From Hirschia maritima DSM 19733 (GTDB taxonomy: Bacteria; Pseudomonadota; Alphaproteobacteria; Caulobacterales; Hyphomonadaceae): a stretch of DNA of 64,000 nucleotides. The stretch spans positions 186,001 through 250,000 of the forward strand of contig NZ_KB899548.1 of NCBI RefSeq assembly GCF_000378345.1, in the 5' to 3' direction. Both the position numbers and the translations under genes were made by a program. This document shows positions 1 to 64,000 of the stretch, one piece after another (the first letter of the stretch is position 1; every line of letters begins with the position of its first letter). The notes under the pieces were generated by a model, which was not told the DNA's origin, ran no database searches, and saw only the letters and a program-made list of their open reading frames with translations.

Positions 1-193
1 ATAGTCAAAAAGTCTTTTTTTAACAGTACAATTCGGCCGTTTCGATTAGAATGAGGGGGCGTTTTTACTCGGGAATAGATGAAATCTGCATTATTTGCCC
101 CGATTCCTTAAAAATGATTCATCAAAATGGCTTGAGAAACACAAAACCACGTGTTTGTGTGGCAACAAATTCAACAACGCCATCGGGGGCGAA

Positions 194-1948
194 ATGACAG
201 ACTTAACCATCGAAGACTCGCAGGAAAAGACCATTCTTGGTCATCCTCGCGGATTATTTGTATTGTTCTTTGCAGAGATGTGGGAACGCTTTTCTTATTA
301 TGGTATGCGCGGGCTGCTGATCATTTATTTGACCCAGCACTTTCTATTTTCAGATAAAAACTCATCGCTAATATATGGGGCTTATGTATCCCTCGTTTAT
401 GTTATGGGGATTGTTGGTGGAATTCTAGCTGACCGTTATCTGGGGCAAAGAAAATCCATTATATTTGGAGCTGTCTTGCTGACACTAGGTCACTTTGGAA
501 TGGCGTTTGAGGGGGCGGGCTCCAAACAATTGATGACCTATGAAGGTGTGCAATACGAGCTGAAGTTGGATGGCCGTGGCGGCGATGCAATTCCATATGT
601 GCAATCTGAGCAAGGACGTTCCAATATAGAATACACCGAGGGCGGTGCATTTATGGAGATAAAGGAACCTGCTTCCGTAGGTCTTCCAGCTTCAATAGCG
701 AAAGAAAATTACACGGCGAGTGTTGTTCAAGAAGATTTTTATGTGAACATTCTTTATCTTTCACTCGCGATTATCATCGGTGGTGTAGCATTCTTAAAAC
801 CAAATATCTCTGCGATCGTAGGTGAGCTTTATAAAGTCGGCGATGTGCGCCGTGATTCTGGTTTCACAATTTTCTATATGGGAATCAATCTGGGATCATT
901 CCTAGCTTCGTTCGCGTGTGGGTATCTGGGGATTGTACATGGCTGGAAGTACGGGTTCGGTCTCGCTGGATTTGGGATGCTGTTAGGATTGATTACCTTT
1001 ATCGGATTTAAAGGTTGGTTGAACGGCAAAGGGGATGAGCCTTCCACAGAAAAACTGAAGCAATCAGTGCTTGGGCCGATAAATGTAGAGTGGGCGTGTT
1101 ATTTGAGTTCTGTTGCGATTGTTATTTTCGCTATTTGGCTCATAAGAAACGCTGAAATTGCTGCGCCTCTTATGGGGATTATCGGTATCGTGACGTTTAT
1201 TGCGTTGATGATATATGCGTTCACAAAATTACAAGGCGGAGAACGCAGTGGTATGCTTGCTGTGATGTATTTCGCCTTAGCTCAAATTCCGTTCTGGTCT
1301 TTGTTTGAGCAGGCAGCATCTTCTCTAAACTTGTTCACTGACCGTCTGGTAGACCGAACATTGTTTGGCTGGAGTGTGCCAGCACCGATCTTCCAGTCAT
1401 TGAATGCTGGATACATCTTTATCTTTGCGCCTTTCATTGCATGGATGTGGGTTGCATTGGCAAAACGTAAACTTGAGCCATCAACTCCGGTAAAGTTTGC
1501 TATGGGAGTGTTTTTGGTTGCTCTTGGTTTCTGGGCTCTTGTTGCTGGAATGAAACTTACCGGTCCAGGTGCATTAACAGGCGTGATCTTTATATTCCTG
1601 GTATATTGGGTTCACACAATGGGTGAATTATTCTTGTCACCAGTTGGGTTGTCCGCGACGACCAAGATGGCACCAAAACTTGCTGCGGCGCTCGCGATGA
1701 GTGTTTGGTTCCTATATACAGGCCTTTCAAATGCTCTAGCCGGAGTGATTGCCACAATGGCAGGTGTGGAAACTATTGGTGGGCAAATGGTAGATGCCGT
1801 TGCAGCTAAGGCCACCTATGAAGAAGTCTACACTAAGCTTGCTTATATCGGTATGGGTATCAGTGTCGCCATGCTGGCCATGGCACCCATCGTGAAAAAG
1901 TGGATGCGCGAAAAAGAAGAAAGCCAATTGGCTGAACAGGATGCATAG
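194..1948 (+). CDS. POT/PTR2-family proton-dependent oligopeptide transporter
   Basis: Inner-membrane di/tripeptide:H+ symporter of the major facilitator superfamily. The hallmark EMWERFSYYG (about residues 28-37) is the ExxER..YYG proton-coupling motif of TM1, and FYMGINLGSF (about residue 226) matches the PTR2 family signature. About a dozen hydrophobic segments are readable. A polar stretch of roughly 80 residues after the third or fourth helix (about residues 105-190) is probably an extracytoplasmic loop and makes the protein longer (584 aa) than typical bacterial members. I chose the ATG at 194 because it follows a GGGGGCGA purine run and starts just before the family core. An upstream TTG at 95 would add 33 residues unlike the family. 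It is a single gene with its own terminator. Confidence 0.9.
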   Translation: MTDLTIEDSQEKTILGHPRGLFVLFFAEMWERFSYYGMRGLLIIYLTQHFLFSDKNSSLIYGAYVSLVYVMGIVGGILADRYLGQRKSIIFGAVLLTLGHFGMAFEGAGSKQLMTYEGVQYELKLDGRGGDAIPYVQSEQGRSNIEYTEGGAFMEIKEPASVGLPASIAKENYTASVVQEDFYVNILYLSLAIIIGGVAFLKPNISAIVGELYKVGDVRRDSGFTIFYMGINLGSFLASFACGYLGIVHGWKYGFGLAGFGMLLGLITFIGFKGWLNGKGDEPSTEKLKQSVLGPINVEWACYLSSVAIVIFAIWLIRNAEIAAPLMGIIGIVTFIALMIYAFTKLQGGERSGMLAVMYFALAQIPFWSLFEQAASSLNLFTDRLVDRTLFGWSVPAPIFQSLNAGYIFIFAPFIAWMWVALAKRKLEPSTPVKFAMGVFLVALGFWALVAGMKLTGPGALTGVIFIFLVYWVHTMGELFLSPVGLSATTKMAPKLAAALAMSVWFLYTGLSNALAGVIATMAGVETIGGQMVDAVAAKATYEEVYTKLAYIGMGISVAMLAMAPIVKKWMREKEESQLAEQDA

Positions 1949-1974
1949 CGCGTTCAAAGGTTGATAAAAGAGAA

Positions 1975-2005
1975 GGGCGGCTCCCAAGTGGAGCCGCCCT
2001 TTTTT
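1975..2005 (+). terminator. Rho-independent terminator of the peptide transporter gene
   Basis: A perfect 10-bp GC-rich stem (GGGCGGCTCC / GGAGCCGCCC) with loop CAAGT is followed by six T. It begins 27 bp after the transporter stop. On the opposite strand the stem is followed by a T/C-rich stretch, so it may also stop transcription from the convergent tldD. Confidence 0.9.
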
Positions 2006-2043
2006 ATGCGATGTTCATTGAAGTTATTAAGTGTTGGAAAGGC

Positions 2044-3438
2044 TTAACCCGCACCACCCACAGTGATTGCATCGATTTTTAGGCTTGGTTGGCCTACGCC
2101 GACTGGGACGGATTGGCCTGCCTTGCCGCACGTACCTACACCATCATCTAGAGCGAAGTCGTTACCGATCATAGAGACCTGTTGCAGTACGGTTGGTCCA
2201 TGGCCAATAAGAGTAGCGTTTTTGACAGGTGCGCCAATTTTCCCATCTTCGATCATATAAGCTTCTGTGCATTGGAAAACAAACTGGCCATTTGTGATGT
2301 CCACTTGTCCGCCACCAAAATCTACTGCCCAGATCCCGTTTTTAACCGATTTGATCATTTCTTGTGGATCGTGGTCACCAGCGGTCATGAAGGTATTCGT
2401 CATACGTGGCATCGGTGAGCAGGCGTAGCTTTCTCTGCGTCCATTACCAGTCGCATCGACACCCATTAGGCGCGCATTCATGCGATCTTGCATGTATCCT
2501 TTCAAAATACCGTCTTCAATCAAGACAGTGCGTTGTGTTTGAGTTCCTTCGTCATCGAACGAGAGTGATCCACGTCTGTCTTGGATAGTCCCGTCATCGA
2601 TGACTGTTACGCCTTTGGCCGCAACTTGCTCACCCACTTTTCCGGAATAAATAGAAGAGCCTTTCCGGTTGAAGTCGCCTTCAAGACCGTGTCCAACTGC
2701 TTCATGAAGCAATACTGCGGGCCAACCGGGACCTAAAACGACTGGCATTTCTCCAGCTGGTGCAGGGATGGACTCAAGATTGACTTCCGCTTTTTTCATG
2801 GCGCGTTCAGCAAGAGCTTTCCAGCGGGCAGGTTGGATCCATTCATCATATGCTGCGCGACCACCTGCACCAGCGCCGCCAGTTTCACGTCTGCCGTTAT
2901 GTTCCATAGTGATTGAAACATTCAAACGAACGAGGGGGCGGGCTTCTGATACAATTGCACCGCCTTGGCGCATAATTTCAATTTCCGAACGAGAGCCTGC
3001 AAGTGATACGGAAACTTGCACGACACGTGGATCTTTGGCGCGACACCAAGCGTCGATTTCAGCGAGAAGAGAGGTTTTTGCGCCAAAATCCGGTACTTCA
3101 GTTGGGTCTACATCTGCATATAGACGTGAATTGACTGGTGCGGGCGGGGCTGCCAACGTGCCTTGGCGGCCTTGTTTTGCTGCGGAGGCGGCGTCTGCCG
3201 CGCGTTTGATCGCGGCCTCTGTTAATTCACTCGCGTGTGCGAAGCCTGTTGTTTCCCCGGAGACGACGCGCAGGCCAAAACCCATTCCAGTGTCAAAAGC
3301 GGCTGATTTTAAGCGGCTGTCATCAAAAACAAAACTTTCTGACCGTGCAGATTCTACATATAGCTCGCCATCATCGGCACCATTGAGGGCGTCGTTCAAA
3401 ATTTTCGTGGCAGCACTTCGATCATAAAGCTCGGACAT
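2044..3438 (-). CDS. tldD: Metalloprotease TldD
   Basis: TldD of the TldD/PmbA (TldE) family (peptidase U62), a cytosolic zinc-dependent protease that degrades unfolded peptides and matures modified peptides. The zinc motif HEAVGH (HExxxH, about residues 245-250) is followed by the family stretch GLEGDFNRKGSSIY. A later cysteine in the ACSPMPRMTN block fits the third metal ligand. The length (464 aa) is normal. The partner TldE/PmbA is not in the window. The gene is convergent with the peptide transporter, which may be a functional link in peptide use (inference). It starts at an ATG reading MSELYD. Confidence 0.95.
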   Translation of the reverse strand: MSELYDRSAATKILNDALNGADDGELYVESARSESFVFDDSRLKSAAFDTGMGFGLRVVSGETTGFAHASELTEAAIKRAADAASAAKQGRQGTLAAPPAPVNSRLYADVDPTEVPDFGAKTSLLAEIDAWCRAKDPRVVQVSVSLAGSRSEIEIMRQGGAIVSEARPLVRLNVSITMEHNGRRETGGAGAGGRAAYDEWIQPARWKALAERAMKKAEVNLESIPAPAGEMPVVLGPGWPAVLLHEAVGHGLEGDFNRKGSSIYSGKVGEQVAAKGVTVIDDGTIQDRRGSLSFDDEGTQTQRTVLIEDGILKGYMQDRMNARLMGVDATGNGRRESYACSPMPRMTNTFMTAGDHDPQEMIKSVKNGIWAVDFGGGQVDITNGQFVFQCTEAYMIEDGKIGAPVKNATLIGHGPTVLQQVSMIGNDFALDDGVGTCGKAGQSVPVGVGQPSLKIDAITVGGAG

Positions 3439-3915
3439 ATAAGAAATCCATTTGAATATTACCGTGGAAGGCGGGTAATTTATAAGTTTATAGTTAATTC
3501 AATTGTTACGGGTGGGGGAGCCAATATTCAATAGATAGATTGCTACAATTTAAAACAATTACAGGGTTTTGTTGAAATTGGTTCGCAATTTGAGTCGGCG
3601 TTGAATGGTTGTTTCAATTGGTTCTCGATTGATTTGAGTTGGCGCGGCAATAAGTCTCATCACCATTTTTTCGCCTTTTTTCATTGAGTTTTTAAGGCTT
3701 TCTAGCAATAAATTGGTGAAAACCAGCTGCTTTCCCACTTCACTGACTTTTCAAAGGCCAAGAGGTCATGTTAGCGAGGGGGCAAATAGGCGAATTGTGC
3801 GCTGTTTTAGGTTTGTTAACTTGAAATGTGTGCCAATTCAGATTGGTCCTGATTAAATTGCGCGTTTGATATGTTGTCTGACGGGCGTGAAAGATTGAGG
3901 GAGACGCGCAAAGCT
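3439..3915. promoter_or_regulatory. 477-bp intergenic region between tldD and coxB (divergent promoters)
   Basis: tldD and the cox operon start on opposite sides of this AT-rich gap, so it must hold both promoters. I see no convincing ORF or RNA gene. It contains an imperfect direct repeat at 3576-3644 and a purine-rich GAGGGAGA element just before the chosen coxB start. No -35/-10 pair is clear enough to assign. Confidence 0.6.
3576..3644. repeat. Imperfect direct repeat upstream of coxB
   Basis: AATTGGTTCGCAATTTGAG plus TCGGCG at 3576-3600 recurs as AATTGGTTCTCGATTGATTT plus GAGTTGGCG at 3616-3644, with a four-base insertion. It could be a tandem regulator site for the cytochrome oxidase operon or a chance duplication. 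Confidence 0.4.
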
Positions 3916-4842
3916 ATGCGTTTGCACGGATTAAAATTGGGCGCTGCTATGGCAGGTGCTCTAATGGTAGGCGCAGGGGCTGCGTTTGCCAATGAACCAT
4001 CACCGATGGCAATAGGGCCGCAGCCTGCAGCTTCTAAAGCTGCCGAACAGGTCACGTTCTTTCATGATTATGTCATGGTGATTATCACATTGATCACAAT
4101 TTTTGTGACGATCCTGCTTGGAATTGTTGTTGTTAAATACAACGCGAAAGCAAATCCAACGCCAGCGAAATTCTCGCACAACACAATGATTGAGGTTATC
4201 TGGACAATTGCACCAGTTCTAATCTTGTTTGCGATCGCTATTTTGTCTTTCCCGTTATTGTTTACTCAGGATGTAGAGCCAACTCGAGAAAAACTTGAGA
4301 GTGGTGAATATGCTGAGCTGACAGCTGACGATTGGATCACGATCAAAACATATGGTCGCCAATGGTACTGGTCTTACTTCATCGATAAAGAAAATGCTGA
4401 TGGTGAAGTGGAGACTGTTGAATTTGACGCTCGTATGATCCCAGATGCTGACATCCCATCAGTTCCAGGTGCTCGTCGCAATCTTTCAACAGATTATGCA
4501 CTGGTTATTCCTCAAGGTAAGTATATCCGCCTGAACTTAGCGGCATCTGATGTGATCCACGCTTGGGCAATGCCAGCTTTCCGTTTGAAAACTGATGCTG
4601 TTCCCGGGCGTTTGAACCAACTTTGGTTTAAAGCTGAAAAGCTTGGCGTGTATTACGGTCAATGTTCAGAGTTGTGTGGACGTGATCACTCATTCATGCC
4701 GATTGAGATGCGTATTGTTCCACAAGACCAGTACGACAGATGGTTAGAGCTTGCTGCCAACGATATTGATGAAGCTCAAGCGTATATAGATGAAGTGGCC
4801 CCGCGCCCGGTATCACCGGTGCAAGTGGCCTCGGCCCAATAA
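3916..4842 (+). CDS. coxB: Cytochrome c oxidase subunit II (CuA subunit)
   Basis: Subunit II of an aa3-type oxidase, which takes electrons from cytochrome c through the binuclear CuA centre. From the chosen start there is a signal peptide (residues 1-25, cleavage after AAFA), two transmembrane helices (about 50-75 and 92-116) and a periplasmic cupredoxin domain. The full CuA ligand set is visible: H215, then C250, E252, C254, H258 and M261 in YYGQCSELCGRDHSFM. No heme motif (CxxCH) is fused to the C-terminus. The ATG at 3916 is preferred over an upstream in-frame start at 3871 because it begins the signal peptide and follows GAGGGAGA. It is first in the cox operon; coxA follows after 22 bp. 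Confidence 0.95.
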   Translation: MRLHGLKLGAAMAGALMVGAGAAFANEPSPMAIGPQPAASKAAEQVTFFHDYVMVIITLITIFVTILLGIVVVKYNAKANPTPAKFSHNTMIEVIWTIAPVLILFAIAILSFPLLFTQDVEPTREKLESGEYAELTADDWITIKTYGRQWYWSYFIDKENADGEVETVEFDARMIPDADIPSVPGARRNLSTDYALVIPQGKYIRLNLAASDVIHAWAMPAFRLKTDAVPGRLNQLWFKAEKLGVYYGQCSELCGRDHSFMPIEMRIVPQDQYDRWLELAANDIDEAQAYIDEVAPRPVSPVQVASAQ

Positions 4843-4864
4843 GAATTAAAGGAGCGAAGGTCCC

Positions 4865-6535
4865 ATGACGACGGAACCGACGATCAAAAGAGAAGCAGTG
4901 GCCGACCACCATGATGGTAGCCACAATGATCACCCAAGCGTTTGGAACCCAATGCGCTGGCTAAACTCTACGAACCACAAAGATATCGGTCTTATGTACC
5001 TTTTCTTTGCGATGTTTGCAGGAATTATCGGATTTGGTTTATCCGGTATGATCCGTATGGAGCTTATGGAGCCAGGCGTTCAATACTTTGATGGTTCATC
5101 ATGGTGGGGCGACCAGCACAATTTCAATGTTGTAACGACTATGCACGGTCTAACTATGATTTTCTTCATGGTGATGCCTGCTCTTATCGGTGGTTTTGGT
5201 AACTACTTCGTACCGATCATGATCGGTGCACCGGATATGGCCATGCCGCGTATGAACAACATTTCATTCTGGTTGATGCCATTCTCATTCGCGCTCGCAC
5301 TGATCTCTATGTTTGTGCCGGGTGTAAGTGAAGCTTCCAAAGGTTTTGGTGGTGGTTGGGTTCTGTATCCGCCGCTTTCAACATCTGGTCACCCAGGTTC
5401 CTCAATGGACCTATTGATCTTGTCACTTCACATCGCTGGTATTTCTTCAATTTTGGGTGCGGTGAACTTCATCGTAACAATCTTGAACATGCGCGCACCG
5501 GGAATGACGATCCACAAAATGCCTCTATTTGCTTGGGCTTTGCTGATCACTGCATTCCTTCTTGTATTGGCTCTACCTGTTCTTGCTGCTGCACTGACAA
5601 TGCTTCTGACTGACCGTAACTTCGGGTCTCAGTTCTTTGATCCTGCAGGTGGTGGTGACCCAATCATGTTCCAGCACTTGTTCTGGTTCTTTGGTCACCC
5701 AGAAGTGTACATCATGATCCTTCCAGGATTTGGTATTATTTCTCACATCATCTCTACATTTTCTAAGAAACCAGTCTTCGGTTATCTAGCTATGGCATAT
5801 GCTATGGCAGCTATCGGATTTATCGGTTTCATCGTGTGGGCGCACCACATGTACACAGTAGGTATGGGCGTTGAGTTGAAAGCATACTTCGTTGCTGCAA
5901 CTATGGTTATCGCCGTTCCAACAGGGGTGAAAATCTTCTCATGGATTGCCACAATGTGGGGCGGATCTATCGAGTTTAAAGTTCCAATGCTTTGGGCGAT
6001 CGGTTTTGTGTTCTTGTTCACCGTTGGTGGTGTAACAGGTGTGATGCTTGCAAACGCTGGTGTCGATCACATGCTTCACGATACTTACTATGTGGTTGCT
6101 CACTTCCACTACGTATTGTCACTTGGTGCGGTGTTCACATTGTTCGCTGGTTGGTATTACTGGTTCGAAAAAATGTTCGGCTTCAAATACAATGCACCTC
6201 TAGCTGGTCTCCACTTCTGGCTAATGTTCATTGGTACGAACATGATCTTCTTCCCTCAGCACTTCCTTGGTCTGAACGGAATGCCACGCCGCTATGTTGA
6301 CTACCCTGATGCATTTGCATTCTGGAACAAGATTTCAACATTCGGATACTTCGTCACAATGGTTGCAATGATTGTCTTCTTTGTTGGTCTAATCTTATCG
6401 ATGATCGCCCGCAAAAAAGGTCAAGCAAACCCATGGGGTGAGTACGCAACAACACTAGAGTGGACACTGTCTTCACCACCACCATTCCACCAGTTCAACG
6501 AACTGCCTGTGGTTAAGAAAACAGACCACCACTAG
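4865..6535 (+). CDS. coxA: Cytochrome c oxidase subunit I
   Basis: Catalytic heme-copper subunit (556 aa, about 12 transmembrane helices) that reduces O2 and pumps protons. Landmarks are the CuB and cross-linked His-Tyr region [17 protein letters not shown], the HHMYTVGM block with further CuB histidines, and [15 protein letters not shown] with the heme a/a3 histidines. This makes it an A-type oxidase rather than a quinol or cbb3 oxidase, consistent with the CuA-bearing coxB next door. The start has a good ribosome site (AAAGGAGCGAAGG). A hairpin follows the stop before ctaB. Confidence 0.97.
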
Positions 6536-6545
6536 GTGTAATGTG

Positions 6546-6585
6546 CAGGTCGTTTGATTAAAAAGATCGACCTGTCTCTATTTTC
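6546..6585 (+). terminator. Hairpin between coxA and ctaB, possible attenuator
   Basis: CAGGTCG (6546-6552) pairs with CGACCTG (6568-6574) and is followed by the pyrimidine-rich TCTCTATTTTCC. The U-run is interrupted, so it may end only part of the transcripts. That would leave more coxBA than assembly-factor mRNA. Confidence 0.45.
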
Positions 6586-6652
6586 CAATCGCTCTTCTGT
6601 GCTGTCTTACAAGTCAGAAATAGGGGAGCGATTGAACCGTTAGAATGAGACC

Positions 6653-7618
6653 ATGAGCGATATAGCGAATACATTTGAAGACGAAACACGCATCGCCAGT
6701 TTTGGTGATTACGTGCAGCTAATGAAGCCGCGCGTCATGATGCTTGTGGTCTTTACAGCATTTGCTGGTTTGATTGCCGCGCCGGGTTCTATGAATTGGG
6801 TAACGGCTTCGGCTGCTGTGCTCGCTGTCGCATTGGCTTCGGGTGCTGCTGGTGCACTCAATATGTGGTATGATCATGACATTGATGCAATTATGGAGCG
6901 TACAGTTGTACGTCCCATACCATCAGGATTGATACCGCGTGATGAAGCGCTCGGTCTCGGTCTGATTATGTCTTTTGTGTCTGTAACGATTATGGCGCTG
7001 GCCAGTAATCCACTTGCAGCGGGCATTTTAGCATTTTCGATATTCTTTTACGCAGTGATTTATACTGTGTGGCTCAAACGCTCTACGTCTCAAAATATCG
7101 TAATCGGTGGGGCTGCTGGTGCATTCCCTCCCATGATTGGATGGGCTGCCGCGACAGGCGAAGCACCTTTGAATGCTTGGTTGCTATTTGCTATTATTTT
7201 CTTTTGGACGCCACCGCATTTCTGGGCCTTGTCTCTTTGGACAAGCAAAGAATATGGCAAGGCAGGTGTGCCTATGCTGCCTGTAACTCATGGCGCTAAA
7301 AACACTCGTCTTCAGATTTTACTTTATTCTATCCTGATGTTGCCCATTGGTCTTTTGCCAGTTGCAACGGGACTTGGTGGTTATGTCTACGCCATTGCAG
7401 CGCTTGGTCTAGGGCTGTGGTTCCTATGGGCGGCAATTCGTGTGTATGCGTCCAAAGCGGGTGATGACACCGATATTGGGCAGGCTGACCTAAAGCACGC
7501 GAAAAAACTGTTTGGAATCTCAATCGTATATCTCTTTTCATTGTTCGCAGTATTAGCGGCTGAGCAGGGGCTAGGCTTTCACTTTGCAACTCCATTCGTG
7601 ATCGGAGGACTAGCATGA
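6653..7618 (+). CDS. ctaB: Protoheme IX farnesyltransferase (heme O synthase)
   Basis: UbiA-superfamily membrane prenyltransferase (CtaB/CyoE) that adds a farnesyl group to heme B to give heme O, the precursor of the heme A used by CoxA. The first Asp-rich prenyl-diphosphate motif is NMWYDHDIDAIMERT. YTVWLKRSTSQNIVIGGAAG is the family's second conserved block. It has about nine hydrophobic helices and 321 aa, normal for the family. It overlaps the next small gene by 4 bp (ATGA), which suggests translational coupling. Confidence 0.95.
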   Translation: MSDIANTFEDETRIASFGDYVQLMKPRVMMLVVFTAFAGLIAAPGSMNWVTASAAVLAVALASGAAGALNMWYDHDIDAIMERTVVRPIPSGLIPRDEALGLGLIMSFVSVTIMALASNPLAAGILAFSIFFYAVIYTVWLKRSTSQNIVIGGAAGAFPPMIGWAAATGEAPLNAWLLFAIIFFWTPPHFWALSLWTSKEYGKAGVPMLPVTHGAKNTRLQILLYSILMLPIGLLPVATGLGGYVYAIAALGLGLWFLWAAIRVYASKAGDDTDIGQADLKHAKKLFGISIVYLFSLFAVLAAEQGLGFHFATPFVIGGLA

Positions 7619-7908
7619 GTGATGTAAATGCAGCAGAGACGTTGAAATTGACTCCGGCTCAGGAAAAAGCACGTAAGAAGCGTGGATTATTGCTTGCTCT
7701 GGCATTGTTTAGTTTTGTTGTGTTGGTGTTTGTAATTACTTTGGTTCGCCTTGGTGAAAATGCAGCGGCAGTTTCAAAGTCGAGAGATTTTTCCAATCCG
7801 GTAAAATATTTTGCAGATGATGGTACTGAGATTGATGCAAACGGTGAAGTTATTGGACCCGTTGCATTAGAAGCACCTGAAGCAGACAAAGAGGAGACAT
7901 CGAAATGA
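7615..7908 (+). CDS. Small single-span membrane protein of the cox operon (CoxF-like position)
   Basis: 97 aa: a charged N-terminus (KLTPAQEKARKKRG), one transmembrane helix (about residues 24-45) and an acidic C-terminal tail likely in the periplasm. Alphaproteobacterial cox operons carry a small membrane ORF at this place between ctaB and ctaG, sometimes called CoxF. Sequence conservation is low, so the name is positional. ATGA overlaps couple it to ctaB upstream and ctaG downstream, which implies a role in oxidase assembly. Its biochemical function cannot be read from the sequence. Confidence 0.75.
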   Translation: MSDVNAAETLKLTPAQEKARKKRGLLLALALFSFVVLVFVITLVRLGENAAAVSKSRDFSNPVKYFADDGTEIDANGEVIGPVALEAPEADKEETSK

Positions 7909-8480
7909 AGATGTCTCGAAATCATAAAACTGCTGGGATTGTAGGGATCATTGCCGCTGGAATGCTGGGGTTAGGTTTTGCTGCTGTTCCACTTTATGAT
8001 GCGTTTTGCAAGATCACTGGATTTGGTGGCACGACGCAGATTGCAAGCAAGCGCCCTGAGCAAGTGTTGGATCGCGGTGTAAATGTGCGTCTTGATACAA
8101 ATACTGGAACGAAAACAGGTCTTACATTTAAAGCGATTGATCGTGTTTTTCCAATTAAGCTTGGTGAAACGGGAATGGCTTTTTTTGAAGTATCGAATGA
8201 AACAGATAAGCCGATCGTGGCGATGGCATCTTACAATGTTGCGCCTCACAAAGCTGGACCGTATTTCAACAAATTAGAATGTTTCTGTTTTGAGGAACGT
8301 GTATTTGAACCGGGTGCCAAAGAGCGACTGCCCGTTATTTTTTACATTGATCCGCATTTAGATGGTGAGAAACAACTCGACGACATCACAGAAATTACGC
8401 TTTCGTACACGTTTTACGATACGAATGCAGAAAAGAATCAACAAACCGCTTGGCTGAACAATGGGGTTACTAAGAATTAA
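7905..8480 (+). CDS. ctaG: Cytochrome c oxidase copper chaperone CtaG (Cox11)
   Basis: Cox11-family protein that delivers copper to the CuB site of subunit I. It has one N-terminal membrane anchor (about residues 10-30, ending AAVPLYDAFCKITGFGG) followed by a periplasmic immunoglobulin-like domain. The Cys-x-Cys copper motif is seen in LECFCFEE, followed by the conserved LPVIFYIDP. The length of 191 aa is typical. The start overlaps the preceding stop (ATGA). Confidence 0.95.
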   Translation: MKMSRNHKTAGIVGIIAAGMLGLGFAAVPLYDAFCKITGFGGTTQIASKRPEQVLDRGVNVRLDTNTGTKTGLTFKAIDRVFPIKLGETGMAFFEVSNETDKPIVAMASYNVAPHKAGPYFNKLECFCFEERVFEPGAKERLPVIFYIDPHLDGEKQLDDITEITLSYTFYDTNAEKNQQTAWLNNGVTKN

Positions 8481-8540
8481 AACCGTACGGCTATCGGGAA
8501 TTGTAATAGAAGAACGCGACTATAATTAAGGGAAAAGGCA

Positions 8541-9431
8541 ATGGCGCACGCTCCACCTAAACATGACTATCACATTGTTGATCCGAGCCCGTGGCCGGTT
8601 TTGACATCATTGGGATTATTCACACTCGCTCTTGGTGGTGTGGCCTACATGAAAGGACTTTTTGGAATTGCAGAAGGTAATATTCTGACAATTCTTCCTG
8701 GTCTTCTGATTATTGTTCTTGTTTGTACAGCTTGGTGGTCTGACACCATCAAAGAAAGCCGTGCAGGCGATCACACACCTGTGGTTCAACTTTCATTGAA
8801 ATACGGGATGATCCTCTTTATCGCTTCAGAGGTTATGTTCTTCGTTGGTTGGTTCTGGTCATTCTTTGAAATGGTTATCTTCCACGAATTCCGTGCAACA
8901 GGCATGGACATCGCATTGCACGAAAACCTTGCTGCATGGTCTAACTGGCCGCCAATGCAGAACGATGGGCATCAAGTTCAAACTTTTGACCCGTTCCACT
9001 TGCCACTGATCAACACATTGATCCTTCTTCTATCTGGTACAACTGTGACATGGGCTCACCACGCGCTTCAGCAAGGTGATTATAAGGAAGCCAAAACAGG
9101 TCTGTTCATAACAGTTCTTCTTGGTGCATTCTTCTCGGCTCTGCAGGTGTTGGAGTACATGGAAGCAGGATTCTCTTTTGATGGTTCGCTTTACGGCTCT
9201 GCCTTCTTTATGGCGACTGGTTTCCACGGTGCACACGTGGTTATTGGAACAATCTTCCTTGCAGTATGTCTATTCCGCTTATTAGCGAAAAATATGACTG
9301 CAGAGAAACACCTCGGATTCGAATTTGCCGCATGGTATTGGCACTTCGTTGATGTAGTTTGGTTGTTCCTATTCGCATTTGTGTATGTGGCACCCCACAT
9401 CATTCTTGGTGGTGGCGGAGGTCATCACTAA
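8541..9431 (+). CDS. coxC: Cytochrome c oxidase subunit III
   Basis: Seven-helix subunit III (296 aa), which stabilises the proton-pumping oxidase core. The conserved start KHDYHIVDPSPWPVLTSLG, the SEVMFFVGWFWSFFE helix and the final AWYWHFVDVVWLFLF helix are diagnostic. A histidine/glycine tail (GGGGGHH) ends the protein. A GGGAAAAGG ribosome site precedes the ATG. It lies 60 bp after ctaG in the same operon. Confidence 0.97.
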   Translation: MAHAPPKHDYHIVDPSPWPVLTSLGLFTLALGGVAYMKGLFGIAEGNILTILPGLLIIVLVCTAWWSDTIKESRAGDHTPVVQLSLKYGMILFIASEVMFFVGWFWSFFEMVIFHEFRATGMDIALHENLAAWSNWPPMQNDGHQVQTFDPFHLPLINTLILLLSGTTVTWAHHALQQGDYKEAKTGLFITVLLGAFFSALQVLEYMEAGFSFDGSLYGSAFFMATGFHGAHVVIGTIFLAVCLFRLLAKNMTAEKHLGFEFAAWYWHFVDVVWLFLFAFVYVAPHIILGGGGGHH

Positions 9432-9455
9432 GTAGATTTAAGAAAGCCTCGAATT

Positions 9456-9833
9456 ATGACAAAAGTCTCCCCGTTTTCAGCTGGTCTAAATTGTAAATGT
9501 CCAGAGTGCGGGGAGGGAGATGTTTTTCAGGGCTATCTTAAAATGCATGAAGAATGTTCTGCTTGCGGAGCTGACTTCACAGTCGCAGATTCCGGTGACG
9601 GTCCAGCTTTCTTTGTCATGTGGATAGCTATGATCGTCATCGTTCCCATTGGGATGTTGTTTCACTTGTGGGTAAACCCGCCGATCTGGGTTCATTTGTT
9701 GATCTTCCCACCAGTGATAACTCTTTTCTGTTTATGGCTTTTGCGCCCAGCGAAATCTTTGCTTTTCGCATCGCAATGGGCCAACAAGGCAGAAGAAGCG
9801 CGTTTTGAACGACACGCAGATCAACAAGACTAG
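9456..9833 (+). CDS. DUF983 zinc-ribbon membrane protein
   Basis: 125 aa. An N-terminal zinc ribbon formed by two Cys pairs (CKCPEC and CSAC) is followed by two hydrophobic helices. DUF983 proteins commonly sit in alphaproteobacterial cox operons between coxC and SURF1, as here, but I know of no established function. Oxidase assembly or metal handling is likely from context only. Confidence 0.85.
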   Translation: MTKVSPFSAGLNCKCPECGEGDVFQGYLKMHEECSACGADFTVADSGDGPAFFVMWIAMIVIVPIGMLFHLWVNPPIWVHLLIFPPVITLFCLWLLRPAKSLLFASQWANKAEEARFERHADQQD

Positions 9834-9887
9834 GCGCTTATTGGAATTGAGCTGATAATTGTGCCTGTGATGGAGCACATTGCTTAA

Positions 9888-10577
9888 ATGTATTTTCGTC
9901 CTCTTCCTGTTATGACTGTATGCAGCCTGGTTGTGTTGGGCCTTTTGCTTTGGCTTGGCCAATGGCAGTGGCAGCGTTCAAGTTGGAAGGCCGACTTGAT
10001 CGAACAATATTACGAACGCGAAGCAGCTGGAGAGCTAAGTCTGAAAGCGCTCATATGCTCGGCGGAAAATGACACGCAACGTGCAAAAACATATCCATCC
10101 AATGCAGTTTCACCGGAATGGCTTAGAGTATTTGGACAATCGACAGATGGTCGTCCTGGTTGGCGCATTTTTACAGCAATAGAGCAGCCACCATGTATGT
10201 CGGGGGCTTTATTGGCAGAGACTGGATTTGAAGGCTATGATGGGAATGTTGAACTAATCAACACTCTAAGGTTGACGCAGATGAAAGAGAATAAGTCTGC
10301 TTTTTCAAATGAAAACTCGCCTGAAACAAATGAGTGGTATTGGTTTGATTTATCTCCAATGGAAGCTGCATTGTTTCCAACCGGTGACAATGAATTGAAC
10401 AAAGAAGTAATTCTTCTTGCAGGCAATGGTTTGCCCGCTGATCTAACACAAACACCGCCTTCAAAACATATTGGCTATTCTTTAACGTGGTATGGGATGG
10501 CAATTGCGCTATTTGTGTTGTACCTCGCTTTTCATATTCGTGCTGGGCGATTGCGCTTTAGCAAAAAGAACAACTAA
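9888..10577 (+). CDS. SURF1-family cytochrome oxidase assembly factor
   Basis: SURF1/Shy1 protein that helps insert heme a into CoxA. It shows the expected hairpin topology: an N-terminal membrane helix containing the conserved GQWQWQR, a periplasmic domain of about 170 residues and a C-terminal helix (YSLTWYGMAIALFVLYLAFH). The middle of the domain (about residues 125-165) is poorly conserved and Ser/Asn/Glu rich. The start is an ATG 54 bp after DUF983, so the gene remains in the cox operon. Confidence 0.9.
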   Translation: MYFRPLPVMTVCSLVVLGLLLWLGQWQWQRSSWKADLIEQYYEREAAGELSLKALICSAENDTQRAKTYPSNAVSPEWLRVFGQSTDGRPGWRIFTAIEQPPCMSGALLAETGFEGYDGNVELINTLRLTQMKENKSAFSNENSPETNEWYWFDLSPMEAALFPTGDNELNKEVILLAGNGLPADLTQTPPSKHIGYSLTWYGMAIALFVLYLAFHIRAGRLRFSKKNN

Positions 10578-10603
10578 TTGATGAATAAGGCGGATTGACC
10601 CCC

Positions 10604-11995
10604 ATGCGCTATATTTCAACTCGTGGCGGCGCTGAGCCGGTGGATTTTGTGACAGCTAGTCTTGCTGGTCTCGCGCCTGATGGTGGATTGTATACGCCTC
10701 AGGAGTTTCCAACGATTGATCGTCCAGCTCAGGATGAACCGTATCATGTGACGGCTGCACGTATCCTCAAGGCATTTGCTGGCGACACGATTGAATATGA
10801 TATCATTGAAGGGCTTGCTGCCAAAGCATATGGTGCATTTTCGCATCAATCAGTTGCACCGCTTACTCAGATTGGGCAGAGCAAATGGATGATGGAATTG
10901 CACCATGGTCCAACATTGGCATTTAAAGATGTTGCGATGCGTTTTATTGCACAGCTTTACGATTACGCTTTGGGCCTTCGTGGTGAACGCATGACGATTG
11001 TGTGCGCCACATCTGGTGACACAGGTGGAGCTGCAGCCGCAGCATTTGCAGGTGCTGAAAATGTGGATGTGATGATCTTGCATCCGCACAATCGTATTTC
11101 GCCAGTGCAGCGTGTTTTCATGTCGGCTACCGGTGCAAGCAATATCCATAATTTTGCGCTCGAAGGGGATTTCGATCAGTGTCAGGCGATAGTGAAAGAA
11201 CTGTTCGCTGATGAACAAACAAAGCGTCGATTAAACCTATCCGGTGTGAATTCCATCAACTGGACACGTATCGCTGCGCAGTCTGTTTATTTTGCAACAG
11301 CGCAAGCTCAATTGGGTGCAGATGCCAAAATTCGTTTTGTTGTGCCATCGGGTAATTTCGGTGATGCATTGGCGGGATATGTTGCTGCCCGTTCCGGATT
11401 GCTCAATGGATTTGAATGTCATGTGGCTGTGAATGCAAATGATGCAATGGCGCGTTTGCTGGCAGGTGAGAACCTTGAAAAAGGGAAGACCACACCCACA
11501 GCGAGTCCAGCGATGGATATTCAGGTACCGTCTAACTTTGAGCGTTTAGTGTTTGAAGCAGCTGGTCGTGATGGTGGCGTGATTAAAGCGGCTTATGACC
11601 AGTTGGCCAAAGAAGGCTCAGCACCTCTTCCAGAAAAAGCCATTGGGCCACTTGGATGTATGGGCTTTAAGGCGAGTTCGGTCACGGATGCAGAAACATT
11701 TGTGGAAATGCAAAAAACGCTTGAAGAAACAGGTTGGCAGGTATGTCCACATACTGCTGTTGGATTACACGCTGCACGTCACAATCCTTCGGAAGCTGAT
11801 ATTGTGGATGTTGTGTTATCAACGGCTCACGCAGCAAAATTCCCTGAGACGGTAAAAAAAGCGATCGGGCAGGATGCACCTTTGCCATTGCGTGCTCATG
11901 AGTTCACGTCTCGTCCAGAAGTTTTTGAGACGGGACCTATGGATATCAGCCATGTGAAAGAACGAATGGTTGCTCTCTCTCGGGTGACTGCTTGA
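10604..11995 (+). CDS. thrC: Threonine synthase
   Basis: PLP-dependent synthase converting O-phosphohomoserine to threonine. The PLP lysine is in the conserved GPTLAFKDVAMRF, and the phosphate-binding serine/threonine-rich loop is seen in ATSGDTGGAAAAAF. The N-terminal MRYISTRGG is the usual start of the longer (about 460 aa) bacterial form. I prefer the ATG at 10604 over a TTG nine bases upstream, which lacks family support. It follows SURF1 after 26 bp and its stop overlaps the next gene. Homoserine kinase (thrB) is at about 20.3-21.2 kb, so the threonine genes are split. Confidence 0.95.
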   Translation: MRYISTRGGAEPVDFVTASLAGLAPDGGLYTPQEFPTIDRPAQDEPYHVTAARILKAFAGDTIEYDIIEGLAAKAYGAFSHQSVAPLTQIGQSKWMMELHHGPTLAFKDVAMRFIAQLYDYALGLRGERMTIVCATSGDTGGAAAAAFAGAENVDVMILHPHNRISPVQRVFMSATGASNIHNFALEGDFDQCQAIVKELFADEQTKRRLNLSGVNSINWTRIAAQSVYFATAQAQLGADAKIRFVVPSGNFGDALAGYVAARSGLLNGFECHVAVNANDAMARLLAGENLEKGKTTPTASPAMDIQVPSNFERLVFEAAGRDGGVIKAAYDQLAKEGSAPLPEKAIGPLGCMGFKASSVTDAETFVEMQKTLEETGWQVCPHTAVGLHAARHNPSEADIVDVVLSTAHAAKFPETVKKAIGQDAPLPLRAHEFTSRPEVFETGPMDISHVKERMVALSRVTA

Positions 11996-13275
11996 ACAAA
12001 TCTTTAGCCCATTTAAACGATGACGATCGAGAGCTGTTGGTATTCCCAAATGGAGCGCGGCTCGTTCTTGATCCTATGCCACACGTTAGAACTGCAAGTG
12101 TTGGTGTGTGGATCAATGCTGGGGCAAGAGATGAAACAAAAAGCAATAATGGAATTGCGCACCTTTTAGAGCATATGGCTTTTAAAGGTGCTGGCGGCTT
12201 GGGAGCACTGGAACTCGTACAATCTGTTGAGGATCGAGGTGCGATACTAAATGCATCAACGAGTTATGAGCGCACGGGCTTTTATATCCGAAGTCTGGCT
12301 GATGACGCTGCAAATATGATCGGTATTGCTGCTGGCTTGGCCCTAGATCAGCATTTGCCTCAGGATGAGTTGGATCGAGAAAGAGGCGTTGTTCTTCAAG
12401 AAATCGGTGAGGCGGCGGACCAAGCAGAGGACCTTGTGTTTGAATTGGCGCAATCTGCTTCTTGGCCGAACCATGCTGTCGGGCGTTCAGTTCTGGGCAC
12501 TGAAGATACTCTAGCAGACATTGGCATTGCTCAGCTTAAACGGTTCGTTGAAGAACATTATGTGTCAAACCGCATTGTGATGTCTGTCGCGGGTGGGTTT
12601 GATCGTGAAGAGATTATTGCTCAAGCAGAAAAATGGTTGCTCCCTCTAAAGGTTGGTGAACAGCCAAATCGTGTTACTCCTAAATCAGGTCAGGGCGCGA
12701 TGGTAAGAGAACGCGACACTGAACAAGCGCATTTGGTGCTGTCGATGTCAGCACCAAATTCTTTAACCAATGATCGCTTTGCAGCTAGGTTGTTTGAAGA
12801 GATATTTGGTGGTGGAATGTCGTCGCGTTTGTATCAAGAGGTGCGTGAAAAACGCGGCCTCGCATACACGATAGATGCGGAATTTGATAGTTATCAGGAT
12901 ACGGGACGTTTCAATGTATATTGCGGATGCGATCCTGCAGATGCATCGGATGTTCAAAAAATTGTCAAAGATATGTGGTTTGAGTTTGCTGAAAAAGGAC
13001 CAACTCAAGCTGAAATGAAACGCGCTATTGCAGTTCAAAAAGCACAATTTGCGATGTCATCTGAAGGGCCTGCTGCCAGGGCAAGTTCAGGTGCATATGA
13101 ATTGTTCACTTTCAATCGATTGCTGAATTTGTCGGAAGTGTTGCAGCAGATCGATCAAGTTACACTCGAAGATGTGCAGGCTTGTGTTCAGTCTTCAGTT
13201 AATGATGCGCGCACTGCGAGTTGTGTCGGGCCAGCCGAAGCACTTGATGCAGCGTTTGAATTTTCCGGCGATTAA
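11992..13275 (+). CDS. M16-family zinc peptidase (mitochondrial processing peptidase-like)
   Basis: 427 aa, single-module M16B peptidase like PqqL/MPP-beta. The inverted zinc motif HxxEH is present as HLLEHMAFKG (about residues 49-58), with a downstream glutamate in ERGVVLQEIGEA. The C-terminal half carries the substrate-binding RLYQEVREKRGLAY block (R/Y motif), so it looks catalytically complete. The start is a TTG whose last bases overlap the thrC stop (TTGA). No better ATG exists before the conserved region, so coupling to thrC translation is likely. In alphaproteobacteria this gene commonly follows thrC. The substrate is unknown. Confidence 0.9.
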   Translation: MNKSLAHLNDDDRELLVFPNGARLVLDPMPHVRTASVGVWINAGARDETKSNNGIAHLLEHMAFKGAGGLGALELVQSVEDRGAILNASTSYERTGFYIRSLADDAANMIGIAAGLALDQHLPQDELDRERGVVLQEIGEAADQAEDLVFELAQSASWPNHAVGRSVLGTEDTLADIGIAQLKRFVEEHYVSNRIVMSVAGGFDREEIIAQAEKWLLPLKVGEQPNRVTPKSGQGAMVRERDTEQAHLVLSMSAPNSLTNDRFAARLFEEIFGGGMSSRLYQEVREKRGLAYTIDAEFDSYQDTGRFNVYCGCDPADASDVQKIVKDMWFEFAEKGPTQAEMKRAIAVQKAQFAMSSEGPAARASSGAYELFTFNRLLNLSEVLQQIDQVTLEDVQACVQSSVNDARTASCVGPAEALDAAFEFSGD

Positions 13276-13379
13276 CTTTGTAAATACATTAAGTAAATTT
13301 GTGTGGAATCAGTTCTTATCCTCTCTCGCTATTTTAAACATGGCAGTTTAGACTCCAATCTTGAATCAGGAGTAATTCG

Positions 13380-14480
13380 ATGACGCGTGTGGATGAGACA
13401 ACGGCTATTCGAGCAGCGAGAGCAGCTGTTTGGCATTGGTCGAAACTTGATGCGCGTCTGACAATTGAAGCAGAGCCAGCCAGTCCTCTCGAGCACATGG
13501 CGGGAGAGTGGACACTCGAAGAGTTTTTATCTCAATTAGATGGGCTGGCACGTTCGGGTGTTGAGAAAACGCTCAACGGTAAAAATACTGATGTTGCCAT
13601 TGATCAAAAAGTAACGCTTCGCAATGGTGATGCTGCGCGAATTATCGGATCAGTTATTGATAATGGTACGGCGAGAGGTTTGCTTTATGCGCGGAGCAAA
13701 TCAAGCCAACACAAAATCACCAATGTAGATGGTTTGGAACCGGTATATCAACCGATTTGGAACGCTAAGACATTTGAATTAGCCGGGTTTGAAGCGTTGG
13801 CGCGCTGGCGTACACCTACCGGAGAGCTGATTGGCCCAGAAGGGCTTTCTGAATTTGGATTGGCTGCAGATTGGACTCATGTTGCGCCAACTATGCTTGA
13901 TAAAGCGGCTAAAGCTCTTGCAAGGTTTCGAGCCAGCGTTGGTGATGTCTTCATGCAAGTGAATTTATCTGCTGCTGAAATTGCTCGAGCTGCGTTAGTG
14001 CAAGAAGTTGAAAGCATTATTCGAAGCTGTGGATTGCCACGAGATGTTTTGAGAATCGAATTGACTGAGCAAGCTGCACTTAGAGATGTTAACCGTGCTC
14101 TTGGTGCTTTTGCAGCTTTTCGTGCAGCAGGTGCAGGAATTGTTTTAGATGATTTTGGAGCAGGGCATTCTTCTCTAGCGTGGCTTGCAGATATTCCTGC
14201 TGATGGTTTGAAGTTGGATCAACGCTTGACGTCTATGATGACTAGACCAAGAGGGCGCATTATCATTAAATCGATAATCGAGTTGGCGCATGAATTAGAC
14301 ATGACGGTCACAGCCGAGGGTGTAGAAACGCAAATGCTCGCCAAACAAATGCAGGATGTTGGGTGTGACTATTTGCAAGGGTTCATTAGTGGAGAGCCAA
14401 TTTGTGAAGATGCAGTGTTAGAGTTTTTGCGCTCAAACCAGACACCTCTATCCTTGCAGCCCATGGATGTCAGCCTTTAA
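13380..14480 (+). CDS. EAL-domain cyclic di-GMP phosphodiesterase
   Basis: 366 aa. The N-terminal 110 residues resemble a divergent sensory (PAS-like) module, followed by an EAL domain (about 120-355). Catalytic landmarks are intact: EALARW, the Asn in VNLSAAE, ELTE, VLDDFGAGHSS, the Lys in GLKLDQ, and AEGVET. It therefore probably hydrolyses c-di-GMP to pGpG. There is no GGDEF domain and no membrane helix, so it is likely cytosolic. It starts at an ATG after CAGGAGTAA. The stop overlaps the convergent yqgE by 4 bp. Confidence 0.9.
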   Translation: MTRVDETTAIRAARAAVWHWSKLDARLTIEAEPASPLEHMAGEWTLEEFLSQLDGLARSGVEKTLNGKNTDVAIDQKVTLRNGDAARIIGSVIDNGTARGLLYARSKSSQHKITNVDGLEPVYQPIWNAKTFELAGFEALARWRTPTGELIGPEGLSEFGLAADWTHVAPTMLDKAAKALARFRASVGDVFMQVNLSAAEIARAALVQEVESIIRSCGLPRDVLRIELTEQAALRDVNRALGAFAAFRAAGAGIVLDDFGAGHSSLAWLADIPADGLKLDQRLTSMMTRPRGRIIIKSIIELAHELDMTVTAEGVETQMLAKQMQDVGCDYLQGFISGEPICEDAVLEFLRSNQTPLSLQPMDVSL

Positions 14481-15034
14481 GCTTGTCCACCTTGAGAGTG
14501 AAGATTTTCGGGAGAGACACCAATACTTGCGAGTGCACGATTCCATTTGGTATTATAGGATCTATCATAGACAAGTGCCTCGCTGGCATCGGCAACTAAC
14601 CAGACATTATCCATGATCTCTTCCTCTAGCTGACCTTCACTCCATCCAGCATACCCCAGCGCTAAAACTGCTTTTTCGGGAGGTGTATCTGAAGCTAGAG
14701 CTAGTAAAACATCCTCAGTTGCCGTTAAGCATACTCCGTCGGTAATTGGAGCGGTCGTGCCTTCGGCGTCATAATCATCAGAATGCAAGACAAAGCCACG
14801 TTCGGGACGGACTGGGCCACCTTGGAGCAAAGGAATTTGTCCTTTGGGAGGGCTATCCATTCCCAATTGCTCAAATAATTCATCACACCCAAGATCTGGC
14901 ATCGGACGATTAATGACGATCCCCATCGCATGCTCTTCATTGTGAGCACACAATAAAATGACCGCGCGCTCAAAGAGGGGGTCTTTGATCGTTGGTAATG
15001 CGATTAAAACTTTACCTTGCAGTGAACCGTCCAA
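14477..15034 (-). CDS. YqgE/AlgH family protein (UPF0301)
   Basis: 185 aa cytosolic protein of the YqgE/AlgH fold. Family blocks visible are GKVLIALPTIKDPLFERAV, MGIVINRPM, LLQGGPVRPERGFVLH and LGYAGWSEGQLEEEI. The molecular role is not settled; AlgH has been linked to alginate regulation in Pseudomonas. It is transcribed convergently to the EAL gene with a 4-bp overlap of the two 3' ends. Confidence 0.92.
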   Translation of the reverse strand: MDGSLQGKVLIALPTIKDPLFERAVILLCAHNEEHAMGIVINRPMPDLGCDELFEQLGMDSPPKGQIPLLQGGPVRPERGFVLHSDDYDAEGTTAPITDGVCLTATEDVLLALASDTPPEKAVLALGYAGWSEGQLEEEIMDNVWLVADASEALVYDRSYNTKWNRALASIGVSPENLHSQGGQA

Positions 15035-15110
15035 AACTGCTCTCCAATTCCGAGGAAATGCAAGGTCGCTCTAAATTAACCATTCCGCAAGAGAGGTTAG
15101 GATGAAAAGT

Positions 15111-15135
15111 TATAGAATTTTCGAGAATGACTATA
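15111..15135. promoter_or_regulatory. Dyad-symmetric site upstream of the peroxiredoxin gene
   Basis: TATAG (15111-15115) and CTATA (15131-15135) flank a near-palindromic core ATTTTCGAGAAT. The dyad lies 111 bp before the peroxiredoxin start and is a candidate redox-regulator operator. The outer arms echo the ATAG...CTAT ends of OxyR sites, but the spacing is 8 bp too long, so OxyR itself is not claimed. Confidence 0.35.
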
Positions 15136-15246
15136 GTTTGTCGTCTAAACGAGATTGCACGAGGCACAAGCTGCGGTAACATCCCTCAATGTTAAATTTG
15201 TGGTGATTCATGTTTGAAACTGAATCCTAAAACTAAGGGACAAAAA

Positions 15247-15729
15247 ATGGCACTCTCAAAAGGTGATGCATTACCGGATTTTGATTTCACAATTATGGGT
15301 GAGAATGGACCAGAGGCTTTATCAATTAAAGATCTGACAAAAGGTGCAACCGTCGCGCTTTTCTCAGTGCCGGGTGCTTTCACACCAACATGTTCAGTTA
15401 GCCACTTGCCTGGCTTCGTCGATAAAAAAGATGAGCTAAAAGCAAAAGGCGTAGACAAGATTGCCTGTGTATCAGTCAATGATGTGTTTGTGATGGATGC
15501 ATGGGGTAAAAGCGCGGGTGTTGGAAGTGACGTTATCATGCTTGCAGATGGAAACGCTGAATTTGCGGAATTGACAGGCACTCAGCTTGATGGTCGCGCT
15601 TTTGGAATGGGCCCACGTTCAAAACGTTATTCTATGTTGATTAAAGACGGCAAAGTTGTTGAATTAAATATAGAAGAGGGTGGTGAGTTTAAAGTTTCTT
15701 CTGCTGAATATATGCTTGCCCAGCTTTAA
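15247..15729 (+). CDS. Peroxiredoxin (Prx5/AhpE-like, thioredoxin-dependent)
   Basis: 160 aa Prx5-subfamily peroxidase that reduces H2O2 and organic peroxides. The peroxidatic cysteine is C49 in the motif PGAFTPTCS; the conserved arginine and YSMLIKDGKV region follow. The ATG at 15247 has AAGGGA at ideal spacing. A TTG 33 bases upstream would give an atypical tail. It is a single gene; a dyad symmetry at 15111-15135 may regulate it. Confidence 0.93.
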   Translation: MALSKGDALPDFDFTIMGENGPEALSIKDLTKGATVALFSVPGAFTPTCSVSHLPGFVDKKDELKAKGVDKIACVSVNDVFVMDAWGKSAGVGSDVIMLADGNAEFAELTGTQLDGRAFGMGPRSKRYSMLIKDGKVVELNIEEGGEFKVSSAEYMLAQL

Positions 15730-15839
15730 ACACAATTGAGTATAGAATTCTGACATAATTCGTTATTTCTTGAATTATATTGGATTTTTACTTCGCTGCA
15801 TGGTAAAATGAACAAACATTCATTATCGAAAGGGACGTT

Positions 15840-16814
15840 ATGGAAGGTTATTCTATAGTAGCTATAGTTGGGATCGTATTTGCAGTATTTGTTGTTATGA
15901 GTGCGGTTCAGGTCGTGCCTCAAGGACACATGTATACAGTTGAAAGATTTGGTCGATATACAACGACTTTATCACCGGGGCTTTCTTTCATCGTACCGTT
16001 TTTTGACCGCATTGGTCACAAAGTGAATATGATGGAAACTGTGCTTGATGTTCCTCAACAAGAAGTGATCACAAAAGATAACGCGATGGTTTCATGTGAT
16101 GCTGTTGTGTTTACACAAGTGGTTGATGCAGTGCCTGCTTCATATGAAGTGAATGATTTGCATCGTGCGATTACAAACTTGGCGCTGACCAATATCCGTA
16201 CCGTTGTTGGTTCTATGGATTTGGATGAAGTTTTATCCAACCGTGATGACATCAATGCGCGTCTATTGAGCGTGATTGATGCTGCAACAAACCCTTGGGG
16301 CGTGAAAGTGACACGTATCGAGATTGCGGATTTATCACCGCCAGCTGACATTACTGAAGCTATGGCGCGCCAGATGAAGGCAGAACGTATCAAGCGTGCT
16401 GAAATTCTTCAGGCGGAAGGTGATAAACAATCTGCAATTTTGCGAGCTGAAGGTGAAAAACAATCTGCAGTACTTCAAGCAGAGGGACGTAAAGAAGCAG
16501 CTTTCCGTGATGCAGAAGCGCGTGAACGTGAAGCCGAAGCGGAGGCTAAAGCTACAAAAGATGTATCTGAAGCTATTGCAGCTGGTGATGTTAACGCTGT
16601 GAATTACTTCCTTGGTCAAGAATACATTCAAGCATTTAAAGCGCTTGCGTCATCTGACCAACAGCGCACAGTGATTGTTCCTGCTGAGTTTGCAGGCATT
16701 GCAGGTGCGATTGAAGGAATTACATCTTTGACTGGCACCAAGCCGACAAAAGGCGATAAGGGTGGCTCTGGTGGCAATGGTGGATCAGGTTCATCATCGC
16801 CGTGGGAAGGATAA
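15840..16814 (+). CDS. qmcA: SPFH/stomatin-like membrane protein (QmcA/paraslipin type)
   Basis: 324 aa. An N-terminal membrane helix (about residues 5-25) and an SPFH/band-7 domain (VPQGHMYTVERFGRY onward) are followed by a coiled coil with repeated AEGEKQSAxLxAEG units (about residues 195-240). The glycine/serine-rich tail (GGSGGNGGSGSSS) is likely disordered. These proteins oligomerise in membrane microdomains and protect or present proteases. The NfeD partner is immediately downstream, the standard stomatin/NfeD gene pair. RBS GAAAGGGACG. Confidence 0.9.
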   Translation: MEGYSIVAIVGIVFAVFVVMSAVQVVPQGHMYTVERFGRYTTTLSPGLSFIVPFFDRIGHKVNMMETVLDVPQQEVITKDNAMVSCDAVVFTQVVDAVPASYEVNDLHRAITNLALTNIRTVVGSMDLDEVLSNRDDINARLLSVIDAATNPWGVKVTRIEIADLSPPADITEAMARQMKAERIKRAEILQAEGDKQSAILRAEGEKQSAVLQAEGRKEAAFRDAEAREREAEAEAKATKDVSEAIAAGDVNAVNYFLGQEYIQAFKALASSDQQRTVIVPAEFAGIAGAIEGITSLTGTKPTKGDKGGSGGNGGSGSSSPWEG

Positions 16815-16828
16815 TTCTCAAATGTCAC

Positions 16829-16853
16829 AAGGCGGACTTAATTTGTCCGCCTT
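16829..16853 (+). promoter_or_regulatory. Hairpin between qmcA and nfeD
   Basis: A perfect 9-bp stem AAGGCGGAC / GTCCGCCTT with loop TTAATTT follows the qmcA stop by 14 bp. The following TATCCTC is not a real U-tract, so partial attenuation or mRNA 3'-end protection is more likely than full termination. Confidence 0.5.
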
Positions 16854-16897
16854 TATCCTCAATAATTTTTAGCAATAGAGATGAAGGAGCCATTTAG

Positions 16898-17362
16898 ATG
16901 GATGTTTTGTTTAGTGAACTGACGGTCTGGCACTGGATTGCACTTGCTTTGGGCTTATTGGTTGTTGAAATTGCCGTAGGCACATTTGATCTTTTGTGGA
17001 CTGCAATAGCAGCTGGTATCACTGCTTTATTTGCATCAGTTGCACCGGAAAGCATGTCGAGTTGGGAATATGAAGTTGGTGTATTCGCAATTGCGGCGGT
17101 CGCTCTTGTGCTTGCTGGGCGCACTTTGTTTGGTGGTTTAAGAAATCCCAAATCAACCCACCCAAACCTGAATGATCGTTTCGCAAATATGGTTGGTCAA
17201 ACTGCGCTGGTAACGAGCGAATTTGTTGGCGGTTTTGGACGCGTTAAGATCAATGACTCAGAATGGCGCGCCCAGTTTGATGGGGGCACCGCTCCAACTG
17301 TTGGAGATAGCGTAGAAATCGTATCAGGTGAAGGTTCGACTGTAGTTGTCAAAACTGCGTAA
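16898..17362 (+). CDS. NfeD-family membrane protein
   Basis: 154 aa short NfeD (NfeD1b type, without the ClpP-like protease domain). Two or three N-terminal helices (to about residue 85) are followed by a soluble OB-fold domain with GQTALVTSEFVGGFGRVKIND and DSVEIVSGEGSTVVV. It works with the preceding SPFH protein in membrane quality control. An AAGGAG ribosome site precedes the ATG. Confidence 0.9.
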   Translation: MDVLFSELTVWHWIALALGLLVVEIAVGTFDLLWTAIAAGITALFASVAPESMSSWEYEVGVFAIAAVALVLAGRTLFGGLRNPKSTHPNLNDRFANMVGQTALVTSEFVGGFGRVKINDSEWRAQFDGGTAPTVGDSVEIVSGEGSTVVVKTA

Positions 17363-17388
17363 TCCCCGACTTAGATTAAAGACTGGAG

Positions 17389-17417
17389 AGCCCGAACAAA
17401 AATTGTTCGGGCTTTAT
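17389..17417 (+). terminator. Terminator of the qmcA-nfeD unit
   Basis: An 11-bp perfect stem AGCCCGAACAA / TTGTTCGGGCT with a 3-nt AAA loop is followed by TTTATTCG. It lies between nfeD and the convergent tautomerase gene. Confidence 0.8.
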
Positions 17418-17422
17418 TCGTT

Positions 17423-17632
17423 TTAGTCTGCCAGCGTCTTTCTATATTCAAGAGCAGGTAAACCGCCCATTCCCCAATTTTCCAACTTAATTTCATCAAT
17501 TACAACAACTGTAGTTCTTGGGTCCTTGTTTAAAACATCCGAAAGAAGATCTGTTGCACCTTGTATGAGTTTCGCTTTTTGCTCCGGTGTTACGTCACCT
17601 TCACGCGTGATTTTTATGTTCACATAAGGCAT
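17423..17632 (-). CDS. 4-oxalocrotonate tautomerase-family protein
   Basis: 69 aa. After removal of Met the protein begins with proline (MPYVNIKITRE), the catalytic Pro1 of the tautomerase superfamily. The family segment DPRTTVVVIDEI is present. The substrate cannot be named. It is last in an operon with an NTF2-like protein and a glutathione transferase; its ATG overlaps the upstream stop by one base (TAATG). The set suggests detoxification of electrophilic or aromatic compounds (inference). Confidence 0.88.
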   Translation of the reverse strand: MPYVNIKITREGDVTPEQKAKLIQGATDLLSDVLNKDPRTTVVVIDEIKLENWGMGGLPALEYRKTLAD

Positions 17633-18015
17633 TACGCAGCTTCTTTCTTTGAAATGTGGAAAATTTTAGAGATGATTTTCCACTCATTTTTAGTTCGGAT
17701 GATTGTTAGAAAGTCTACAAAATCGCGCTGCCCAATGCTGCAGCGAACTTCCGCAAATGCAGTGTTGTCTCCAGCAAATCGAATACTATCGATTACATCG
17801 CGACGCGCTTCGTTTCTATCCGAAGGAGATTCGCGTTTTTCAATGATTTGACGATATCCCTGCATATTTCGAATGAGACCAGGTTTCTCGTCTGCAGTCG
17901 CGTACAGGGCCGCGGGATGGAAAACACGATCAAATAATTCCAAATCACAGAAATAGAGCATGTCGAAATATGCGTTTAGAAGTTCTTCGATCTGAGAAAA
18001 GTTGGAAGACTTCAT
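17632..18015 (-). CDS. NTF2-like (SnoaL/lumazine-binding type) protein
   Basis: 127 aa single-domain cone-shaped NTF2-like protein. An N-terminal helix pair (IEELLNAYFDMLYFCDLE) is followed by the LFDRVFHPAALYA turn and C-terminal strands (DFLTIIRTKNEWKIISKIFH). It resembles the 'putative lumazine-binding' subgroup. The function could be a small-molecule isomerase or a binding protein; no catalytic residues are assigned. It is translationally coupled to GST (4-bp overlap) and to the tautomerase (1-bp overlap). Confidence 0.8.
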   Translation of the reverse strand: MKSSNFSQIEELLNAYFDMLYFCDLELFDRVFHPAALYATADEKPGLIRNMQGYRQIIEKRESPSDRNEARRDVIDSIRFAGDNTAFAEVRCSIGQRDFVDFLTIIRTKNEWKIISKIFHISKKEAA

Positions 18016-18638
18016 GCTGCATTGCCCTCAATTAGGCCTTCCTGTCGTAGTGATTCAACGACAGAAGGGCGGGAAAGAATGCGGTCTAGATAGTCTTTTA
18101 CATTCTGAAATTTGGCTAAGTCCAAATTTATGAAATTCGACCAATTGAGAATGACAGCGGTATATGCATCGGCAATGCTGAAGGTGTTTCCTGTTAAATA
18201 CTCTCGACCGTCTGCCAATTGGTTTTCAATGTGTTGTATTTTTTTGTATGCGTTTTGAATGGATTGAGCGCGCAGTTCACCGCTCATATCGGGCGTTCTG
18301 AAAAACGGACTATATGCCTTATGAAGTTCGGAACCCGCAAAGCTGAGGGCCTCCTGCAAACGTGCGCGTTCTATTGTGCCATTGAGTGGAACTAGCGATG
18401 AGGTTGGTTCTGCATCTGCAATGAATTGCAAGATGGCTGCGTTTTCAGTCAGATGCACGCCTTCTGAGATCTCCAACACGGGAACATAACCATTCGGGTT
18501 GATGAGTCTAAAATTCTTACCTGATTCAGTTTTACCTTCAGCGACATCAACCGCCTCTGCAGTAAATGGGATGTTCAATTCGTTTAGCACTATACGTGAG
18601 GCAAGTGAGCAGGCACCTGGTTTGAAATAGAGTTTCAT
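18012..18638 (-). CDS. Glutathione S-transferase, beta class-like
   Basis: 208 aa. It has an N-terminal thioredoxin fold (MKLYFKPGACSLASRI) with Cys10 in the position used by bacterial beta-class GSTs to bind glutathione. The cis-proline NPNGYVPVLEI and the SNAIL-like TENAAIL motif follow, then an all-helical C-terminal domain. It conjugates or reduces electrophiles with glutathione. It is first gene of the GST/NTF2/tautomerase operon, divergent from an HxlR regulator with a dyad operator candidate between them. Confidence 0.92.
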   Translation of the reverse strand: MKLYFKPGACSLASRIVLNELNIPFTAEAVDVAEGKTESGKNFRLINPNGYVPVLEISEGVHLTENAAILQFIADAEPTSSLVPLNGTIERARLQEALSFAGSELHKAYSPFFRTPDMSGELRAQSIQNAYKKIQHIENQLADGREYLTGNTFSIADAYTAVILNWSNFINLDLAKFQNVKDYLDRILSRPSVVESLRQEGLIEGNAA

Positions 18639-18698
18639 ATGTCATCTCCTGTGAAACGTTGACGACACTTATTTGATATCCATAGTTTCATTTGCCAA

Positions 18699-18749
18699 CT
18701 AGGTTTCTTCTGGTAACTTATGTTTTGTGGTTACCACCAAGTAACCTAG
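18699..18749. promoter_or_regulatory. Candidate HxlR operator between GST operon and regulator
   Basis: Inverted repeat GGTTAC-N6-GTAACC at 18729-18746 lies inside a wider pair CTAGGTT (18699-18705) / AACCTAG (18743-18749). A further GGTAACTTA occurs at 18712-18720 and GGTAACTGG at 18759-18767. The dense GTAAC half-sites in a 137-bp divergent promoter region fit binding by the dimeric winged-helix regulator encoded alongside. Confidence 0.55.
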
Positions 18750-18775
18750 TTTTCGTGCGGTAACTGGAATTTCTA

Positions 18776-19156
18776 ATGGTTCTCAAAGTTCGTAAAAACA
18801 AAAGTCCACAACCACCTAAACCATGCGCTCTAACGCACTGCATGGCGTTTATATCAGGTGCATGGGCACCCAATGTCATTTGGGTTTTGAGGGAGGGGCC
18901 TAGGCGATTTAGTGAATTGCGAATAGATATTCCGCCAGTATCAGCCAAGGTTTTGTCTACGCGCCTAACAGAGCTTGAAGCGCGTGGAATTATTGAACGA
19001 AAAGTGCTGCCGACATCGCCGCCTTCTGTGGAGTATAACCTCACCGAAATTGGAAAGGAGATTGTGCCCGCGTTAGATGCGTTGGTTGCAGTGGGGCACA
19101 AATTGAAAACACAGGGGCATGGAGTAGATGATGTTGCGGCCAAGTTGGCTAAGTAA
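18776..19156 (+). CDS. HxlR-family winged-helix transcriptional regulator
   Basis: 126 aa. The HxlR DNA-binding domain covers about residues 15-110: WAPNVIWVLREGPRRFSEL, then the recognition region VSAKVLSTRLTELEARGII and the wing VEYNLTEIGKEI. Two cysteines near the N-terminus (CALTHC) occupy the place of the redox-sensing Cys of many family members. It is divergent from the GST operon, which it probably represses (inference). The first in-frame ATG is used. Confidence 0.9.
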   Translation: MVLKVRKNKSPQPPKPCALTHCMAFISGAWAPNVIWVLREGPRRFSELRIDIPPVSAKVLSTRLTELEARGIIERKVLPTSPPSVEYNLTEIGKEIVPALDALVAVGHKLKTQGHGVDDVAAKLAK

Positions 19157-19159
19157 AAT

Positions 19160-20119
19160 TTAGTCCAGTTCTGACGCTTCTTGAGAACCTCTCACAGCGA
19201 GGGCATCTGCGCGTTCATTGCCTTCATCACCCGCGTGACCTTTGACCCATTTCCATTCAATTTTATGGCGGCTGCAGGCTTCATCGAGAGCTTGCCATAA
19301 GTCTTTGTTTTTGACCGGCTTCTTTGCGGCGGTTTTCCAGCCATTTTTTTTCCAGCCATGTATCCACTTTGTTAGGCCATCTTTGACGTATGTGGAGTCT
19401 GTATTGAGAATGACATTTGATGGATTTGTGAGGGAATTGAGGGCTTCAATGGCTCCCGCCAACTCCATTCGGTTGTTTGTGGTGTCTTTTTCGCTGCCAA
19501 AGAGTTCGGTTTCCTGTCCATCAGCGACGACCAAAGCTCCCCATCCACCCGGACCGGGGTTTCCTGAACAGGCTCCATCTGTCCATATATGCACACTGTC
19601 CGAAGGGGCTATGCGAGCTTTGTGAGGGGGAGTGTGATCTGCCTGTGATACTCCGTCTTCCTCAGGGGAGACGGGGGCTTGTCCAGCTGCTTCGCGAGAA
19701 CCTTTTACTGCGAGGGCATCAGCGCGCTCATTGCCTTCATCGCCCGCGTGACCTTTGACCCATTTCCATTCAATTTGATGGCGACTACACGCTTCATCGA
19801 GAGCTTGCCAAAGGTCTTTGTTTTTGACTGGCTTTTTTGCGGCGGTTTTCCAGCCATTTCTCTTCCAGCCATGTATCCACTTCGTCAGGCCATCTTTAAC
19901 ATATGTGGAATCGGTATTTAGCTCGATCTTGGAAGACGCTTCTAGCGAGTTTAACGCTTCGATCGCCGCCTTTAATTCCATTCGGTTATTGGTGGTGCTG
20001 GGGGCACTTCCATAAAGTTCGGTCTCCTGGCCATTATTGATAATGAGTGCGCCCCAGCCGCCCGGTCCAGGGTTTCCCGAACAAGCGCCGTCTGTCCAAA
20101 TTCGAATAGTATCAGTCAT
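19160..20119 (-). CDS. rnhA: Tandem two-domain ribonuclease HI
   Basis: 319 aa made of two complete RNase HI domains (about residues 1-143 and 175-319) joined by a linker of about 30 residues rich in Pro/Ser/Glu. Both carry the full catalytic set: D10, E48, D70, H124 and D134, repeated exactly 171 residues later at D181, E219, D241, H295 and D305. Long identical runs between the domains ([19 protein letters not shown]) and similar DNA show an internal gene duplication. RNase HI cleaves the RNA strand of RNA/DNA hybrids. The usual enzyme is a single domain of about 150 aa. I start at the ATG reading MTDTIRIW, which matches E. coli numbering; 36 upstream in-frame residues look unrelated. It follows thrB, as in many alphaproteobacteria. 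Confidence 0.93.
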
Positions 20120-20286
20120 GCTCTGGAGGTGAGATGATTTGTGGAGGAGGTCAAGGGCTGTGTTGCAGCCAAATAAAGGTGCACCCGCCTCGGTGTGAAA
20201 GGGTAGGGAGAACCGAATATTATTCAATTGGAATAATGACGGGTGCTTATATTAAGACCGCTATCAGGCCAAAAACCGTAATTGGT

Positions 20287-21249
20287 TTATCCACCGTAAT
20301 CAAAAAAGCCCTTGGCTTTGCGGTGAAATCCTAGTTTTTCAGCATACTCTATAGGATTTTTAGGCCTTACTAGGGCATCTTTGGGGGTAGCTGCCCAATC
20401 TACTAATCGTGTCAGGAAAAAGCGCATAGCAGCACCACGACACAGGATTGGTAATGCTTCTTTTTCGGCGTCTTCGAGGGCGCGAATTGATTGATAACCT
20501 GATATTAGCGCACGTCCCTTAGTCGCGTTGTATTCACCGCGCCCATCTTCAAAACACCATGCGTTCAAACAGATCGCAATGTCGTAGGCGAGTGCATCAT
20601 TGCATGCAAAATAGAAATCGATCACGCCAGTGAGGTCGTCCCCAAGGAAGAATGCGTTGTCTGGGAATAGATCAGCGTGAATGACGCCGGTAGGCAGGTT
20701 TGACGGCCACTTTTTTTCGAGTTCTGCTAAATCAGATTGTATCTGCGCAGTTAGTCCGCCATTTATTGCGTTGGCTTCGGCTTCCCGACCTTCAAACATA
20801 GGACGCCATGACTCCACAGAAAGTGAGTTTTGGCGGCTTCCTGAATAGTCGGACAAAGCACTATGAAACTTCGCAAGTCCAATACCTAATTGACGACATT
20901 GCTCTACATTTGGTCGGCTCAGCGACATACCGGTTAGGAATGTGATGATAACTGCTGGGCGACCGCACAAAGTACGCAACGCTTTACCATCATTGCCTTT
21001 GACAGGAAGAGGGGCCGGATAATTCTTGGATGCCAAATGATCCATGACGCCCATAAAATAGGGTAAGTCTTCTTCATTCACCCGTTTTTCAAAAAGTGTG
21101 AGAATGAACCGACTCTTTGGGGTTTCCAGCAAATAGTTGGAATTTTCCACGCCTTCAGCAATGCCCTTAAAAGCGATTGCGGGGCCAATGTCATAATCTG
21201 CGAGAAAAGTATCAAGCGATTGATCGTCAACTTCGGTGTATACTGCCAT
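20287..21249 (-). CDS. thrB: Homoserine kinase (ThrB, choline-kinase-like fold)
   Basis: 320 aa aminoglycoside-phosphotransferase/choline-kinase-type homoserine kinase, the alternative ThrB used by alphaproteobacteria and pseudomonads. It makes O-phosphohomoserine for ThrC. The catalytic loop GVIHADLFPDNAFF (Brenner H-x-D) and the metal-binding VIDFYFACND are clear; MAVYTEVDD is the normal start. Its place between ispH and rnhA is conserved, although two membrane-protein genes intervene towards ispH here. Confidence 0.93.
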   Translation of the reverse strand: MAVYTEVDDQSLDTFLADYDIGPAIAFKGIAEGVENSNYLLETPKSRFILTLFEKRVNEEDLPYFMGVMDHLASKNYPAPLPVKGNDGKALRTLCGRPAVIITFLTGMSLSRPNVEQCRQLGIGLAKFHSALSDYSGSRQNSLSVESWRPMFEGREAEANAINGGLTAQIQSDLAELEKKWPSNLPTGVIHADLFPDNAFFLGDDLTGVIDFYFACNDALAYDIAICLNAWCFEDGRGEYNATKGRALISGYQSIRALEDAEKEALPILCRGAAMRFFLTRLVDWAATPKDALVRPKNPIEYAEKLGFHRKAKGFFDYGG

Positions 21250-21423
21250 AATAATTATGCATTAGCCCAATTCCTTAGGTGATGTCTTCCCATAATATCG
21301 AAAATGCAGCAGTTTTTGAAAGAAAATTGTTCTAATGAGTATGGTTTGGCAATTCAGTTAGATTTACCTTGTCCGACTTCGTTTTCTAGGCCACGCTGGT
21401 TAGAGCGCAAAGGGGTGGTGAAA

Positions 21424-21774
21424 ATGTGGATGTTTATTCTTAAAACTGTTGGAACTGCGTTATTCATCGCAGCTCTTTCGGAAGTGGCAAAGCGTTCTAC
21501 TCTGGTTGCATCATTGATGGTGGCTTTGCCGTTGGCGACGATGTTGACTGTCGCAAACATTTATGTAGATGGCCGCGATGCTGAAAGTGCCACGCGCTTT
21601 GCGACGACGACCTTTTTCCTTGTACCACCGGGGCTGGCGTTTTTTGTTGTTTTAATTGGCGGCCAAAAACTTGGACTTCATTTTTGGCCTAGTTTTGCTT
21701 TGTCCATTTTGGCAACCGCAGTTTGTTGTTGGGCGGTTGTATACTTTTTGCGCCGCGCCGGTATTGCCCTTTAA
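21424..21774 (+). CDS. Small four-helix membrane protein, DUF3147-like
   Basis: 116 aa, about four transmembrane helices. The conserved-looking ALSEVAKRSTLVASLMVALP and the ANIYVDGRD turn resemble DUF3147, a family without known function. I chose the ATG at 21424; an in-frame start at 21304 would add 40 polar residues. It lies divergent from thrB and convergent with the TSUP gene, overlapping it by 4 bp at the stop. Confidence 0.7.
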   Translation: MWMFILKTVGTALFIAALSEVAKRSTLVASLMVALPLATMLTVANIYVDGRDAESATRFATTTFFLVPPGLAFFVVLIGGQKLGLHFWPSFALSILATAVCCWAVVYFLRRAGIAL

Positions 21775-22691
21775 GTCAGTTTAAGTAGCAGTAACAAGAT
21801 TCCAGATACCATAATCCAGCCCCCAGCGAGAATTTTTAGTTTAAATGCGCCGAGGTTCAGCGCGATTTGGCGTGCCATGTAGCCGCCTAATAGCGCGCCC
21901 GGTGCGGTGAACGCTATAATGGTCCACGGGACGTTCTCATTTATGATGTGATAGGGAGCGCCTAAAATAACGCTCACACAAGAGATGAGTACGGCCAACC
22001 CTGAGCTCGTAATGATGTTGTAGCCACGGGCAAACAAATACAGGGCGACAATTTCGCCTAATCCGACTGAAAACAGAGCATTAGCGAATCCACCAATCGG
22101 AGCCAATAATAGCAAAACCTTAAAATCTTGATCTGAAACAGCGTGTTTCAGGTCCGCATCGGTAGTGGATCGATTTTTCAATGTGGTCGCAATGACTGTC
22201 AAACCAAGGAAAATCGAAAAAATTTTGAATGAAAAGAAAATCCAGGAAGGGTTAAATCTCGTGAAGTATTGAGTTGCCAACATCGTGGGCAAAGCAAGAG
22301 CAAGAATAGCTGCTGCGGTTTTCCAGAATGAGCTGATTGAAATAGAATGACTATTGTTCTCTGGTGAATAAAGCTTTCTACACCAAATGAAAGCTCCCAT
22401 TGTCATTCCAAAACATTGGATCAGAAAGCTGGCTGCTAGTATGTTGGTTTGCGAGAGTGTGAGGTGTCCACTTTCATTCAGTGTATTGAAAACAGGCAGA
22501 AAAACGACACCGCCTCCTGTCCCAGAGGAATTTGCGATAATGGCACCAAGCAAACCAATAAGGGGAAGGTGACTGAGTGATAAAAACTCAGAAACACTTG
22601 TATTGGCGCACCAAAGAACAACAACATACGCAATTGCAAGGCAGGCGGGAATTAGGAATAGGAAGTTAAAACGTTTCGTTTGACCTGGCAT
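21771..22691 (-). CDS. TSUP (TauE/SafE) family membrane permease
   Basis: 306 aa with about eight to nine hydrophobic helices. Two copies of the family's glycine-rich repeat are visible: GLLGAIIANSSGTGGGVVFLPV in the N-terminal half, and GGFANALFSVGLGEIVALYLF in the second. Members move sulfite, sulfoacetate or related organic anions out of or into the cell; the substrate here is unknown. It sits 16 bp downstream of ispH, on the same strand and probably co-transcribed. Confidence 0.85.
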   Translation of the reverse strand: MPGQTKRFNFLFLIPACLAIAYVVVLWCANTSVSEFLSLSHLPLIGLLGAIIANSSGTGGGVVFLPVFNTLNESGHLTLSQTNILAASFLIQCFGMTMGAFIWCRKLYSPENNSHSISISSFWKTAAAILALALPTMLATQYFTRFNPSWIFFSFKIFSIFLGLTVIATTLKNRSTTDADLKHAVSDQDFKVLLLLAPIGGFANALFSVGLGEIVALYLFARGYNIITSSGLAVLISCVSVILGAPYHIINENVPWTIIAFTAPGALLGGYMARQIALNLGAFKLKILAGGWIMVSGILLLLLKLT

Positions 22692-22707
22692 GTCTAAAGA
22701 GCACTAA

Positions 22708-23658
22708 CTAAGCGCGACTGAGCCATTTGGGAGCGTGAAATACCACGTTTTCTTCGGCGGTCACCACGTCTTTGACTTCAACATCAAAACGGGCACGGCA
22801 TGCTGCGATAACGCCTTGAACTAGTGTTTCAGGCGCGGAGGCACCTGCTGATAGACCTAGTGTGGAAACGTCATCAAACCAGTTCCAATTTATCTCTTCA
22901 GCTGAACCGACTAAATAGGATTTTTTAGCTCCTCCGCGCAAGGCAACTTCCACAAGTCGTTGAGAGTTAGATGAGTTGGGAGATCCTATGACCAGCATAA
23001 GGTCTGCATTTTGAGCAAGGGCTTTAACAGCTTCTTGGCGGTTAGTGGTGGCGTAGCAAATGTCATCTTTGGCTGGTTCGTTGATATTCGGAAATCGTTT
23101 TTTCAAAGTCGCAACGATTTCTGCAGTATCGTCTACTGATAGAGTGGTCTGAGTGGCATAGGCAAGTTTACCGGGATCTTGAGGCTGAATTTTAGCTGCA
23201 TCTTCTACAGTCTCGATAAGCGTCATTGTCCCATCATTTGTTTGACCCATAGTGCCAACGACTTCGGGATGTCCAGCGTGACCGATTAGCAGAGTATGCA
23301 GACCATTCTTTGCGTGACGGGCTGCCTCCATGTGTACTTTAGATACGAGGGGGCAGGTGGCATCAACATATGTCATTTCTCGCCGAGCGGCTTCGGCAGG
23401 CACAGCCTTTGGAACACCGTGAGCAGAGAAAACAACGGGGCGATCATCAGGGCAATCATCCAATTCTTCTACGAAAATGGCACCTAAATTTTCTAGTCGG
23501 GAAACCACATGACGATTGTGAACGATTTCGTGGCGAACATAAACGGGGGCACCCCATTTTTCGATGGCTTGTTCAACAATATGGATTGCGCGATCCACGC
23601 CTGCACAGAAACCACGAGGTGATGCGAGCAAAATTGTCAGTGCGGGCCGCGTTTCCAT
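22708..23658 (-). CDS. ispH: 4-hydroxy-3-methylbut-2-enyl diphosphate reductase
   Basis: IspH (LytB), the [4Fe-4S] enzyme of the last MEP-pathway step, which makes IPP and DMAPP. The three cluster cysteines are in [25 protein letters not shown] and [12 protein letters not shown]. The E/H substrate residues in [14 protein letters not shown] and the [10 protein letters not shown] loop are present. The length (316 aa) is typical. Together with ispE at 55.9 kb it shows use of the non-mevalonate pathway. Confidence 0.96.
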
Positions 23659-23845
23659 GATGATTTTTCCTCAAACTCGCATGTTTACTTCAAATCTTGC
23701 ACATACATAGGCCATGAACTCATTGCGCCCAAGCGCTCAGGGGGCTATCACTGCAATAAATTCAAATCGCATTCAGGTTAAGTGCGTCATTTCGATTCTC
23801 GAAACTGCATAACCGGATGTGTCAAAATATGCGAGGAATTTGCGC

Positions 23846-24439
23846 GTGACAGGACTGATTAAACGTTCAAAACTTGGTGGCTTCATGAAAGTTGCTGGAT
23901 TTTCTCTTCTGGCTTTGAGTGTTTCAGGCTGTTCTTCTGTGAGAGAGTCACTTGATGACCGTCCAAATGAAGGTCCATGTCCTGTAGCTGCGTCATTGTT
24001 TGATGCTGCGCGTAAAGTTGAGATCAAAGGCAATGAAGTTTTTGAGAATGTAGGCTTCACAGGTGAGATTGTCGGCGTACAGAGTTTTTGTCGATACGTT
24101 GGTGAAAATCCAATTACGATGGAAATGGAGATCGATTTCGCTTTTGGTCGCGGACCAGCTGCTGAAGGTGTAACGCACGATTACAACTATTTCGTAACAG
24201 TCACGCGACGTGGCCGTGCCGTTATAGAAAAGCAGGTTTTGCCGCTGAAGGTGACGTTCCCGGCTGGTGCTGACCGTGTGTCAGTGACCGAGAAAATTGA
24301 GAACATTGTCATTCCTCGCGCGAATGCGACGGTATCAGGTTCCAACTTTGAAGTGTTTGTTGGGTTTGATCTCACTGATGAGGAATTGGCATTTAATCGC
24401 GCTGGAAAACGTTTCCGCGTGAATGCAGGACAAAAGTAA
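23846..24439 (+). CDS. Conserved hypothetical lipoprotein
   Basis: 197 aa. It carries a lipoprotein signal peptide with Lys/Arg n-region and lipobox LSVSGC, then a secreted domain with a Cys-containing start (GPCPVAASLFDAARKVEIKG). Further on is a beta-rich region with YNYFVTVTRRGRAVIEKQVL and ISN-like repeats. I do not recognise a named family; related lipoproteins occur in Caulobacterales, from memory. I start at the GTG at 23846 because GAGGAA lies seven bases before it; the ATG at 23885 is an alternative. argS follows 82 bp downstream. Confidence 0.75.
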   Translation: MTGLIKRSKLGGFMKVAGFSLLALSVSGCSSVRESLDDRPNEGPCPVAASLFDAARKVEIKGNEVFENVGFTGEIVGVQSFCRYVGENPITMEMEIDFAFGRGPAAEGVTHDYNYFVTVTRRGRAVIEKQVLPLKVTFPAGADRVSVTEKIENIVIPRANATVSGSNFEVFVGFDLTDEELAFNRAGKRFRVNAGQK

Positions 24440-24443
24440 GATT

Positions 24444-24464
24444 AAAGGTCCTTTGGGGCCTTTT
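24444..24464 (+). terminator. Hairpin after the lipoprotein gene, possible terminator
   Basis: An 8-bp stem AAAGGTCC / GGGCCTTT (one G-U pair) with tetraloop TTTG ends in four T and then CATT. The U-run is short, so read-through into argS is possible. Confidence 0.5.
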
Positions 24465-24521
24465 CATTGAAAAACAGATGTAACAGGCGGACGCTAATTT
24501 GAGTGGTCCGGAAAATGAGAT

Positions 24522-26288
24522 ATGACTGATATTGCAAATGAATTGAGCAGCGCTGTTGGCGATATTTTTGAAGGCTTTGGTCTTGAAAAAAAGCTGGGTC
24601 AAGTGCGCCGCGCAGATCGTCCGGACCTTGCGGATTATCAGTGTAATGGTGCTATGGCTGCTGCAAAAGCCGCAAAACGTAATCCGCGTGAGATTGCTGG
24701 TGAAGTAGCGCCTAAGATTGAAGCGTTGGAAATGGTGGAGAGCGTGGATGTTGCTGGACCCGGTTTTCTCAACATCAAAGTATCTGCTGACACCCTTCAA
24801 AAACGTGTAGCGTTTGTTTTGTCTGATGAGCAAGCAGGCGGTGGAAAAGTAGAGACATCGCGCTCTGTGATGATGGATTTTGGTGGCTGGAATGTAGCTA
24901 AACCTATGCACATTGGTCATCTGCGTTCTACAATTATCGGTGACAGTTTGCAGCGTCTTTTCCGTTTTCTAGGCGATGATGTAACATCTGATGTGCATCT
25001 AGGTGATTGGGGCCTACAAATGGGGCTTTTGATTACCGAAGTTCAAGAAGAACAGCCTGATCTTCCTTATTTTGACGTTGATTTTGAGGGGGATTACCCC
25101 GCTGAATCACCTGTAAGTATGGCAGATCTTGAACGTCTCTATCCTCAGGCGTCGGGCAAAGCAAAAGAAGACGAATCCAAGAAAGAAGCGGCTCGAGCTG
25201 CAACAGCTGAACTACAAGCTGGTCGCCGTGGGTATCGCGCTTTATGGAAGCACTTCTGCAAAGTGACGCAAGTCGGCCTTGAGCGCGAATGTGGTGATCT
25301 TGGTGTGAAGTTTGACCTCTGGAAGGGGGAGTCAGACGCGAATACCTTAATCCCTGAAATCGTTGAAGATCTGAAGTCTCGTGAAGTTGCTGAACTTGAT
25401 GATGGCGCTTGGATTATCCGCGTGGAGCGCGAAGAAGATAAAAAAGATGTTCCACCATTCATGTTGTTAAATTCACAGGGTGCTGTTGGTTATCACGCCA
25501 CAGACATGGGAACGATCCTTGATCGCAAGCGCGAGAATAAACCAGATCTGACATTATATGTTGTTGATGCGCGTCAGGCGCTTCACTTTGAACAGGTTTT
25601 CCGTGCTGCTGAGATAGCTGGATATGAGAAAGAAGCTGCTCTTGAACACATCGGTTTTGGTACGATGAATGGGAAAGATGGCAAGCCATTCAAAACCCGT
25701 GAAGGTGGCGTACTAAAGCTTCACGATTTCATTCAACAGGCCAAAGACAAAGCAATTGAACGTCTCGCTGAAACAGGAATGGGTGAAGACTTCTCAGCTG
25801 AAGAGCGCGCTGATATTGCTGATAAAGTGGCTCTAGCTGCAATCAAATTCGCGGATCTATCAAACGTTCGAACTAAAAATTACGTGTTTGATTTAGATCA
25901 GTTTGTCGCTTTTGAAGGTAAGACTGGTCCGTATCTTTTGTATGCGGCGGTGCGTGTGAAGTCACTAATGCGTCGTGCTAAAGAAGAGGGCATAAAAGCT
26001 GGTGAAATCAATCTTGAACTCAAAGAAGAACGCGCACTCGCGCTCCAGCTTGATGCTTTTGAAGGTGCGCTAAAGCTTGCTTATGCCAACCGCACGCCAC
26101 ACGGTATTTGTGATCATGTTTATAATCTTGCTCAAGCATTCTCAAGTTTCTGGACAAACGCGCCAATTTTAAAAGAAGGTGTACCAGCAGATGTGAAAGC
26201 GTCTCGATTAGCGCTGGCGCAAGCGACACTGAAACAGCTCGAAACCGGATTGTCATTAATTGGAATTGAAACACCAGAGCGGATGTAA
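24522..26288 (+). CDS. argS: Arginyl-tRNA synthetase
   Basis: Class I aminoacyl-tRNA synthetase (588 aa) charging tRNA-Arg. The N-terminal Arg-S domain (residues 1-90) is followed by the HIGH motif in NVAKPMHIGHLRSTIIGDS. No clean KMSK is visible, as is usual for ArgRS. The C-terminal anticodon-binding DALR domain includes AYANRTPHGICDHVYNLAQ. The start is an ATG. It ends about 120 bp before the glycine riboswitch. Confidence 0.97.
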   Translation: MTDIANELSSAVGDIFEGFGLEKKLGQVRRADRPDLADYQCNGAMAAAKAAKRNPREIAGEVAPKIEALEMVESVDVAGPGFLNIKVSADTLQKRVAFVLSDEQAGGGKVETSRSVMMDFGGWNVAKPMHIGHLRSTIIGDSLQRLFRFLGDDVTSDVHLGDWGLQMGLLITEVQEEQPDLPYFDVDFEGDYPAESPVSMADLERLYPQASGKAKEDESKKEAARAATAELQAGRRGYRALWKHFCKVTQVGLERECGDLGVKFDLWKGESDANTLIPEIVEDLKSREVAELDDGAWIIRVEREEDKKDVPPFMLLNSQGAVGYHATDMGTILDRKRENKPDLTLYVVDARQALHFEQVFRAAEIAGYEKEAALEHIGFGTMNGKDGKPFKTREGGVLKLHDFIQQAKDKAIERLAETGMGEDFSAEERADIADKVALAAIKFADLSNVRTKNYVFDLDQFVAFEGKTGPYLLYAAVRVKSLMRRAKEEGIKAGEINLELKEERALALQLDAFEGALKLAYANRTPHGICDHVYNLAQAFSSFWTNAPILKEGVPADVKASRLALAQATLKQLETGLSLIGIETPERM

Positions 26289-26411
26289 TCTAGGGCTGAT
26301 TAAAATATGTTCAGCGGCGTGAAATTGTTTTGGGAACCAAAATTTCCTATTGACGATTCGTTGTTTCGCTGGGCATTTAGGAATTAAGTCAGTAGATTGT
26401 AATTACTGATA

Positions 26412-26599
26412 TCTCTCGCGGGAGAGAATGGCTTAAACGCCATCGCCGAAGGCGCAACCGCCCCGGAAACGCTCAGGCAAAAGGACCGCGAAAGATTTTA
26501 AACGCTGGAAAGAGGCGGCAATTTATTGCGCAGCCTCGCCGAAGGAGCAAGCATTCGCCTTAAAGGCGTTGCGGAATCTCTCAGGTGCAAGAGACAGCG
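26412..26599 (+). promoter_or_regulatory. Tandem glycine riboswitch (gcvT motif)
   Basis: Two glycine aptamers lie in series. Aptamer 1 covers about 26412-26490, with GCGGGAGAG, the GCCGAAGGCGCAA core and CGCTCAGGCAAAAGGACCGC. Aptamer 2 covers about 26502-26599, with CGCTGGAAAGAGGC, GCCGAAGGAGCAAGC and CTCTCAGGTGCAAGAGACAGCG. A short linker (AAAGATTTTA) joins them. The element stands directly upstream of gcvT, its usual target, and would switch the glycine cleavage operon on when glycine is abundant (known for the class). Confidence 0.95.
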
Positions 26600-26601
26600 G
26601 G

Positions 26602-26643
26602 GGCATGAAGTGTTCATATGGTTAACCATACGAACTTTATGCC
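26602..26643 (+). promoter_or_regulatory. Long hairpin in the riboswitch expression platform
   Basis: GGCATGAAG...ATATGG pairs with CCATA...CTTTATGCC around a TTAA loop. The stem is about 18 bp with a TG bulge and one A-C mismatch. No U-tract follows. The gcvT Shine-Dalgarno GGAGA lies only seven bases past the stem. It may therefore act on translation or mRNA stability rather than as a simple terminator. Confidence 0.6.
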
Positions 26644-26664
26644 GACCGTGGAGAATCTTGTACT

Positions 26665-27816
26665 GTGTCAAACACACAATTGAAATCGACGCCCTTATCT
26701 AATCTCAACCAGTCGCTTGGCGGCAAGATGGTAGATTTTGCTGGCTATTCCATGCCAATCCAATTTGAATCGGGTATTATTCCAGAGCATCATCAAGTGC
26801 GTGAAAAGTGTGGGCTGTTTGATGTGTCTCACATGGGACCCGCATTCCTCAAATTAGAAGATACGACTCTTTCCGGGGATGCTGCACACGCAAAAATTTC
26901 TGGAATATTTGAGCAATTGGTTTGTGGTGATATTGCTGGCCTCGCACCGGGTGAAATGCGTTATACGCTTTTGCTGAATGAAGATGGCGGCATTCTTGAT
27001 GACTTGATGGTGACACGTCCAGCTGCACCTGAAGAGCAAGGTAGCCTCTATATCGTTGTGAATGCAGGCTGCAAAGAAGATGATTTTGCGCTCATAGCTG
27101 ACAAATGCGAGGGCGCTGTGCTGGAACGTGCAGATGAGAATGCACTTATCGCCGTGCAGGGCCCAAAAACGCGAGCAGTCATGGCTGAATATGCACCGGA
27201 CCTCTCTGATATGGTGTTCATGACAGCCAAACGAGTTGATGTTTGTGGCGTCAACTGTCTCGCGTCTTGTTCTGGTTATACCGGAGAAGATGGTTATGAG
27301 ATTCTGGTGCCAGCAGAACATGCTGAAACAATCGCCAAAGCATTGCTTGAGAACGCTGATATTGCACCTATCGGATTGGGAGCACGTGATAGTTTGCGCC
27401 TTGAGGCAGGTCTTTGTTTGTATGGCCACGACATGGATGAAAACAAAACACCAATTGAAGCATCACTGACTTGGGCCGTCTCTAAGGTTCGACGCAGTGA
27501 GGCAGATTTCCCAGGTGCGGGAAAGATTCTTTCTCAAATCGAAAATGGTGCTGAGATGAAGCGCATTGGTTTGGAACTGGTCGATAAAGCACCTGCGCGT
27601 GAAGGCGCTGAAATTGCCACAAAGGATGGTGAAGTGATTGGCGTCATCACATCTGGTGGGCATGGCCATACTGCAGGCAAGCCAGTGGCGATGGGATATG
27701 TGCAGCGTGCATACATGCAAGCCGGCACTGAATTAGACATTCTTGTAAGAAACAAACCGCGGGCGGCAATTGTTACGAAAATGCCGTTCGTCAAACAAAA
27801 TTATTTTCGCGGGTAA
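26665..27816 (+). CDS. gcvT: Aminomethyltransferase (glycine cleavage T-protein)
   Basis: T-protein (383 aa) of the glycine cleavage system; it transfers the methylene group from lipoyl-bound aminomethyl to tetrahydrofolate. Family features are the N-terminal VDFAGYSMPIQFESGI, CGLFDVSHMG, YTGEDGYEILVP and GLGARDSLRLEAGLCLYGHD (folate and substrate site). The GTG start follows GGAGA with ten bases between. It is first gene of gcvT-gcvH-gcvPA-gcvPB, controlled by the upstream riboswitch. Confidence 0.96.
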   Translation: MSNTQLKSTPLSNLNQSLGGKMVDFAGYSMPIQFESGIIPEHHQVREKCGLFDVSHMGPAFLKLEDTTLSGDAAHAKISGIFEQLVCGDIAGLAPGEMRYTLLLNEDGGILDDLMVTRPAAPEEQGSLYIVVNAGCKEDDFALIADKCEGAVLERADENALIAVQGPKTRAVMAEYAPDLSDMVFMTAKRVDVCGVNCLASCSGYTGEDGYEILVPAEHAETIAKALLENADIAPIGLGARDSLRLEAGLCLYGHDMDENKTPIEASLTWAVSKVRRSEADFPGAGKILSQIENGAEMKRIGLELVDKAPAREGAEIATKDGEVIGVITSGGHGHTAGKPVAMGYVQRAYMQAGTELDILVRNKPRAAIVTKMPFVKQNYFRG

Positions 27817-27830
27817 AGAGGGCAATTACC

Positions 27831-28205
27831 ATGACAAAATTATACACAGAAGACCATGAATGGGTGTCAGTTGACGGTGACGTAGCAACCATAGGTGTTT
27901 CAGCTTATGCGGCAGAACAATTGGGCGATGATATCGTAGCTGCTGAAGACCTTTTGGAAGTCGATGATGACGTTAATAAAGGTGATATTCTGTTTGTGTT
28001 TGAAAAAGCTAAAGCCGCAGTAGAAGTTTATACGCCTGTGTCTGGTGAAATCACCGAACTGAACGATTTTCTTGAAGGTGATTCCGAAGAATTTCACGCC
28101 AAGCTGACTGCAGTTGAGTGGCTGTATAAAATTAAAATGTCCAACAAAGATGAGCTGGATGGCTTGATGGATGAAGCTGCTTATAAAGAATTCTGCGGGG
28201 CCTAA
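27831..28205 (+). CDS. gcvH: Glycine cleavage system H protein
   Basis: 124 aa lipoyl carrier that shuttles the aminomethyl group between P-, T- and L-proteins. It reads TEDHEWV...[19 protein letters not shown] as expected. The lipoylated lysine is most likely K61 in [14 protein letters not shown]. The usual motif is ESVKAxSxxYxP, so the bases around the modified Lys differ somewhat from the norm. It follows gcvT after 14 bp and precedes gcvPA by 7 bp. Confidence 0.95.
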
Positions 28206-28212
28206 GACGACA

Positions 28213-29559
28213 ATGCGTTACCTCCCACTTACGCCCGAAGACCGGGCGGAAATGTTGAAAACTATTGGCGCAAAAAGTGTTGATGATTTTTATGAAGATG
28301 TTCCCAAAGCGGCACGTTTGGATGGTGTTATAGAAGACCTTCCAATGCATCAGGGTGAGCTGGCTGTTGAGTGGCATATGGGAGCTTTGGCTGCCAAAAA
28401 CCGTACAGCGTCAGAGGGGCCATTCTTTGTGGGATGTGGCGCGTATAAACACCATGTGCCTGCGTCTGTAGATCACATCATTCAACGTTCAGAATTTCTG
28501 ACAACATATACACCATACCAGCCAGAAATTGCGCAAGGCACGTTGCAAACTGTGTTTGAATTCCAAACGCAAGTGGCAATGTTAACAGGGATGGAAGTCG
28601 CAAATGCTTCAATGTATGACGGCTCTACAGCTGCTTCTGAAGCTGCATTGATGGCTTGCCGTGCAACACGTCGTAAGAAGGTTGTTGTATCGGGTGGGAC
28701 GCATCCTCACTATGCTGAAACAATTCAAACCGCCTGTGAAACGCAAGGCATTGAGGTAATTGTATTACCTCCAGCTTTTGACGATGAAGCGGCGCTGATT
28801 GAATATGCTCAGGACGATACAGCTTGTCTAATAGCTCAGTCACCAAATGTGTTTGGCGCAGTTACAGACCTTACGCCGATTGCAGACGCTGCGCATGCAA
28901 AGAAGGCTCTTTTAGTATCTGTGTTCACTGAAGTTGTATCTTTGGGAGCGATCACGCCTCCGGGTGAGATGGGCGCTGATATTGTTGTGGGTGAAGGCCA
29001 ATCCATCGGAAATCCACTTGGCTTTGGTGGTCCATATGTTGGTCTACTGGCATGTCGTCAAAAGCTAGTGCGTCAAATGCCGGGGCGCGTCTGTGGTCAA
29101 ACCGTTGATGCGGAAGGAAAGCGGGGATTTGTGCTGACGCTATCTACGCGCGAGCAACATATTCGCCGCGATAAAGCGACCTCTAACATCTGTACGAATG
29201 CAGGATTGTGTTCTTTGGCATTCACAGCGCACATGACTCTGCTGGGCGACAAAGGGCTCAGTCAGCTAGCAACGCTAAACCATGAGGCAGCCTGTGACTT
29301 AGCTGATGCGCTTGAAGCAATAGACGGTGTGACATTGAAGACAGATCGTTTTTTCAATGAGTTTGCTTATGAAACGTCTATGGAAGCAACAGCATTGCTT
29401 GCTGCGCTAGATGAAAAAGGCGTTATCGGCGGTGTGCGGGCGTCTCGCTTGTTCAAAGGCGACGGCTTGGAAAATGTGGTGATAGTTGCGGCAACTGAGT
29501 GCAACACTGAGGCTGATATTGCAGCCTATGCCACAGCGCTGAAGGAGGTGTTGTCATGA
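28213..29559 (+). CDS. gcvPA: Glycine dehydrogenase (decarboxylating) subunit 1
   Basis: N-terminal half of the split P-protein (448 aa), which with GcvPB decarboxylates glycine. Conserved text includes [15 protein letters not shown] at the start, [14 protein letters not shown] and [18 protein letters not shown]. This half lacks the PLP lysine, as is normal. I chose the ATG at 28213 (MRYLPLT). An in-frame ATG at 28171 lies inside gcvH and is less likely. It is coupled to gcvPB by a 4-bp ATGA overlap. Confidence 0.95.
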
Positions 29560-31076
29560 ACATAGAAACAGTTTCCGGTTCAAAAGGCCTGCTTCAAAAA
29601 GAAGAACTGATTTTCGACATTGGAACGACTGAGACAACTGGTGTTGATTTGCCAAAACCTACGGGCCGCAAGGGTCGTTTGGGCAGATTGAAGCGCGAGA
29701 ATGGAACAGGGCTTCCGGGCTTGTCAGAGCCTGAGGCCGTTCGCCATTATGTACGTTTGTCTCAAAAGAACTACGCGATCGATTTGGGGCTATTCCCACT
29801 TGGATCATGTACGATGAAGCACAATCCGCGTTTGAATGAAAAAGTTGCGCGTATGCCGGGCTTTAGTGATATTCACCCAATGCAACCTCAGCACACTGTG
29901 CAGGGTGCATTGGAAGTGATTGATGAGCTTGCTGATTGGCTGAAGAAGCTCACAGGCATGCCGGCTGTTGCCATGAGCCCCAAGGCCGGCGCGCATGGAG
30001 AGTGGTGTGGAATGGCAGCTATTCGCGCTGCCTTGATCGATCGTGGTGAAGTGGAAACTCGTACGCGTGTTCTCGTGCCTGAATCTGCTCACGGTACGAA
30101 CCCCGCGACTGCTGTTCAATGTGGTTTCAAAGTTCAGGAAATTGCTGCTTCTGATGACGGACGCGTTGATCTTAATGATCTAAAGGCAAAGCTTGAAGGC
30201 GACACATCTGATGTGGCCGGCATCATGCTGACCAATCCAAACACATGTGGGTTGTTTGAACGTGACATTAAAGAGATAGCTGACCTCATCCATGAGGCAG
30301 GCGGTTATTTTTATTGTGATGGGGCTAACTTCAACGCGATTGTAGGACGTGTTCGTCCACGTGACCTTGGCGTAGATGCGATGCACATCAATTTGCACAA
30401 AACCTTCTCAACGCCGCATGGTGGTGGAGGACCTGGGGCAGGACCAACTGTGCTGTCTGACCGATTAGCCAAATATGCACCAACGCCAATTATGATGGTA
30501 GATAAGAGCGATGGTGAACGGAAACTTGTATTAGTTGATGATGAAGCTGAAATGGCTGGTACAGACCACAAACCACTTGGCCGTATGTGTGCTTTCCATG
30601 GCCAAATGGGAATGTTTACACGTGCACTGACTTATATGCTGTCACACGGTGCTGATGGCCTGAAGCAAGTAGCTGAAGATGCGGTGCTAAATGCCAATTA
30701 CATACAGTCGCGTTTAAGCAAGGTAATGTCGCCGGCTTTTGAAGGTTATTGCATGCACGAGGCATTGTTCTCTGACGAATTTTTGAAAGATACAGAGAAT
30801 GAAACGGTCGATATCGCCAAAGGTCTGATCGATGAGGGATATCACCCGATGACGGTGTATTTCCCATTGGTTGTGCATGGGGCAATGTTGATTGAGCCAA
30901 CTGAGACGGAAAGCAAAGCTGAGTTGGATCGTTTTTGTGAAGCGCTTGAAAGCGTAGCGAGCAAAGCACGGTCAGGTGATTCATCACTAAAACAAGCGCC
31001 GTATCATGCTCCTATGCGTCGTCTTGATGAAACGCAGGCTGCACGTAAGCCTGTTTTACGTTGGGTTGCTGAATAA
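29556..31076 (+). CDS. gcvPB: Glycine dehydrogenase (decarboxylating) subunit 2
   Basis: C-terminal, PLP-bearing half of P-protein (506 aa). The cofactor lysine is in [34 protein letters not shown], the AHGTNPATA loop and GNRNYHP-like region ([12 protein letters not shown]) are also conserved. The protein ends with VLRWVAE. It is last of the gcv operon and is followed by a strong terminator. The two-subunit P-protein is the arrangement also found in Thermus and some alphaproteobacteria. Confidence 0.96.
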
Positions 31077-31119
31077 ATCCAATCCCCGCGCGGAAAGTTA
31101 GCCTGACTTTTCGCAATTT

Positions 31120-31156
31120 AACCTGTCTTCGTTAGGCGCGAAGACAGGTTTTTTTT
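31120..31156 (+). terminator. Rho-independent terminator of the gcv operon
   Basis: A 12-bp perfect stem AACCTGTCTTCG / CGAAGACAGGTT with a 7-nt loop TTAGGCG runs into eight T (31149-31156). It lies 43 bp after the gcvPB stop. Confidence 0.93.
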
Positions 31157-31315
31157 GTTTATCTAAGTCTTCAAGATTAAGAGATTTTCACGCAAACGTT
31201 TGAAGATATGAGTGTAACGTTCTTGCTTAACCATAAAGATATCTTCTATGACGGAGGAACATAATTTGGGCACATCGGTTTGCTTGAATTGTGGAGTAGA
31301 GTAGCAAAGATAATA

Positions 31316-31693
31316 ATGTTGAATAAGACGACGCCAGATACTTCCTTTGAAACAAATAGTGACTCTTCCGACTCATTTCAAAGCCGCTCAGTTGCAGTTG
31401 CAAAGGGGAGTGCTATGGCGCTGTTTCGGCCAATATTGGCGATCTTAGGTGTCTTTTTCATTGTTATAGGCGTTCCGATAGCATTTTTGACACCCATACC
31501 GTTCGTACCAATCGGATTGCCTATCGTTATTCTAGGTGTGGTATTACTAGCTCGGAATTCATTGGTTGGCCGTCGTTGGATGAAGGCCACCATTGCGAAA
31601 CATCCAAGATTGAAAAAATTTGCACCTAACTGGCTCCTCAAACTAATATTGGGAGAACAAGAGGTTAAACCTGAGGACGAGACGCAATTATAA
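31316..31693 (+). CDS. Small hypothetical membrane protein with two helices
   Basis: 125 aa. It has a Ser/Thr/Asp-rich N-terminus, two closely spaced hydrophobic segments (about residues 38-80) separated by a Pro-rich turn TPIPFVPIG, then a basic cytoplasmic stretch (KATIAKHPRLKKFAPNW). The layout recalls PGPGW-type membrane proteins, but the signature is not exact, so no name is given. The ATG at 31316 has only a weak purine run (AAAG). It stands alone after the gcv terminator. Confidence 0.6.
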   Translation: MLNKTTPDTSFETNSDSSDSFQSRSVAVAKGSAMALFRPILAILGVFFIVIGVPIAFLTPIPFVPIGLPIVILGVVLLARNSLVGRRWMKATIAKHPRLKKFAPNWLLKLILGEQEVKPEDETQL

Positions 31694-31722
31694 TAGATAG
31701 GAGCTGCGTTGTTCCTAATTAA

Positions 31723-32493
31723 TTATTCGGTAGTTTCGTTGAAAAAAGAGTCCAGATATCTGATAGATTCTTCAAACCTTTCTGCTGAAGGCCAGTAGTG
31801 TTTCATACCTTTGTAATCGAGTAGCTTAATCCGCTCTATGCCCAGCTTTTTGTATTGTCGGTAGACTTGTCTCGTTTCTTTTCTATTGAAGTCTTTCGAG
31901 CCAGTTAGGAAAACAAATCGAACATCTTTTTGGGTTTGTTCATCTGGTTGGGTATGGTTTTCCCAAGGATTTACACCAATCATATATATGGCGCCTGTGA
32001 AAATGTTCTGAAAGTTATTCATGAAGACGCTAGATACGCGTCCTCCACCTGATACGCCAGCTAGGTAATGCCTGTCTGGGTTAAGCGTGTAACGCTGCTT
32101 AACATAGTTTAAGCTAGCTAAGGTTTCTACAATTCTCAATTTGACTATTTGATCGTTTCCAGATCCATCGATGCCTATCCAAATCAAATTGTGACGATTC
32201 AAACTCTCAATCCATTCCTCGCGAGGATGTCCTTTAGGAGCGGGAGAGATGTATACGATAACACCTGGAGGATGATCAGGATCGTAAGATTTCGGAACAT
32301 GCAGTCTAAAAGTAACGCCTTCTACGAATAGCTCTACAACTTCTTCGGATAGACCTTCTTGTCGTAGTTCAAAAATATCCAATTGATCTGAAAATGAGCC
32401 TAATCGTGGAGTGTTCTCAGGAGCTGAAGAATAAGCAGGGAAGATGCTTGAAAACAAAATCGATATGCAGACAATTGAAAGTTTTCGCCACAT
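31723..32493 (-). CDS. Secreted alpha/beta-hydrolase (esterase-like)
   Basis: 256 aa with an N-terminal signal peptide (residues 1-about 22, ending AYSSA). The mature part has the nucleophile elbow GVSGGGRVS (G-x-S-x-G). A candidate acid is in FLTGSKDFNRKET and a candidate histidine in KGMKHYWPSAERF, giving a plausible Ser-Asp-His triad. It resembles PHB-depolymerase or feruloyl-esterase-like hydrolases; the substrate is unknown. ATG at 32493 is preferred to a TTG at 32508 because it begins the signal peptide (MWRKLSIV). Confidence 0.75.
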   Translation of the reverse strand: MWRKLSIVCISILFSSIFPAYSSAPENTPRLGSFSDQLDIFELRQEGLSEEVVELFVEGVTFRLHVPKSYDPDHPPGVIVYISPAPKGHPREEWIESLNRHNLIWIGIDGSGNDQIVKLRIVETLASLNYVKQRYTLNPDRHYLAGVSGGGRVSSVFMNNFQNIFTGAIYMIGVNPWENHTQPDEQTQKDVRFVFLTGSKDFNRKETRQVYRQYKKLGIERIKLLDYKGMKHYWPSAERFEESIRYLDSFFNETTE

Positions 32494-32561
32494 TAAATTA
32501 CATCCCAAGCATAACCCTGTGTGTGCACAACAACATGCACTGTCAAAACTATGAGAATAAA

Positions 32562-32602
32562 CAACAAAAAATGCAATACAACGATGAAGCTGTATTGCAT
32601 TT
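32562..32602 (-). terminator. Rho-independent terminator of the atp F0 operon
   Basis: On the minus strand, AAATGCAATACA (32602-32591) pairs perfectly with TGTATTGCATTT (32580-32569) across a 10-nt loop. It runs into a T-rich stretch TTTTTTGTTG. It lies 42 bp beyond the atpF stop. Confidence 0.88.
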
Positions 32603-32644
32603 GAAACTTTGAATATTCTCCCAGGATTGCGAGAGAATTTATGT

Positions 32645-33205
32645 TTAGCTTAGCGCTTTTTTGATGTCTTCAATGCTGTTCTCAAAAAGAGATTTTTTCG
32701 CAGGACCTTTAGCGGTGCTCGTGCGAAGAATTTCAGCAGCCGCTGTAGAAGCCGCATCTGCAGCAGTATTGCGTACTGCTTGAGTTGCGTCAGCTTCAGC
32801 ACGAGAAATACGTTCTTCAGCAAGTTTTTCGCGGCGAGCCATGCGTTCTTTTAGCTCTGTTCGTGAAGTCTCTGCAAATGCCTTTGCTTCAACTTTGGCC
32901 GCTTCAATAATTGCTTTAGCGTCTTCTTCGGCTTGAGCTTGACTACGTTCTGCTTCAGCAAGCGCTGCTTGCGCCTTCTCACGAAGAATACGCGCATTGT
33001 CCAATTCATCTTGGATTTTCTGCGCGCGGTCATCTAGAGACTTAGCAATAGTGCCTGGAATTTTCTTCCAAACTAGAATTGCCAAGAAAGAGAATACAGC
33101 GATAGTTGCCCAGAAAGTAGGGTCTGCAAACAGGCTAGCTTTTTCGTAGTGAGAGTCAGCTACACCGACTTCTGAGTGTTGAGCGTCAGCTTTTGGGGCC
33201 GCCAT
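32645..33205 (-). CDS. atpF: ATP synthase F0 subunit b
   Basis: 186 aa peripheral-stalk subunit: one membrane helix (ATIAVFSFLAILVWKKIPG, about residues 32-50) and a long alanine/glutamate-rich coiled coil (about residues 55-165). The stalk holds F1 stationary against the rotor. It is last gene of the F0 operon, 2 bp after atpF'. Alphaproteobacteria carry two different b-type subunits like this pair. Confidence 0.93.
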   Translation of the reverse strand: MAAPKADAQHSEVGVADSHYEKASLFADPTFWATIAVFSFLAILVWKKIPGTIAKSLDDRAQKIQDELDNARILREKAQAALAEAERSQAQAEEDAKAIIEAAKVEAKAFAETSRTELKERMARREKLAEERISRAEADATQAVRNTAADAASTAAAEILRTSTAKGPAKKSLFENSIEDIKKALS

Positions 33206-33207
33206 GA

Positions 33208-33744
33208 TTAGTTTCCTTTCAACACACCAGAGACTGCTTTAGTAGCGTCGTCTGTTGAAACTTCTACACCAATAAGTTTGTTGACGATGGAGGCTGCAGT
33301 TGTTGATGCAACTTCCTCAACATTCTTCATGGCTGCTGTTTGAACGTCAGCGATACGGGCTGCGGCTTTTGTAAGACGTGCTTCTACATCAGCTTCAACT
33401 TTTGCTGTTTCTTCAGCAACTTCCGCTTCAATTTCTGCTTTTGCTTGAGCCGCTGTTGCGCGGGCCTTGGCACGAGCTTCTGCGAGTTCTTTTTCTAATG
33501 CGTCTTGGGCGGCACTCGCACGATCTGACATGCGTGATGCTTCTTCCAAGTCTTGTGTAATGCTGTCTGCACGGCGATCAATAGCTCCACCAATGCGCGG
33601 CAATATCATGCGCGACATAAATAGGTAAAGCGCGCCGAATGTTAGAGCGAGCCAAAAAATCTGTGATGGGTATGAGGCGTAGTCATTTAGCGGAGCAAAA
33701 ATGCTGCTTGCTGCTTCAGCGCCGTGTGCTGGCGTAGTCGCCAT
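33208..33744 (-). CDS. atpF': ATP synthase F0 subunit b'
   Basis: 178 aa second b-type subunit. An N-terminal extension with Pro/Ala is followed by a membrane helix (PSQIFWLALTFGALYLFMSRMILP, about 27-50; here the b' mark FWLALTF..LY) and the RIGGAIDRRADSI start of the coiled coil. It pairs with subunit b to form the heterodimeric stalk. It is separated from atpE by 104 bp holding a long hairpin. Confidence 0.93.
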   Translation of the reverse strand: MATTPAHGAEAASSIFAPLNDYASYPSQIFWLALTFGALYLFMSRMILPRIGGAIDRRADSITQDLEEASRMSDRASAAQDALEKELAEARAKARATAAQAKAEIEAEVAEETAKVEADVEARLTKAAARIADVQTAAMKNVEEVASTTAASIVNKLIGVEVSTDDATKAVSGVLKGN

Positions 33745-33780
33745 GGTTTAACCCCTGATATTTAGGTGTAGTCTTGAAAC

Positions 33781-33830
33781 CTAACGACGGAATTTGAACC
33801 AACTATGAAGGAGGTCAAATTCCGCGTTAG
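33781..33830 (-). promoter_or_regulatory. Intercistronic hairpin between atpE and atpF'
   Basis: CTAACG + GGAATTTGA (33781-33797) pairs with TCAAATTCC + CGTTAG (33815-33830): 15 base pairs with a small 2x1 internal loop and a 17-nt apical loop. No U-tract follows on the coding strand. It may stabilise the 3' end of processed atpE mRNA or attenuate downstream genes, consistent with the need for many c subunits per enzyme (inference). Confidence 0.6.
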
Positions 33831-33848
33831 TCGATATTTATTGCGCTA

Positions 33849-34073
33849 TTAAACAGCAAACAATAGTAGGATCGCGATCAAGAAACCGAAGATACCTAGG
33901 GCTTCTGTCACAGCGAAACCAAAGATCAAGTTACCGAACTGACCTTGAGCTGCAGATGGGTTGCGCATAGCTGCATCTAGGTAGCTTGAGAAGATGTTTC
34001 CCACACCTAGAGCTGCACCAAACATAGCAAAACAGGCTAGACCTGCGCCGACGTATTTTAGACCTTCTTCCAT
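33849..34073 (-). CDS. atpE: ATP synthase F0 subunit c
   Basis: 74 aa two-helix proteolipid that forms the rotor ring. The glycine-rich first helix (GAALGVGNIF), the polar loop AMRNPSAAQGQ and the second helix with the ion-binding carboxylate E57 in FAVTEALGIF are complete. The ATG at 34073 follows AGGAG; an in-frame upstream start would add 18 unrelated residues. Confidence 0.96.
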   Translation of the reverse strand: MEEGLKYVGAGLACFAMFGAALGVGNIFSSYLDAAMRNPSAAQGQFGNLIFGFAVTEALGIFGFLIAILLLFAV

Positions 34074-34155
34074 AATGGATCTCCTAAAAGTTTTCGCCCT
34101 AAAACCCCAAATGGGAGGGCAGGTCAACTAAAAATTCAAACAACAGCCCAGAACG

Positions 34156-34941
34156 TTAGTGTCCTGGGTGCAATGCGTCGTTTAGATAAACGCATGTAAG
34201 AATAGCGAATACATATGCCTGGAGGAACGCCACCAGGAATTCTAGAGCCACAACAGCAACTGTTCCTGCAAGAGCAACAGGGGCTAGGACAACAAGAGCA
34301 CCACCAGCTGCGAGAAGTGTCGCGACGAACCCGGCGAATACTTTCAACATGATGTGACCAGCTAGCATGTTGGCGAACAAACGCACTGACAATGAAAGTG
34401 GACGAGATGCAAATGAGATAATTTCGATTGGTGTCACTAGCAGGTAAAGGACCGGAGGAACACCAGAAGGAACGAAGACTTTGAAGAATTTAAAGCCGTT
34501 TTTCCAAATACCATAACCAATCACGACTGCCATAACGAGCAGCGCTAGCGCCATGTTTACAATGATGTGGGATGTAGTTGTGAACGCGTATGGGAACATA
34601 CCAATCATATTCGCGAAGAAAATGAATATGAAGAGAGAAAACACAAGAGGGAAGAACTTCATTCCATCTTCGCCCATCATATCGCGCACCATGCCGGCCA
34701 CGAAGCCATAAGCAATTTCTGCAACTGATTGACCACGTGATGGGATAATCGCGCCTTTAGATGAGGCAATTCCTAGAAGGATAATAGCAAGTACAACGCC
34801 AAACACCATGTAAGCGGCTGAGTTTGTGAATGACACATCATAGCCACCGATTTGGAAATCAGCGATTTTGGTCAATACAAACTGGTGAATCGGGTCGTTT
34901 GCGACTTGGTTGATCATAGAGTTGATCGATTCCAACATCAT
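34156..34941 (-). CDS. atpB: ATP synthase F0 subunit a
   Basis: 261 aa multi-span stator subunit containing the proton half-channels. The essential arginine is in [15 protein letters not shown], and the final helix [20 protein letters not shown] carries the conserved Gln. The start overlaps the atpI stop by 4 bp (ATGA). Confidence 0.96.
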
Positions 34942-35258
34942 TCTTCTTCAGCTCCCTCAACCGGACCATTCCCGGTAGAATCCTGCAAGCCCTTTACAGC
35001 GCGCAAGACATTTAAAACTCCCGCAGCAAAACCAAACATCAGCCAGATTATCATCATCCAGGGTTTCGTTTGAAACACCAGATCTAATCCCCAGCCAATG
35101 GCTGCACCAACGAGGGGGCCTACGACAAATTCTGTCGCCAATCGGAACCCCAGAGCCATGCCTTTAGCCTGACCTTCTTGCTTTAGCGGTCGCTCATACG
35201 TCTTTGTATAAGCAGCACGCGCTTCCTCGATCTGCTTTTTGAGATCGTCATTGCTCAT
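34938..35258 (-). CDS. atpI: ATP synthase protein I (AtpI)
   Basis: 106 aa. A charged N-terminus ([15 protein letters not shown]) is followed by two hydrophobic helices (about 30-85), with the GxxxGxxxG-like [16 protein letters not shown]. AtpI helps assemble the c-ring or supply Mg2+. It is the first gene of the five-gene F0 operon; F1 genes are not in the window, which is the usual alphaproteobacterial split. Confidence 0.92.
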
Positions 35259-35436
35259 GCTTTTCCGTCCACTAAATACCCTAAAAGGTAAGGAAAATAT
35301 TGCCCCGTTTTCATTGTTACAGCTCAGCCTGCCAAGCTTGGGCGGAAACTAGGGAACAAAATTGGGGAAGTCAAGATAAATTAAAAATAGCTACAGCGCT
35401 GTAATTGTTAAGTATTTACTGCGAACGCCACTAAAT

Positions 35437-38400
35437 TTATTGGGCTGCGACCAATTGTTCCGCCGACTGAAGGTCTACAGAGACGAGTCGGGACACTCCG
35501 CGCTCCTGCATTGTGACCCCATAAAGGCGATCCATACGCGACATTGTCACCGGATTATGGGTGATTACAACGAATCGCGTGTCTGTTTTGGACCGCATGG
35601 TATCGAGCATGCGGCAGAAGCGGTCGACATTGGCATCATCGAGCGGAGCATCGACTTCATCAAGCACACATAGGGGAGAAGGTTGAGATAAAAACACGGC
35701 AAATATCAATGCTGCTGCGGTGAGGGCTTGTTCTCCACCAGACATAAGAGAGAGGGCAGATAGTCGTTTGCCTGGAGGGCTGGCGTAGATTTCGAGACCT
35801 GCTTGAAGAGGATCATCTGATTCTGTCAGCTTGAGTTGCGCTTCTCCTCCCTCAAATAGGGCTTCGAATAACACACGGAAATGTTCTGCAACTTTTTCAA
35901 ATGCTTCTAGTAGTAATTCGCGACCTTGTGCATTGAGTGCGTGCACACCTTCTTGAAGTTTAGCGATTGCCTGATCTAAGTCATCGCGCTCACGCAACTG
36001 CGTTTCAAGCCGTTCGGCAGTTTCTTCTACTTGAAGATCGGCTTCCATGTTTACACCGCCAAGTGCTTCACGATCTCTAGTCAGCACAGCAAGTTGCGTT
36101 TCAGCTGTTGAGAGATCGAAACTAAATTCTTCGTCTTCCTCGGTGGATCGAAATTGCACTACGATGGCAGAGAGTTGTTCAAAATTTACATCATAACGAG
36201 CTGCAATATTTGCGCCGATATCTTCTTCTCGGCGTTGTGCTGCTTCTAGTCTTGTTTCCTCTCGTATGAGAGATTCCCTCAGCTTCGCGCAGGTGTCTCT
36301 CGAGGAGCGAGCTTCTGATTCAGCTTCCTTTAACTCTGTTTCATGCACTGATAAGGTGCCGCTTGCTTGATTTCTGTGTGACTGAGCTTCTTCAAGCCTT
36401 GTATTGAGGTTCATGAGTCTATTACTCAATGCGTCTGGCAGAGCTTTGGTGGTCTCTAATTGATGACGCACGCCGCTGCGCTGTGTGTGGAGTTCATCAA
36501 GACGTTTATCCGCGCGTTCAGAGCGAGTGAGCCAATCCTTTTGTTCTCTTTGAAGGGCGTTGCGGCGACCGCGTGTGCGTGAGTATTCATTTTCATGTTC
36601 TTTGAGTAAGTTATGATACTCGCGCTCTTGTTGTCGTAATTCGCGGATTTGGGTGCGTGTATTATCTAAAGCATCGTGTTCATCTTGGCTTGGTGCATTT
36701 TCAAGCGCAGATTGAGCTGTATCTAGTTCAGTAATTGCGAGTGCTAAAGAGCTTTCTATGTGTGCTAATTTTTCTTCAATGTTTGATGTACGCAAAACTA
36801 GGCGTTCTTTAGCTTGTTCGTTTTGCATTACACTTTCTTTGGCGCGAGCAACATCAAGAGCTAAATTTGGTAACGTCTTTTGGAGGGTTTTGTAGATATT
36901 TTGAGCGTCTAGCAAAGTTGATTCGGCATTTTCCTTTGCGAGCTTTAACTGCTCTTCCTGTTTGAGAGCTTTTGAAAGATCTCTTTCCAATAGTTTGATC
37001 TTTGCGCGTTGTTCGAGTTTTTCACTTGCCGAACTCGCTGCTTTCGCTGTTTTTACAAAGCCATCCCACCGCCATAAATCGCCAGCTTTCGAGACTAGAC
37101 ATTGGCCTTGATGCAATTCTTTTTGCAGTTTTTTTGCGTGCTCAACTTCGACAAGACCGCATTGTGACAAACGAGCTTCTAATGCCTTAGGTGCGTTTAC
37201 TAGCTTTGTTAGAGGAATGGTATTTGATGGGAGTGAAGATAGATGTTGGCCATGTGTATCAGACCAATATTGCGTATCTGATTTATTCGTAGATGCATTC
37301 AGATCGTCGCCAAGAGCTGCTGCAAGTGCTTTTTCCAATCCTGCCTCTGGATGGGTTTCGTCTAGTATAGGGCGTGATTGATTTTGCGTGGGTGTATCGC
37401 ATAAGCGCTTTAGTCCTGAAATTTCCGCTTCCAGAATACGAATAGCTTTTTCTATGTCGTTTAGAGGGGAGGTTGCTGCTTTTTCATTTTGAACAGCATT
37501 TTGAAGCTTCGTTTCCGCTTCAACACTTTCAATTTGGGCTTGGGACAAACGCTCTTCAGCAGTTTCCAAATTTTGTTTAAGAGTATTGTTTTCAGTATCT
37601 AGCGCCTTGGAGCTACCAATTTCAGAAAGTTGGTCCTGTGCTAATAGTTTTTCGCGTTCCAATCGTTCTTTGTTGGCTTGGGCTTTAGTCAAATTACTCT
37701 GCGCATTTTCAGCTTTTGCTTGGGCAGTTGCCAGTTGTTGAGATAGGGCGTCTGCATTTTTTTCGTGGTCAGCTAATTCTCGTTGAGCATTGAAGAGTTG
37801 TGCTTCGAGGCGTTGGTGTTTTTCTTCATACTCCGCTGAATTATCTTCTGGTAAATTATCCAGAGAGTTTTGAGCGTTTTCCGATGCAGCGATAGCTTCT
37901 TCTCGAAGTGCATGTTCGCGTGATTGGTCTTCGATAATGCGCTGCAAATCTTTTTCTAATCTGATGATGGCATCACTAGCAGCTTTGCGCTCTCCATCGA
38001 GTTTGGCGATTTCCAGTTTCAGGACGCCAAGTTGAGCAGATGCTTCAGATTCAGCATCACGTAATGAGGGGATTTTTTCACGCAGTTCAGTTTCTATCCT
38101 TACTGCTTGCGCTTCTGTCATCGCTGCCGATTGAGTATTCACTTTAAAAGTTTCAACGCTTGCAGTAGCGCTCGCGACTTCTTCTTTAGCCGCCTGCCAT
38201 TTGTAAAATGCTATTTGCGCCTCTAAAGCTTCGATCTGTTCTTGGAGCGCTCGGTATTTCTTTGCTCGGCCAGCTTGCCGCTTCAGGGAATTGAGCTGTT
38301 TATCTACTTCACCAATGATTTCATCTAACCGCGCTAGACTTTCGGATGCTCCGCGAAGTTTTAATTCTGCTTCGTGACGTCTCTGGTTTAAGCCAGCGAT

Positions 38401-38907
38401 TCCTGCTGCTTCTTCTAAAATTCGACGGCGGTTTTGGGGCTTGGAAGCGATGAGCTCGGAGATTTGTCCTTGGCGGACAAGTGCAGGGGAGTTCGCACCA
38501 GTAGAGGCATCAGCAAATAGGAGTTGAACATCTTTTGCTCGAACTGTGCGGCCATTGATTTTATAGGTTGAGCCTGCACCTCGCCTTAAGCGGCGTTTAA
38601 CTTCTAATTCGTCACTATCGTTAAGTTCAGCTGCGGCGCGTCTATCTGAATTATCTAGGATTAACGCCACTTCAGCATTTTCACGCTGAGGGCGATTGGC
38701 GGATCCTGAAAAAATCAGATCATCCATTTCACCACCCCGCATAGCACGGGCGGAAGTTGCGCCCATAACCCAGCGGAGGCCTTCTAGGATGTTTGATTTT
38801 CCGCAGCCATTAGGGCCGACAATACCTGTCAGCCCTTCGCGAATTGCAAAGTCCACTGGATCGGCAAAGGATTTAAATCCAACGATTTTTAGTCCGGTAA
38901 AGTGCAA
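35437..38907 (-). CDS. smc: Chromosome segregation protein SMC
   Basis: 1156 aa condensin ATPase. The N-terminal head has Walker A GIVGPNGCGKSN; long coiled coils (about 165-480 and 640-980) flank a hinge near residues 490-620. The C-terminal head has the ABC signature LSLMSGGEQALTA and Walker B PLCVLDEVDAPLDD. Partner genes scpA and scpB are not here. The gene order smc, DsbA-like protein, DciA and mutY is one I associate with Caulobacter relatives (from memory). Downstream, a 12-bp palindrome at 35392 is too short for a confident terminator. Confidence 0.96.
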   Translation of the reverse strand: MHFTGLKIVGFKSFADPVDFAIREGLTGIVGPNGCGKSNILEGLRWVMGATSARAMRGGEMDDLIFSGSANRPQRENAEVALILDNSDRRAAAELNDSDELEVKRRLRRGAGSTYKINGRTVRAKDVQLLFADASTGANSPALVRQGQISELIASKPQNRRRILEEAAGIAGLNQRRHEAELKLRGASESLARLDEIIGEVDKQLNSLKRQAGRAKKYRALQEQIEALEAQIAFYKWQAAKEEVASATASVETFKVNTQSAAMTEAQAVRIETELREKIPSLRDAESEASAQLGVLKLEIAKLDGERKAASDAIIRLEKDLQRIIEDQSREHALREEAIAASENAQNSLDNLPEDNSAEYEEKHQRLEAQLFNAQRELADHEKNADALSQQLATAQAKAENAQSNLTKAQANKERLEREKLLAQDQLSEIGSSKALDTENNTLKQNLETAEERLSQAQIESVEAETKLQNAVQNEKAATSPLNDIEKAIRILEAEISGLKRLCDTPTQNQSRPILDETHPEAGLEKALAAALGDDLNASTNKSDTQYWSDTHGQHLSSLPSNTIPLTKLVNAPKALEARLSQCGLVEVEHAKKLQKELHQGQCLVSKAGDLWRWDGFVKTAKAASSASEKLEQRAKIKLLERDLSKALKQEEQLKLAKENAESTLLDAQNIYKTLQKTLPNLALDVARAKESVMQNEQAKERLVLRTSNIEEKLAHIESSLALAITELDTAQSALENAPSQDEHDALDNTRTQIRELRQQEREYHNLLKEHENEYSRTRGRRNALQREQKDWLTRSERADKRLDELHTQRSGVRHQLETTKALPDALSNRLMNLNTRLEEAQSHRNQASGTLSVHETELKEAESEARSSRDTCAKLRESLIREETRLEAAQRREEDIGANIAARYDVNFEQLSAIVVQFRSTEEDEEFSFDLSTAETQLAVLTRDREALGGVNMEADLQVEETAERLETQLRERDDLDQAIAKLQEGVHALNAQGRELLLEAFEKVAEHFRVLFEALFEGGEAQLKLTESDDPLQAGLEIYASPPGKRLSALSLMSGGEQALTAAALIFAVFLSQPSPLCVLDEVDAPLDDANVDRFCRMLDTMRSKTDTRFVVITHNPVTMSRMDRLYGVTMQERGVSRLVSVDLQSAEQLVAAQ

Positions 38908-38938
38908 CTGGCCCTTTCTAGGCGAATGCCTCTAATTC

Positions 38939-39670
38939 TTACTGATCAGCTTCTGATGAGCCGATAGTTGTTTCTTCTGAACTTTCTGTTGATTCAGCGG
39001 GCGCTGATTCGGCAGGAGTTTCAATACCAAGCGCTTCATTGATCAAAGCCTTGATGGCAGCATTATTCATGTCGTGAGATTTAACTTTTTCACCGTTGAT
39101 GAAAATTGTTGGTGTAGATGTAACACCATCTGCGTTTGCTAAATCTGAAGTGCGGATAATCTCTTCACGAACTTCGGCAGAATTTACGCAAGCTTCAATC
39201 GTAGCTGCAGACATATCGTGGCGGGCACCAACTTGCACGTATGCGTCCAGTGCTTTTCCTGTACGAGCCGCATCGAAAATCTCGCCTTGGCTTGTGTAAA
39301 CATCATCAAGAACGTCATAGTATTTTTCTTGACCTGCACAACGCGCAACGGCTGCACCTGCTGCTGCTAGCTGAGCTGGTGGCGTTGGAAGATCACGATA
39401 GATCAAGCCGGCCAATCCTGTGTCGAGGAAGTCGCGTTTGATGTTTGGAAGAATTGTTTTGTGAAATGTGCGGCAGTGTCCACATGCAGTTGAAGCATAT
39501 TCAACGATTTGTACTTTTGCAGCTTTGTTCCCCAGCACAACATCGCCAGCTACATAGCTAACGTCTGAACCTTTGACATCATTTGCAGCTGCAGGTTTTG
39601 AATCGGCTTGTGAACAGCCAGCAGCAATAACAGCAAAAGCGAAAGCTGATAAAACGTGTTTTGTGCGCAT
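38939..39670 (-). CDS. DsbA-family thiol oxidoreductase lipoprotein
   Basis: 243 aa. The lipobox VIAAGC places lipidated C19 at the N-terminus. A thioredoxin-fold domain with an inserted helical region follows. The active site is C63-G-H-C66 in ASTACGHCRTFH, and the cis-Pro loop is GVTSTPTIFING. The C-terminal 30 residues are Glu/Ser-rich. It is likely a periplasmic disulfide oxidase or isomerase, close to the DsbA-like BdbD/ScsC group. It lies 31 bp upstream of smc and may be co-transcribed with it. Confidence 0.9.
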   Translation of the reverse strand: MRTKHVLSAFAFAVIAAGCSQADSKPAAANDVKGSDVSYVAGDVVLGNKAAKVQIVEYASTACGHCRTFHKTILPNIKRDFLDTGLAGLIYRDLPTPPAQLAAAGAAVARCAGQEKYYDVLDDVYTSQGEIFDAARTGKALDAYVQVGARHDMSAATIEACVNSAEVREEIIRTSDLANADGVTSTPTIFINGEKVKSHDMNNAAIKALINEALGIETPAESAPAESTESSEETTIGSSEADQ

Positions 39671-39807
39671 CTATACGAGTCCCGTATGCATAGTGGGTCG
39701 GCTGAAATTTCAGCCGACATAATAAAGATTGTTTGATTGATAGTCCGACTTGAAGGATAGGGCAATTCACTGTGACGTGATTGTTATTTTGTCTTGAGCG
39801 AAACAGC

Positions 39808-40539
39808 CTATCTTCGAGACTTGAATGATCTCACACGACGCGTTTTCGATGACGCTTCAATTTGCTTGATTGCGGCTGTTTTTTCAGTTTCAGTTTTTGA
39901 TTTTACAGCTTCACCCAATCTTTGAAGTGCGCGTTTGAGAGAAGAGCTTTCGACTCCATCCAATGTCGCTTCAATTTCTGCTGCTTCTTCAGGTGTAATT
40001 TGATGTCGAAGCTTTGTCGTTGCTTTAACTGATTGGTGTTTTGTTTTGGTTTGTTGAAGCCGAATTCCTTTAAAGCGAGCACCACTTCCAGCATTTACAC
40101 GTTCCAAGATTATGTCTGTTTGATGCTTTAATTTAAGTGCGGCGGAAGCTGAATTTGCTTCCAAAACTAAAACATAGCCCGTCGTCGGTTTTAGGATTTG
40201 AATAGGCTCACATAGGCTGGCTAGATCCTTGCCCAATACTTCCGGCCATCGACGTTGGAGTGAAGAAAGAGCTGCGCCTGAATCTTTTCCCTTTAGAGCA
40301 GGGTATACAGTTTTATACATGGCGCGCGATAACGGGCGGGCGCTATGATATATAGGCTTACCGCGCCGCCGAGCTAGATCTTGTTTGGCACCACGAGTAT
40401 CTTCGCGTCCAGCTAAGGGGCTCAATCCGTTTTCGGTTTGAAGTCTCTTTCCGCGCATTTGTTTCAGCTTCTTGATCGCATCACCTTCAGCTTCACTAGG
40501 AGCCGTTGGTTGTTTTGATGAAGGAGGTGACTTGTTCAT
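39808..40539 (-). CDS. DciA-like protein (DUF721)
   Basis: 243 aa. The DUF721 domain spans about residues 80-165: LQRRWPEVLGKDLASLCEPI, then GYVLVLEANSASAALKLKH. DciA loads or operates the replicative helicase in bacteria lacking DnaC/DnaI (established for the family). Both ends are long, basic and probably disordered (TRRVRSFKSRR at the C-terminus), typical for alphaproteobacterial versions. It is divergent from mutY with only 45 bp between starts. Confidence 0.85.
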   Translation of the reverse strand: MNKSPPSSKQPTAPSEAEGDAIKKLKQMRGKRLQTENGLSPLAGREDTRGAKQDLARRRGKPIYHSARPLSRAMYKTVYPALKGKDSGAALSSLQRRWPEVLGKDLASLCEPIQILKPTTGYVLVLEANSASAALKLKHQTDIILERVNAGSGARFKGIRLQQTKTKHQSVKATTKLRHQITPEEAAEIEATLDGVESSSLKRALQRLGEAVKSKTETEKTAAIKQIEASSKTRRVRSFKSRR

Positions 40540-40584
40540 AAAGCGGGTCTTGCAGAATCTAACAAATGAAGGAATGAGGATAGC

Positions 40585-41661
40585 ATGGTAAATGCAAATT
40601 CGTCTTCCGTTAAGTCTGACTTTAAAAATGCCTCACAGGATTTGCTGTATTGGTATGATAAAATGGCGCGTCGTCTGCCGTGGCGTTTGTCGCCAGATAA
40701 TCGCAAAAAAGGTGAATTGCCTGACCCTTATCATGTGTGGTTATCAGAAATTATGTTGCAGCAAACAACTGTGCCACATGCGACGCCTTATTTTCTGAAA
40801 TTTCTCGATTTGTGGCCGACTGTGCAGGATTTAGCTGCGGCAGAAAATGAAGACGTGATGCGCGAATGGGCCGGGTTAGGGTATTATGCTCGCGCACGAA
40901 ATTTACATAAATGCGCAAAAGTGTTGGCAGGGCTAGACAAGTTTCCAAACACGATTGAGGAATTGCTCAAATTACCAGGAGTGGGGCCATACACTTCCGC
41001 AGCTGTTGGTTCCATTGCGTTTGATCTGCCTGTTGCGCCAGTAGATGGGAATATAGAGCGGGTCATTTCTCGCCTTATGACAATTTCTGGAGATGGATCC
41101 GCCGCTGGCTGGGCTGAAGATAAAAAAGAGATCACAGCTCGCGTCCAGGAATTGGTTCCTGCGCGGTCTGGTGACTTTGCTCAAGCCATGATGGATTTGG
41201 GGGCCACTGTATGCACCCCTAAAACACCAAACTGCATGATTTGTCCTTGGGTAGAGAGCTGTCTTGCAAAGAAAGAAGGTAATCCAGAAGATTATCCAGC
41301 TAAACCCAAGCGCAAACCTCAACCCATCCGTAAGGGTTTAGCTTTTCTTGCAATTTGTGACGGTCAAGTATTGTTGCAACGTCGTCCTGATAGCGGCCTG
41401 CTTGGAGGGATGCTCATGCCTCTTTCATCTGATTGGGCGGAAGGTCGAGAATATGTTGTTCTCGAGGAGGCTCCGATTGGAGCTGATTGGAAGCATGTGG
41501 GACAAGCGCGGCATGTGTTCACGCATTTTGCTTTGCATTGGGATGTTTATGTTGCGAATTTAGAGCAAAAGCCTGACCTTGAAGGTGAATGGATCAAGTT
41601 GGAATACGCAATGGAGGCAGGCATACCAACCGTGGGCAAGAAAGCTTTGAAATTGGTTTAA
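40585..41661 (+). CDS. mutY: Adenine DNA glycosylase
   Basis: MutY (358 aa) removes adenine mispaired with 8-oxoguanine. It shows the LQQTTVPHATPYF start, the helix-hairpin-helix LPGVGPYTSAAVGS, the catalytic Asp in PVDGNIERV, and the [4Fe-4S] cysteines C-x6-C-x2-C-x5-C (CTPKTPNCMICPWVESC). The C-terminal NUDIX-like 8-oxoG recognition domain is seen from FLAICDGQVLLQRRPDSGLL to the VFTHF block. AAGGAATGAGGA precedes the ATG. Confidence 0.96.
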   Translation: MVNANSSSVKSDFKNASQDLLYWYDKMARRLPWRLSPDNRKKGELPDPYHVWLSEIMLQQTTVPHATPYFLKFLDLWPTVQDLAAAENEDVMREWAGLGYYARARNLHKCAKVLAGLDKFPNTIEELLKLPGVGPYTSAAVGSIAFDLPVAPVDGNIERVISRLMTISGDGSAAGWAEDKKEITARVQELVPARSGDFAQAMMDLGATVCTPKTPNCMICPWVESCLAKKEGNPEDYPAKPKRKPQPIRKGLAFLAICDGQVLLQRRPDSGLLGGMLMPLSSDWAEGREYVVLEEAPIGADWKHVGQARHVFTHFALHWDVYVANLEQKPDLEGEWIKLEYAMEAGIPTVGKKALKLV

Positions 41662-41685
41662 CAATGGGAAATGGAAGGGGGAGCC

Positions 41686-42183
41686 ATGAGGTGGATATTG
41701 GATTTATTAATTGAAATAGCTTTTTGGAGCGTTGGAGAAGTTCAATCAAAATCGATGTTGGATCGCGCTTTTGATTACACAATATGTGATGATGATATTA
41801 CTTTGAACTTAGCTAGACAATACTTGCAGGGAGTTGATTTTGATAGGGAAATACTGAACTCTGAATTGGAAGCAGTTGAAAAAATTCAATATGTGCTTAC
41901 CCACATCAAATCAATTAAGTGTACATTTGAAGATCAACCAATCAATTTTACTTTTAATACTCAGATGGAAGGCGTTTCACTTCCAAAATACATTTTAGAT
42001 AAATATCCGAAGGAGATATCCATAATATTGCAATACGAGTTTCGGATTGTTGAGGTTTCGAAGAATAGTTTTACAATAATAGTGTATTTCGATGGTAAAA
42101 AAGAGGAGCTGGCAATTCCCTTTGCATCCCTAACTCACTTTTGGGTCGGGCGCGATGAAACTCTGATAAAGATTTTTCCCTGA
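41686..42183 (+). CDS. SspB-like orphan (possible ClpXP adaptor paralogue)
   Basis: 165 aa. Residues about 82-160 align by eye with alphaproteobacterial SspB: INFTFNTQMEGVSLP, then KYPKEISIILQYEF (family YPxxMTIVLQHQF), then the hydrophobic strand SFTIIVYFDGKKEELAIPFA (family G.PE.LVIPF..I). SspB tethers ssrA-tagged and other substrates to ClpXP. The usual flexible C-terminal tail with the ClpX-binding peptide is missing; the protein stops right after the fold. An unrelated N-terminal region of about 80 residues, with a hydrophobic start WILDLLIEIAFW, precedes it. Base composition is clearly more AT-rich than mutY. ATG at 41686 follows AAGGGGGAG. Function is inferred from the fold only. Confidence 0.6.
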   Translation: MRWILDLLIEIAFWSVGEVQSKSMLDRAFDYTICDDDITLNLARQYLQGVDFDREILNSELEAVEKIQYVLTHIKSIKCTFEDQPINFTFNTQMEGVSLPKYILDKYPKEISIILQYEFRIVEVSKNSFTIIVYFDGKKEELAIPFASLTHFWVGRDETLIKIFP

Positions 42184-42303
42184 GAATGTGAGTTGAGGTC
42201 AAATAAGAATTTAAGATAGAAGTTAAGCTATTTTCACGCATTCATATGGTATTCACACAAACATTGGCTAAGAATAGCGCCTTGAAGTGAGGGAAGTTAA
42301 GGC

Positions 42304-42981
42304 GTGTTTGAGTTGACTAAAACGAATGTCGCAAAGCTTGGCGGAATGTTAGCTTTCAGCATGGTTGCTGCGTGTGCATCAAATCCACCACATTATTACG
42401 AACCTCCTCCTATGGATGAATTGGTGATCAATTCATATGGGAAATGGTCGTTTCCATTTGATATGAATATTTGCCCTTCGATCAGGGTTAGCAATGCACC
42501 GCCAACGGAAGCTAGAGGTCAACTGAAACTGCCGCCTTTCTTCTCGGTAGATGAAAAGGTGGTTTTAGCAACTTACCCCGTTGAAGATGCGTGTTTGTCT
42601 TCAGGGTTTGGCCCTAGAGGTGGTCGTTCGCATAAGGGGGTGGATTATGCCAATCCGCGTCCTGTGCAAGTGTATTCTGCTGGACAAGGCGTTGTTGTTG
42701 AAGCTGGTTTTCACCGTGACTTTGGGAATTACGTCCTCCTTTATCACGGAGCGGACATTTATACTCGCTATGCGCATCTTGAATCGATAGCACCGCAAAT
42801 TCAGAAAAAATACAGTGTTATTATGGGGGAAGATATTGGCGTGATGGGGCGCACAGGCCGAGCAACAGGGCGGCATTTGCATTACGAGTTGCTCAAAGGG
42901 AATTATAAAAATCCTAAAAAATCATTTGGCCTGACTGCAATGGACATTTTTGCAATGCCCGGGATGTGGCCAAAATATTAG
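42304..42981 (+). CDS. M23 (LytM-type) peptidase lipoprotein
   Basis: 225 aa. The lipobox MVAAC puts lipidated C24 at the start of the mature protein. The LytM domain covers about residues 90-205 with the zinc ligands of SHKGVDYA (H...D) and GRHLHYEL (HxH), so it can be an active murein endopeptidase, unlike degenerate EnvC/NlpD factors. Between lies a Pro-rich segment. Likely in cell-wall remodelling in the periplasm. It uses a GTG start; upstream GTGAGGGAAG serves as ribosome site. Confidence 0.87.
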   Translation: MFELTKTNVAKLGGMLAFSMVAACASNPPHYYEPPPMDELVINSYGKWSFPFDMNICPSIRVSNAPPTEARGQLKLPPFFSVDEKVVLATYPVEDACLSSGFGPRGGRSHKGVDYANPRPVQVYSAGQGVVVEAGFHRDFGNYVLLYHGADIYTRYAHLESIAPQIQKKYSVIMGEDIGVMGRTGRATGRHLHYELLKGNYKNPKKSFGLTAMDIFAMPGMWPKY

Positions 42982-42982
42982 A

Positions 42983-43375
42983 TTATTTCGGTTGTAGCAT
43001 ATCCCACTTATTGCCAAATGGATCCTGCCAAACGACGACCTTTGCGTAAACTTCGTCACGTGGTTCCTCTAGGAATGTCACGCCGTTTTCCTTCATGTGC
43101 GCGTAATCTTGGTCAAATTGGTCGGTTTGCAGGAAAAAACCGACACGGCCGCCAGTTTGATTTCCGATAGCTGTTTTTTGATCGTCATTGCTAGCTTTGG
43201 CCAATAGGATTTTGGTTTCTTTGGCTCCTTTGGGCGCAATCGTCACCCATCGTTTTTCGGGTGATAATTGAGTGTCTTCGTGAAGAACAAATCCTAATTT
43301 TCTAACATAGAAATCTATGCCTTCATCATAATCAGGTACAACAAGGGTGAGTGCAGAAATAAATTGAGCCATCAA
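42983..43375 (-). CDS. VOC (glyoxalase/bleomycin resistance-like) protein
   Basis: 130 aa with the paired beta-alpha-beta-beta-beta units of the VOC fold: FISALTLVVPDYDEGIDFYV at the start and VVWQDPFGNKWDMLQ at the end. The typical ending D.FGN.W..L is exact. Metal ligands are not certain, and no substrate can be given. It abuts the LytM gene stop to stop and lies downstream of ccrM, but beyond the ccrM terminator. Confidence 0.85.
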   Translation of the reverse strand: MMAQFISALTLVVPDYDEGIDFYVRKLGFVLHEDTQLSPEKRWVTIAPKGAKETKILLAKASNDDQKTAIGNQTGGRVGFFLQTDQFDQDYAHMKENGVTFLEEPRDEVYAKVVVWQDPFGNKWDMLQPK

Positions 43376-43411
43376 TGGTATTTGCTGTGTTTGATTGATT
43401 CTAGCAAGTGT

Positions 43412-43442
43412 AAAAAAGAAAGGCGACCAGTAGGGCCGCCTT
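43412..43442 (-). terminator. Rho-independent terminator of ccrM
   Basis: On the minus strand AAGGCGGCC (43442-43434) pairs with GGTCGCCTT (43428-43420; one G-U) and is followed by TCTTTTTTA. It lies 25 bp after the ccrM stop. Confidence 0.85.
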
Positions 43443-43466
43443 GTTCAATTCTGGTTTTAAATCGCG

Positions 43467-44743
<1,277 letters not shown>

Positions 44744-44755
44744 TTCTGTGGAAAA

Positions 44756-45970
44756 TTAAAATAGATCGAGTTGTTTATATCCATCAGGTCTAGGTGGTCT
44801 AAAAAGGTCGGTTCTCAAATCTGTTTTTGTTTTAGATAAATTGAATGAGGAACATGCGAGCTTGAAACGATGAGCTATTAATTCAGCATAAGGACCCGTT
44901 CCACGTTGGCGTAGACCAAACTCGGATTGGTAATCTTTGCCTCCGCGCATGCTGCGCATAATGTTCATCACTTTTTGCAAGCGGTCGGGGTAATGTACTT
45001 CGAGCCATTCCTCGAACAGGTAAGAAATTTCATTTACCAGACGAAGAAGAACATATCCCGCTGATGTTGCGCCAGCTTGGGCGGACGCTTTCAATAGATT
45101 TTCTATTTCCATATCGTTGATGGCAGGAATGATTGGGGCTGTCATAACAGTTACAGGAATGCCCGCATTTGAAAGTTGCCTTATGACATCCAGGCGTCGA
45201 TGCGGTGCGGCTGCTCTTGGTTCCATGGTGCGAGACAGGCGATTGTCTAGAGAAGTTAGGGAGATACAGGCACGGACCAGTCCCTTTTCTGCCATTGGTA
45301 TGAGTATATCAAGATCACGTAGGACGAGTGCAGATTTTGTAACGAAAGCTATTGGATGGTTTGCTTCTGAAGCAACTTCCAATATTTCGCGCGTGATTTT
45401 CAGTTCTCTCTCTATTGGTTGGTAAATGTCGGTGTCACCACCCAATACTAGTGTTTTAGGGCGGTAGCGTGGTTTAGATATTTCTGATTCAAATAATTTT
45501 GCGATGCCTGGTTTGATGAAAATTTTACTTTCAAAATCAATACCTGCAGATAATCCTGAATAGGTGTGATTGGGCCGAGCATAACAATAAATGCACCCAT
45601 GTTCGCATCCTTTAAATGGGTTAATGGTGCGGTCAAATGATAAATCTGGTGACGAATTATAAGTGATCGCCTTTTTGCTTTTTTCGGGAATAGTTTCTGT
45701 ACGAATGGGGGGTAATTTGTCATCTAACCCATTCCATCCATCATCAAATGGAATTGTTCCATAGGTTTCATATCGGCCAGAAGCGTTAGAAACTGCCCCG
45801 CGTCCACGTGCTCTTTTTTGCGTGGATTCCCAGCTTGTATTTTCCGGCCATTGAAGAACATCTTTTGTGTGGTTGGTTTGTTCTACATTGTCGACATGCA
45901 TGGATGTTGTATCGATGATTCTGTGTCGATCGACGGGAGGTTTTTTTCGCTTAGTGCTGGAGTTTTCCAC
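44756..45970 (-). CDS. PA0069-type radical SAM protein (Rv2578c family)
   Basis: 404 aa. The iron-sulfur motif CxxxCxxC is in FKGCEHGCIYCYARPNH. The downstream LVLGGDTDIYQPIERELKIT, ITKSALVLRDLD-like (FVTKSALVLRDLDIL) and SLDNRLSRTMEPRAAAPHRR blocks mark the SplB-like branch. Spore photoproduct lyase is excluded by context; the reaction is unknown. N-terminal 90 residues are polar and variable. The gene stop lies just upstream of the ccrM promoter elements. Confidence 0.88.
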   Translation of the reverse strand: MENSSTKRKKPPVDRHRIIDTTSMHVDNVEQTNHTKDVLQWPENTSWESTQKRARGRGAVSNASGRYETYGTIPFDDGWNGLDDKLPPIRTETIPEKSKKAITYNSSPDLSFDRTINPFKGCEHGCIYCYARPNHTYSGLSAGIDFESKIFIKPGIAKLFESEISKPRYRPKTLVLGGDTDIYQPIERELKITREILEVASEANHPIAFVTKSALVLRDLDILIPMAEKGLVRACISLTSLDNRLSRTMEPRAAAPHRRLDVIRQLSNAGIPVTVMTAPIIPAINDMEIENLLKASAQAGATSAGYVLLRLVNEISYLFEEWLEVHYPDRLQKVMNIMRSMRGGKDYQSEFGLRQRGTGPYAELIAHRFKLACSSFNLSKTKTDLRTDLFRPPRPDGYKQLDLF

Positions 45971-46060
45971 AATAGAAAGCCTAAATTGAATTGAGATTTC
46001 TGAACTTGATTATAAATAGAACAATAGCAGAACAAAAAGAAAACACAATTGGCTTATGGG

Positions 46061-46675
46061 TTATGCTTGAGAGGTTTTTCTAGCTTTTTTCCAAAGCGAA
46101 TATGACGCTTCGTCATCCAAATCTATAAGATTGTGAATAAATTTGACGCTTGCTCCGTGTGGAAGACATGCTGCCATATCGGATAAAGCGTGTTCACTGG
46201 ACCATCTAACGGGATTGAATGTTAGCCCTTGTTTTCTGAGGCGAGGGGATGCGCCAAATAGCCAAAATCCGCCATCGTGAGCAGGGCCGAACACTGCATC
46301 GTATTTTTTGAGAAGTTTGAAGGCATAATTGATATCCGATTGTTGGATACTGGGGCAGTCTGTTCCTACAACAATGACAGGGCCATTGTCAGAATTTCGA
46401 AACGCTCGACTGAGCCTGTCCCCAAGGTCGCCATTGCCTTGTTTTGCTCTGAAAAAATGGGGTGGCCATAAACCTCCGGTTTGGCAGTTGAGATCTTTAT
46501 CCGGAGCTATGCAAATAGTTGTGGACCAATGACCAGAATTGGCAGCTTTCATTATCCTTGAATGACAAAATCGATTAAGTCTCTGCGCCGTAGTGGTTCC
46601 TAATTCTCGAGCCAGCCGAGTTTTGGATAATCCCATCCTTGGTGGCTTTGCAAATATGAGCAGAGTCTTCTTCAT
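46061..46675 (-). CDS. TIGR04282-type glycosyltransferase-like protein (DUF2064)
   Basis: 204 aa with a nucleotide-diphospho-sugar transferase fold: FAKPPRMGLSKTRLARELG at the N-terminus, VVGTDCPSIQQSDI (metal site) and GPAHDGGFWLFG. Family members are annotated as arsenosugar biosynthesis transferases when next to TIGR04283 proteins, which is the case here (6-bp gap). No arsM methyltransferase is near, so the real product may be another glycolipid or sugar. Confidence 0.85.
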   Translation of the reverse strand: MKKTLLIFAKPPRMGLSKTRLARELGTTTAQRLNRFCHSRIMKAANSGHWSTTICIAPDKDLNCQTGGLWPPHFFRAKQGNGDLGDRLSRAFRNSDNGPVIVVGTDCPSIQQSDINYAFKLLKKYDAVFGPAHDGGFWLFGASPRLRKQGLTFNPVRWSSEHALSDMAACLPHGASVKFIHNLIDLDDEASYSLWKKARKTSQA

Positions 46676-46681
46676 CGCGTA

Positions 46682-47368
46682 TCAATTATAATACTTTGCT
46701 AGGTCTTCAGGTTTTGCCCCCAAGAGGTAGCGAGTTAAGAGAAAAGCGTTTCTCCAAGCTCGTTTTCTCCAGCCATCTCTCTCATATTTTTCGCTCGAAG
46801 TTATAGCCTTAGAATTTAGAATTCTGAGTCTGGATTTTCCAATTTGACGAGCAATTTCTACATCCTCCATTAAAGGGATATCTTTATAGCCGCCGACTTC
46901 AGTATACAGGCTTTTGTGAATGAGAAGGCCTTGATCTCCATAAGGTAATCCAAGCGTGCGTACTCGCTGTCCTACACGCTTTTCTAACCAGCGAGCTTCT
47001 TTTGACGGGCTGTCATAAGTTAGAGCAAAAGCAGCTGCGAATTCAGGAAAGTGCATTTGAGCTTTGATGGTATTTGCCCAGTTTGGTTCTAAAAACGTAT
47101 CGGCATGCAGAAATAGATACCAATCGGATTTCGCGTTCTGCGCGCCTATATGAAGCTGACGGCCACGTCTTGGGATTGGGCTTGATATAACACGGCAACC
47201 TGCGCCGCTCGACATAGTGATTGTGTGATCGGTTGAGCCGCCATCCACAATCAGTACTTCACGAATCAATCCGGTTCCCAATCCTGCACTAAGAGAATCC
47301 AGGCAACGCGGAAGGTGTTTTTCCGCATTTAAGGTAGGAATGATTATTGAAAGTTCGCCACGGGTCAT
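46682..47368 (-). CDS. TIGR04283-type family 2 glycosyltransferase
   Basis: 228 aa GT-A glycosyltransferase: SIIIPTLNAEKHLPRCLDSL at the start, the nucleotide site VDGGSTDHT, the DxD-like HADTF and the acceptor region YGDQGLLIHKSLY. It lacks membrane helices. It is upstream of and probably co-transcribed with the DUF2064 gene. This pair is widespread; the arsenosugar role comes from the family description, not from anything visible here. Confidence 0.87.
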   Translation of the reverse strand: MTRGELSIIIPTLNAEKHLPRCLDSLSAGLGTGLIREVLIVDGGSTDHTITMSSGAGCRVISSPIPRRGRQLHIGAQNAKSDWYLFLHADTFLEPNWANTIKAQMHFPEFAAAFALTYDSPSKEARWLEKRVGQRVRTLGLPYGDQGLLIHKSLYTEVGGYKDIPLMEDVEIARQIGKSRLRILNSKAITSSEKYERDGWRKRAWRNAFLLTRYLLGAKPEDLAKYYN

Positions 47369-47588
47369 TTGTGGAGTTTTAGCCTAAAATTGATGATATT
47401 GAAGTCTTTTATTTTTGTATTCCCACATTTGACGTTGAGATAAGACTAAATACACGTTTGAGGTGAGAATAAATTACGAAAAACAGGGGGTTATTAGTAA
47501 ATTTTATTGCAAATAATTTGCATCTCGAAACGTTTTGTAAGGGTTTTCTTATGAAAAATCGATATTCAATTGAAGAAACGTAGAGGCT

Positions 47589-49310
47589 TTGGGCTTGGCT
47601 TTAGGAATAGCTAAAACTGAAATGGACGATGTCGCCCAGCCTGATGGGTTGGCAGAATTATTTAGTTCTGGTGTTCTTGATAGCGCGCAAGCAGGGGCTT
47701 TTGAGCGGATTGCTTGGTTAGCAGCTAAAGTACTTTCAGCTCCAATTGTTTATATATCTCTGCTAGGTGGAAAAAAATACTGGCTCTATAGCTCTGAGCA
47801 TTGTGACGAGAACAAACTAATACATGGTTTTCGTCCGATTCACGCTGAAAGCTGGTCCAATGATGTGTTTGAAATATCGGATGCACGTGTTGATCCTGAC
47901 TTTTTTGACTTGCCATGTTTTGAAGGTGAGGACGGAATTTGTTTTTACGCATCAGCCCCTGTCGCAGGGCCGTCAGGTGAGGTGTGTGGACATTTGGTTT
48001 TGGCAAGTCATTCACCGCGAACGCTAGACTTAGAAGAACGAAATGTTTTTCGCTGTCTGGCTGACCAAGTTGAAAGTGAATTGCGTCTTCTATTGCAAAT
48101 GCAAGAAGAGGCAGCGCTTCGGTTTGCAGCTACGAAAGCATTCAATGCGAAGTCGTCATTTTTATCATTGATTTCGCATGAGATTAGGACCCCAATTGCT
48201 GGCATTATGGGGGCGACCGATATGCTCAGCGCCAAAATCAATGAGAGAAATGGTGAAAATATCGACTCTGAGCGCGAGCTTTTGGGAACGGTATGGTCTA
48301 GTGCTTCTGATCTATTGCAATTGTTGAATGAAACTTTGGAAGCAGCAAAAATTGAAGCGGACGGGGTGCAGATTAACAAACAGTCCTTCAATCTGATTGC
48401 GTTCTCTGAGAAACTACGTCGCCATTTCAAGCCACTAGCTGAGAATAAAGGGCTAAATCTTAGTATAGGCTATGATGGTCTTGGAGAATTTTCCGAAACA
48501 ATTTGGGCAGACCCGACGCGAATACGTCAAATACTCTACAATCTGATTCATAATGCGATGAAGTTTACTGAGAGTGGGGAAATTCTCTGTCGCATGCGTC
48601 TTTCGCCATGCGAACATGGCAGTGATGAGTGTTTGTTGAATATCGAAGTTGCGGATACTGGAATCGGCATGACTCCATCTGAAGTCGACTGCGTGTTTGT
48701 TCCATTTAACCAAGCGAATGCAGGGGATGATAGAGAATTCGGCGGCACCGGATTGGGAATGTCGCTGGTGAAGCAACTAATAGATCGTATGGGCGGCTCT
48801 ATTGAGGTGAATTCTGAACGCAATGTCGGAACCCAAGTGAAGATCCAAATTCCTACTTCTGAAATTGTAGAAGATGATTGGGTAATTGATCAACGCCCTG
48901 AGAATGAAGGCGTAAGAAAAGGAAGCCTTGAGGAGGTGGATGCCGATCCATTAAAAGGGCTTCAAGTGTTAGTCGCAGATGATAATAGTCAGAACCGGTT
49001 CATTCTCTCGCGTGTTCTAGAAACATGGGGATGTGATACCATTTTGGCGGAATGTGGTAGTTCGGCTTTGGATATTACGCGTGAGCATTCTTTTGATGCG
49101 ATTATACTTGACCTTCATATGCCGCGTAAATCAGGTTTTGAGGTGGCAAAGGAAATTCGAAAATACACTTCTTCGACAAGGTTGATTGCTTGTAGTGCTG
49201 ATACAACCCAGGCTGCTTATGCAAAATGTCAGGAAGCTGGTTTTGATGAAATATTGGCAAAACCTTTTGATTGGACACTTATGCATGAGGCTTTGCTCAA
49301 AAGCGTCTAA
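47589..49310 (+). CDS. GAF-containing hybrid histidine kinase
   Basis: 573 aa, soluble. A GAF domain (about 20-175) precedes HisKA with phospho-acceptor H197 in FLSLISHEIRTPIAGI. The HATPase shows RIRQILYNLIHNAMKF (N box), DTGIGM (G1) and GGTGLGMSLVKQL (G2). A C-terminal receiver domain with VLVADDN, D508 in IILDLHMPRKSG and the Lys of LAKPF completes a hybrid kinase. The lack of any membrane helix points to a cytosolic signal. The start is uncertain: TTG 47589 or 47595 near AGAGG, or ATG 47622. No cognate regulator adjoins; the 220-bp upstream gap is AT-rich. Confidence 0.9.
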   Translation: MGLALGIAKTEMDDVAQPDGLAELFSSGVLDSAQAGAFERIAWLAAKVLSAPIVYISLLGGKKYWLYSSEHCDENKLIHGFRPIHAESWSNDVFEISDARVDPDFFDLPCFEGEDGICFYASAPVAGPSGEVCGHLVLASHSPRTLDLEERNVFRCLADQVESELRLLLQMQEEAALRFAATKAFNAKSSFLSLISHEIRTPIAGIMGATDMLSAKINERNGENIDSERELLGTVWSSASDLLQLLNETLEAAKIEADGVQINKQSFNLIAFSEKLRRHFKPLAENKGLNLSIGYDGLGEFSETIWADPTRIRQILYNLIHNAMKFTESGEILCRMRLSPCEHGSDECLLNIEVADTGIGMTPSEVDCVFVPFNQANAGDDREFGGTGLGMSLVKQLIDRMGGSIEVNSERNVGTQVKIQIPTSEIVEDDWVIDQRPENEGVRKGSLEEVDADPLKGLQVLVADDNSQNRFILSRVLETWGCDTILAECGSSALDITREHSFDAIILDLHMPRKSGFEVAKEIRKYTSSTRLIACSADTTQAAYAKCQEAGFDEILAKPFDWTLMHEALLKSV

Positions 49311-50119
49311 GACTGTTTTATAGCGCCTATTTCTAATGCTTTTCTTTGAATTAGCTGTAGATCTTGCCACGTCTTAGCTTTTTCTGCAGGACGCACCAAA
49401 AGGTATTGAGGCGACTGCAGCGGAAAGCAAGGAATTCCTCCGGCTAGACTTTCGTGCGTGTACTCAAACTCCTGTCCGCGAAGTTTGGCGATGCTGTCGG
49501 ATTTTTCTAGCAGCATTTGTGAGGGCATTTTGCCAATCGTTACGATTAGTTTGGGCGCAACCAGTTCGATTTGGCGTTGAATGAATGGTTTGCAGATGGC
49601 CCATTCTTCATTGTCAGGATTCCTTTCGCCTAACATGTGCCATGGCAACAATGAAGCAATGTAAAGTGAATCATTGCGAGATATACCAATCGCGGCAAAC
49701 ATGCGGTCCAATAATTTTCCCGCTTGTCCTGAAGCCGGGATGCCAGATTTATCTTCTTCACGATCTGGCGCGCCGCATATGACCATTATGTCTGCATTTA
49801 CCTGACCATCAAACACGACTGTTGAACGAGCCGATGTGCGTAAATCGCAGCCCTTGAAAGCCGCAATGGCCTGTTTGAGTTCTTCAGGAGATTGGGCGCC
49901 GCTTGCTATCTTTTGAGCTTCCAAAACTTGGTCTGTTTTGAGACGACGTGGTTGAAGAGGGGCTGTTTTTTTCTTTTTTGGGTCTGGGTTTAAAGAGTTT
50001 TTAGGGCGAGATCCCGAGTCGTTTTTCTTTATAGAAAAGGGCTGATCAGGCGTAACCCCAGCGTCAACCCACCAGTCATTTAAGCTTTTTAACGCTAATT
50101 CTTCGGGTGACCATTGCAT
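49307..50119 (-). CDS. Uracil-DNA glycosylase family 4-like protein
   Basis: 270 aa. A Pro/Lys-rich N-terminal region (about 1-70) is followed by a UDG superfamily domain: MVICGAPDREEDKSG, SGQAGKLLDRMFAAIGISR, YIASLLPWHMLGERNPDNEE and LIVTIGKMPSQMLL. In canonical family 4 enzymes the first motif is GEAPG and is followed by PFVG; here it reads CGAPD and PASG. Activity may be altered. A likely Fe-S cysteine is visible in FKGCDLR, but the full four-Cys set is not. It is convergent with the kinase gene (4-bp overlap). Confidence 0.8.
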   Translation of the reverse strand: MQWSPEELALKSLNDWWVDAGVTPDQPFSIKKNDSGSRPKNSLNPDPKKKKTAPLQPRRLKTDQVLEAQKIASGAQSPEELKQAIAAFKGCDLRTSARSTVVFDGQVNADIMVICGAPDREEDKSGIPASGQAGKLLDRMFAAIGISRNDSLYIASLLPWHMLGERNPDNEEWAICKPFIQRQIELVAPKLIVTIGKMPSQMLLEKSDSIAKLRGQEFEYTHESLAGGIPCFPLQSPQYLLVRPAEKAKTWQDLQLIQRKALEIGAIKQS

Positions 50120-50238
50120 TTCTATTGAAAATTTTCTCTTTTGTTGCGCCGCAATACAGATTAAGTGACTATAAGCGATTTATAAAATAAGAAAATACCA
50201 GCCATATGGATTAGGTCGGGCTTCGGGAGTTTAAAATA

Positions 50239-51921
50239 GTGACGGACGTAGTAGAACGTGAATCAATGGATGTGGATGTAGTCATTGTTGGTGGTGGACC
50301 AGCAGGGTTGAGCGCCGCCATACGATTGATGCAACGTGCACAAGAAACAGAACAAGAGCTTAGCGTCGTTGTTCTTGAAAAGGGATCTGAGGTAGGTGCT
50401 CATATTTTATCGGGTGCTGTAGTTGATCCTGTTGCGCTGAATGAGTTGATTCCAGATTGGAAAGAAAAGGGTGCGCCTTTAGAAACTCCAATTACAAAAG
50501 ATAAATTCATGTATCTCGGGCCTGAAGGTTCAATTACACTTCCTGAATTTGCTTTTCCGCCAATGATTAAAAATCACGGCAACTACATTGCCTCTCTTGG
50601 GAATGTGTGTCGTTGGTTGGCTGAACAAGCTGAAGCTATGGGTGTTGAAATTTACCCAGGTTTCGCTGCTTCGGAATTTACATATAACGAAGACGGTTCC
50701 ATCAAAGGGGTTGTTGCTGGTGTCGCCGGTATCGGCCGTGACGGACAATCAAAGCCTGGTGCAGAACCTGGTATGGAACTAAACGGTAAGTATGTTCTGA
50801 TTGCCGAGGGTGTTCGTGGGTCTTTAGCAAAGAAAGTTATTTCTGACTTCAAATTGGATGAAGGCAAAGAGCCACAAAAACACGGTATTGGGATTAAAGA
50901 ACTTTGGCAGGTTCCGGATGATGTGTTCCAGTCAGGGTTAGCTCAACACACTTTTGGGTGGCCGCTTGATAACAGCACTGGTGGTGGTTCTTTCCTATAT
51001 CACTTTGGAGACAACTATGTTGCAGTTGGGCTTGTTGTCCACTTGAATTACAAAAACCCATATTTGTCTCCGTATGATGAATTCCAACGCATGAAGCATC
51101 ACGAAGATATCGCAAAGCACCTTAAAGGTGGTAAGCGTGTTTCATATGGTGCGCGTGCAATCACAGAAGGTGGTTATCAATCAGTGCCTAAATTGACCTT
51201 CCCAGGTGGTGCGTTGATCGGTTGTTCTGCAGGGTTTGTGAATCTACCGCGTATTAAAGGTAGTCACAACGCAATGAAGACAGGGATGCTTGCTGCTGAA
51301 GCTGCATTCGATGCGATCGCGAATGGACGTCAATCAGACGAGTTGGTTGAATATCAAACTGCTTACGACAATAGCTGGGTGGCTAAAGAACTTAAAAAGG
51401 TTCGCAACGCTAAACCACTTTGGTCCAAGCTTGGAACAATGGTCGGTATTCCGGCATTTGGTATTGATTTGTGGAGCACAACGCTATTTGGTGGGTGGTC
51501 ACCATTCACACCATTTGGCGGCTCTTTGAAGCATGGTAAGACAGACGCAGCTAGTTTGCAGCCAGCTAAAAAGTTTAAGCCGATTGATTATCCAAAGCCT
51601 GATGGTGTTTTATCCTTCGATAAGCTGACGAGTGTGTCTTATTCCTTCACCAACCATGAAGAAGATCAACCAATTCACTTGAAGCTTACAGCTGAAGAAT
51701 TGCAGAAGTCTTCGGAATTAAATGTATTTGCAGGGCCTTCTCAGCGATATTGTCCGGCAGGTGTGTATGAGTGGGTAAAAGATGCGGAAGGTCAGGATGT
51801 GTTCCAGATCAACTCGCAAAACTGTGTTCACTGTAAAACTTGTGACATCAAGGATCCAAACGGAAATATCACTTGGACGACACCGGAAGGTGCTGGTGGA
51901 CCAAATTATCCGAACATGTAG
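50239..51921 (+). CDS. Electron transfer flavoprotein-ubiquinone oxidoreductase
   Basis: 560 aa ETF-QO, which passes electrons from fatty-acid and amino-acid dehydrogenases via ETF to ubiquinone. The FAD-binding motif VVIVGGGPAGLSAAIRL lies at the N-terminus. The ubiquinone-binding middle domain is followed by a C-terminal 4Fe-4S domain: YCPAGVYEW and NCVHCKTCDIKDP give four cysteines. It ends with the family's GGGPNYPNM-type tail (GAGGPNYPNM). The start is a GTG after CGGGAG. A structured terminator follows. Confidence 0.96.
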   Translation: MTDVVERESMDVDVVIVGGGPAGLSAAIRLMQRAQETEQELSVVVLEKGSEVGAHILSGAVVDPVALNELIPDWKEKGAPLETPITKDKFMYLGPEGSITLPEFAFPPMIKNHGNYIASLGNVCRWLAEQAEAMGVEIYPGFAASEFTYNEDGSIKGVVAGVAGIGRDGQSKPGAEPGMELNGKYVLIAEGVRGSLAKKVISDFKLDEGKEPQKHGIGIKELWQVPDDVFQSGLAQHTFGWPLDNSTGGGSFLYHFGDNYVAVGLVVHLNYKNPYLSPYDEFQRMKHHEDIAKHLKGGKRVSYGARAITEGGYQSVPKLTFPGGALIGCSAGFVNLPRIKGSHNAMKTGMLAAEAAFDAIANGRQSDELVEYQTAYDNSWVAKELKKVRNAKPLWSKLGTMVGIPAFGIDLWSTTLFGGWSPFTPFGGSLKHGKTDAASLQPAKKFKPIDYPKPDGVLSFDKLTSVSYSFTNHEEDQPIHLKLTAEELQKSSELNVFAGPSQRYCPAGVYEWVKDAEGQDVFQINSQNCVHCKTCDIKDPNGNITWTTPEGAGGPNYPNM

Positions 51922-51947
51922 TTCTACGGATTAAAACTAAGATGAGG

Positions 51948-52032
51948 TATGGCTTTGGGAGCTGTAACGCCTTTTTGAGCAAAAATTGTTCATGTTAAGG
52001 TTTTTGCAGTCTATCCAAAGCCATATTTTTTT
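51948..52032 (+). terminator. Structured terminator or small RNA 3' of the ETF-QO gene
   Basis: TATGGCTTTGG (51948-51958) pairs with CCAAAGCCATA (52015-52025), followed by seven T. The 56-nt loop has a second stem, CCTT/AAGG, around a third, TGAGCAA-AAA-TTGTTCA. This is more elaborate than a simple terminator. Confidence 0.65.
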
Positions 52033-52134
52033 GAGCAAATGATTGAAATTGCATAAGGATGTCTTCATGTCGGGTATTGATTTATCCTAAAATGAAAGTC
52101 ACTTGCTTTTTCGAAGTTGTTTTTGGAGTTTTGA

Positions 52135-54078
52135 ATGCGCGTTTTTTCTTTTAGACAGACAAAGCTAGCTCATGTTTGTGCAGGCGTTCTTATGGGGAGC
52201 GTTTTGGCAAATTGTGCGGTTCTGCCTAACGGAAATTCGCATTCATCGTTGTATCAACTTTCTGGCATGGGTGTTTCCCAATCAGCAGCATCAACAAAAT
52301 CAGATGTTGTGTTGGAATATGCTAGCCCAAATGAAATGCTCGAAAATGCGGACATGGCTGCGTTCATGCTTGCAGCCCGAGACGCATATGTGAAATCTGA
52401 AAAGCAAGGCGCTTGGGGTTTTGCGGTTATTGATATGATGCTTGCTGCGGAATACGAGCAGGCATTGACTGTCCTCAATGAAATGCCGGACACCGGATCA
52501 AACTGGACGGCACTGTCATCAGATTATTTGCGACCATGGATATTGGCTGCAAAGGGCGATACCGACTTAGCCAAAGAGGCTATGCGCGACCAGAAAAAGT
52601 CGATGCCAAATCATACTTTCCGCGGATACCAAGCATTATTGCTTGAAGGTATGGGATTGTACGAAGAAGCATTGGGCATTTATGAGAAGGGGCCCGATTT
52701 CTTTGAGAACCCAAGTGAAGACAATATTGAAACCGCAGAACAGTATCGTTTGTTTATTGCACAAAGTTTAGCCTACAATGCCGAACGGATTTTAGCGTTA
52801 CGTCACGCTGACCTTCTGATGAAGTTAGAGCGTAATGAACAAGCAGGCATCATCTACAAAGCTCTTCTGGATGCGAATGAAGATGATGCATATGCTCGTG
52901 CTCGAATGAAAGAAATTGAGAGTGGTGATATCAAAAAGAAGCCATTCCATGTGATTCATAGCGGTTTAGGCGTGGCTCTGGCTGATCAAGCAGAGCTTAT
53001 ACAACAAAGAGAGACATTTGCTGGTGTTGTATTAGCAAAAGGCGCAAAAAGTCCTTTTAATCACTTCTTGAGTTCTCTTCGTCAAACCGCCAGTTTGCTT
53101 GATCCAACAAGCCTTGAAATTCGTCAAATAGAAGCTGAGCATCTATATAGTCACGGTTTCTTCGAGGCTGCTGCACGATTTGCTCTTGATGGAAACATTA
53201 AAGATGACGATGCGCGTGCGAGTTTGTTGATACGTGCGTCGGAAGCCTATTTGGAAGCTGGTAAAACAGATCGAATGGAAAGCCTCAATCAACAAGCTTT
53301 AGGGCTGACTGATGAGCCTTTCACTTTGTTGAGTGTGGCTGATCTGATGGTGCGCATGGATGATACTGATCGAGCTGAAGCTTTGATTGGGGAAATTCTG
53401 TTGCAAGAGGATCTCGAAGGTTCAACACGTGCTTACGCAAATATATTGCTTGCAGAAAACCATCAGCAAGCAGGTGATATGACTGGCGCTTTTGAAGCTG
53501 CGAGACAAGCTGTGAAAGCCGATGAGAGCGATCAAACGCGAGGGTTTTTGGCTGCAACCTTGTCGAAAACTCCGGAAACGCGGGAAGAAGGTCTCAGTAT
53601 TTATCGTGAATTGTTTATCGACCAGCCCAACAATCCAGCGATGATGAATAATTTTGGATACGCCCTCGTAGAAAGTCCAGAGACATCTAAAGAATTGGAT
53701 GAGGGGTTTCGTTTGTTGAAAAAGGCAAACCGCATTACTCCTTTTGAACCCAATTTGCTCGATAGTTTGGGGTGGGCTTATTATCAATATGGCGACTATG
53801 AGCGTGCGTTGGAGTTGATAAGTAAAGCTGTCGAAATTGTGCAGCCTTTTGATCATTGGGAGTTCCACGCACATTTAGGTGATGTTTATTGGAGGCTTGA
53901 CCAAAAAGAACTCGCAAAAACATCGTGGCAATCAGCTTTAGATCGCCACCCGCCAGCATTAAACAGAGAAGAGATTGCTTTACGTCTAGAAAGTGGGCTA
54001 ACAGAGGACGCGCCCGAAGAACGTGATCCGCCATTTGTTCCTAAGAACGAAGCGCCACCGGAAACGCGCTCAATTTAG
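52135..54078 (+). CDS. TPR-repeat lipoprotein
   Basis: 647 aa outer-membrane-directed lipoprotein: the lipobox SVLANC makes C27 the lipidated residue. The body is helical repeats; clear tetratricopeptide units occur in the C-terminal third (PNNPAMMNNFGYALV; NLLDSLGWAYYQYGDYERAL, about residues 500-580). Such LGWAYY..G-type TPRs are typical of adaptor proteins; partners are unknown. The C-terminus is Pro/Glu-rich. The next gene encodes a second TPR lipoprotein 32 bp away, so they likely form one unit. Confidence 0.85.
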   Translation: MRVFSFRQTKLAHVCAGVLMGSVLANCAVLPNGNSHSSLYQLSGMGVSQSAASTKSDVVLEYASPNEMLENADMAAFMLAARDAYVKSEKQGAWGFAVIDMMLAAEYEQALTVLNEMPDTGSNWTALSSDYLRPWILAAKGDTDLAKEAMRDQKKSMPNHTFRGYQALLLEGMGLYEEALGIYEKGPDFFENPSEDNIETAEQYRLFIAQSLAYNAERILALRHADLLMKLERNEQAGIIYKALLDANEDDAYARARMKEIESGDIKKKPFHVIHSGLGVALADQAELIQQRETFAGVVLAKGAKSPFNHFLSSLRQTASLLDPTSLEIRQIEAEHLYSHGFFEAAARFALDGNIKDDDARASLLIRASEAYLEAGKTDRMESLNQQALGLTDEPFTLLSVADLMVRMDDTDRAEALIGEILLQEDLEGSTRAYANILLAENHQQAGDMTGAFEAARQAVKADESDQTRGFLAATLSKTPETREEGLSIYRELFIDQPNNPAMMNNFGYALVESPETSKELDEGFRLLKKANRITPFEPNLLDSLGWAYYQYGDYERALELISKAVEIVQPFDHWEFHAHLGDVYWRLDQKELAKTSWQSALDRHPPALNREEIALRLESGLTEDAPEERDPPFVPKNEAPPETRSI

Positions 54079-54110
54079 TTTTGAATGAAGTTAGTGTTGT
54101 TGTCTCGATC

Positions 54111-55880
54111 ATGTTTCTAAAGCAAACGCCTGTTTTGTGGAATGCAGCCAAATGCGTGAGAGTATCTTCATGGTGGCGTATTCTCGCTCTAAGTGTTGTG
54201 TGTTGTGGTGTTGCTTCTTGCGCAAGCAGTTCTGGCGGTGGACAGAATATATTCACTGCAAATAGATCAAGCGAACTTCCTGAATATGGAGACTATTTGT
54301 CTGCTCGTTATGCTGGTCTGGTAAGAGATGGTCGAGCGGCAACAGTTTATTATTCTCAAGCACTTAAGCACTCTCCGGAAGATCATTCTCTTCTCGAACG
54401 AGCAATTATATATGCGCTCGTAGCCGGAGATACAGAATTGGCGATAAAGCTCGCCAAAAAATCTGATATCGAACCTAAAGGCGGGATGGTTGAAATTATC
54501 AGGGCCGTCGACAAGTTTTCACGTGGTAAATACAAGGCCACCGTTGGTTTTTCTGATGATCTTAGCGCGGGCGTAATGCACAATGTTGTAGCGCGTTCCA
54601 TTCGTGATTGGTCTCAGCTTGGCTTAAGAGAAAAAGGTAAGTTACTTCCCGTCGCTCATTCTGGTGCTGAGTCTAGATTGTTCAGAAGCATACGTTTGTA
54701 TTCTGATGCTTTGCTTCAATTGGCAAATGATCAAGATGAGCATGCTTTGGAAAATTTCGAAAAAGCATGGAATTTAGGTGGACGATACCCTGTTGGTGTT
54801 GATGCTTATGCTAGAAAGTTGGCTGAAGACGGTCAGCGTGACCGCGCTCTAGAAATAGTCGATAAATTTTATGAAGATATTGGCGATAATCCACTGCTGG
54901 ATCAGTTGGATCGAGAATTGCGTGCTGGCAAAGATATCGTAGCTCCTAGATTATCTCCCAAAGAGGGGGCAGCAGCTTCCACACTTGGGTTTGCGTTAGC
55001 CATCGCTGCGAAACAGGGGGGAGACATAGCCAATCTTTATTATTCGATTGTTTTGCTTTTTGACCCTAAACAAGACGCAGCTAGATTATTATTGGCAGAC
55101 TCAATGCGAGATGCAAATCGCCTTGATGCAGCGTTAGAGCAGTTGCAGAAGATTGAGAGTAATTCGGTATATTACGGTGCAGCTCGCGCTAGAGAAGCTT
55201 GGGTTCTCTTTGACAAAGGCGATGATAAGGCGGCGGTTGCTTTAGCAAATGCTGCTCTGAAAACGCAACCAGGCAGATCTTTGAAAATGCAGGTAGGAGA
55301 TTTGTATCGAAGTCTCGAGATGTATGCGGAAGCAGAATCTCTTTTCGATCAGGTTCTTCAAAGTGACATTAGCGAAGGATATATTGACTGGCGCGTATTG
55401 TTTGCACGCGCAGGTATGAGAGATAAATTATCTCGTTGGGAAGATGCTGAGAGCGATTTGTTAGCCGCCCTTAATTATGCACCCAATCGCCCAGAAGTGC
55501 TGAACTATCTTGGGTATTCTTGGGTGGACCGAGGTAAGAACATCGAGCAAGCTTTTGAGATGATACAAAATGCTTCTGCGCAACAACCAGATCAGGGCTA
55601 TATAAAAGATAGTCTAGGTTGGGCATACTATCGGCTAAACCATTACGAAAAAGCCGTGCGTCATTTGGAAGAGGCCGTAGAACTTGATCCGGCCGACCCT
55701 GTGATCAATGATCATCTCGGAGACGCATATTGGCAAACTGGTCAATTCAAACAAGCTGGCTATCAATGGTCTCGTGTGGTGACTTATTCCGACGATGACA
55801 CGCTCAAAAAATCGGCGGCGGAAAAACTCAAATATGGTTTGAATGCCCAGCTAACAGAATTACAAATTCCAAACCAATAA
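54111..55880 (+). CDS. Second TPR-repeat lipoprotein
   Basis: About 589 aa. The lipobox GVASC sits at the end of a hydrophobic helix (WRILALSVVCCGVASC). TPR units include the C-terminal YAPNRPEVLNYLGYSWVDRG and YIKDSLGWAYYRLNHYEKAV. It parallels the preceding protein and probably arose by old duplication or forms a complex with it (inference). The start is uncertain: ATG 54111 gives a long n-region; TTG 54081 is also open. ispE follows after 33 bp. Confidence 0.85.
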   Translation: MFLKQTPVLWNAAKCVRVSSWWRILALSVVCCGVASCASSSGGGQNIFTANRSSELPEYGDYLSARYAGLVRDGRAATVYYSQALKHSPEDHSLLERAIIYALVAGDTELAIKLAKKSDIEPKGGMVEIIRAVDKFSRGKYKATVGFSDDLSAGVMHNVVARSIRDWSQLGLREKGKLLPVAHSGAESRLFRSIRLYSDALLQLANDQDEHALENFEKAWNLGGRYPVGVDAYARKLAEDGQRDRALEIVDKFYEDIGDNPLLDQLDRELRAGKDIVAPRLSPKEGAAASTLGFALAIAAKQGGDIANLYYSIVLLFDPKQDAARLLLADSMRDANRLDAALEQLQKIESNSVYYGAARAREAWVLFDKGDDKAAVALANAALKTQPGRSLKMQVGDLYRSLEMYAEAESLFDQVLQSDISEGYIDWRVLFARAGMRDKLSRWEDAESDLLAALNYAPNRPEVLNYLGYSWVDRGKNIEQAFEMIQNASAQQPDQGYIKDSLGWAYYRLNHYEKAVRHLEEAVELDPADPVINDHLGDAYWQTGQFKQAGYQWSRVVTYSDDDTLKKSAAEKLKYGLNAQLTELQIPNQ

Positions 55881-55913
55881 TCCATAAGTGTATAGACGGG
55901 CGAGTAAGTTACG

Positions 55914-56813
55914 ATGATTGATAATGCCACCAGCCTTGCCAGTGTATGGGCACCAGCGAAAGTCAATCTATATCTACATGTTGGGCCACCTCTCGATGAT
56001 GGGCGTCATCCTTTGGATAGTCTCGTTATGTTCGCTGACGGGAATGCAGCAGACAGAATATCAATTCGTCCATCTGATGTGATTTGTCTGAATGTTGATG
56101 GTCCTGTTTCTAAGGCTTTGAAAGGCGAAAAGAATAATCTTGTTCTTCAGGCTGCCAGAATGTTGGCTGAAGCGACCGGACGCTCAGGTTTGGGGGCAGC
56201 TCTTAGTTTGCATAAAGAATTGCCAGTGGCAGCAGGAATTGGCGGAGGATCCGCTGACGCGGCTGCGACATTGAAAGCGCTGAATCAATATTGGGATATT
56301 GGTTTCGGTGAAGAGGCACTTTTAAACCTCGGTGTTGAATTGGGGGCAGATATTCCTGCGTGCATTAAGGGGGAGCCTGTTCTCATGCGCGGAATTGGTG
56401 AAAAATTATCTCCATTTGATATGGAAGCGCTGCCAATTGTGTTGGTAAATCCGCAAGTTAAATTATCGACTGGTGATGTTTTCAAAAAGTTTGATGGTCT
56501 AAATTTGGGAGATGGTTTTTCAGAAAGAGAAGGGCCGAAGTGGACCGGAGACGTCAAAAGTTATGTTGAGCTTTTAAAAGAGTATTCAAATGACCTTGAA
56601 GAGCCCGCAAAATCACTTTGTCCCGCTGTGAAAGATGTTTTGGAAACCCTAGAGGGTACTGCTGGAGCTCTCATGGCTCGTATGTCTGGTAGTGGGCCTA
56701 CATGTTTTGCTGTATTTGATACTATCGAAGAAGCTCAGGCTGCGGCGTATGTTCTGTCTAAACAAAAGAAAAAGTGGTGGGTACGAGCCACCTTGTTGGC
56801 TGGTTCAAACTAG
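55914..56813 (+). CDS. ispE: 4-diphosphocytidyl-2-C-methyl-D-erythritol kinase
   Basis: 299 aa GHMP kinase of the MEP isoprenoid pathway. The ATP-binding motif is PVAAGIGGGSADAAATL. The N-terminal APAKVNLYLHVG is diagnostic for IspE, and the C-terminal MSGSGPTCFAVF is the third GHMP motif. It uses an ATG. Together with ispH it confirms the MEP route. Confidence 0.95.
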   Translation: MIDNATSLASVWAPAKVNLYLHVGPPLDDGRHPLDSLVMFADGNAADRISIRPSDVICLNVDGPVSKALKGEKNNLVLQAARMLAEATGRSGLGAALSLHKELPVAAGIGGGSADAAATLKALNQYWDIGFGEEALLNLGVELGADIPACIKGEPVLMRGIGEKLSPFDMEALPIVLVNPQVKLSTGDVFKKFDGLNLGDGFSEREGPKWTGDVKSYVELLKEYSNDLEEPAKSLCPAVKDVLETLEGTAGALMARMSGSGPTCFAVFDTIEEAQAAAYVLSKQKKKWWVRATLLAGSN

Positions 56814-56888
56814 TTTTTCCGACAAAACCTGTTAGTTGCTAAGACTGATGAAGAATTGTGGTTCTTCTGGTGAAATAGGATTTTTGCA

Positions 56889-57995
56889 ATGTTCACAGAC
56901 ATGCATCCAGCATTAAATATATTTTTAGTCGGTGGAATTGCTTTATTGCTTTCAACAATTGCGTGTCGATTGTTGATTTTTATCAGGTTGTTGGATCAAC
57001 CTGATAGTGAGAGAAAACTAGTTTCTCAAAAAAAAGCCGTACCTAGCTCTGGTGGAGCAGGATTTATTCCCGCGGGATTTCTGGCTTTAGCGGCATCTAG
57101 TGTCTTATTTCAGCTAGAGACTCCCATTGGTTGGTTGGGTCTCGGCGTCGTCGCAATGCTGCTTATAGGGCTATTTGATGATCTTTCAAACATCAATGCG
57201 AAGCTGAAGCTTGGACTACAAATCGCGATTGGGGTGGGGATCGCAATGATGGGCGTATACGCAGATGCGATTGCTCCAGGGTTTGGCAAAGTAAGAGAAT
57301 TTGGAGCTATTGGAGGAATATTACTCGCAGTAGTTTGGTTCGTGACCGTAACGAATGCTGTAAATTTTATGGATGGTGCCAATGGTGTGTCGATGGGGAT
57401 GGCAACATTTGCGAGCATGGGGTTTTGCGGCGTAGCTGGATTTGCAGGTGAATGGGAGTTGGCGTTAGCCGCTGCCGCTCTCACAGGAGCTTTGATAGGG
57501 TTTCTTTTCTGGAATGTTGCGGGGAGGTTGTTCGCCGGAGATGCAGGAGCCTTGGGAGTAGGGATGGCTCTAGGCGGGTTTTCCATCTTGCTGGTTAAAG
57601 CTAGACCAGAATTTGTGTTTATTCCTGCGATTTTACTATCGCCTTTTTTAGTAGATGTGCTTTTGACGTTGAATTATCGCGTGAAGCGCGGCGATAACTT
57701 TTGGGAAGCTCACACAATGCACGTCTATCAATTGGGATTGAAGCCTCCACTATCACTAAAGCACTGGCAAGTTGCTATAGGGCATTGGATGATTGCAGCT
57801 AATTGTGCAGCGCTTGGGTTTGCAGCAGCAGCAATAGGATATGAAGCGCCCCTAGTGATATTTATTGGTGTGACCCTGCTGGGGTGCGCCATGCACGTTC
57901 GTATTCGGCGCGCCGCTATTGCTGTAGGATTGCTAGATGATCCAAATAGCAATGAGGAACAATCACAGAGACAAGTCGATGAAGGCAACGCCTAA
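56889..57995 (+). CDS. MraY/WecA-family phospho-sugar transferase (GT4)
   Basis: 368 aa, about eleven helices. The family's Asp motifs are present: VPSSGGAGFIPAG, GLFDDLSN (DD) and TNAVNFMDGANGVSMG (N-x-x-NFMDG), plus the catalytic FAGDAGALGVG. It transfers a sugar-1-phosphate from a UDP-sugar to a polyprenyl phosphate. WecA-like use for O-antigen or capsule is more likely than the peptidoglycan MraY, which sits with mur genes elsewhere (inference). Its stop lies 4 bp from the convergent prenyl synthase stop. Confidence 0.88.
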   Translation: MFTDMHPALNIFLVGGIALLLSTIACRLLIFIRLLDQPDSERKLVSQKKAVPSSGGAGFIPAGFLALAASSVLFQLETPIGWLGLGVVAMLLIGLFDDLSNINAKLKLGLQIAIGVGIAMMGVYADAIAPGFGKVREFGAIGGILLAVVWFVTVTNAVNFMDGANGVSMGMATFASMGFCGVAGFAGEWELALAAAALTGALIGFLFWNVAGRLFAGDAGALGVGMALGGFSILLVKARPEFVFIPAILLSPFLVDVLLTLNYRVKRGDNFWEAHTMHVYQLGLKPPLSLKHWQVAIGHWMIAANCAALGFAAAAIGYEAPLVIFIGVTLLGCAMHVRIRRAAIAVGLLDDPNSNEEQSQRQVDEGNA

Positions 57996-57998
57996 ATT

Positions 57999-58970
57999 TT
58001 AGTAGGCGCGATCCACACAAAAATCGGCAATATCAGCAAGCGCATCCACATAGATAGATGGTGGCAACACGCTTAAAGCCTCTTTAGCTTTGGCCACTTC
58101 ATCGCGAGCAGCATTTAGCGTTGCGCTTACAGTATCGGCCTCATGAATATAATTGATAGCTGTTTCAAGGTCGGCTTCTGTTTGCTTAGACACGTTCATT
58201 GCACGGTCCCAGAATTCCTTCGCTGTGCTATCACCAGCTTCACGTGCTAGGAGAACCGGAAGCGTAAGCTTACCTTCTCGGAAATCATCACCAATAGCCT
58301 TACCAATGACAGATGTTGAGCCGTCATAATCTAAAGCGTCGTCCACAAGTTGGAATGCACGACCTAGTCGACGTCCATATTCTGCTAACCCATCTGACTC
58401 ATTACCTTCATTGACGACTGTTAGTGCGCCAGCACGTGCTGCTGCTTCAAAAAGTGCGGCTGTTTTAGCTTCGACAATTTCCATGTACTCTGGAATTGGC
58501 AGATCCGCGCGTCCAATTGCAGCAAGTTGTTTTACTTCACCTTCAGCGATCACACATGATGCATTGGATAGAATATCTAATATGCGAATTGAGCGTGTTT
58601 CGACCATCAATGTAAAAGCGCGCGCGAATAGGAAATCACCTACAAGAATTGAGGCTGAGTTCCCCCAAACCATTTTTGCAGCTTTTTTGCCACGACGTAA
58701 ATCGCTCTCATCCACAACATCATCATGTAGCAGCGTAGCAGTGTGAATGAATTCTACAGCTGCTGCTAAAGAGTGAAGAGGGGGAGTACCTGAACCACCA
58801 GCCGCGTAAGCTGCCGCTAATGTGATTAGGGGACGCAAACGCTTGCCGCCAGCGCTTATAAGATAGGCTGACATATCAGGAATAGTTGCAACTGGGCTGG
58901 CCGCACGTTCTGACAACAAATTTTCGACTGCAGACAGGTCGTCAGAAACAAGTTCGGTAAGCGTGTCCAT
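57999..58970 (-). CDS. ispB: Polyprenyl diphosphate synthase (octaprenyl type)
   Basis: 324 aa trans-prenyltransferase that builds the ubiquinone side chain. The first Asp-rich motif is LLHDDVVDESDLRRG. The second is QLVDDALDYDG. GGKRLRPLI is the conserved IPP-binding loop. The exact chain length cannot be read; octa- or decaprenyl is likely. I use ATG 58970; a TTG 44 codons upstream (59102) would add a nonconserved tail. Confidence 0.88.
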   Translation of the reverse strand: MDTLTELVSDDLSAVENLLSERAASPVATIPDMSAYLISAGGKRLRPLITLAAAYAAGGSGTPPLHSLAAAVEFIHTATLLHDDVVDESDLRRGKKAAKMVWGNSASILVGDFLFARAFTLMVETRSIRILDILSNASCVIAEGEVKQLAAIGRADLPIPEYMEIVEAKTAALFEAAARAGALTVVNEGNESDGLAEYGRRLGRAFQLVDDALDYDGSTSVIGKAIGDDFREGKLTLPVLLAREAGDSTAKEFWDRAMNVSKQTEADLETAINYIHEADTVSATLNAARDEVAKAKEALSVLPPSIYVDALADIADFCVDRAY

Positions 58971-59191
58971 AGGGGACTTCTTAACGTGTGACCCTTCGGC
59001 GATTTGTGCGTTAAAGGCCAAAGATGACCCCTCTCGTAAGGACTGAGTGTAGTTATTATTTTTATTGGAAACAGTTTTTGCGATTTCCAAGGCTGGACGC
59101 AAACTATTCCGCCGAGCATATATAGGTCAAGAATATAAGAATGTAACTCTCGTAATCGTGACAAATTTTTTTAGCGTGGAATAATTGGGAA

Positions 59192-59401
59192 ATGATTGAA
59201 ATACTTAGAACAAATGACCCCGTTAAGTTGAGCTACGCTATGACGCTTCTGACTGATGCTGGGTGTGATCCATTTCAAGCCGACCAGTTTACATCATCTA
59301 TAGAAGGATCCATCGGTGCTATACCTCGTCGAATACTGGTTCCAGAAGATAGAGAAGCGTTGGCACGAGAAACTTTAAAGATTTTAGAAGAAAACGAATA
59401 A
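59192..59401 (+). CDS. DUF2007-domain protein
   Basis: 69 aa. The whole protein is the DUF2007 fold (IEILRTNDPVKLSYAMTLL, then IPRRILVPEDREALAR). Such small domains resemble PII/ACT-like signal units, but their ligand is unknown. It lies between ispB (divergent) and the TrmN6-like gene, 10 bp downstream, a neighbourhood I recall from other alphaproteobacteria. Confidence 0.85.
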   Translation: MIEILRTNDPVKLSYAMTLLTDAGCDPFQADQFTSSIEGSIGAIPRRILVPEDREALARETLKILEENE

Positions 59402-59411
59402 TTTCAATAGT

Positions 59412-60146
59412 ATGGGAAGTGTAACGAACGATTTTCTTTTGGGAGAGAAGGTATCCTTGCGGCAATTTGCTAAAGGATATCGCGCTGGTTTGGACGCAGT
59501 GTTACTGGCAGCATCTATAGAAGCAAAGCCTGACCAAAGGATACTGGAAGCTGGGTGTGGCGCTGGCGCTGCACTTCTGTGTTGCGCGCAAAGATTGCGA
59601 GAAGCTCGCTTCGCTGGGATCGAACGAGATAAAAAAGTCTTGGAACTAACGCAGCAAAATGTCGCACAAAATGCTCTCAGCGATCGTATCGAAATTATCG
59701 AAGGAGATGTTGGACAACGAACTGATTCCTTACTCAATGGGTATGATCAAGTTTTCTCGAACCCTCCATTCTTTGAGCCAGGGACCATTCCAAAAGTAGG
59801 GGAAGGCAAGGAAGGTGCCTATATGGCTGAGACTTCCTTGACGGACTGGCTAAAATTCATGCTGCATGCAGTAAAACCAAAGGGTAGAATAACAATTATT
59901 CACCGTGCTGCCGCTCTTGCTGATATATTGAGTTTTCTACAACCTCGTTTTGGTGAAATACAGGTAATGCCGATTAAACCTTATGCGGGGGCACCAGCGA
60001 AACGAATTTTGGTTCGCGCTCGTAAAGGGCTCCGTAAAGGCGACACAGTTTTATTGGATGGTCTTACATTGTATGAAGGTGGTGACAGACAATTGTCAGA
60101 TCGCGCGAATGACATAATGTCCGGTGGTCAATTGGAATGGATATAG
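59412..60146 (+). CDS. TrmN6-like tRNA1(Val) adenine-N6 methyltransferase
   Basis: 244 aa class I methyltransferase. The AdoMet loop is ILEAGCGAGAALLCCA, and the catalytic NPPFF in YDQVFSNPPFFEPG marks an N6-adenine enzyme of the TrmN6/YfiC family, which modifies A37 of tRNA1(Val). The N-terminal LRQFAKGYRAGLDAVLLA is the family's typical start. Probably co-transcribed with the DUF2007 gene. Confidence 0.9.
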   Translation: MGSVTNDFLLGEKVSLRQFAKGYRAGLDAVLLAASIEAKPDQRILEAGCGAGAALLCCAQRLREARFAGIERDKKVLELTQQNVAQNALSDRIEIIEGDVGQRTDSLLNGYDQVFSNPPFFEPGTIPKVGEGKEGAYMAETSLTDWLKFMLHAVKPKGRITIIHRAAALADILSFLQPRFGEIQVMPIKPYAGAPAKRILVRARKGLRKGDTVLLDGLTLYEGGDRQLSDRANDIMSGGQLEWI

Positions 60147-60150
60147 AAAT

Positions 60151-60315
60151 ATGTTGGGACGTTTGATTCTTTTTGCAATTGTGTTTGCGATATTGGCGGC
60201 TTTTTGTGCGTCGTTTTTTAATCGCATAAATAATGATGATGACGATGATTCTGATGATCAGGATCCAGACAATGTCAGACGTTTGGAAGATCACAGGACT
60301 GACAAAAAAGAGTGA
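60151..60315 (+). CDS. 54-aa membrane protein with acidic tail
   Basis: Begins four bases after the TrmN6-like stop. One N-terminal hydrophobic helix (LGRLILFAIVFAILAAFCASFF) is followed by an Asn/Asp run (NNDDDDDSDDQDPD) and charged residues. The ATG at 60151 has no strong ribosome site, so coupling to the gene before it is likely. No family recognised; it could be a small membrane protein or an annotation artefact. Confidence 0.5.
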   Translation: MLGRLILFAIVFAILAAFCASFFNRINNDDDDDSDDQDPDNVRRLEDHRTDKKE

Positions 60316-60701
60316 TGTTGATTACATCTGATTAATGTCAGTGCCCAGAATATTGACTCTGAATTGCTTCATACCTAAATGCCCATCTTCAATATGACAC
60401 TGATGATAAATCATGTGCGTTATTGATATGCTCTCAGCGTATTTTGAGAGTTAGATGGTATTTTGTTAGATTCCTGAAAACAAGCTGTGTGGTAGTATTT
60501 CAATGCGCAGCGTGATTTCATGAGAGAATCTAGTTAAAGTGTAAGTTCTGAAAGTTGAACCCATTGCCTATTTAATAGCGGCTGGGCGTTTCAATTTCAG
60601 TATTGGCTGTTTCTCTGAGTATTGGAGAATTAAATACAGCAACCTTCGCGTATCAGTAGCGTTAATACGACATTAATACAAACTGAGCGATTTTATAGAT
60701 C
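60316..60701. other. 386-bp intergenic region, no gene seen
   Basis: AT-rich. It contains a small hairpin CTCTCA-N8-TGAGAG (60431-60450) that may be a weak terminator for the 54-aa gene, and three GANTC sites (60355, 60469, 60526). No tRNA-like or longer structured RNA was recognised. It presumably holds the promoter of the 35-codon ORF that follows. Confidence 0.5.
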
Positions 60702-60809
60702 ATGGAACAAAGTACACAAATTTTGATATACATTCTGGCAGCACTTGGCGCTGGTGTGTATTTCTCGTACCGCTTCGACCCTATGTCGATGCTAAAGAAA
60801 GATAACTAA
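60702..60809 (+). CDS. 35-codon single-helix membrane microprotein ORF
   Basis: An ORF starting ATG GAA CAA encodes a short peptide, MEQSTQILIYILAALGAGVY followed by FSYRFDPMSMLKKDN. It has one hydrophobic helix (residues 7-22) and a basic end, a plausible single-pass membrane microprotein. The GC content, hydrophobicity and a strong terminator 60 bp downstream support a real gene. The ribosome site is weak. No homologue is recognised. Confidence 0.5.
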   Translation: MEQSTQILIYILAALGAGVYFSYRFDPMSMLKKDN

Positions 60810-60869
60810 TCAAACGGCCTTTTTCTGGCCCAAAAGTTTGAGTAGAGTATTTGTGTAGAGTATTAAAAG

Positions 60870-60905
60870 GCGCTGAGAGATTAATCTCCGGCGCTTTTTT
60901 TCTTT
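60870..60905 (+). terminator. Rho-independent terminator after the 35-codon ORF
   Basis: GCGCTGAGAGATT (60870-60882) folds with AATCTCCGGCGC (60883-60894) through GCGC, one G-U pair and a bulged A, with the central TTAA as loop. It is followed by seven T and CTTT. Confidence 0.8.
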
Positions 60906-60929
60906 CTGGTTTTATGCATAAACAAAAAT

Positions 60930-61490
60930 ATGAAAATTTCTGAAGCAAGTTTGCTCTTATCCACCTGCTATGGCTGGGGGGATGATGACCACTGGATGGC
61001 GCGCTGGTCGCGTCAAATGAAGTCTGCTCAACTTGTTGAGCACAATGATTATTTACGTCCGAAGAAAGAAGACTGGCTAGGCGATTTAGTCTTAGCTGTC
61101 GAGAATGCAGACAAACCTGTTGTTCTTGTCGGGCACTCTCTGGGGGCAGTCTTAATTGCACATGCTATTCCGTTCTTACCGCTTGAAAATGTCAGAGGGG
61201 CCTTCCTCGTTGCGCCTTCTGATTGGGAACGTGAAGGGTTGATTGAAGGTTTTGATGACCATGACTTCAAACCTATCCCGCGTGAAAAGTTTCCATTTCC
61301 TGTTCAAATGGTTGCCAGCCGAAATGATGAAACGATCACGTTCGAAAAATCTCAAGAGTTGGCAACAGCATGGGGTGCCGCCCTTATTGATGCGGGAGAA
61401 GCTGGGCACATCAGCGTAAAAAGCGGGCAAGGTCCTTGGCCTGAGGGTTTAACGGCTTTTGCTCTCTTCATGAAAAGTCTTTCTGCGTAA
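60930..61490 (+). CDS. RBBP9/YdeN-like alpha/beta hydrolase
   Basis: 186 aa. The nucleophile motif GHSLGAVL (about residue 70) is preceded by the family start STCYGWGDDDHW. The His in GEAGHISVKSG with the downstream Gly-Pro-Trp-Pro and the Asp in SRNDETITFE complete a plausible triad. Serine-hydrolase RBBP9/YdeN members are small soluble esterases; substrate unknown. The ATG at 60930 begins MKISEASLL. Confidence 0.88.
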   Translation: MKISEASLLLSTCYGWGDDDHWMARWSRQMKSAQLVEHNDYLRPKKEDWLGDLVLAVENADKPVVLVGHSLGAVLIAHAIPFLPLENVRGAFLVAPSDWEREGLIEGFDDHDFKPIPREKFPFPVQMVASRNDETITFEKSQELATAWGAALIDAGEAGHISVKSGQGPWPEGLTAFALFMKSLSA

Positions 61491-61588
61491 ATTCCCCAAT
61501 GGGTTGAGTATCCGTCTGCTGATGTTTCTTGACGCAAGGTGAGTGCTGTTAAACACTGTTTCTTCATTTAAATTTTGAGGAGGACGCC

Positions 61589-61789
61589 ATGTCAGTCGCA
61601 CGTGTTACAGAAATTATTGCAGGATCTAAAAAGAGCTTTGACGATGCTGTTGCAAAAGGTGTTAAGCGCGCATGCAAAACATTGAACAATGTTGAAAGTG
61701 CTTGGGTGAAAGATCAGAAGGTCATCATTAAAGACGGCGAAATTGTTGAATATCGCGTTGTGATGAAAGTTACTTTCATTCTAAAATAA
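61589..61789 (+). CDS. Dodecin (flavin-binding protein)
   Basis: 66 aa, whole-length dodecin: VTEIIAGSKKSFDDAVAKGV and KNDKVIE-like ending (VVMKVTFILK). Twelve subunits form a hollow sphere that binds flavins between stacked Trp residues; W39 in ESAWVKDQ is in the expected place. It buffers FMN or lumichrome in the cytosol. GAGGAGG lies five bases before the ATG. Confidence 0.95.
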   Translation: MSVARVTEIIAGSKKSFDDAVAKGVKRACKTLNNVESAWVKDQKVIIKDGEIVEYRVVMKVTFILK

Positions 61790-61800
61790 ACTACAATCGA

Positions 61801-61830
61801 GGCGGGGTAGAAATATTGTTGTACCCCGCC
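61801..61830. terminator. Hairpin between dodecin and the convergent nitroreductase
   Basis: A 9-bp stem GGCGGGGTA / TACCCCGCC with a 12-nt loop. The following TTGGTGCATTT has few T, so it may act in both directions weakly. Confidence 0.6.
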
Positions 61831-61839
61831 TTGGTGCAT

Positions 61840-62502
61840 TTATATTTCAGATAAAATTTCCGAATATGGCAAACGTGACTTCGGCAGAGACGCGTTATAA
61901 TCGATTTCTGTGTCGTGATATCCAACTGTCACCACAGCTAGAGATGCAAAGCCTTTTTCGCGGAGGCCAAATTCTTTATCTAACGCTTCGGTATCCACAC
62001 CTTCCATAGGTGTTGCGTCCAACCCTAAAGCGGCAGCACCCAATAAAAATTGACCCAAATTTAGATAGGTTTGTTTGGCCAGCCAGTTTGCTTCAGCTTC
62101 AGGTGTAGTTTGGTTGAGGCCAACAAAGAAAGCGCGGCCACCTTTGGTTTGCTCTTTATTTTCTGGTGTTGGATAGCGACCATCTTTGTCCTCTTGTTCC
62201 AACAATTGATTTAGAAAAGCATCATCAGCATGCAGGCGAGATGCAAACACTACAACATGCGATGCATTGCGGATTGATGGTGAATTGAATGGATATTTCT
62301 CATCCGTTCCTGCAGTCACTCGTTCTTTGCCTTCGGGGGATGAAGCCATGATGAAATGCCATGGTTGGGAGTTCACACTAGAAGGTGAAAAGCGCAAAAG
62401 TTCTTTTAACTTTTCAACTGTTTCGGCAGGGATTTTCTTGTCAGCATCATACGCTTTTGTTGTGTGACGTTTTTTTGCATAATACGTAATGTCGTGTTCC
62501 AT
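61840..62502 (-). CDS. nfsB: Oxygen-insensitive NAD(P)H nitroreductase (NfsB type)
   Basis: 220 aa FMN-dependent nitroreductase that reduces nitroaromatics and quinones by two electrons. By eye it matches E. coli NfsB along its whole length: KRHTTKAYDADKKIPAE, FSPSSVNSQPWHFIMASS (FMN site), LGAAALGLDATPMEGVD and the ending LPKSRLPYSEI. ATG 62502 has AGAGGTT upstream; a longer in-frame start is less likely. Divergent from an HxlR regulator. Confidence 0.95.
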   Translation of the reverse strand: MEHDITYYAKKRHTTKAYDADKKIPAETVEKLKELLRFSPSSVNSQPWHFIMASSPEGKERVTAGTDEKYPFNSPSIRNASHVVVFASRLHADDAFLNQLLEQEDKDGRYPTPENKEQTKGGRAFFVGLNQTTPEAEANWLAKQTYLNLGQFLLGAAALGLDATPMEGVDTEALDKEFGLREKGFASLAVVTVGYHDTEIDYNASLPKSRLPYSEILSEI

Positions 62503-62619
62503 GATATAACCTCTTTGCAGCATGATAGAATCTGTTCGCAGTGAGTTATGTATGACGCTGGAAATTAGACACAAGAACGCACAAATAAGTGCCGTGGTTA
62601 CACAAAGGGTACTATTGGG

Positions 62620-62964
62620 ATGAACAGTGAAACACTAAAAGCTCCAAAGCACTCCGATTATGCTCATCGTGGATGTCCTGTTGAAGCAACGCTAGATATT
62701 ATTGGCGGTAAGGGAAAGGGCTCGATTGTCTGCTTGCTTCTGGATAAGACCATGCGTTTCAATGAATTGCAGCGCTCATTAGATGGAATTTCCCAACGCA
62801 TTCTCACAAAACAATTGCGCGAGTTGGAAGAAGCAGGGCTGGTTCACCGCGAAGTGTTTCCAGAGGTGCCACCGCGCGTGGAATATAGCCTAACTGATAA
62901 AGGGCAATCCTTACGGTCTCTTATTTTGGAGCTCCACAAATGGGGAAGTGAGAACGCATTATAG
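62620..62964 (+). CDS. Second HxlR-family regulator
   Basis: 114 aa. It begins HRGCPVEATLDIIGGKGKGS with the single conserved Cys (GCPVEATL) of redox-sensing HxlR regulators. The recognition helix is in GISQRILTKQLRELEEAGLV, and the wing in PPRVEYSLTDKGQ. Likely controls the divergent nitroreductase in response to quinones or electrophiles (inference). Confidence 0.9.
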   Translation: MNSETLKAPKHSDYAHRGCPVEATLDIIGGKGKGSIVCLLLDKTMRFNELQRSLDGISQRILTKQLRELEEAGLVHREVFPEVPPRVEYSLTDKGQSLRSLILELHKWGSENAL

Positions 62965-63067
62965 GTCTTCAATCTATTGATATTTCGTGTTTTTATGAAA
63001 TTTTGAAACACGAACATGTGAGTGCCATTTACTAGACTTAGATCGAAAATCACCGTTTCATTTATGT

Positions 63068-63376
63068 ATGAGTACGGATGAAAATACTGAGCCAACCACG
63101 CGTGAGATGGTTATAAAGACGCTTCGAGATCTTGGCACTGCCTTGTGCATAGCGGTTTTTCCAGCCGCATTGGTGGGGCTAGCGATGTGCTTTTATATCG
63201 AGGCAACAACCAATCTTATGTGGGAAGGGATCTGGCCGCCATCTTCATGGGGCGCAGCTTTACTGTCCTACATTATCGTCGCGATTTTTGCATTTGAAAC
63301 ACCTATGGGCCGCCAGCTCAGCCGTCGCATCATCTGGAAAAACCGCTGGGTGAGTTCGCTCTTTGGACGTGGGTGA
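63068..63376 (+). CDS. Hypothetical two-helix membrane protein
   Basis: 102 aa. Two hydrophobic segments (about 22-42 and 60-80) with a basic end (RQLSRRIIWKNRWV). No family recognised. It has an ATG reading MSTDENTEPT but no clear ribosome site, so confidence is moderate. The neighbours give no functional hint. Confidence 0.6.
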   Translation: MSTDENTEPTTREMVIKTLRDLGTALCIAVFPAALVGLAMCFYIEATTNLMWEGIWPPSSWGAALLSYIIVAIFAFETPMGRQLSRRIIWKNRWVSSLFGRG

Positions 63377-63452
63377 GATTTGAATTTGCGTTAGCTCCTA
63401 AGAAACTTCAACCACCGCTTGTTTTTAATGCAGGTTCCTGCCATGTTTTCGC

Positions 63453-63743
63453 ATGGTCTACGCAGTTTATATTGTGACATCTCAAGATTTTGGGACACTC
63501 TATACGGGTGTCACAAATAATCTTGTGCGTCGCATTTGGGAACATAAACAAGGGTGTGGCTCAGATTTTACGCGCAAGCATGGCGTGGATCGGCTCGTAT
63601 GGTTTGAAAATCATGACAATATCAATGCGGCGATTAAGCGCGAGAAAAACATCAAGGCGTGGCAACGTCAGTGGAAAATCAATTTGATTGAGAAAGATAA
63701 TCCGCATTGGATTGACCTTTATCCGGAGCAGGGCCCATTTTGA
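63453..63743 (+). CDS. GIY-YIG domain protein (UPF0213 type)
   Basis: 96 aa single-domain GIY-YIG nuclease-like protein: YAVYIVTSQDFGTLYTGVT is the G-Y/Y-G core, NLVRRIWEHKQG has the catalytic Arg, and WFENHDNINAAIKREKNIKA the conserved Glu. Stand-alone members of this kind are common and of unclear role. Palindromic repeats lie just downstream. Confidence 0.88.
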   Translation: MVYAVYIVTSQDFGTLYTGVTNNLVRRIWEHKQGCGSDFTRKHGVDRLVWFENHDNINAAIKREKNIKAWQRQWKINLIEKDNPHWIDLYPEQGPF

Positions 63744-63852
63744 GTGGATACAGTATTATTGCGACACTTTACTTGTCGTCCCAGCCCCGGCATGCGTGCG
63801 TATAAACACCGGTTGCCGCTTTTTTAGGACGCACGTTTCGTTTCATATGACC

Positions 63853-63876
63853 GTCACCCCAGCGCAGGCTGGGGCC
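63853..63876. repeat. Short palindromic repeat, copy 1
   Basis: GTCACCCCAGCGCAGGCTGG + GGCC folds as CCCCAGC / GCTGGGG. It is one base different from the reverse complement of copy 2 at 63970-63993. This pattern is familiar as a dispersed repeat in alphaproteobacterial intergenic DNA. Confidence 0.75.
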
Positions 63877-63969
63877 CACCCAACAACATGATCTCTTCTT
63901 GTAAGTTCAATCACAGCATTTGCTGACAAGACATTTCACTCTCTGCAAAACTAGTCCTATCGATAAGTA

Positions 63970-63993
63970 GGCCCCAGCCTTCGCTGGGGTGAC
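63970..63993. repeat. Short palindromic repeat, copy 2 (inverted)
   Basis: GGCCCCAGCCTTCGCTGGGG + TGAC is in inverted orientation to copy 1, with 93 bp between them. Together they could form a long hairpin and look like the ends of a non-autonomous, REP/MITE-like element. No ORF lies between. The window ends shortly after. Confidence 0.75.
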
Positions 63994-64000
63994 AGTGAGG

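Follow-up and report, generated by a model that had tools for sequence, protein, structure and literature searches.

Bacterial RNase HI is usually small, at ~150 amino acids, and built of a single domain, although restriction to one domain is not required for activity. In Drosophila RNase H1, as presented in the available part of the report, an extra, non-catalytic unit on a long linker is proposed to aid processivity (PMC7657459). According to excerpts of two further studies, retroviruses and plant Tat elements carry a dual RNase H whose native domain is degraded (PMC10508981; PMC9040795), and the accessible portion of another names mycobacterial MSMEG_4305 as an RNase HI–CobC two-domain protein (PMC7466739). 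Work on the redundancy of prokaryotic RNase H genes discusses, in its available sections, several RNase HI genes per genome (PMC1950709); in these sections, as in those of a review of RNase H diversity (PMC9719913), the term “tandem” is absent. Within the partial texts retrieved on tandem, dual or duplicated RNase H (a body of literature with subscription journals mostly outside it), no tandem RNase HI from a bacterium was described, nor did the portions of papers retrieved for RNase HI together with Hirschia describe one.

Here, “the window” denotes the whole 64-kb stretch of Hirschia maritima DNA that was analyzed. One of its minus-strand open reading frames encodes a protein of 319 amino acids with two domains, and thus departs from the usual single-domain, ~150-residue format of bacterial RNase HI. 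The initial annotation had proposed that this frame holds two full RNase HI domains, which our profile searches confirm: two PF00075 matches lie within the one open frame, their scores (175.3 and 172.2 bits) exclude a chance match, and domain 2 is offset from domain 1 by 171 residues. The NCBIfam rnhA model NF001236 likewise matches the protein in two stretches, at 434.6 bits against a cut-off of 160. At E 0.001, PF00075 is the only Pfam domain in the protein, with no other domain and no hybrid-binding domain found. A profile search returned no PF00075 match elsewhere in the H. maritima genome, and the tandem gene is the sole type I RNase H family (rnhA) gene of that genome. We note that an HxlR-type regulator gene (window 18776–19159) is convergent with the tandem rnhA, and three bases separate their stop codons. 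Coordinates are collected in Table 1.

Table 1. Features of the tandem rnhA locus, in window coordinates
Feature	Coordinates	Strand	Evidence or remark
Tandem rnhA gene, 319 aa, ATG at 20119	19160..20119	-	ORF; PF00075 x2; NF001236
RNase HI domain 1, residues 5-141	19697..20107	-	PF00075, 175.3 bits
RNase HI domain 2	19184..19597	-	PF00075, 172.2 bits
Linker stretch, residues 148-173	19601..19678	-	Predicted unstructured, pLDDT <50; sequence unconserved in sister species
Domain 1 C-terminal half, residues 68-141, probable gene-conversion region	19697..19918	-	Limits set by the tested half, not by mapping
Domain 2 C-terminal half, residues 239-312, probable conversion partner	19184..19405	-	Limits set by the tested half, not by mapping
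thrB-like kinase (PF01636), upstream neighbour	20287..21249	-	Kept beside rnhA in G001

The genus set comprises three Hirschia genomes: that of H. maritima, which contains the window (G000), a complete genome taken as Hirschia baltica (G001), and G002. The tandem rnhA is present in the first two, and G002 encodes a single 148-residue protein. An assembly artefact or false duplication finds no support and is extremely improbable. Comparison of 143 codons between the domains shows 69 identical, 49 with a silent difference and 25 with a changed residue; ~22% of bases differ between the copies, and the identical tandem layout recurs in the complete sister genome. For the H. baltica chromosome, the available part of its report gives 3,455,622 bp, at a coverage of 116.6x Illumina and 34.0x pyrosequence (PMC3368421). 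Given the base difference and the complete sister genome, misassembly is therefore very unlikely, and we rejected it as the source of the two domains. The initial annotation had also raised the prospect of a single-domain gene in relatives together with a broken copy here; the former exists in G002, but the H. maritima copy is unbroken.

The surroundings of the gene are partly shared. The same thrB-like kinase, for which we assume the name homoserine kinase, lies beside the tandem in both species and is 87% identical between them. The name homoserine kinase also appears beside rnhA in one plasmid record match (H8), and a thrB-like gene is present in 55 of 80 rnhA loci of named genomes and in 20 of the 33 first loci, which had short flanks. 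No thrB-like gene was found in the 18 kb around the G002 rnhA. At this locus (L135:7978-10914), rnhA adjoins an SPFH/NfeD pair resembling the pair at window 15840–17362, and on its other flank what is presumably an enoyl-CoA hydratase-like gene replaces thrB, such that one flank is common and the other rearranged. RNase HII is present in all three Hirschia genomes; consequently, the duplication is no stand-in for a missing rnhB, and we discarded loss of RNase HII as its cause.

Careful analysis of the residues reveals that D10, E48, D70, H124 and D134 (E. coli numbering), which we take to be those that act in RNase HI catalysis, are intact in both domains of both H. maritima and H. baltica. 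For the H. maritima protein this had been claimed from their repetition at +171; D181, for example, is the domain 2 counterpart of D10. Similarly, W81, W85, W90 and the lysines that presumably form the basic handle of RNase HI are kept in all four Hirschia domains, with the exception of K96Q in domain 1 of H. baltica. AlphaFold, run with 19 sequences, predicts two RNase H folds (mean pLDDT 80.3, pTM 0.49) separated by an unstructured stretch of 26 residues (residues 148–173, pLDDT <50). Owing to the low pTM, the model holds no fixed arrangement of the domains. The RNase H fold is found again in the PDB, with TM-scores normalized by target length of 0.84–0.90 among the 50 matches listed. All 50 are RNase HI structures at 50–59% identity, the best being E. 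coli structures such as 2z1j, and every PDB chain that matched did so in a single stretch. Loci L065 and L072 did not enter the structure alignment. The linker differs in sequence between the two species; delimited in the same way in each, it is 34 and 36 residues long. Judged from sequence and predicted fold, the protein is a member of bacterial RNase HI by every tested feature except the single domain, and each half is an ordinary, complete RNase HI that is predicted to cleave the RNA of RNA–DNA hybrids.

Two such halves could nevertheless divide the labor, one head serving as the main nuclease and the other mainly binding the hybrid or a partner such as SSB. Domain 1 lies slightly further than domain 2 from the relatives in both species, and position 60 (presumably the position at which K60 of E. 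coli RNase HI contacts SSB) reads E, T, N and K across the four Hirschia domains but K in 71 of 97 relatives. Against this division stand the intact active sites of both domains and the fact that just five residues, none of them catalytic, separate domain 1 from domain 2 in both species. We consider it quite unlikely.

The history of the gene was analyzed with trees of the separate domains, for which 129 domains gave 101 rows after collapsing identical proteins and repeat loci; topology tests used 14 of these rows. The four Hirschia tandem domains form one clade without G002 in the full-length (0.996), N-half (0.921) and C-half (1.0) trees, and all four have V138, a position with R in 88 of 97 relatives. 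In the N half, the best topology pairs domain 1 with domain 1 and domain 2 with domain 2. Grouping by genome is rejected there (AU p 0.019), and with it separate duplications in each of the two species, while one further topology is not rejected (AU p 0.089). The clade without G002 and the N-half pairing together date the duplication between the split from G002 and the separation of the two species. In the trees of separate domains, which the initial annotation had called for, the N half pairs by domain and the H. maritima C halves group by genome; the full-length tree leaves the grouping of domains 1 and 2 undecided. For the N half, the alignment-based history is well supported: a single in-frame tandem duplication of rnhA would have occurred in the common ancestor of H. 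maritima and H. baltica, postdating the split from the single-domain G002 lineage. The earlier proposal of an older, in-frame duplication agrees with the N-half topology, by which it predates the split of the species.

The C half behaves differently. Within H. maritima, DNA identity between the two domains is ~65% for the N half but rises to 89% for the C half. In the N half this is below the identity of the orthologues (75% for domain 1 and 72% for domain 2), and in the C half above it (81% and 84%, respectively). In the C-half tree, both H. maritima domains group together (0.869). In the C half, codon choice coincides at 47 of the 65 positions where both domains share a residue; the N-half figure is 12 of 42 (Fisher p ~1e-5). 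Of the informative sites in the N half, 8 support grouping by orthology, 1 by genome and 4 the cross grouping, and the respective C-half counts are 3, 8 and 2 (orthology vs genome, p 0.0098). Permutation tests gave 0.016 and 0.06, values that are uncorrected for six pairs, and the domain 1 pair between species also reached 0.029.

Our best reading is that intragenic gene conversion probably homogenized the C halves at a later time, in the H. maritima lineage. Stronger constraint on the C half could instead produce uneven similarity with no conversion at all. Control pairs of relatives do agree slightly more in the C half, with a mean N-to-C difference of 0.073, and all five topologies for the C half, orthology among them (0.068), pass the AU test at the 0.05 level. 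Constraint of this kind seems unlikely, since the agreement of silent codons between the H. maritima domains jumps equally, by 0.437 from N to C, a jump unmatched in any of the 739 control pairs, although these lack mutual independence. With gene conversion, domain 2 may have been the donor and domain 1 the recipient. This direction fits an excess of the same kind between H. maritima domain 1 and H. baltica domain 2, which is weaker (p 0.038) and is reached by 4% of control pairs. The long, nearly identical runs had been ascribed to an older duplication. The duplication is indeed old, but the runs lie in the C half and, given the likely later conversion, would be partly recent.

How far the tandem extends among other genomes was addressed with four overlapping samples from one phylum, and the resulting rarity refers to the relatives sampled there. 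In the family sample of 105 genomes, a Pfam RNase_H search of the kind proposed at the outset found two PF00075 matches in five (G000, G001, G005, G008 and G083), with two-domain proteins in H. maritima and H. baltica only; long stop-to-stop frames with a single PF00075 match (e.g., 330–392 aa) were not counted as tandems. We rejected G008 and G083, whose second match is on another contig, and G005, in which a pair of contigs, 94.7% alike across 2,286 bp, have one single-domain gene each. These contigs (L035, L038) carry the same single-domain rnhA locus and probably represent two strains in one assembly. In the order sample, counted like the class sample from per-genome rows, 11 of 398 genomes have two matches and 2 of 398 (again G000 and G001) have a tandem. 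Among the nine others, eight have their matches on separate contigs, and G193 has one gene broken by a stop; in G169, G277, G370 and G386 the pieces end at contig ends, where a tandem split by assembly is possible. The class sample (genomes at least 90% complete), which does not include H. baltica, has a tandem in 1 of 387 genomes, that of H. maritima; in the 11 others of the 12 with at least two matches, these are on separate contigs or far apart. In the phylum sample of 397 genomes, the fused protein as query matched 23 at E 1e-60, a threshold below which a divergent tandem would be missed. Both domains were covered only in H. maritima, at 728 bits vs at most 249 for the rest.

A collection of 135 loci gives a similar picture. 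An RNase HI match is present in 132, the other three being rnhB loci (L114-L116), and two full domains in one frame occur only in L001, L002, L003, L005 and L134, which are the two known genes repeated. Of at least 587 loci in named genomes, the scan covered the 80 best; records near H. maritima may be absent from it. Among the 15 matches listed for 810 matched plasmid records, the span is at most ~600 bp, too short for two domains. We therefore find that the tandem RNase HI is rare among relatives and lineage-restricted, and that the view of bacterial RNase HI as normally single-domain holds for the other relatives examined in all four samples.

Smaller repeats at the rnhA start were seen elsewhere in the collection. 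In Bosea sp. BK604 (L109:6058-6456, NZ_SLZF01000013.1), the 5′ end of rnhA is a direct tandem array of 110 bp with 3.6 copies and 96% matches, which runs into the full rnhA to give four copies of the start region in a row; this repeat is partial, with no domain duplication. L097 and L100 have, at ~5.9–6.1 kb, an extra match of 22–24 residues to the RNase HI N-terminus, in another frame and adjoining the full rnhA, and Tandem Repeats Finder detected no array at this short match.

The initial annotation had held that the fusion is kept under selection and called for dN/dS of the two halves. By NG86, the comparison between species gives dN 0.094 and dS 1.82 for domain 1, and dN 0.092 and dS 1.49 for domain 2; domains 1 and 2 within H. 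maritima give dN 0.116 and dS 1.17, and dS was incomputable for two N-half pairs. Because dS is near saturation, only the direction of these values is safe, and it points to purifying selection on both domains, consistent with the earlier claim.

Such constraint bears on whether the second head matters. In a neutral fusion there would be no functional gain: each half must fold and cut well enough, and clean loss of one half is rare. The single-domain enzymes that suffice in the other relatives examined, the unconserved linker sequence and the lack of a fixed domain arrangement in the model are all compatible with this. Both species, however, retain the tandem with every catalytic residue present in each domain, and dN is low against dS in each; a neutral fusion is a possible but somewhat doubtful explanation. 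With moderate confidence, we favor an ordinary RNase HI made bivalent by one in-frame duplication, with both heads constrained and putatively active, and with a probable later conversion of the C half.

At its simplest, such an enzyme would work through two catalytic heads that act independently and are joined by a flexible tether, and three steps may be proposed: (I) the ancestral in-frame duplication, (II) a later conversion inside the gene that would have evened the C halves in the H. maritima lineage, and (III) in the present protein, the binding of one head, which would bring its partner to a higher local concentration at that hybrid. We infer that both heads are active, that they bind bivalently and that the cell benefits; a gain in binding or processivity from two heads may follow. 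A stronger proposal, which we put forward only tentatively, is that the tandem evolved into a bivalent RNase HI which remains on a hybrid and cuts it several times per binding event, or bridges two hybrids, its heads kept alike by intragenic conversion. If true, this would be a bacterial route to processive removal of hybrids without a hybrid-binding domain.

With its single-domain congener, a natural two-headed RNase HI offers a ready comparison for the effect of linked heads on affinity, processivity and R-loop removal, and it provides a compact case of domain duplication followed by probable intragenic gene conversion. Each half of the Hirschia protein resembles bacterial RNase HI (RnhA; PF00075, NF001236) in being complete with catalytic residues and handle, but there are two domains per chain, an arrangement for which no PDB chain was matched. 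With the RNase H1 enzymes that have hybrid-binding domains, as far as the available texts describe them, it shares an extra unit on a linker; there the unit is small and non-catalytic, whereas in Hirschia it is a second catalytic domain, with no N-terminal hybrid-binding domain. The dual RNase H of retroelements, again as described in partial texts, similarly joins a pair of adjacent RNase H domains within a single polypeptide. In contrast to its degraded native domain, both domains are intact in Hirschia, in a free-standing cellular enzyme; the Pfam search of the tandem protein found no further domain and hence no reverse transcriptase. Finally, MSMEG_4305, from the accessible portion of its report, is also a bacterial RNase HI within a two-domain protein, with an unrelated domain as partner. 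Compared with these systems, the tandem RNase HI of Hirschia is a true variant of a well-known enzyme and opens no new class of system.
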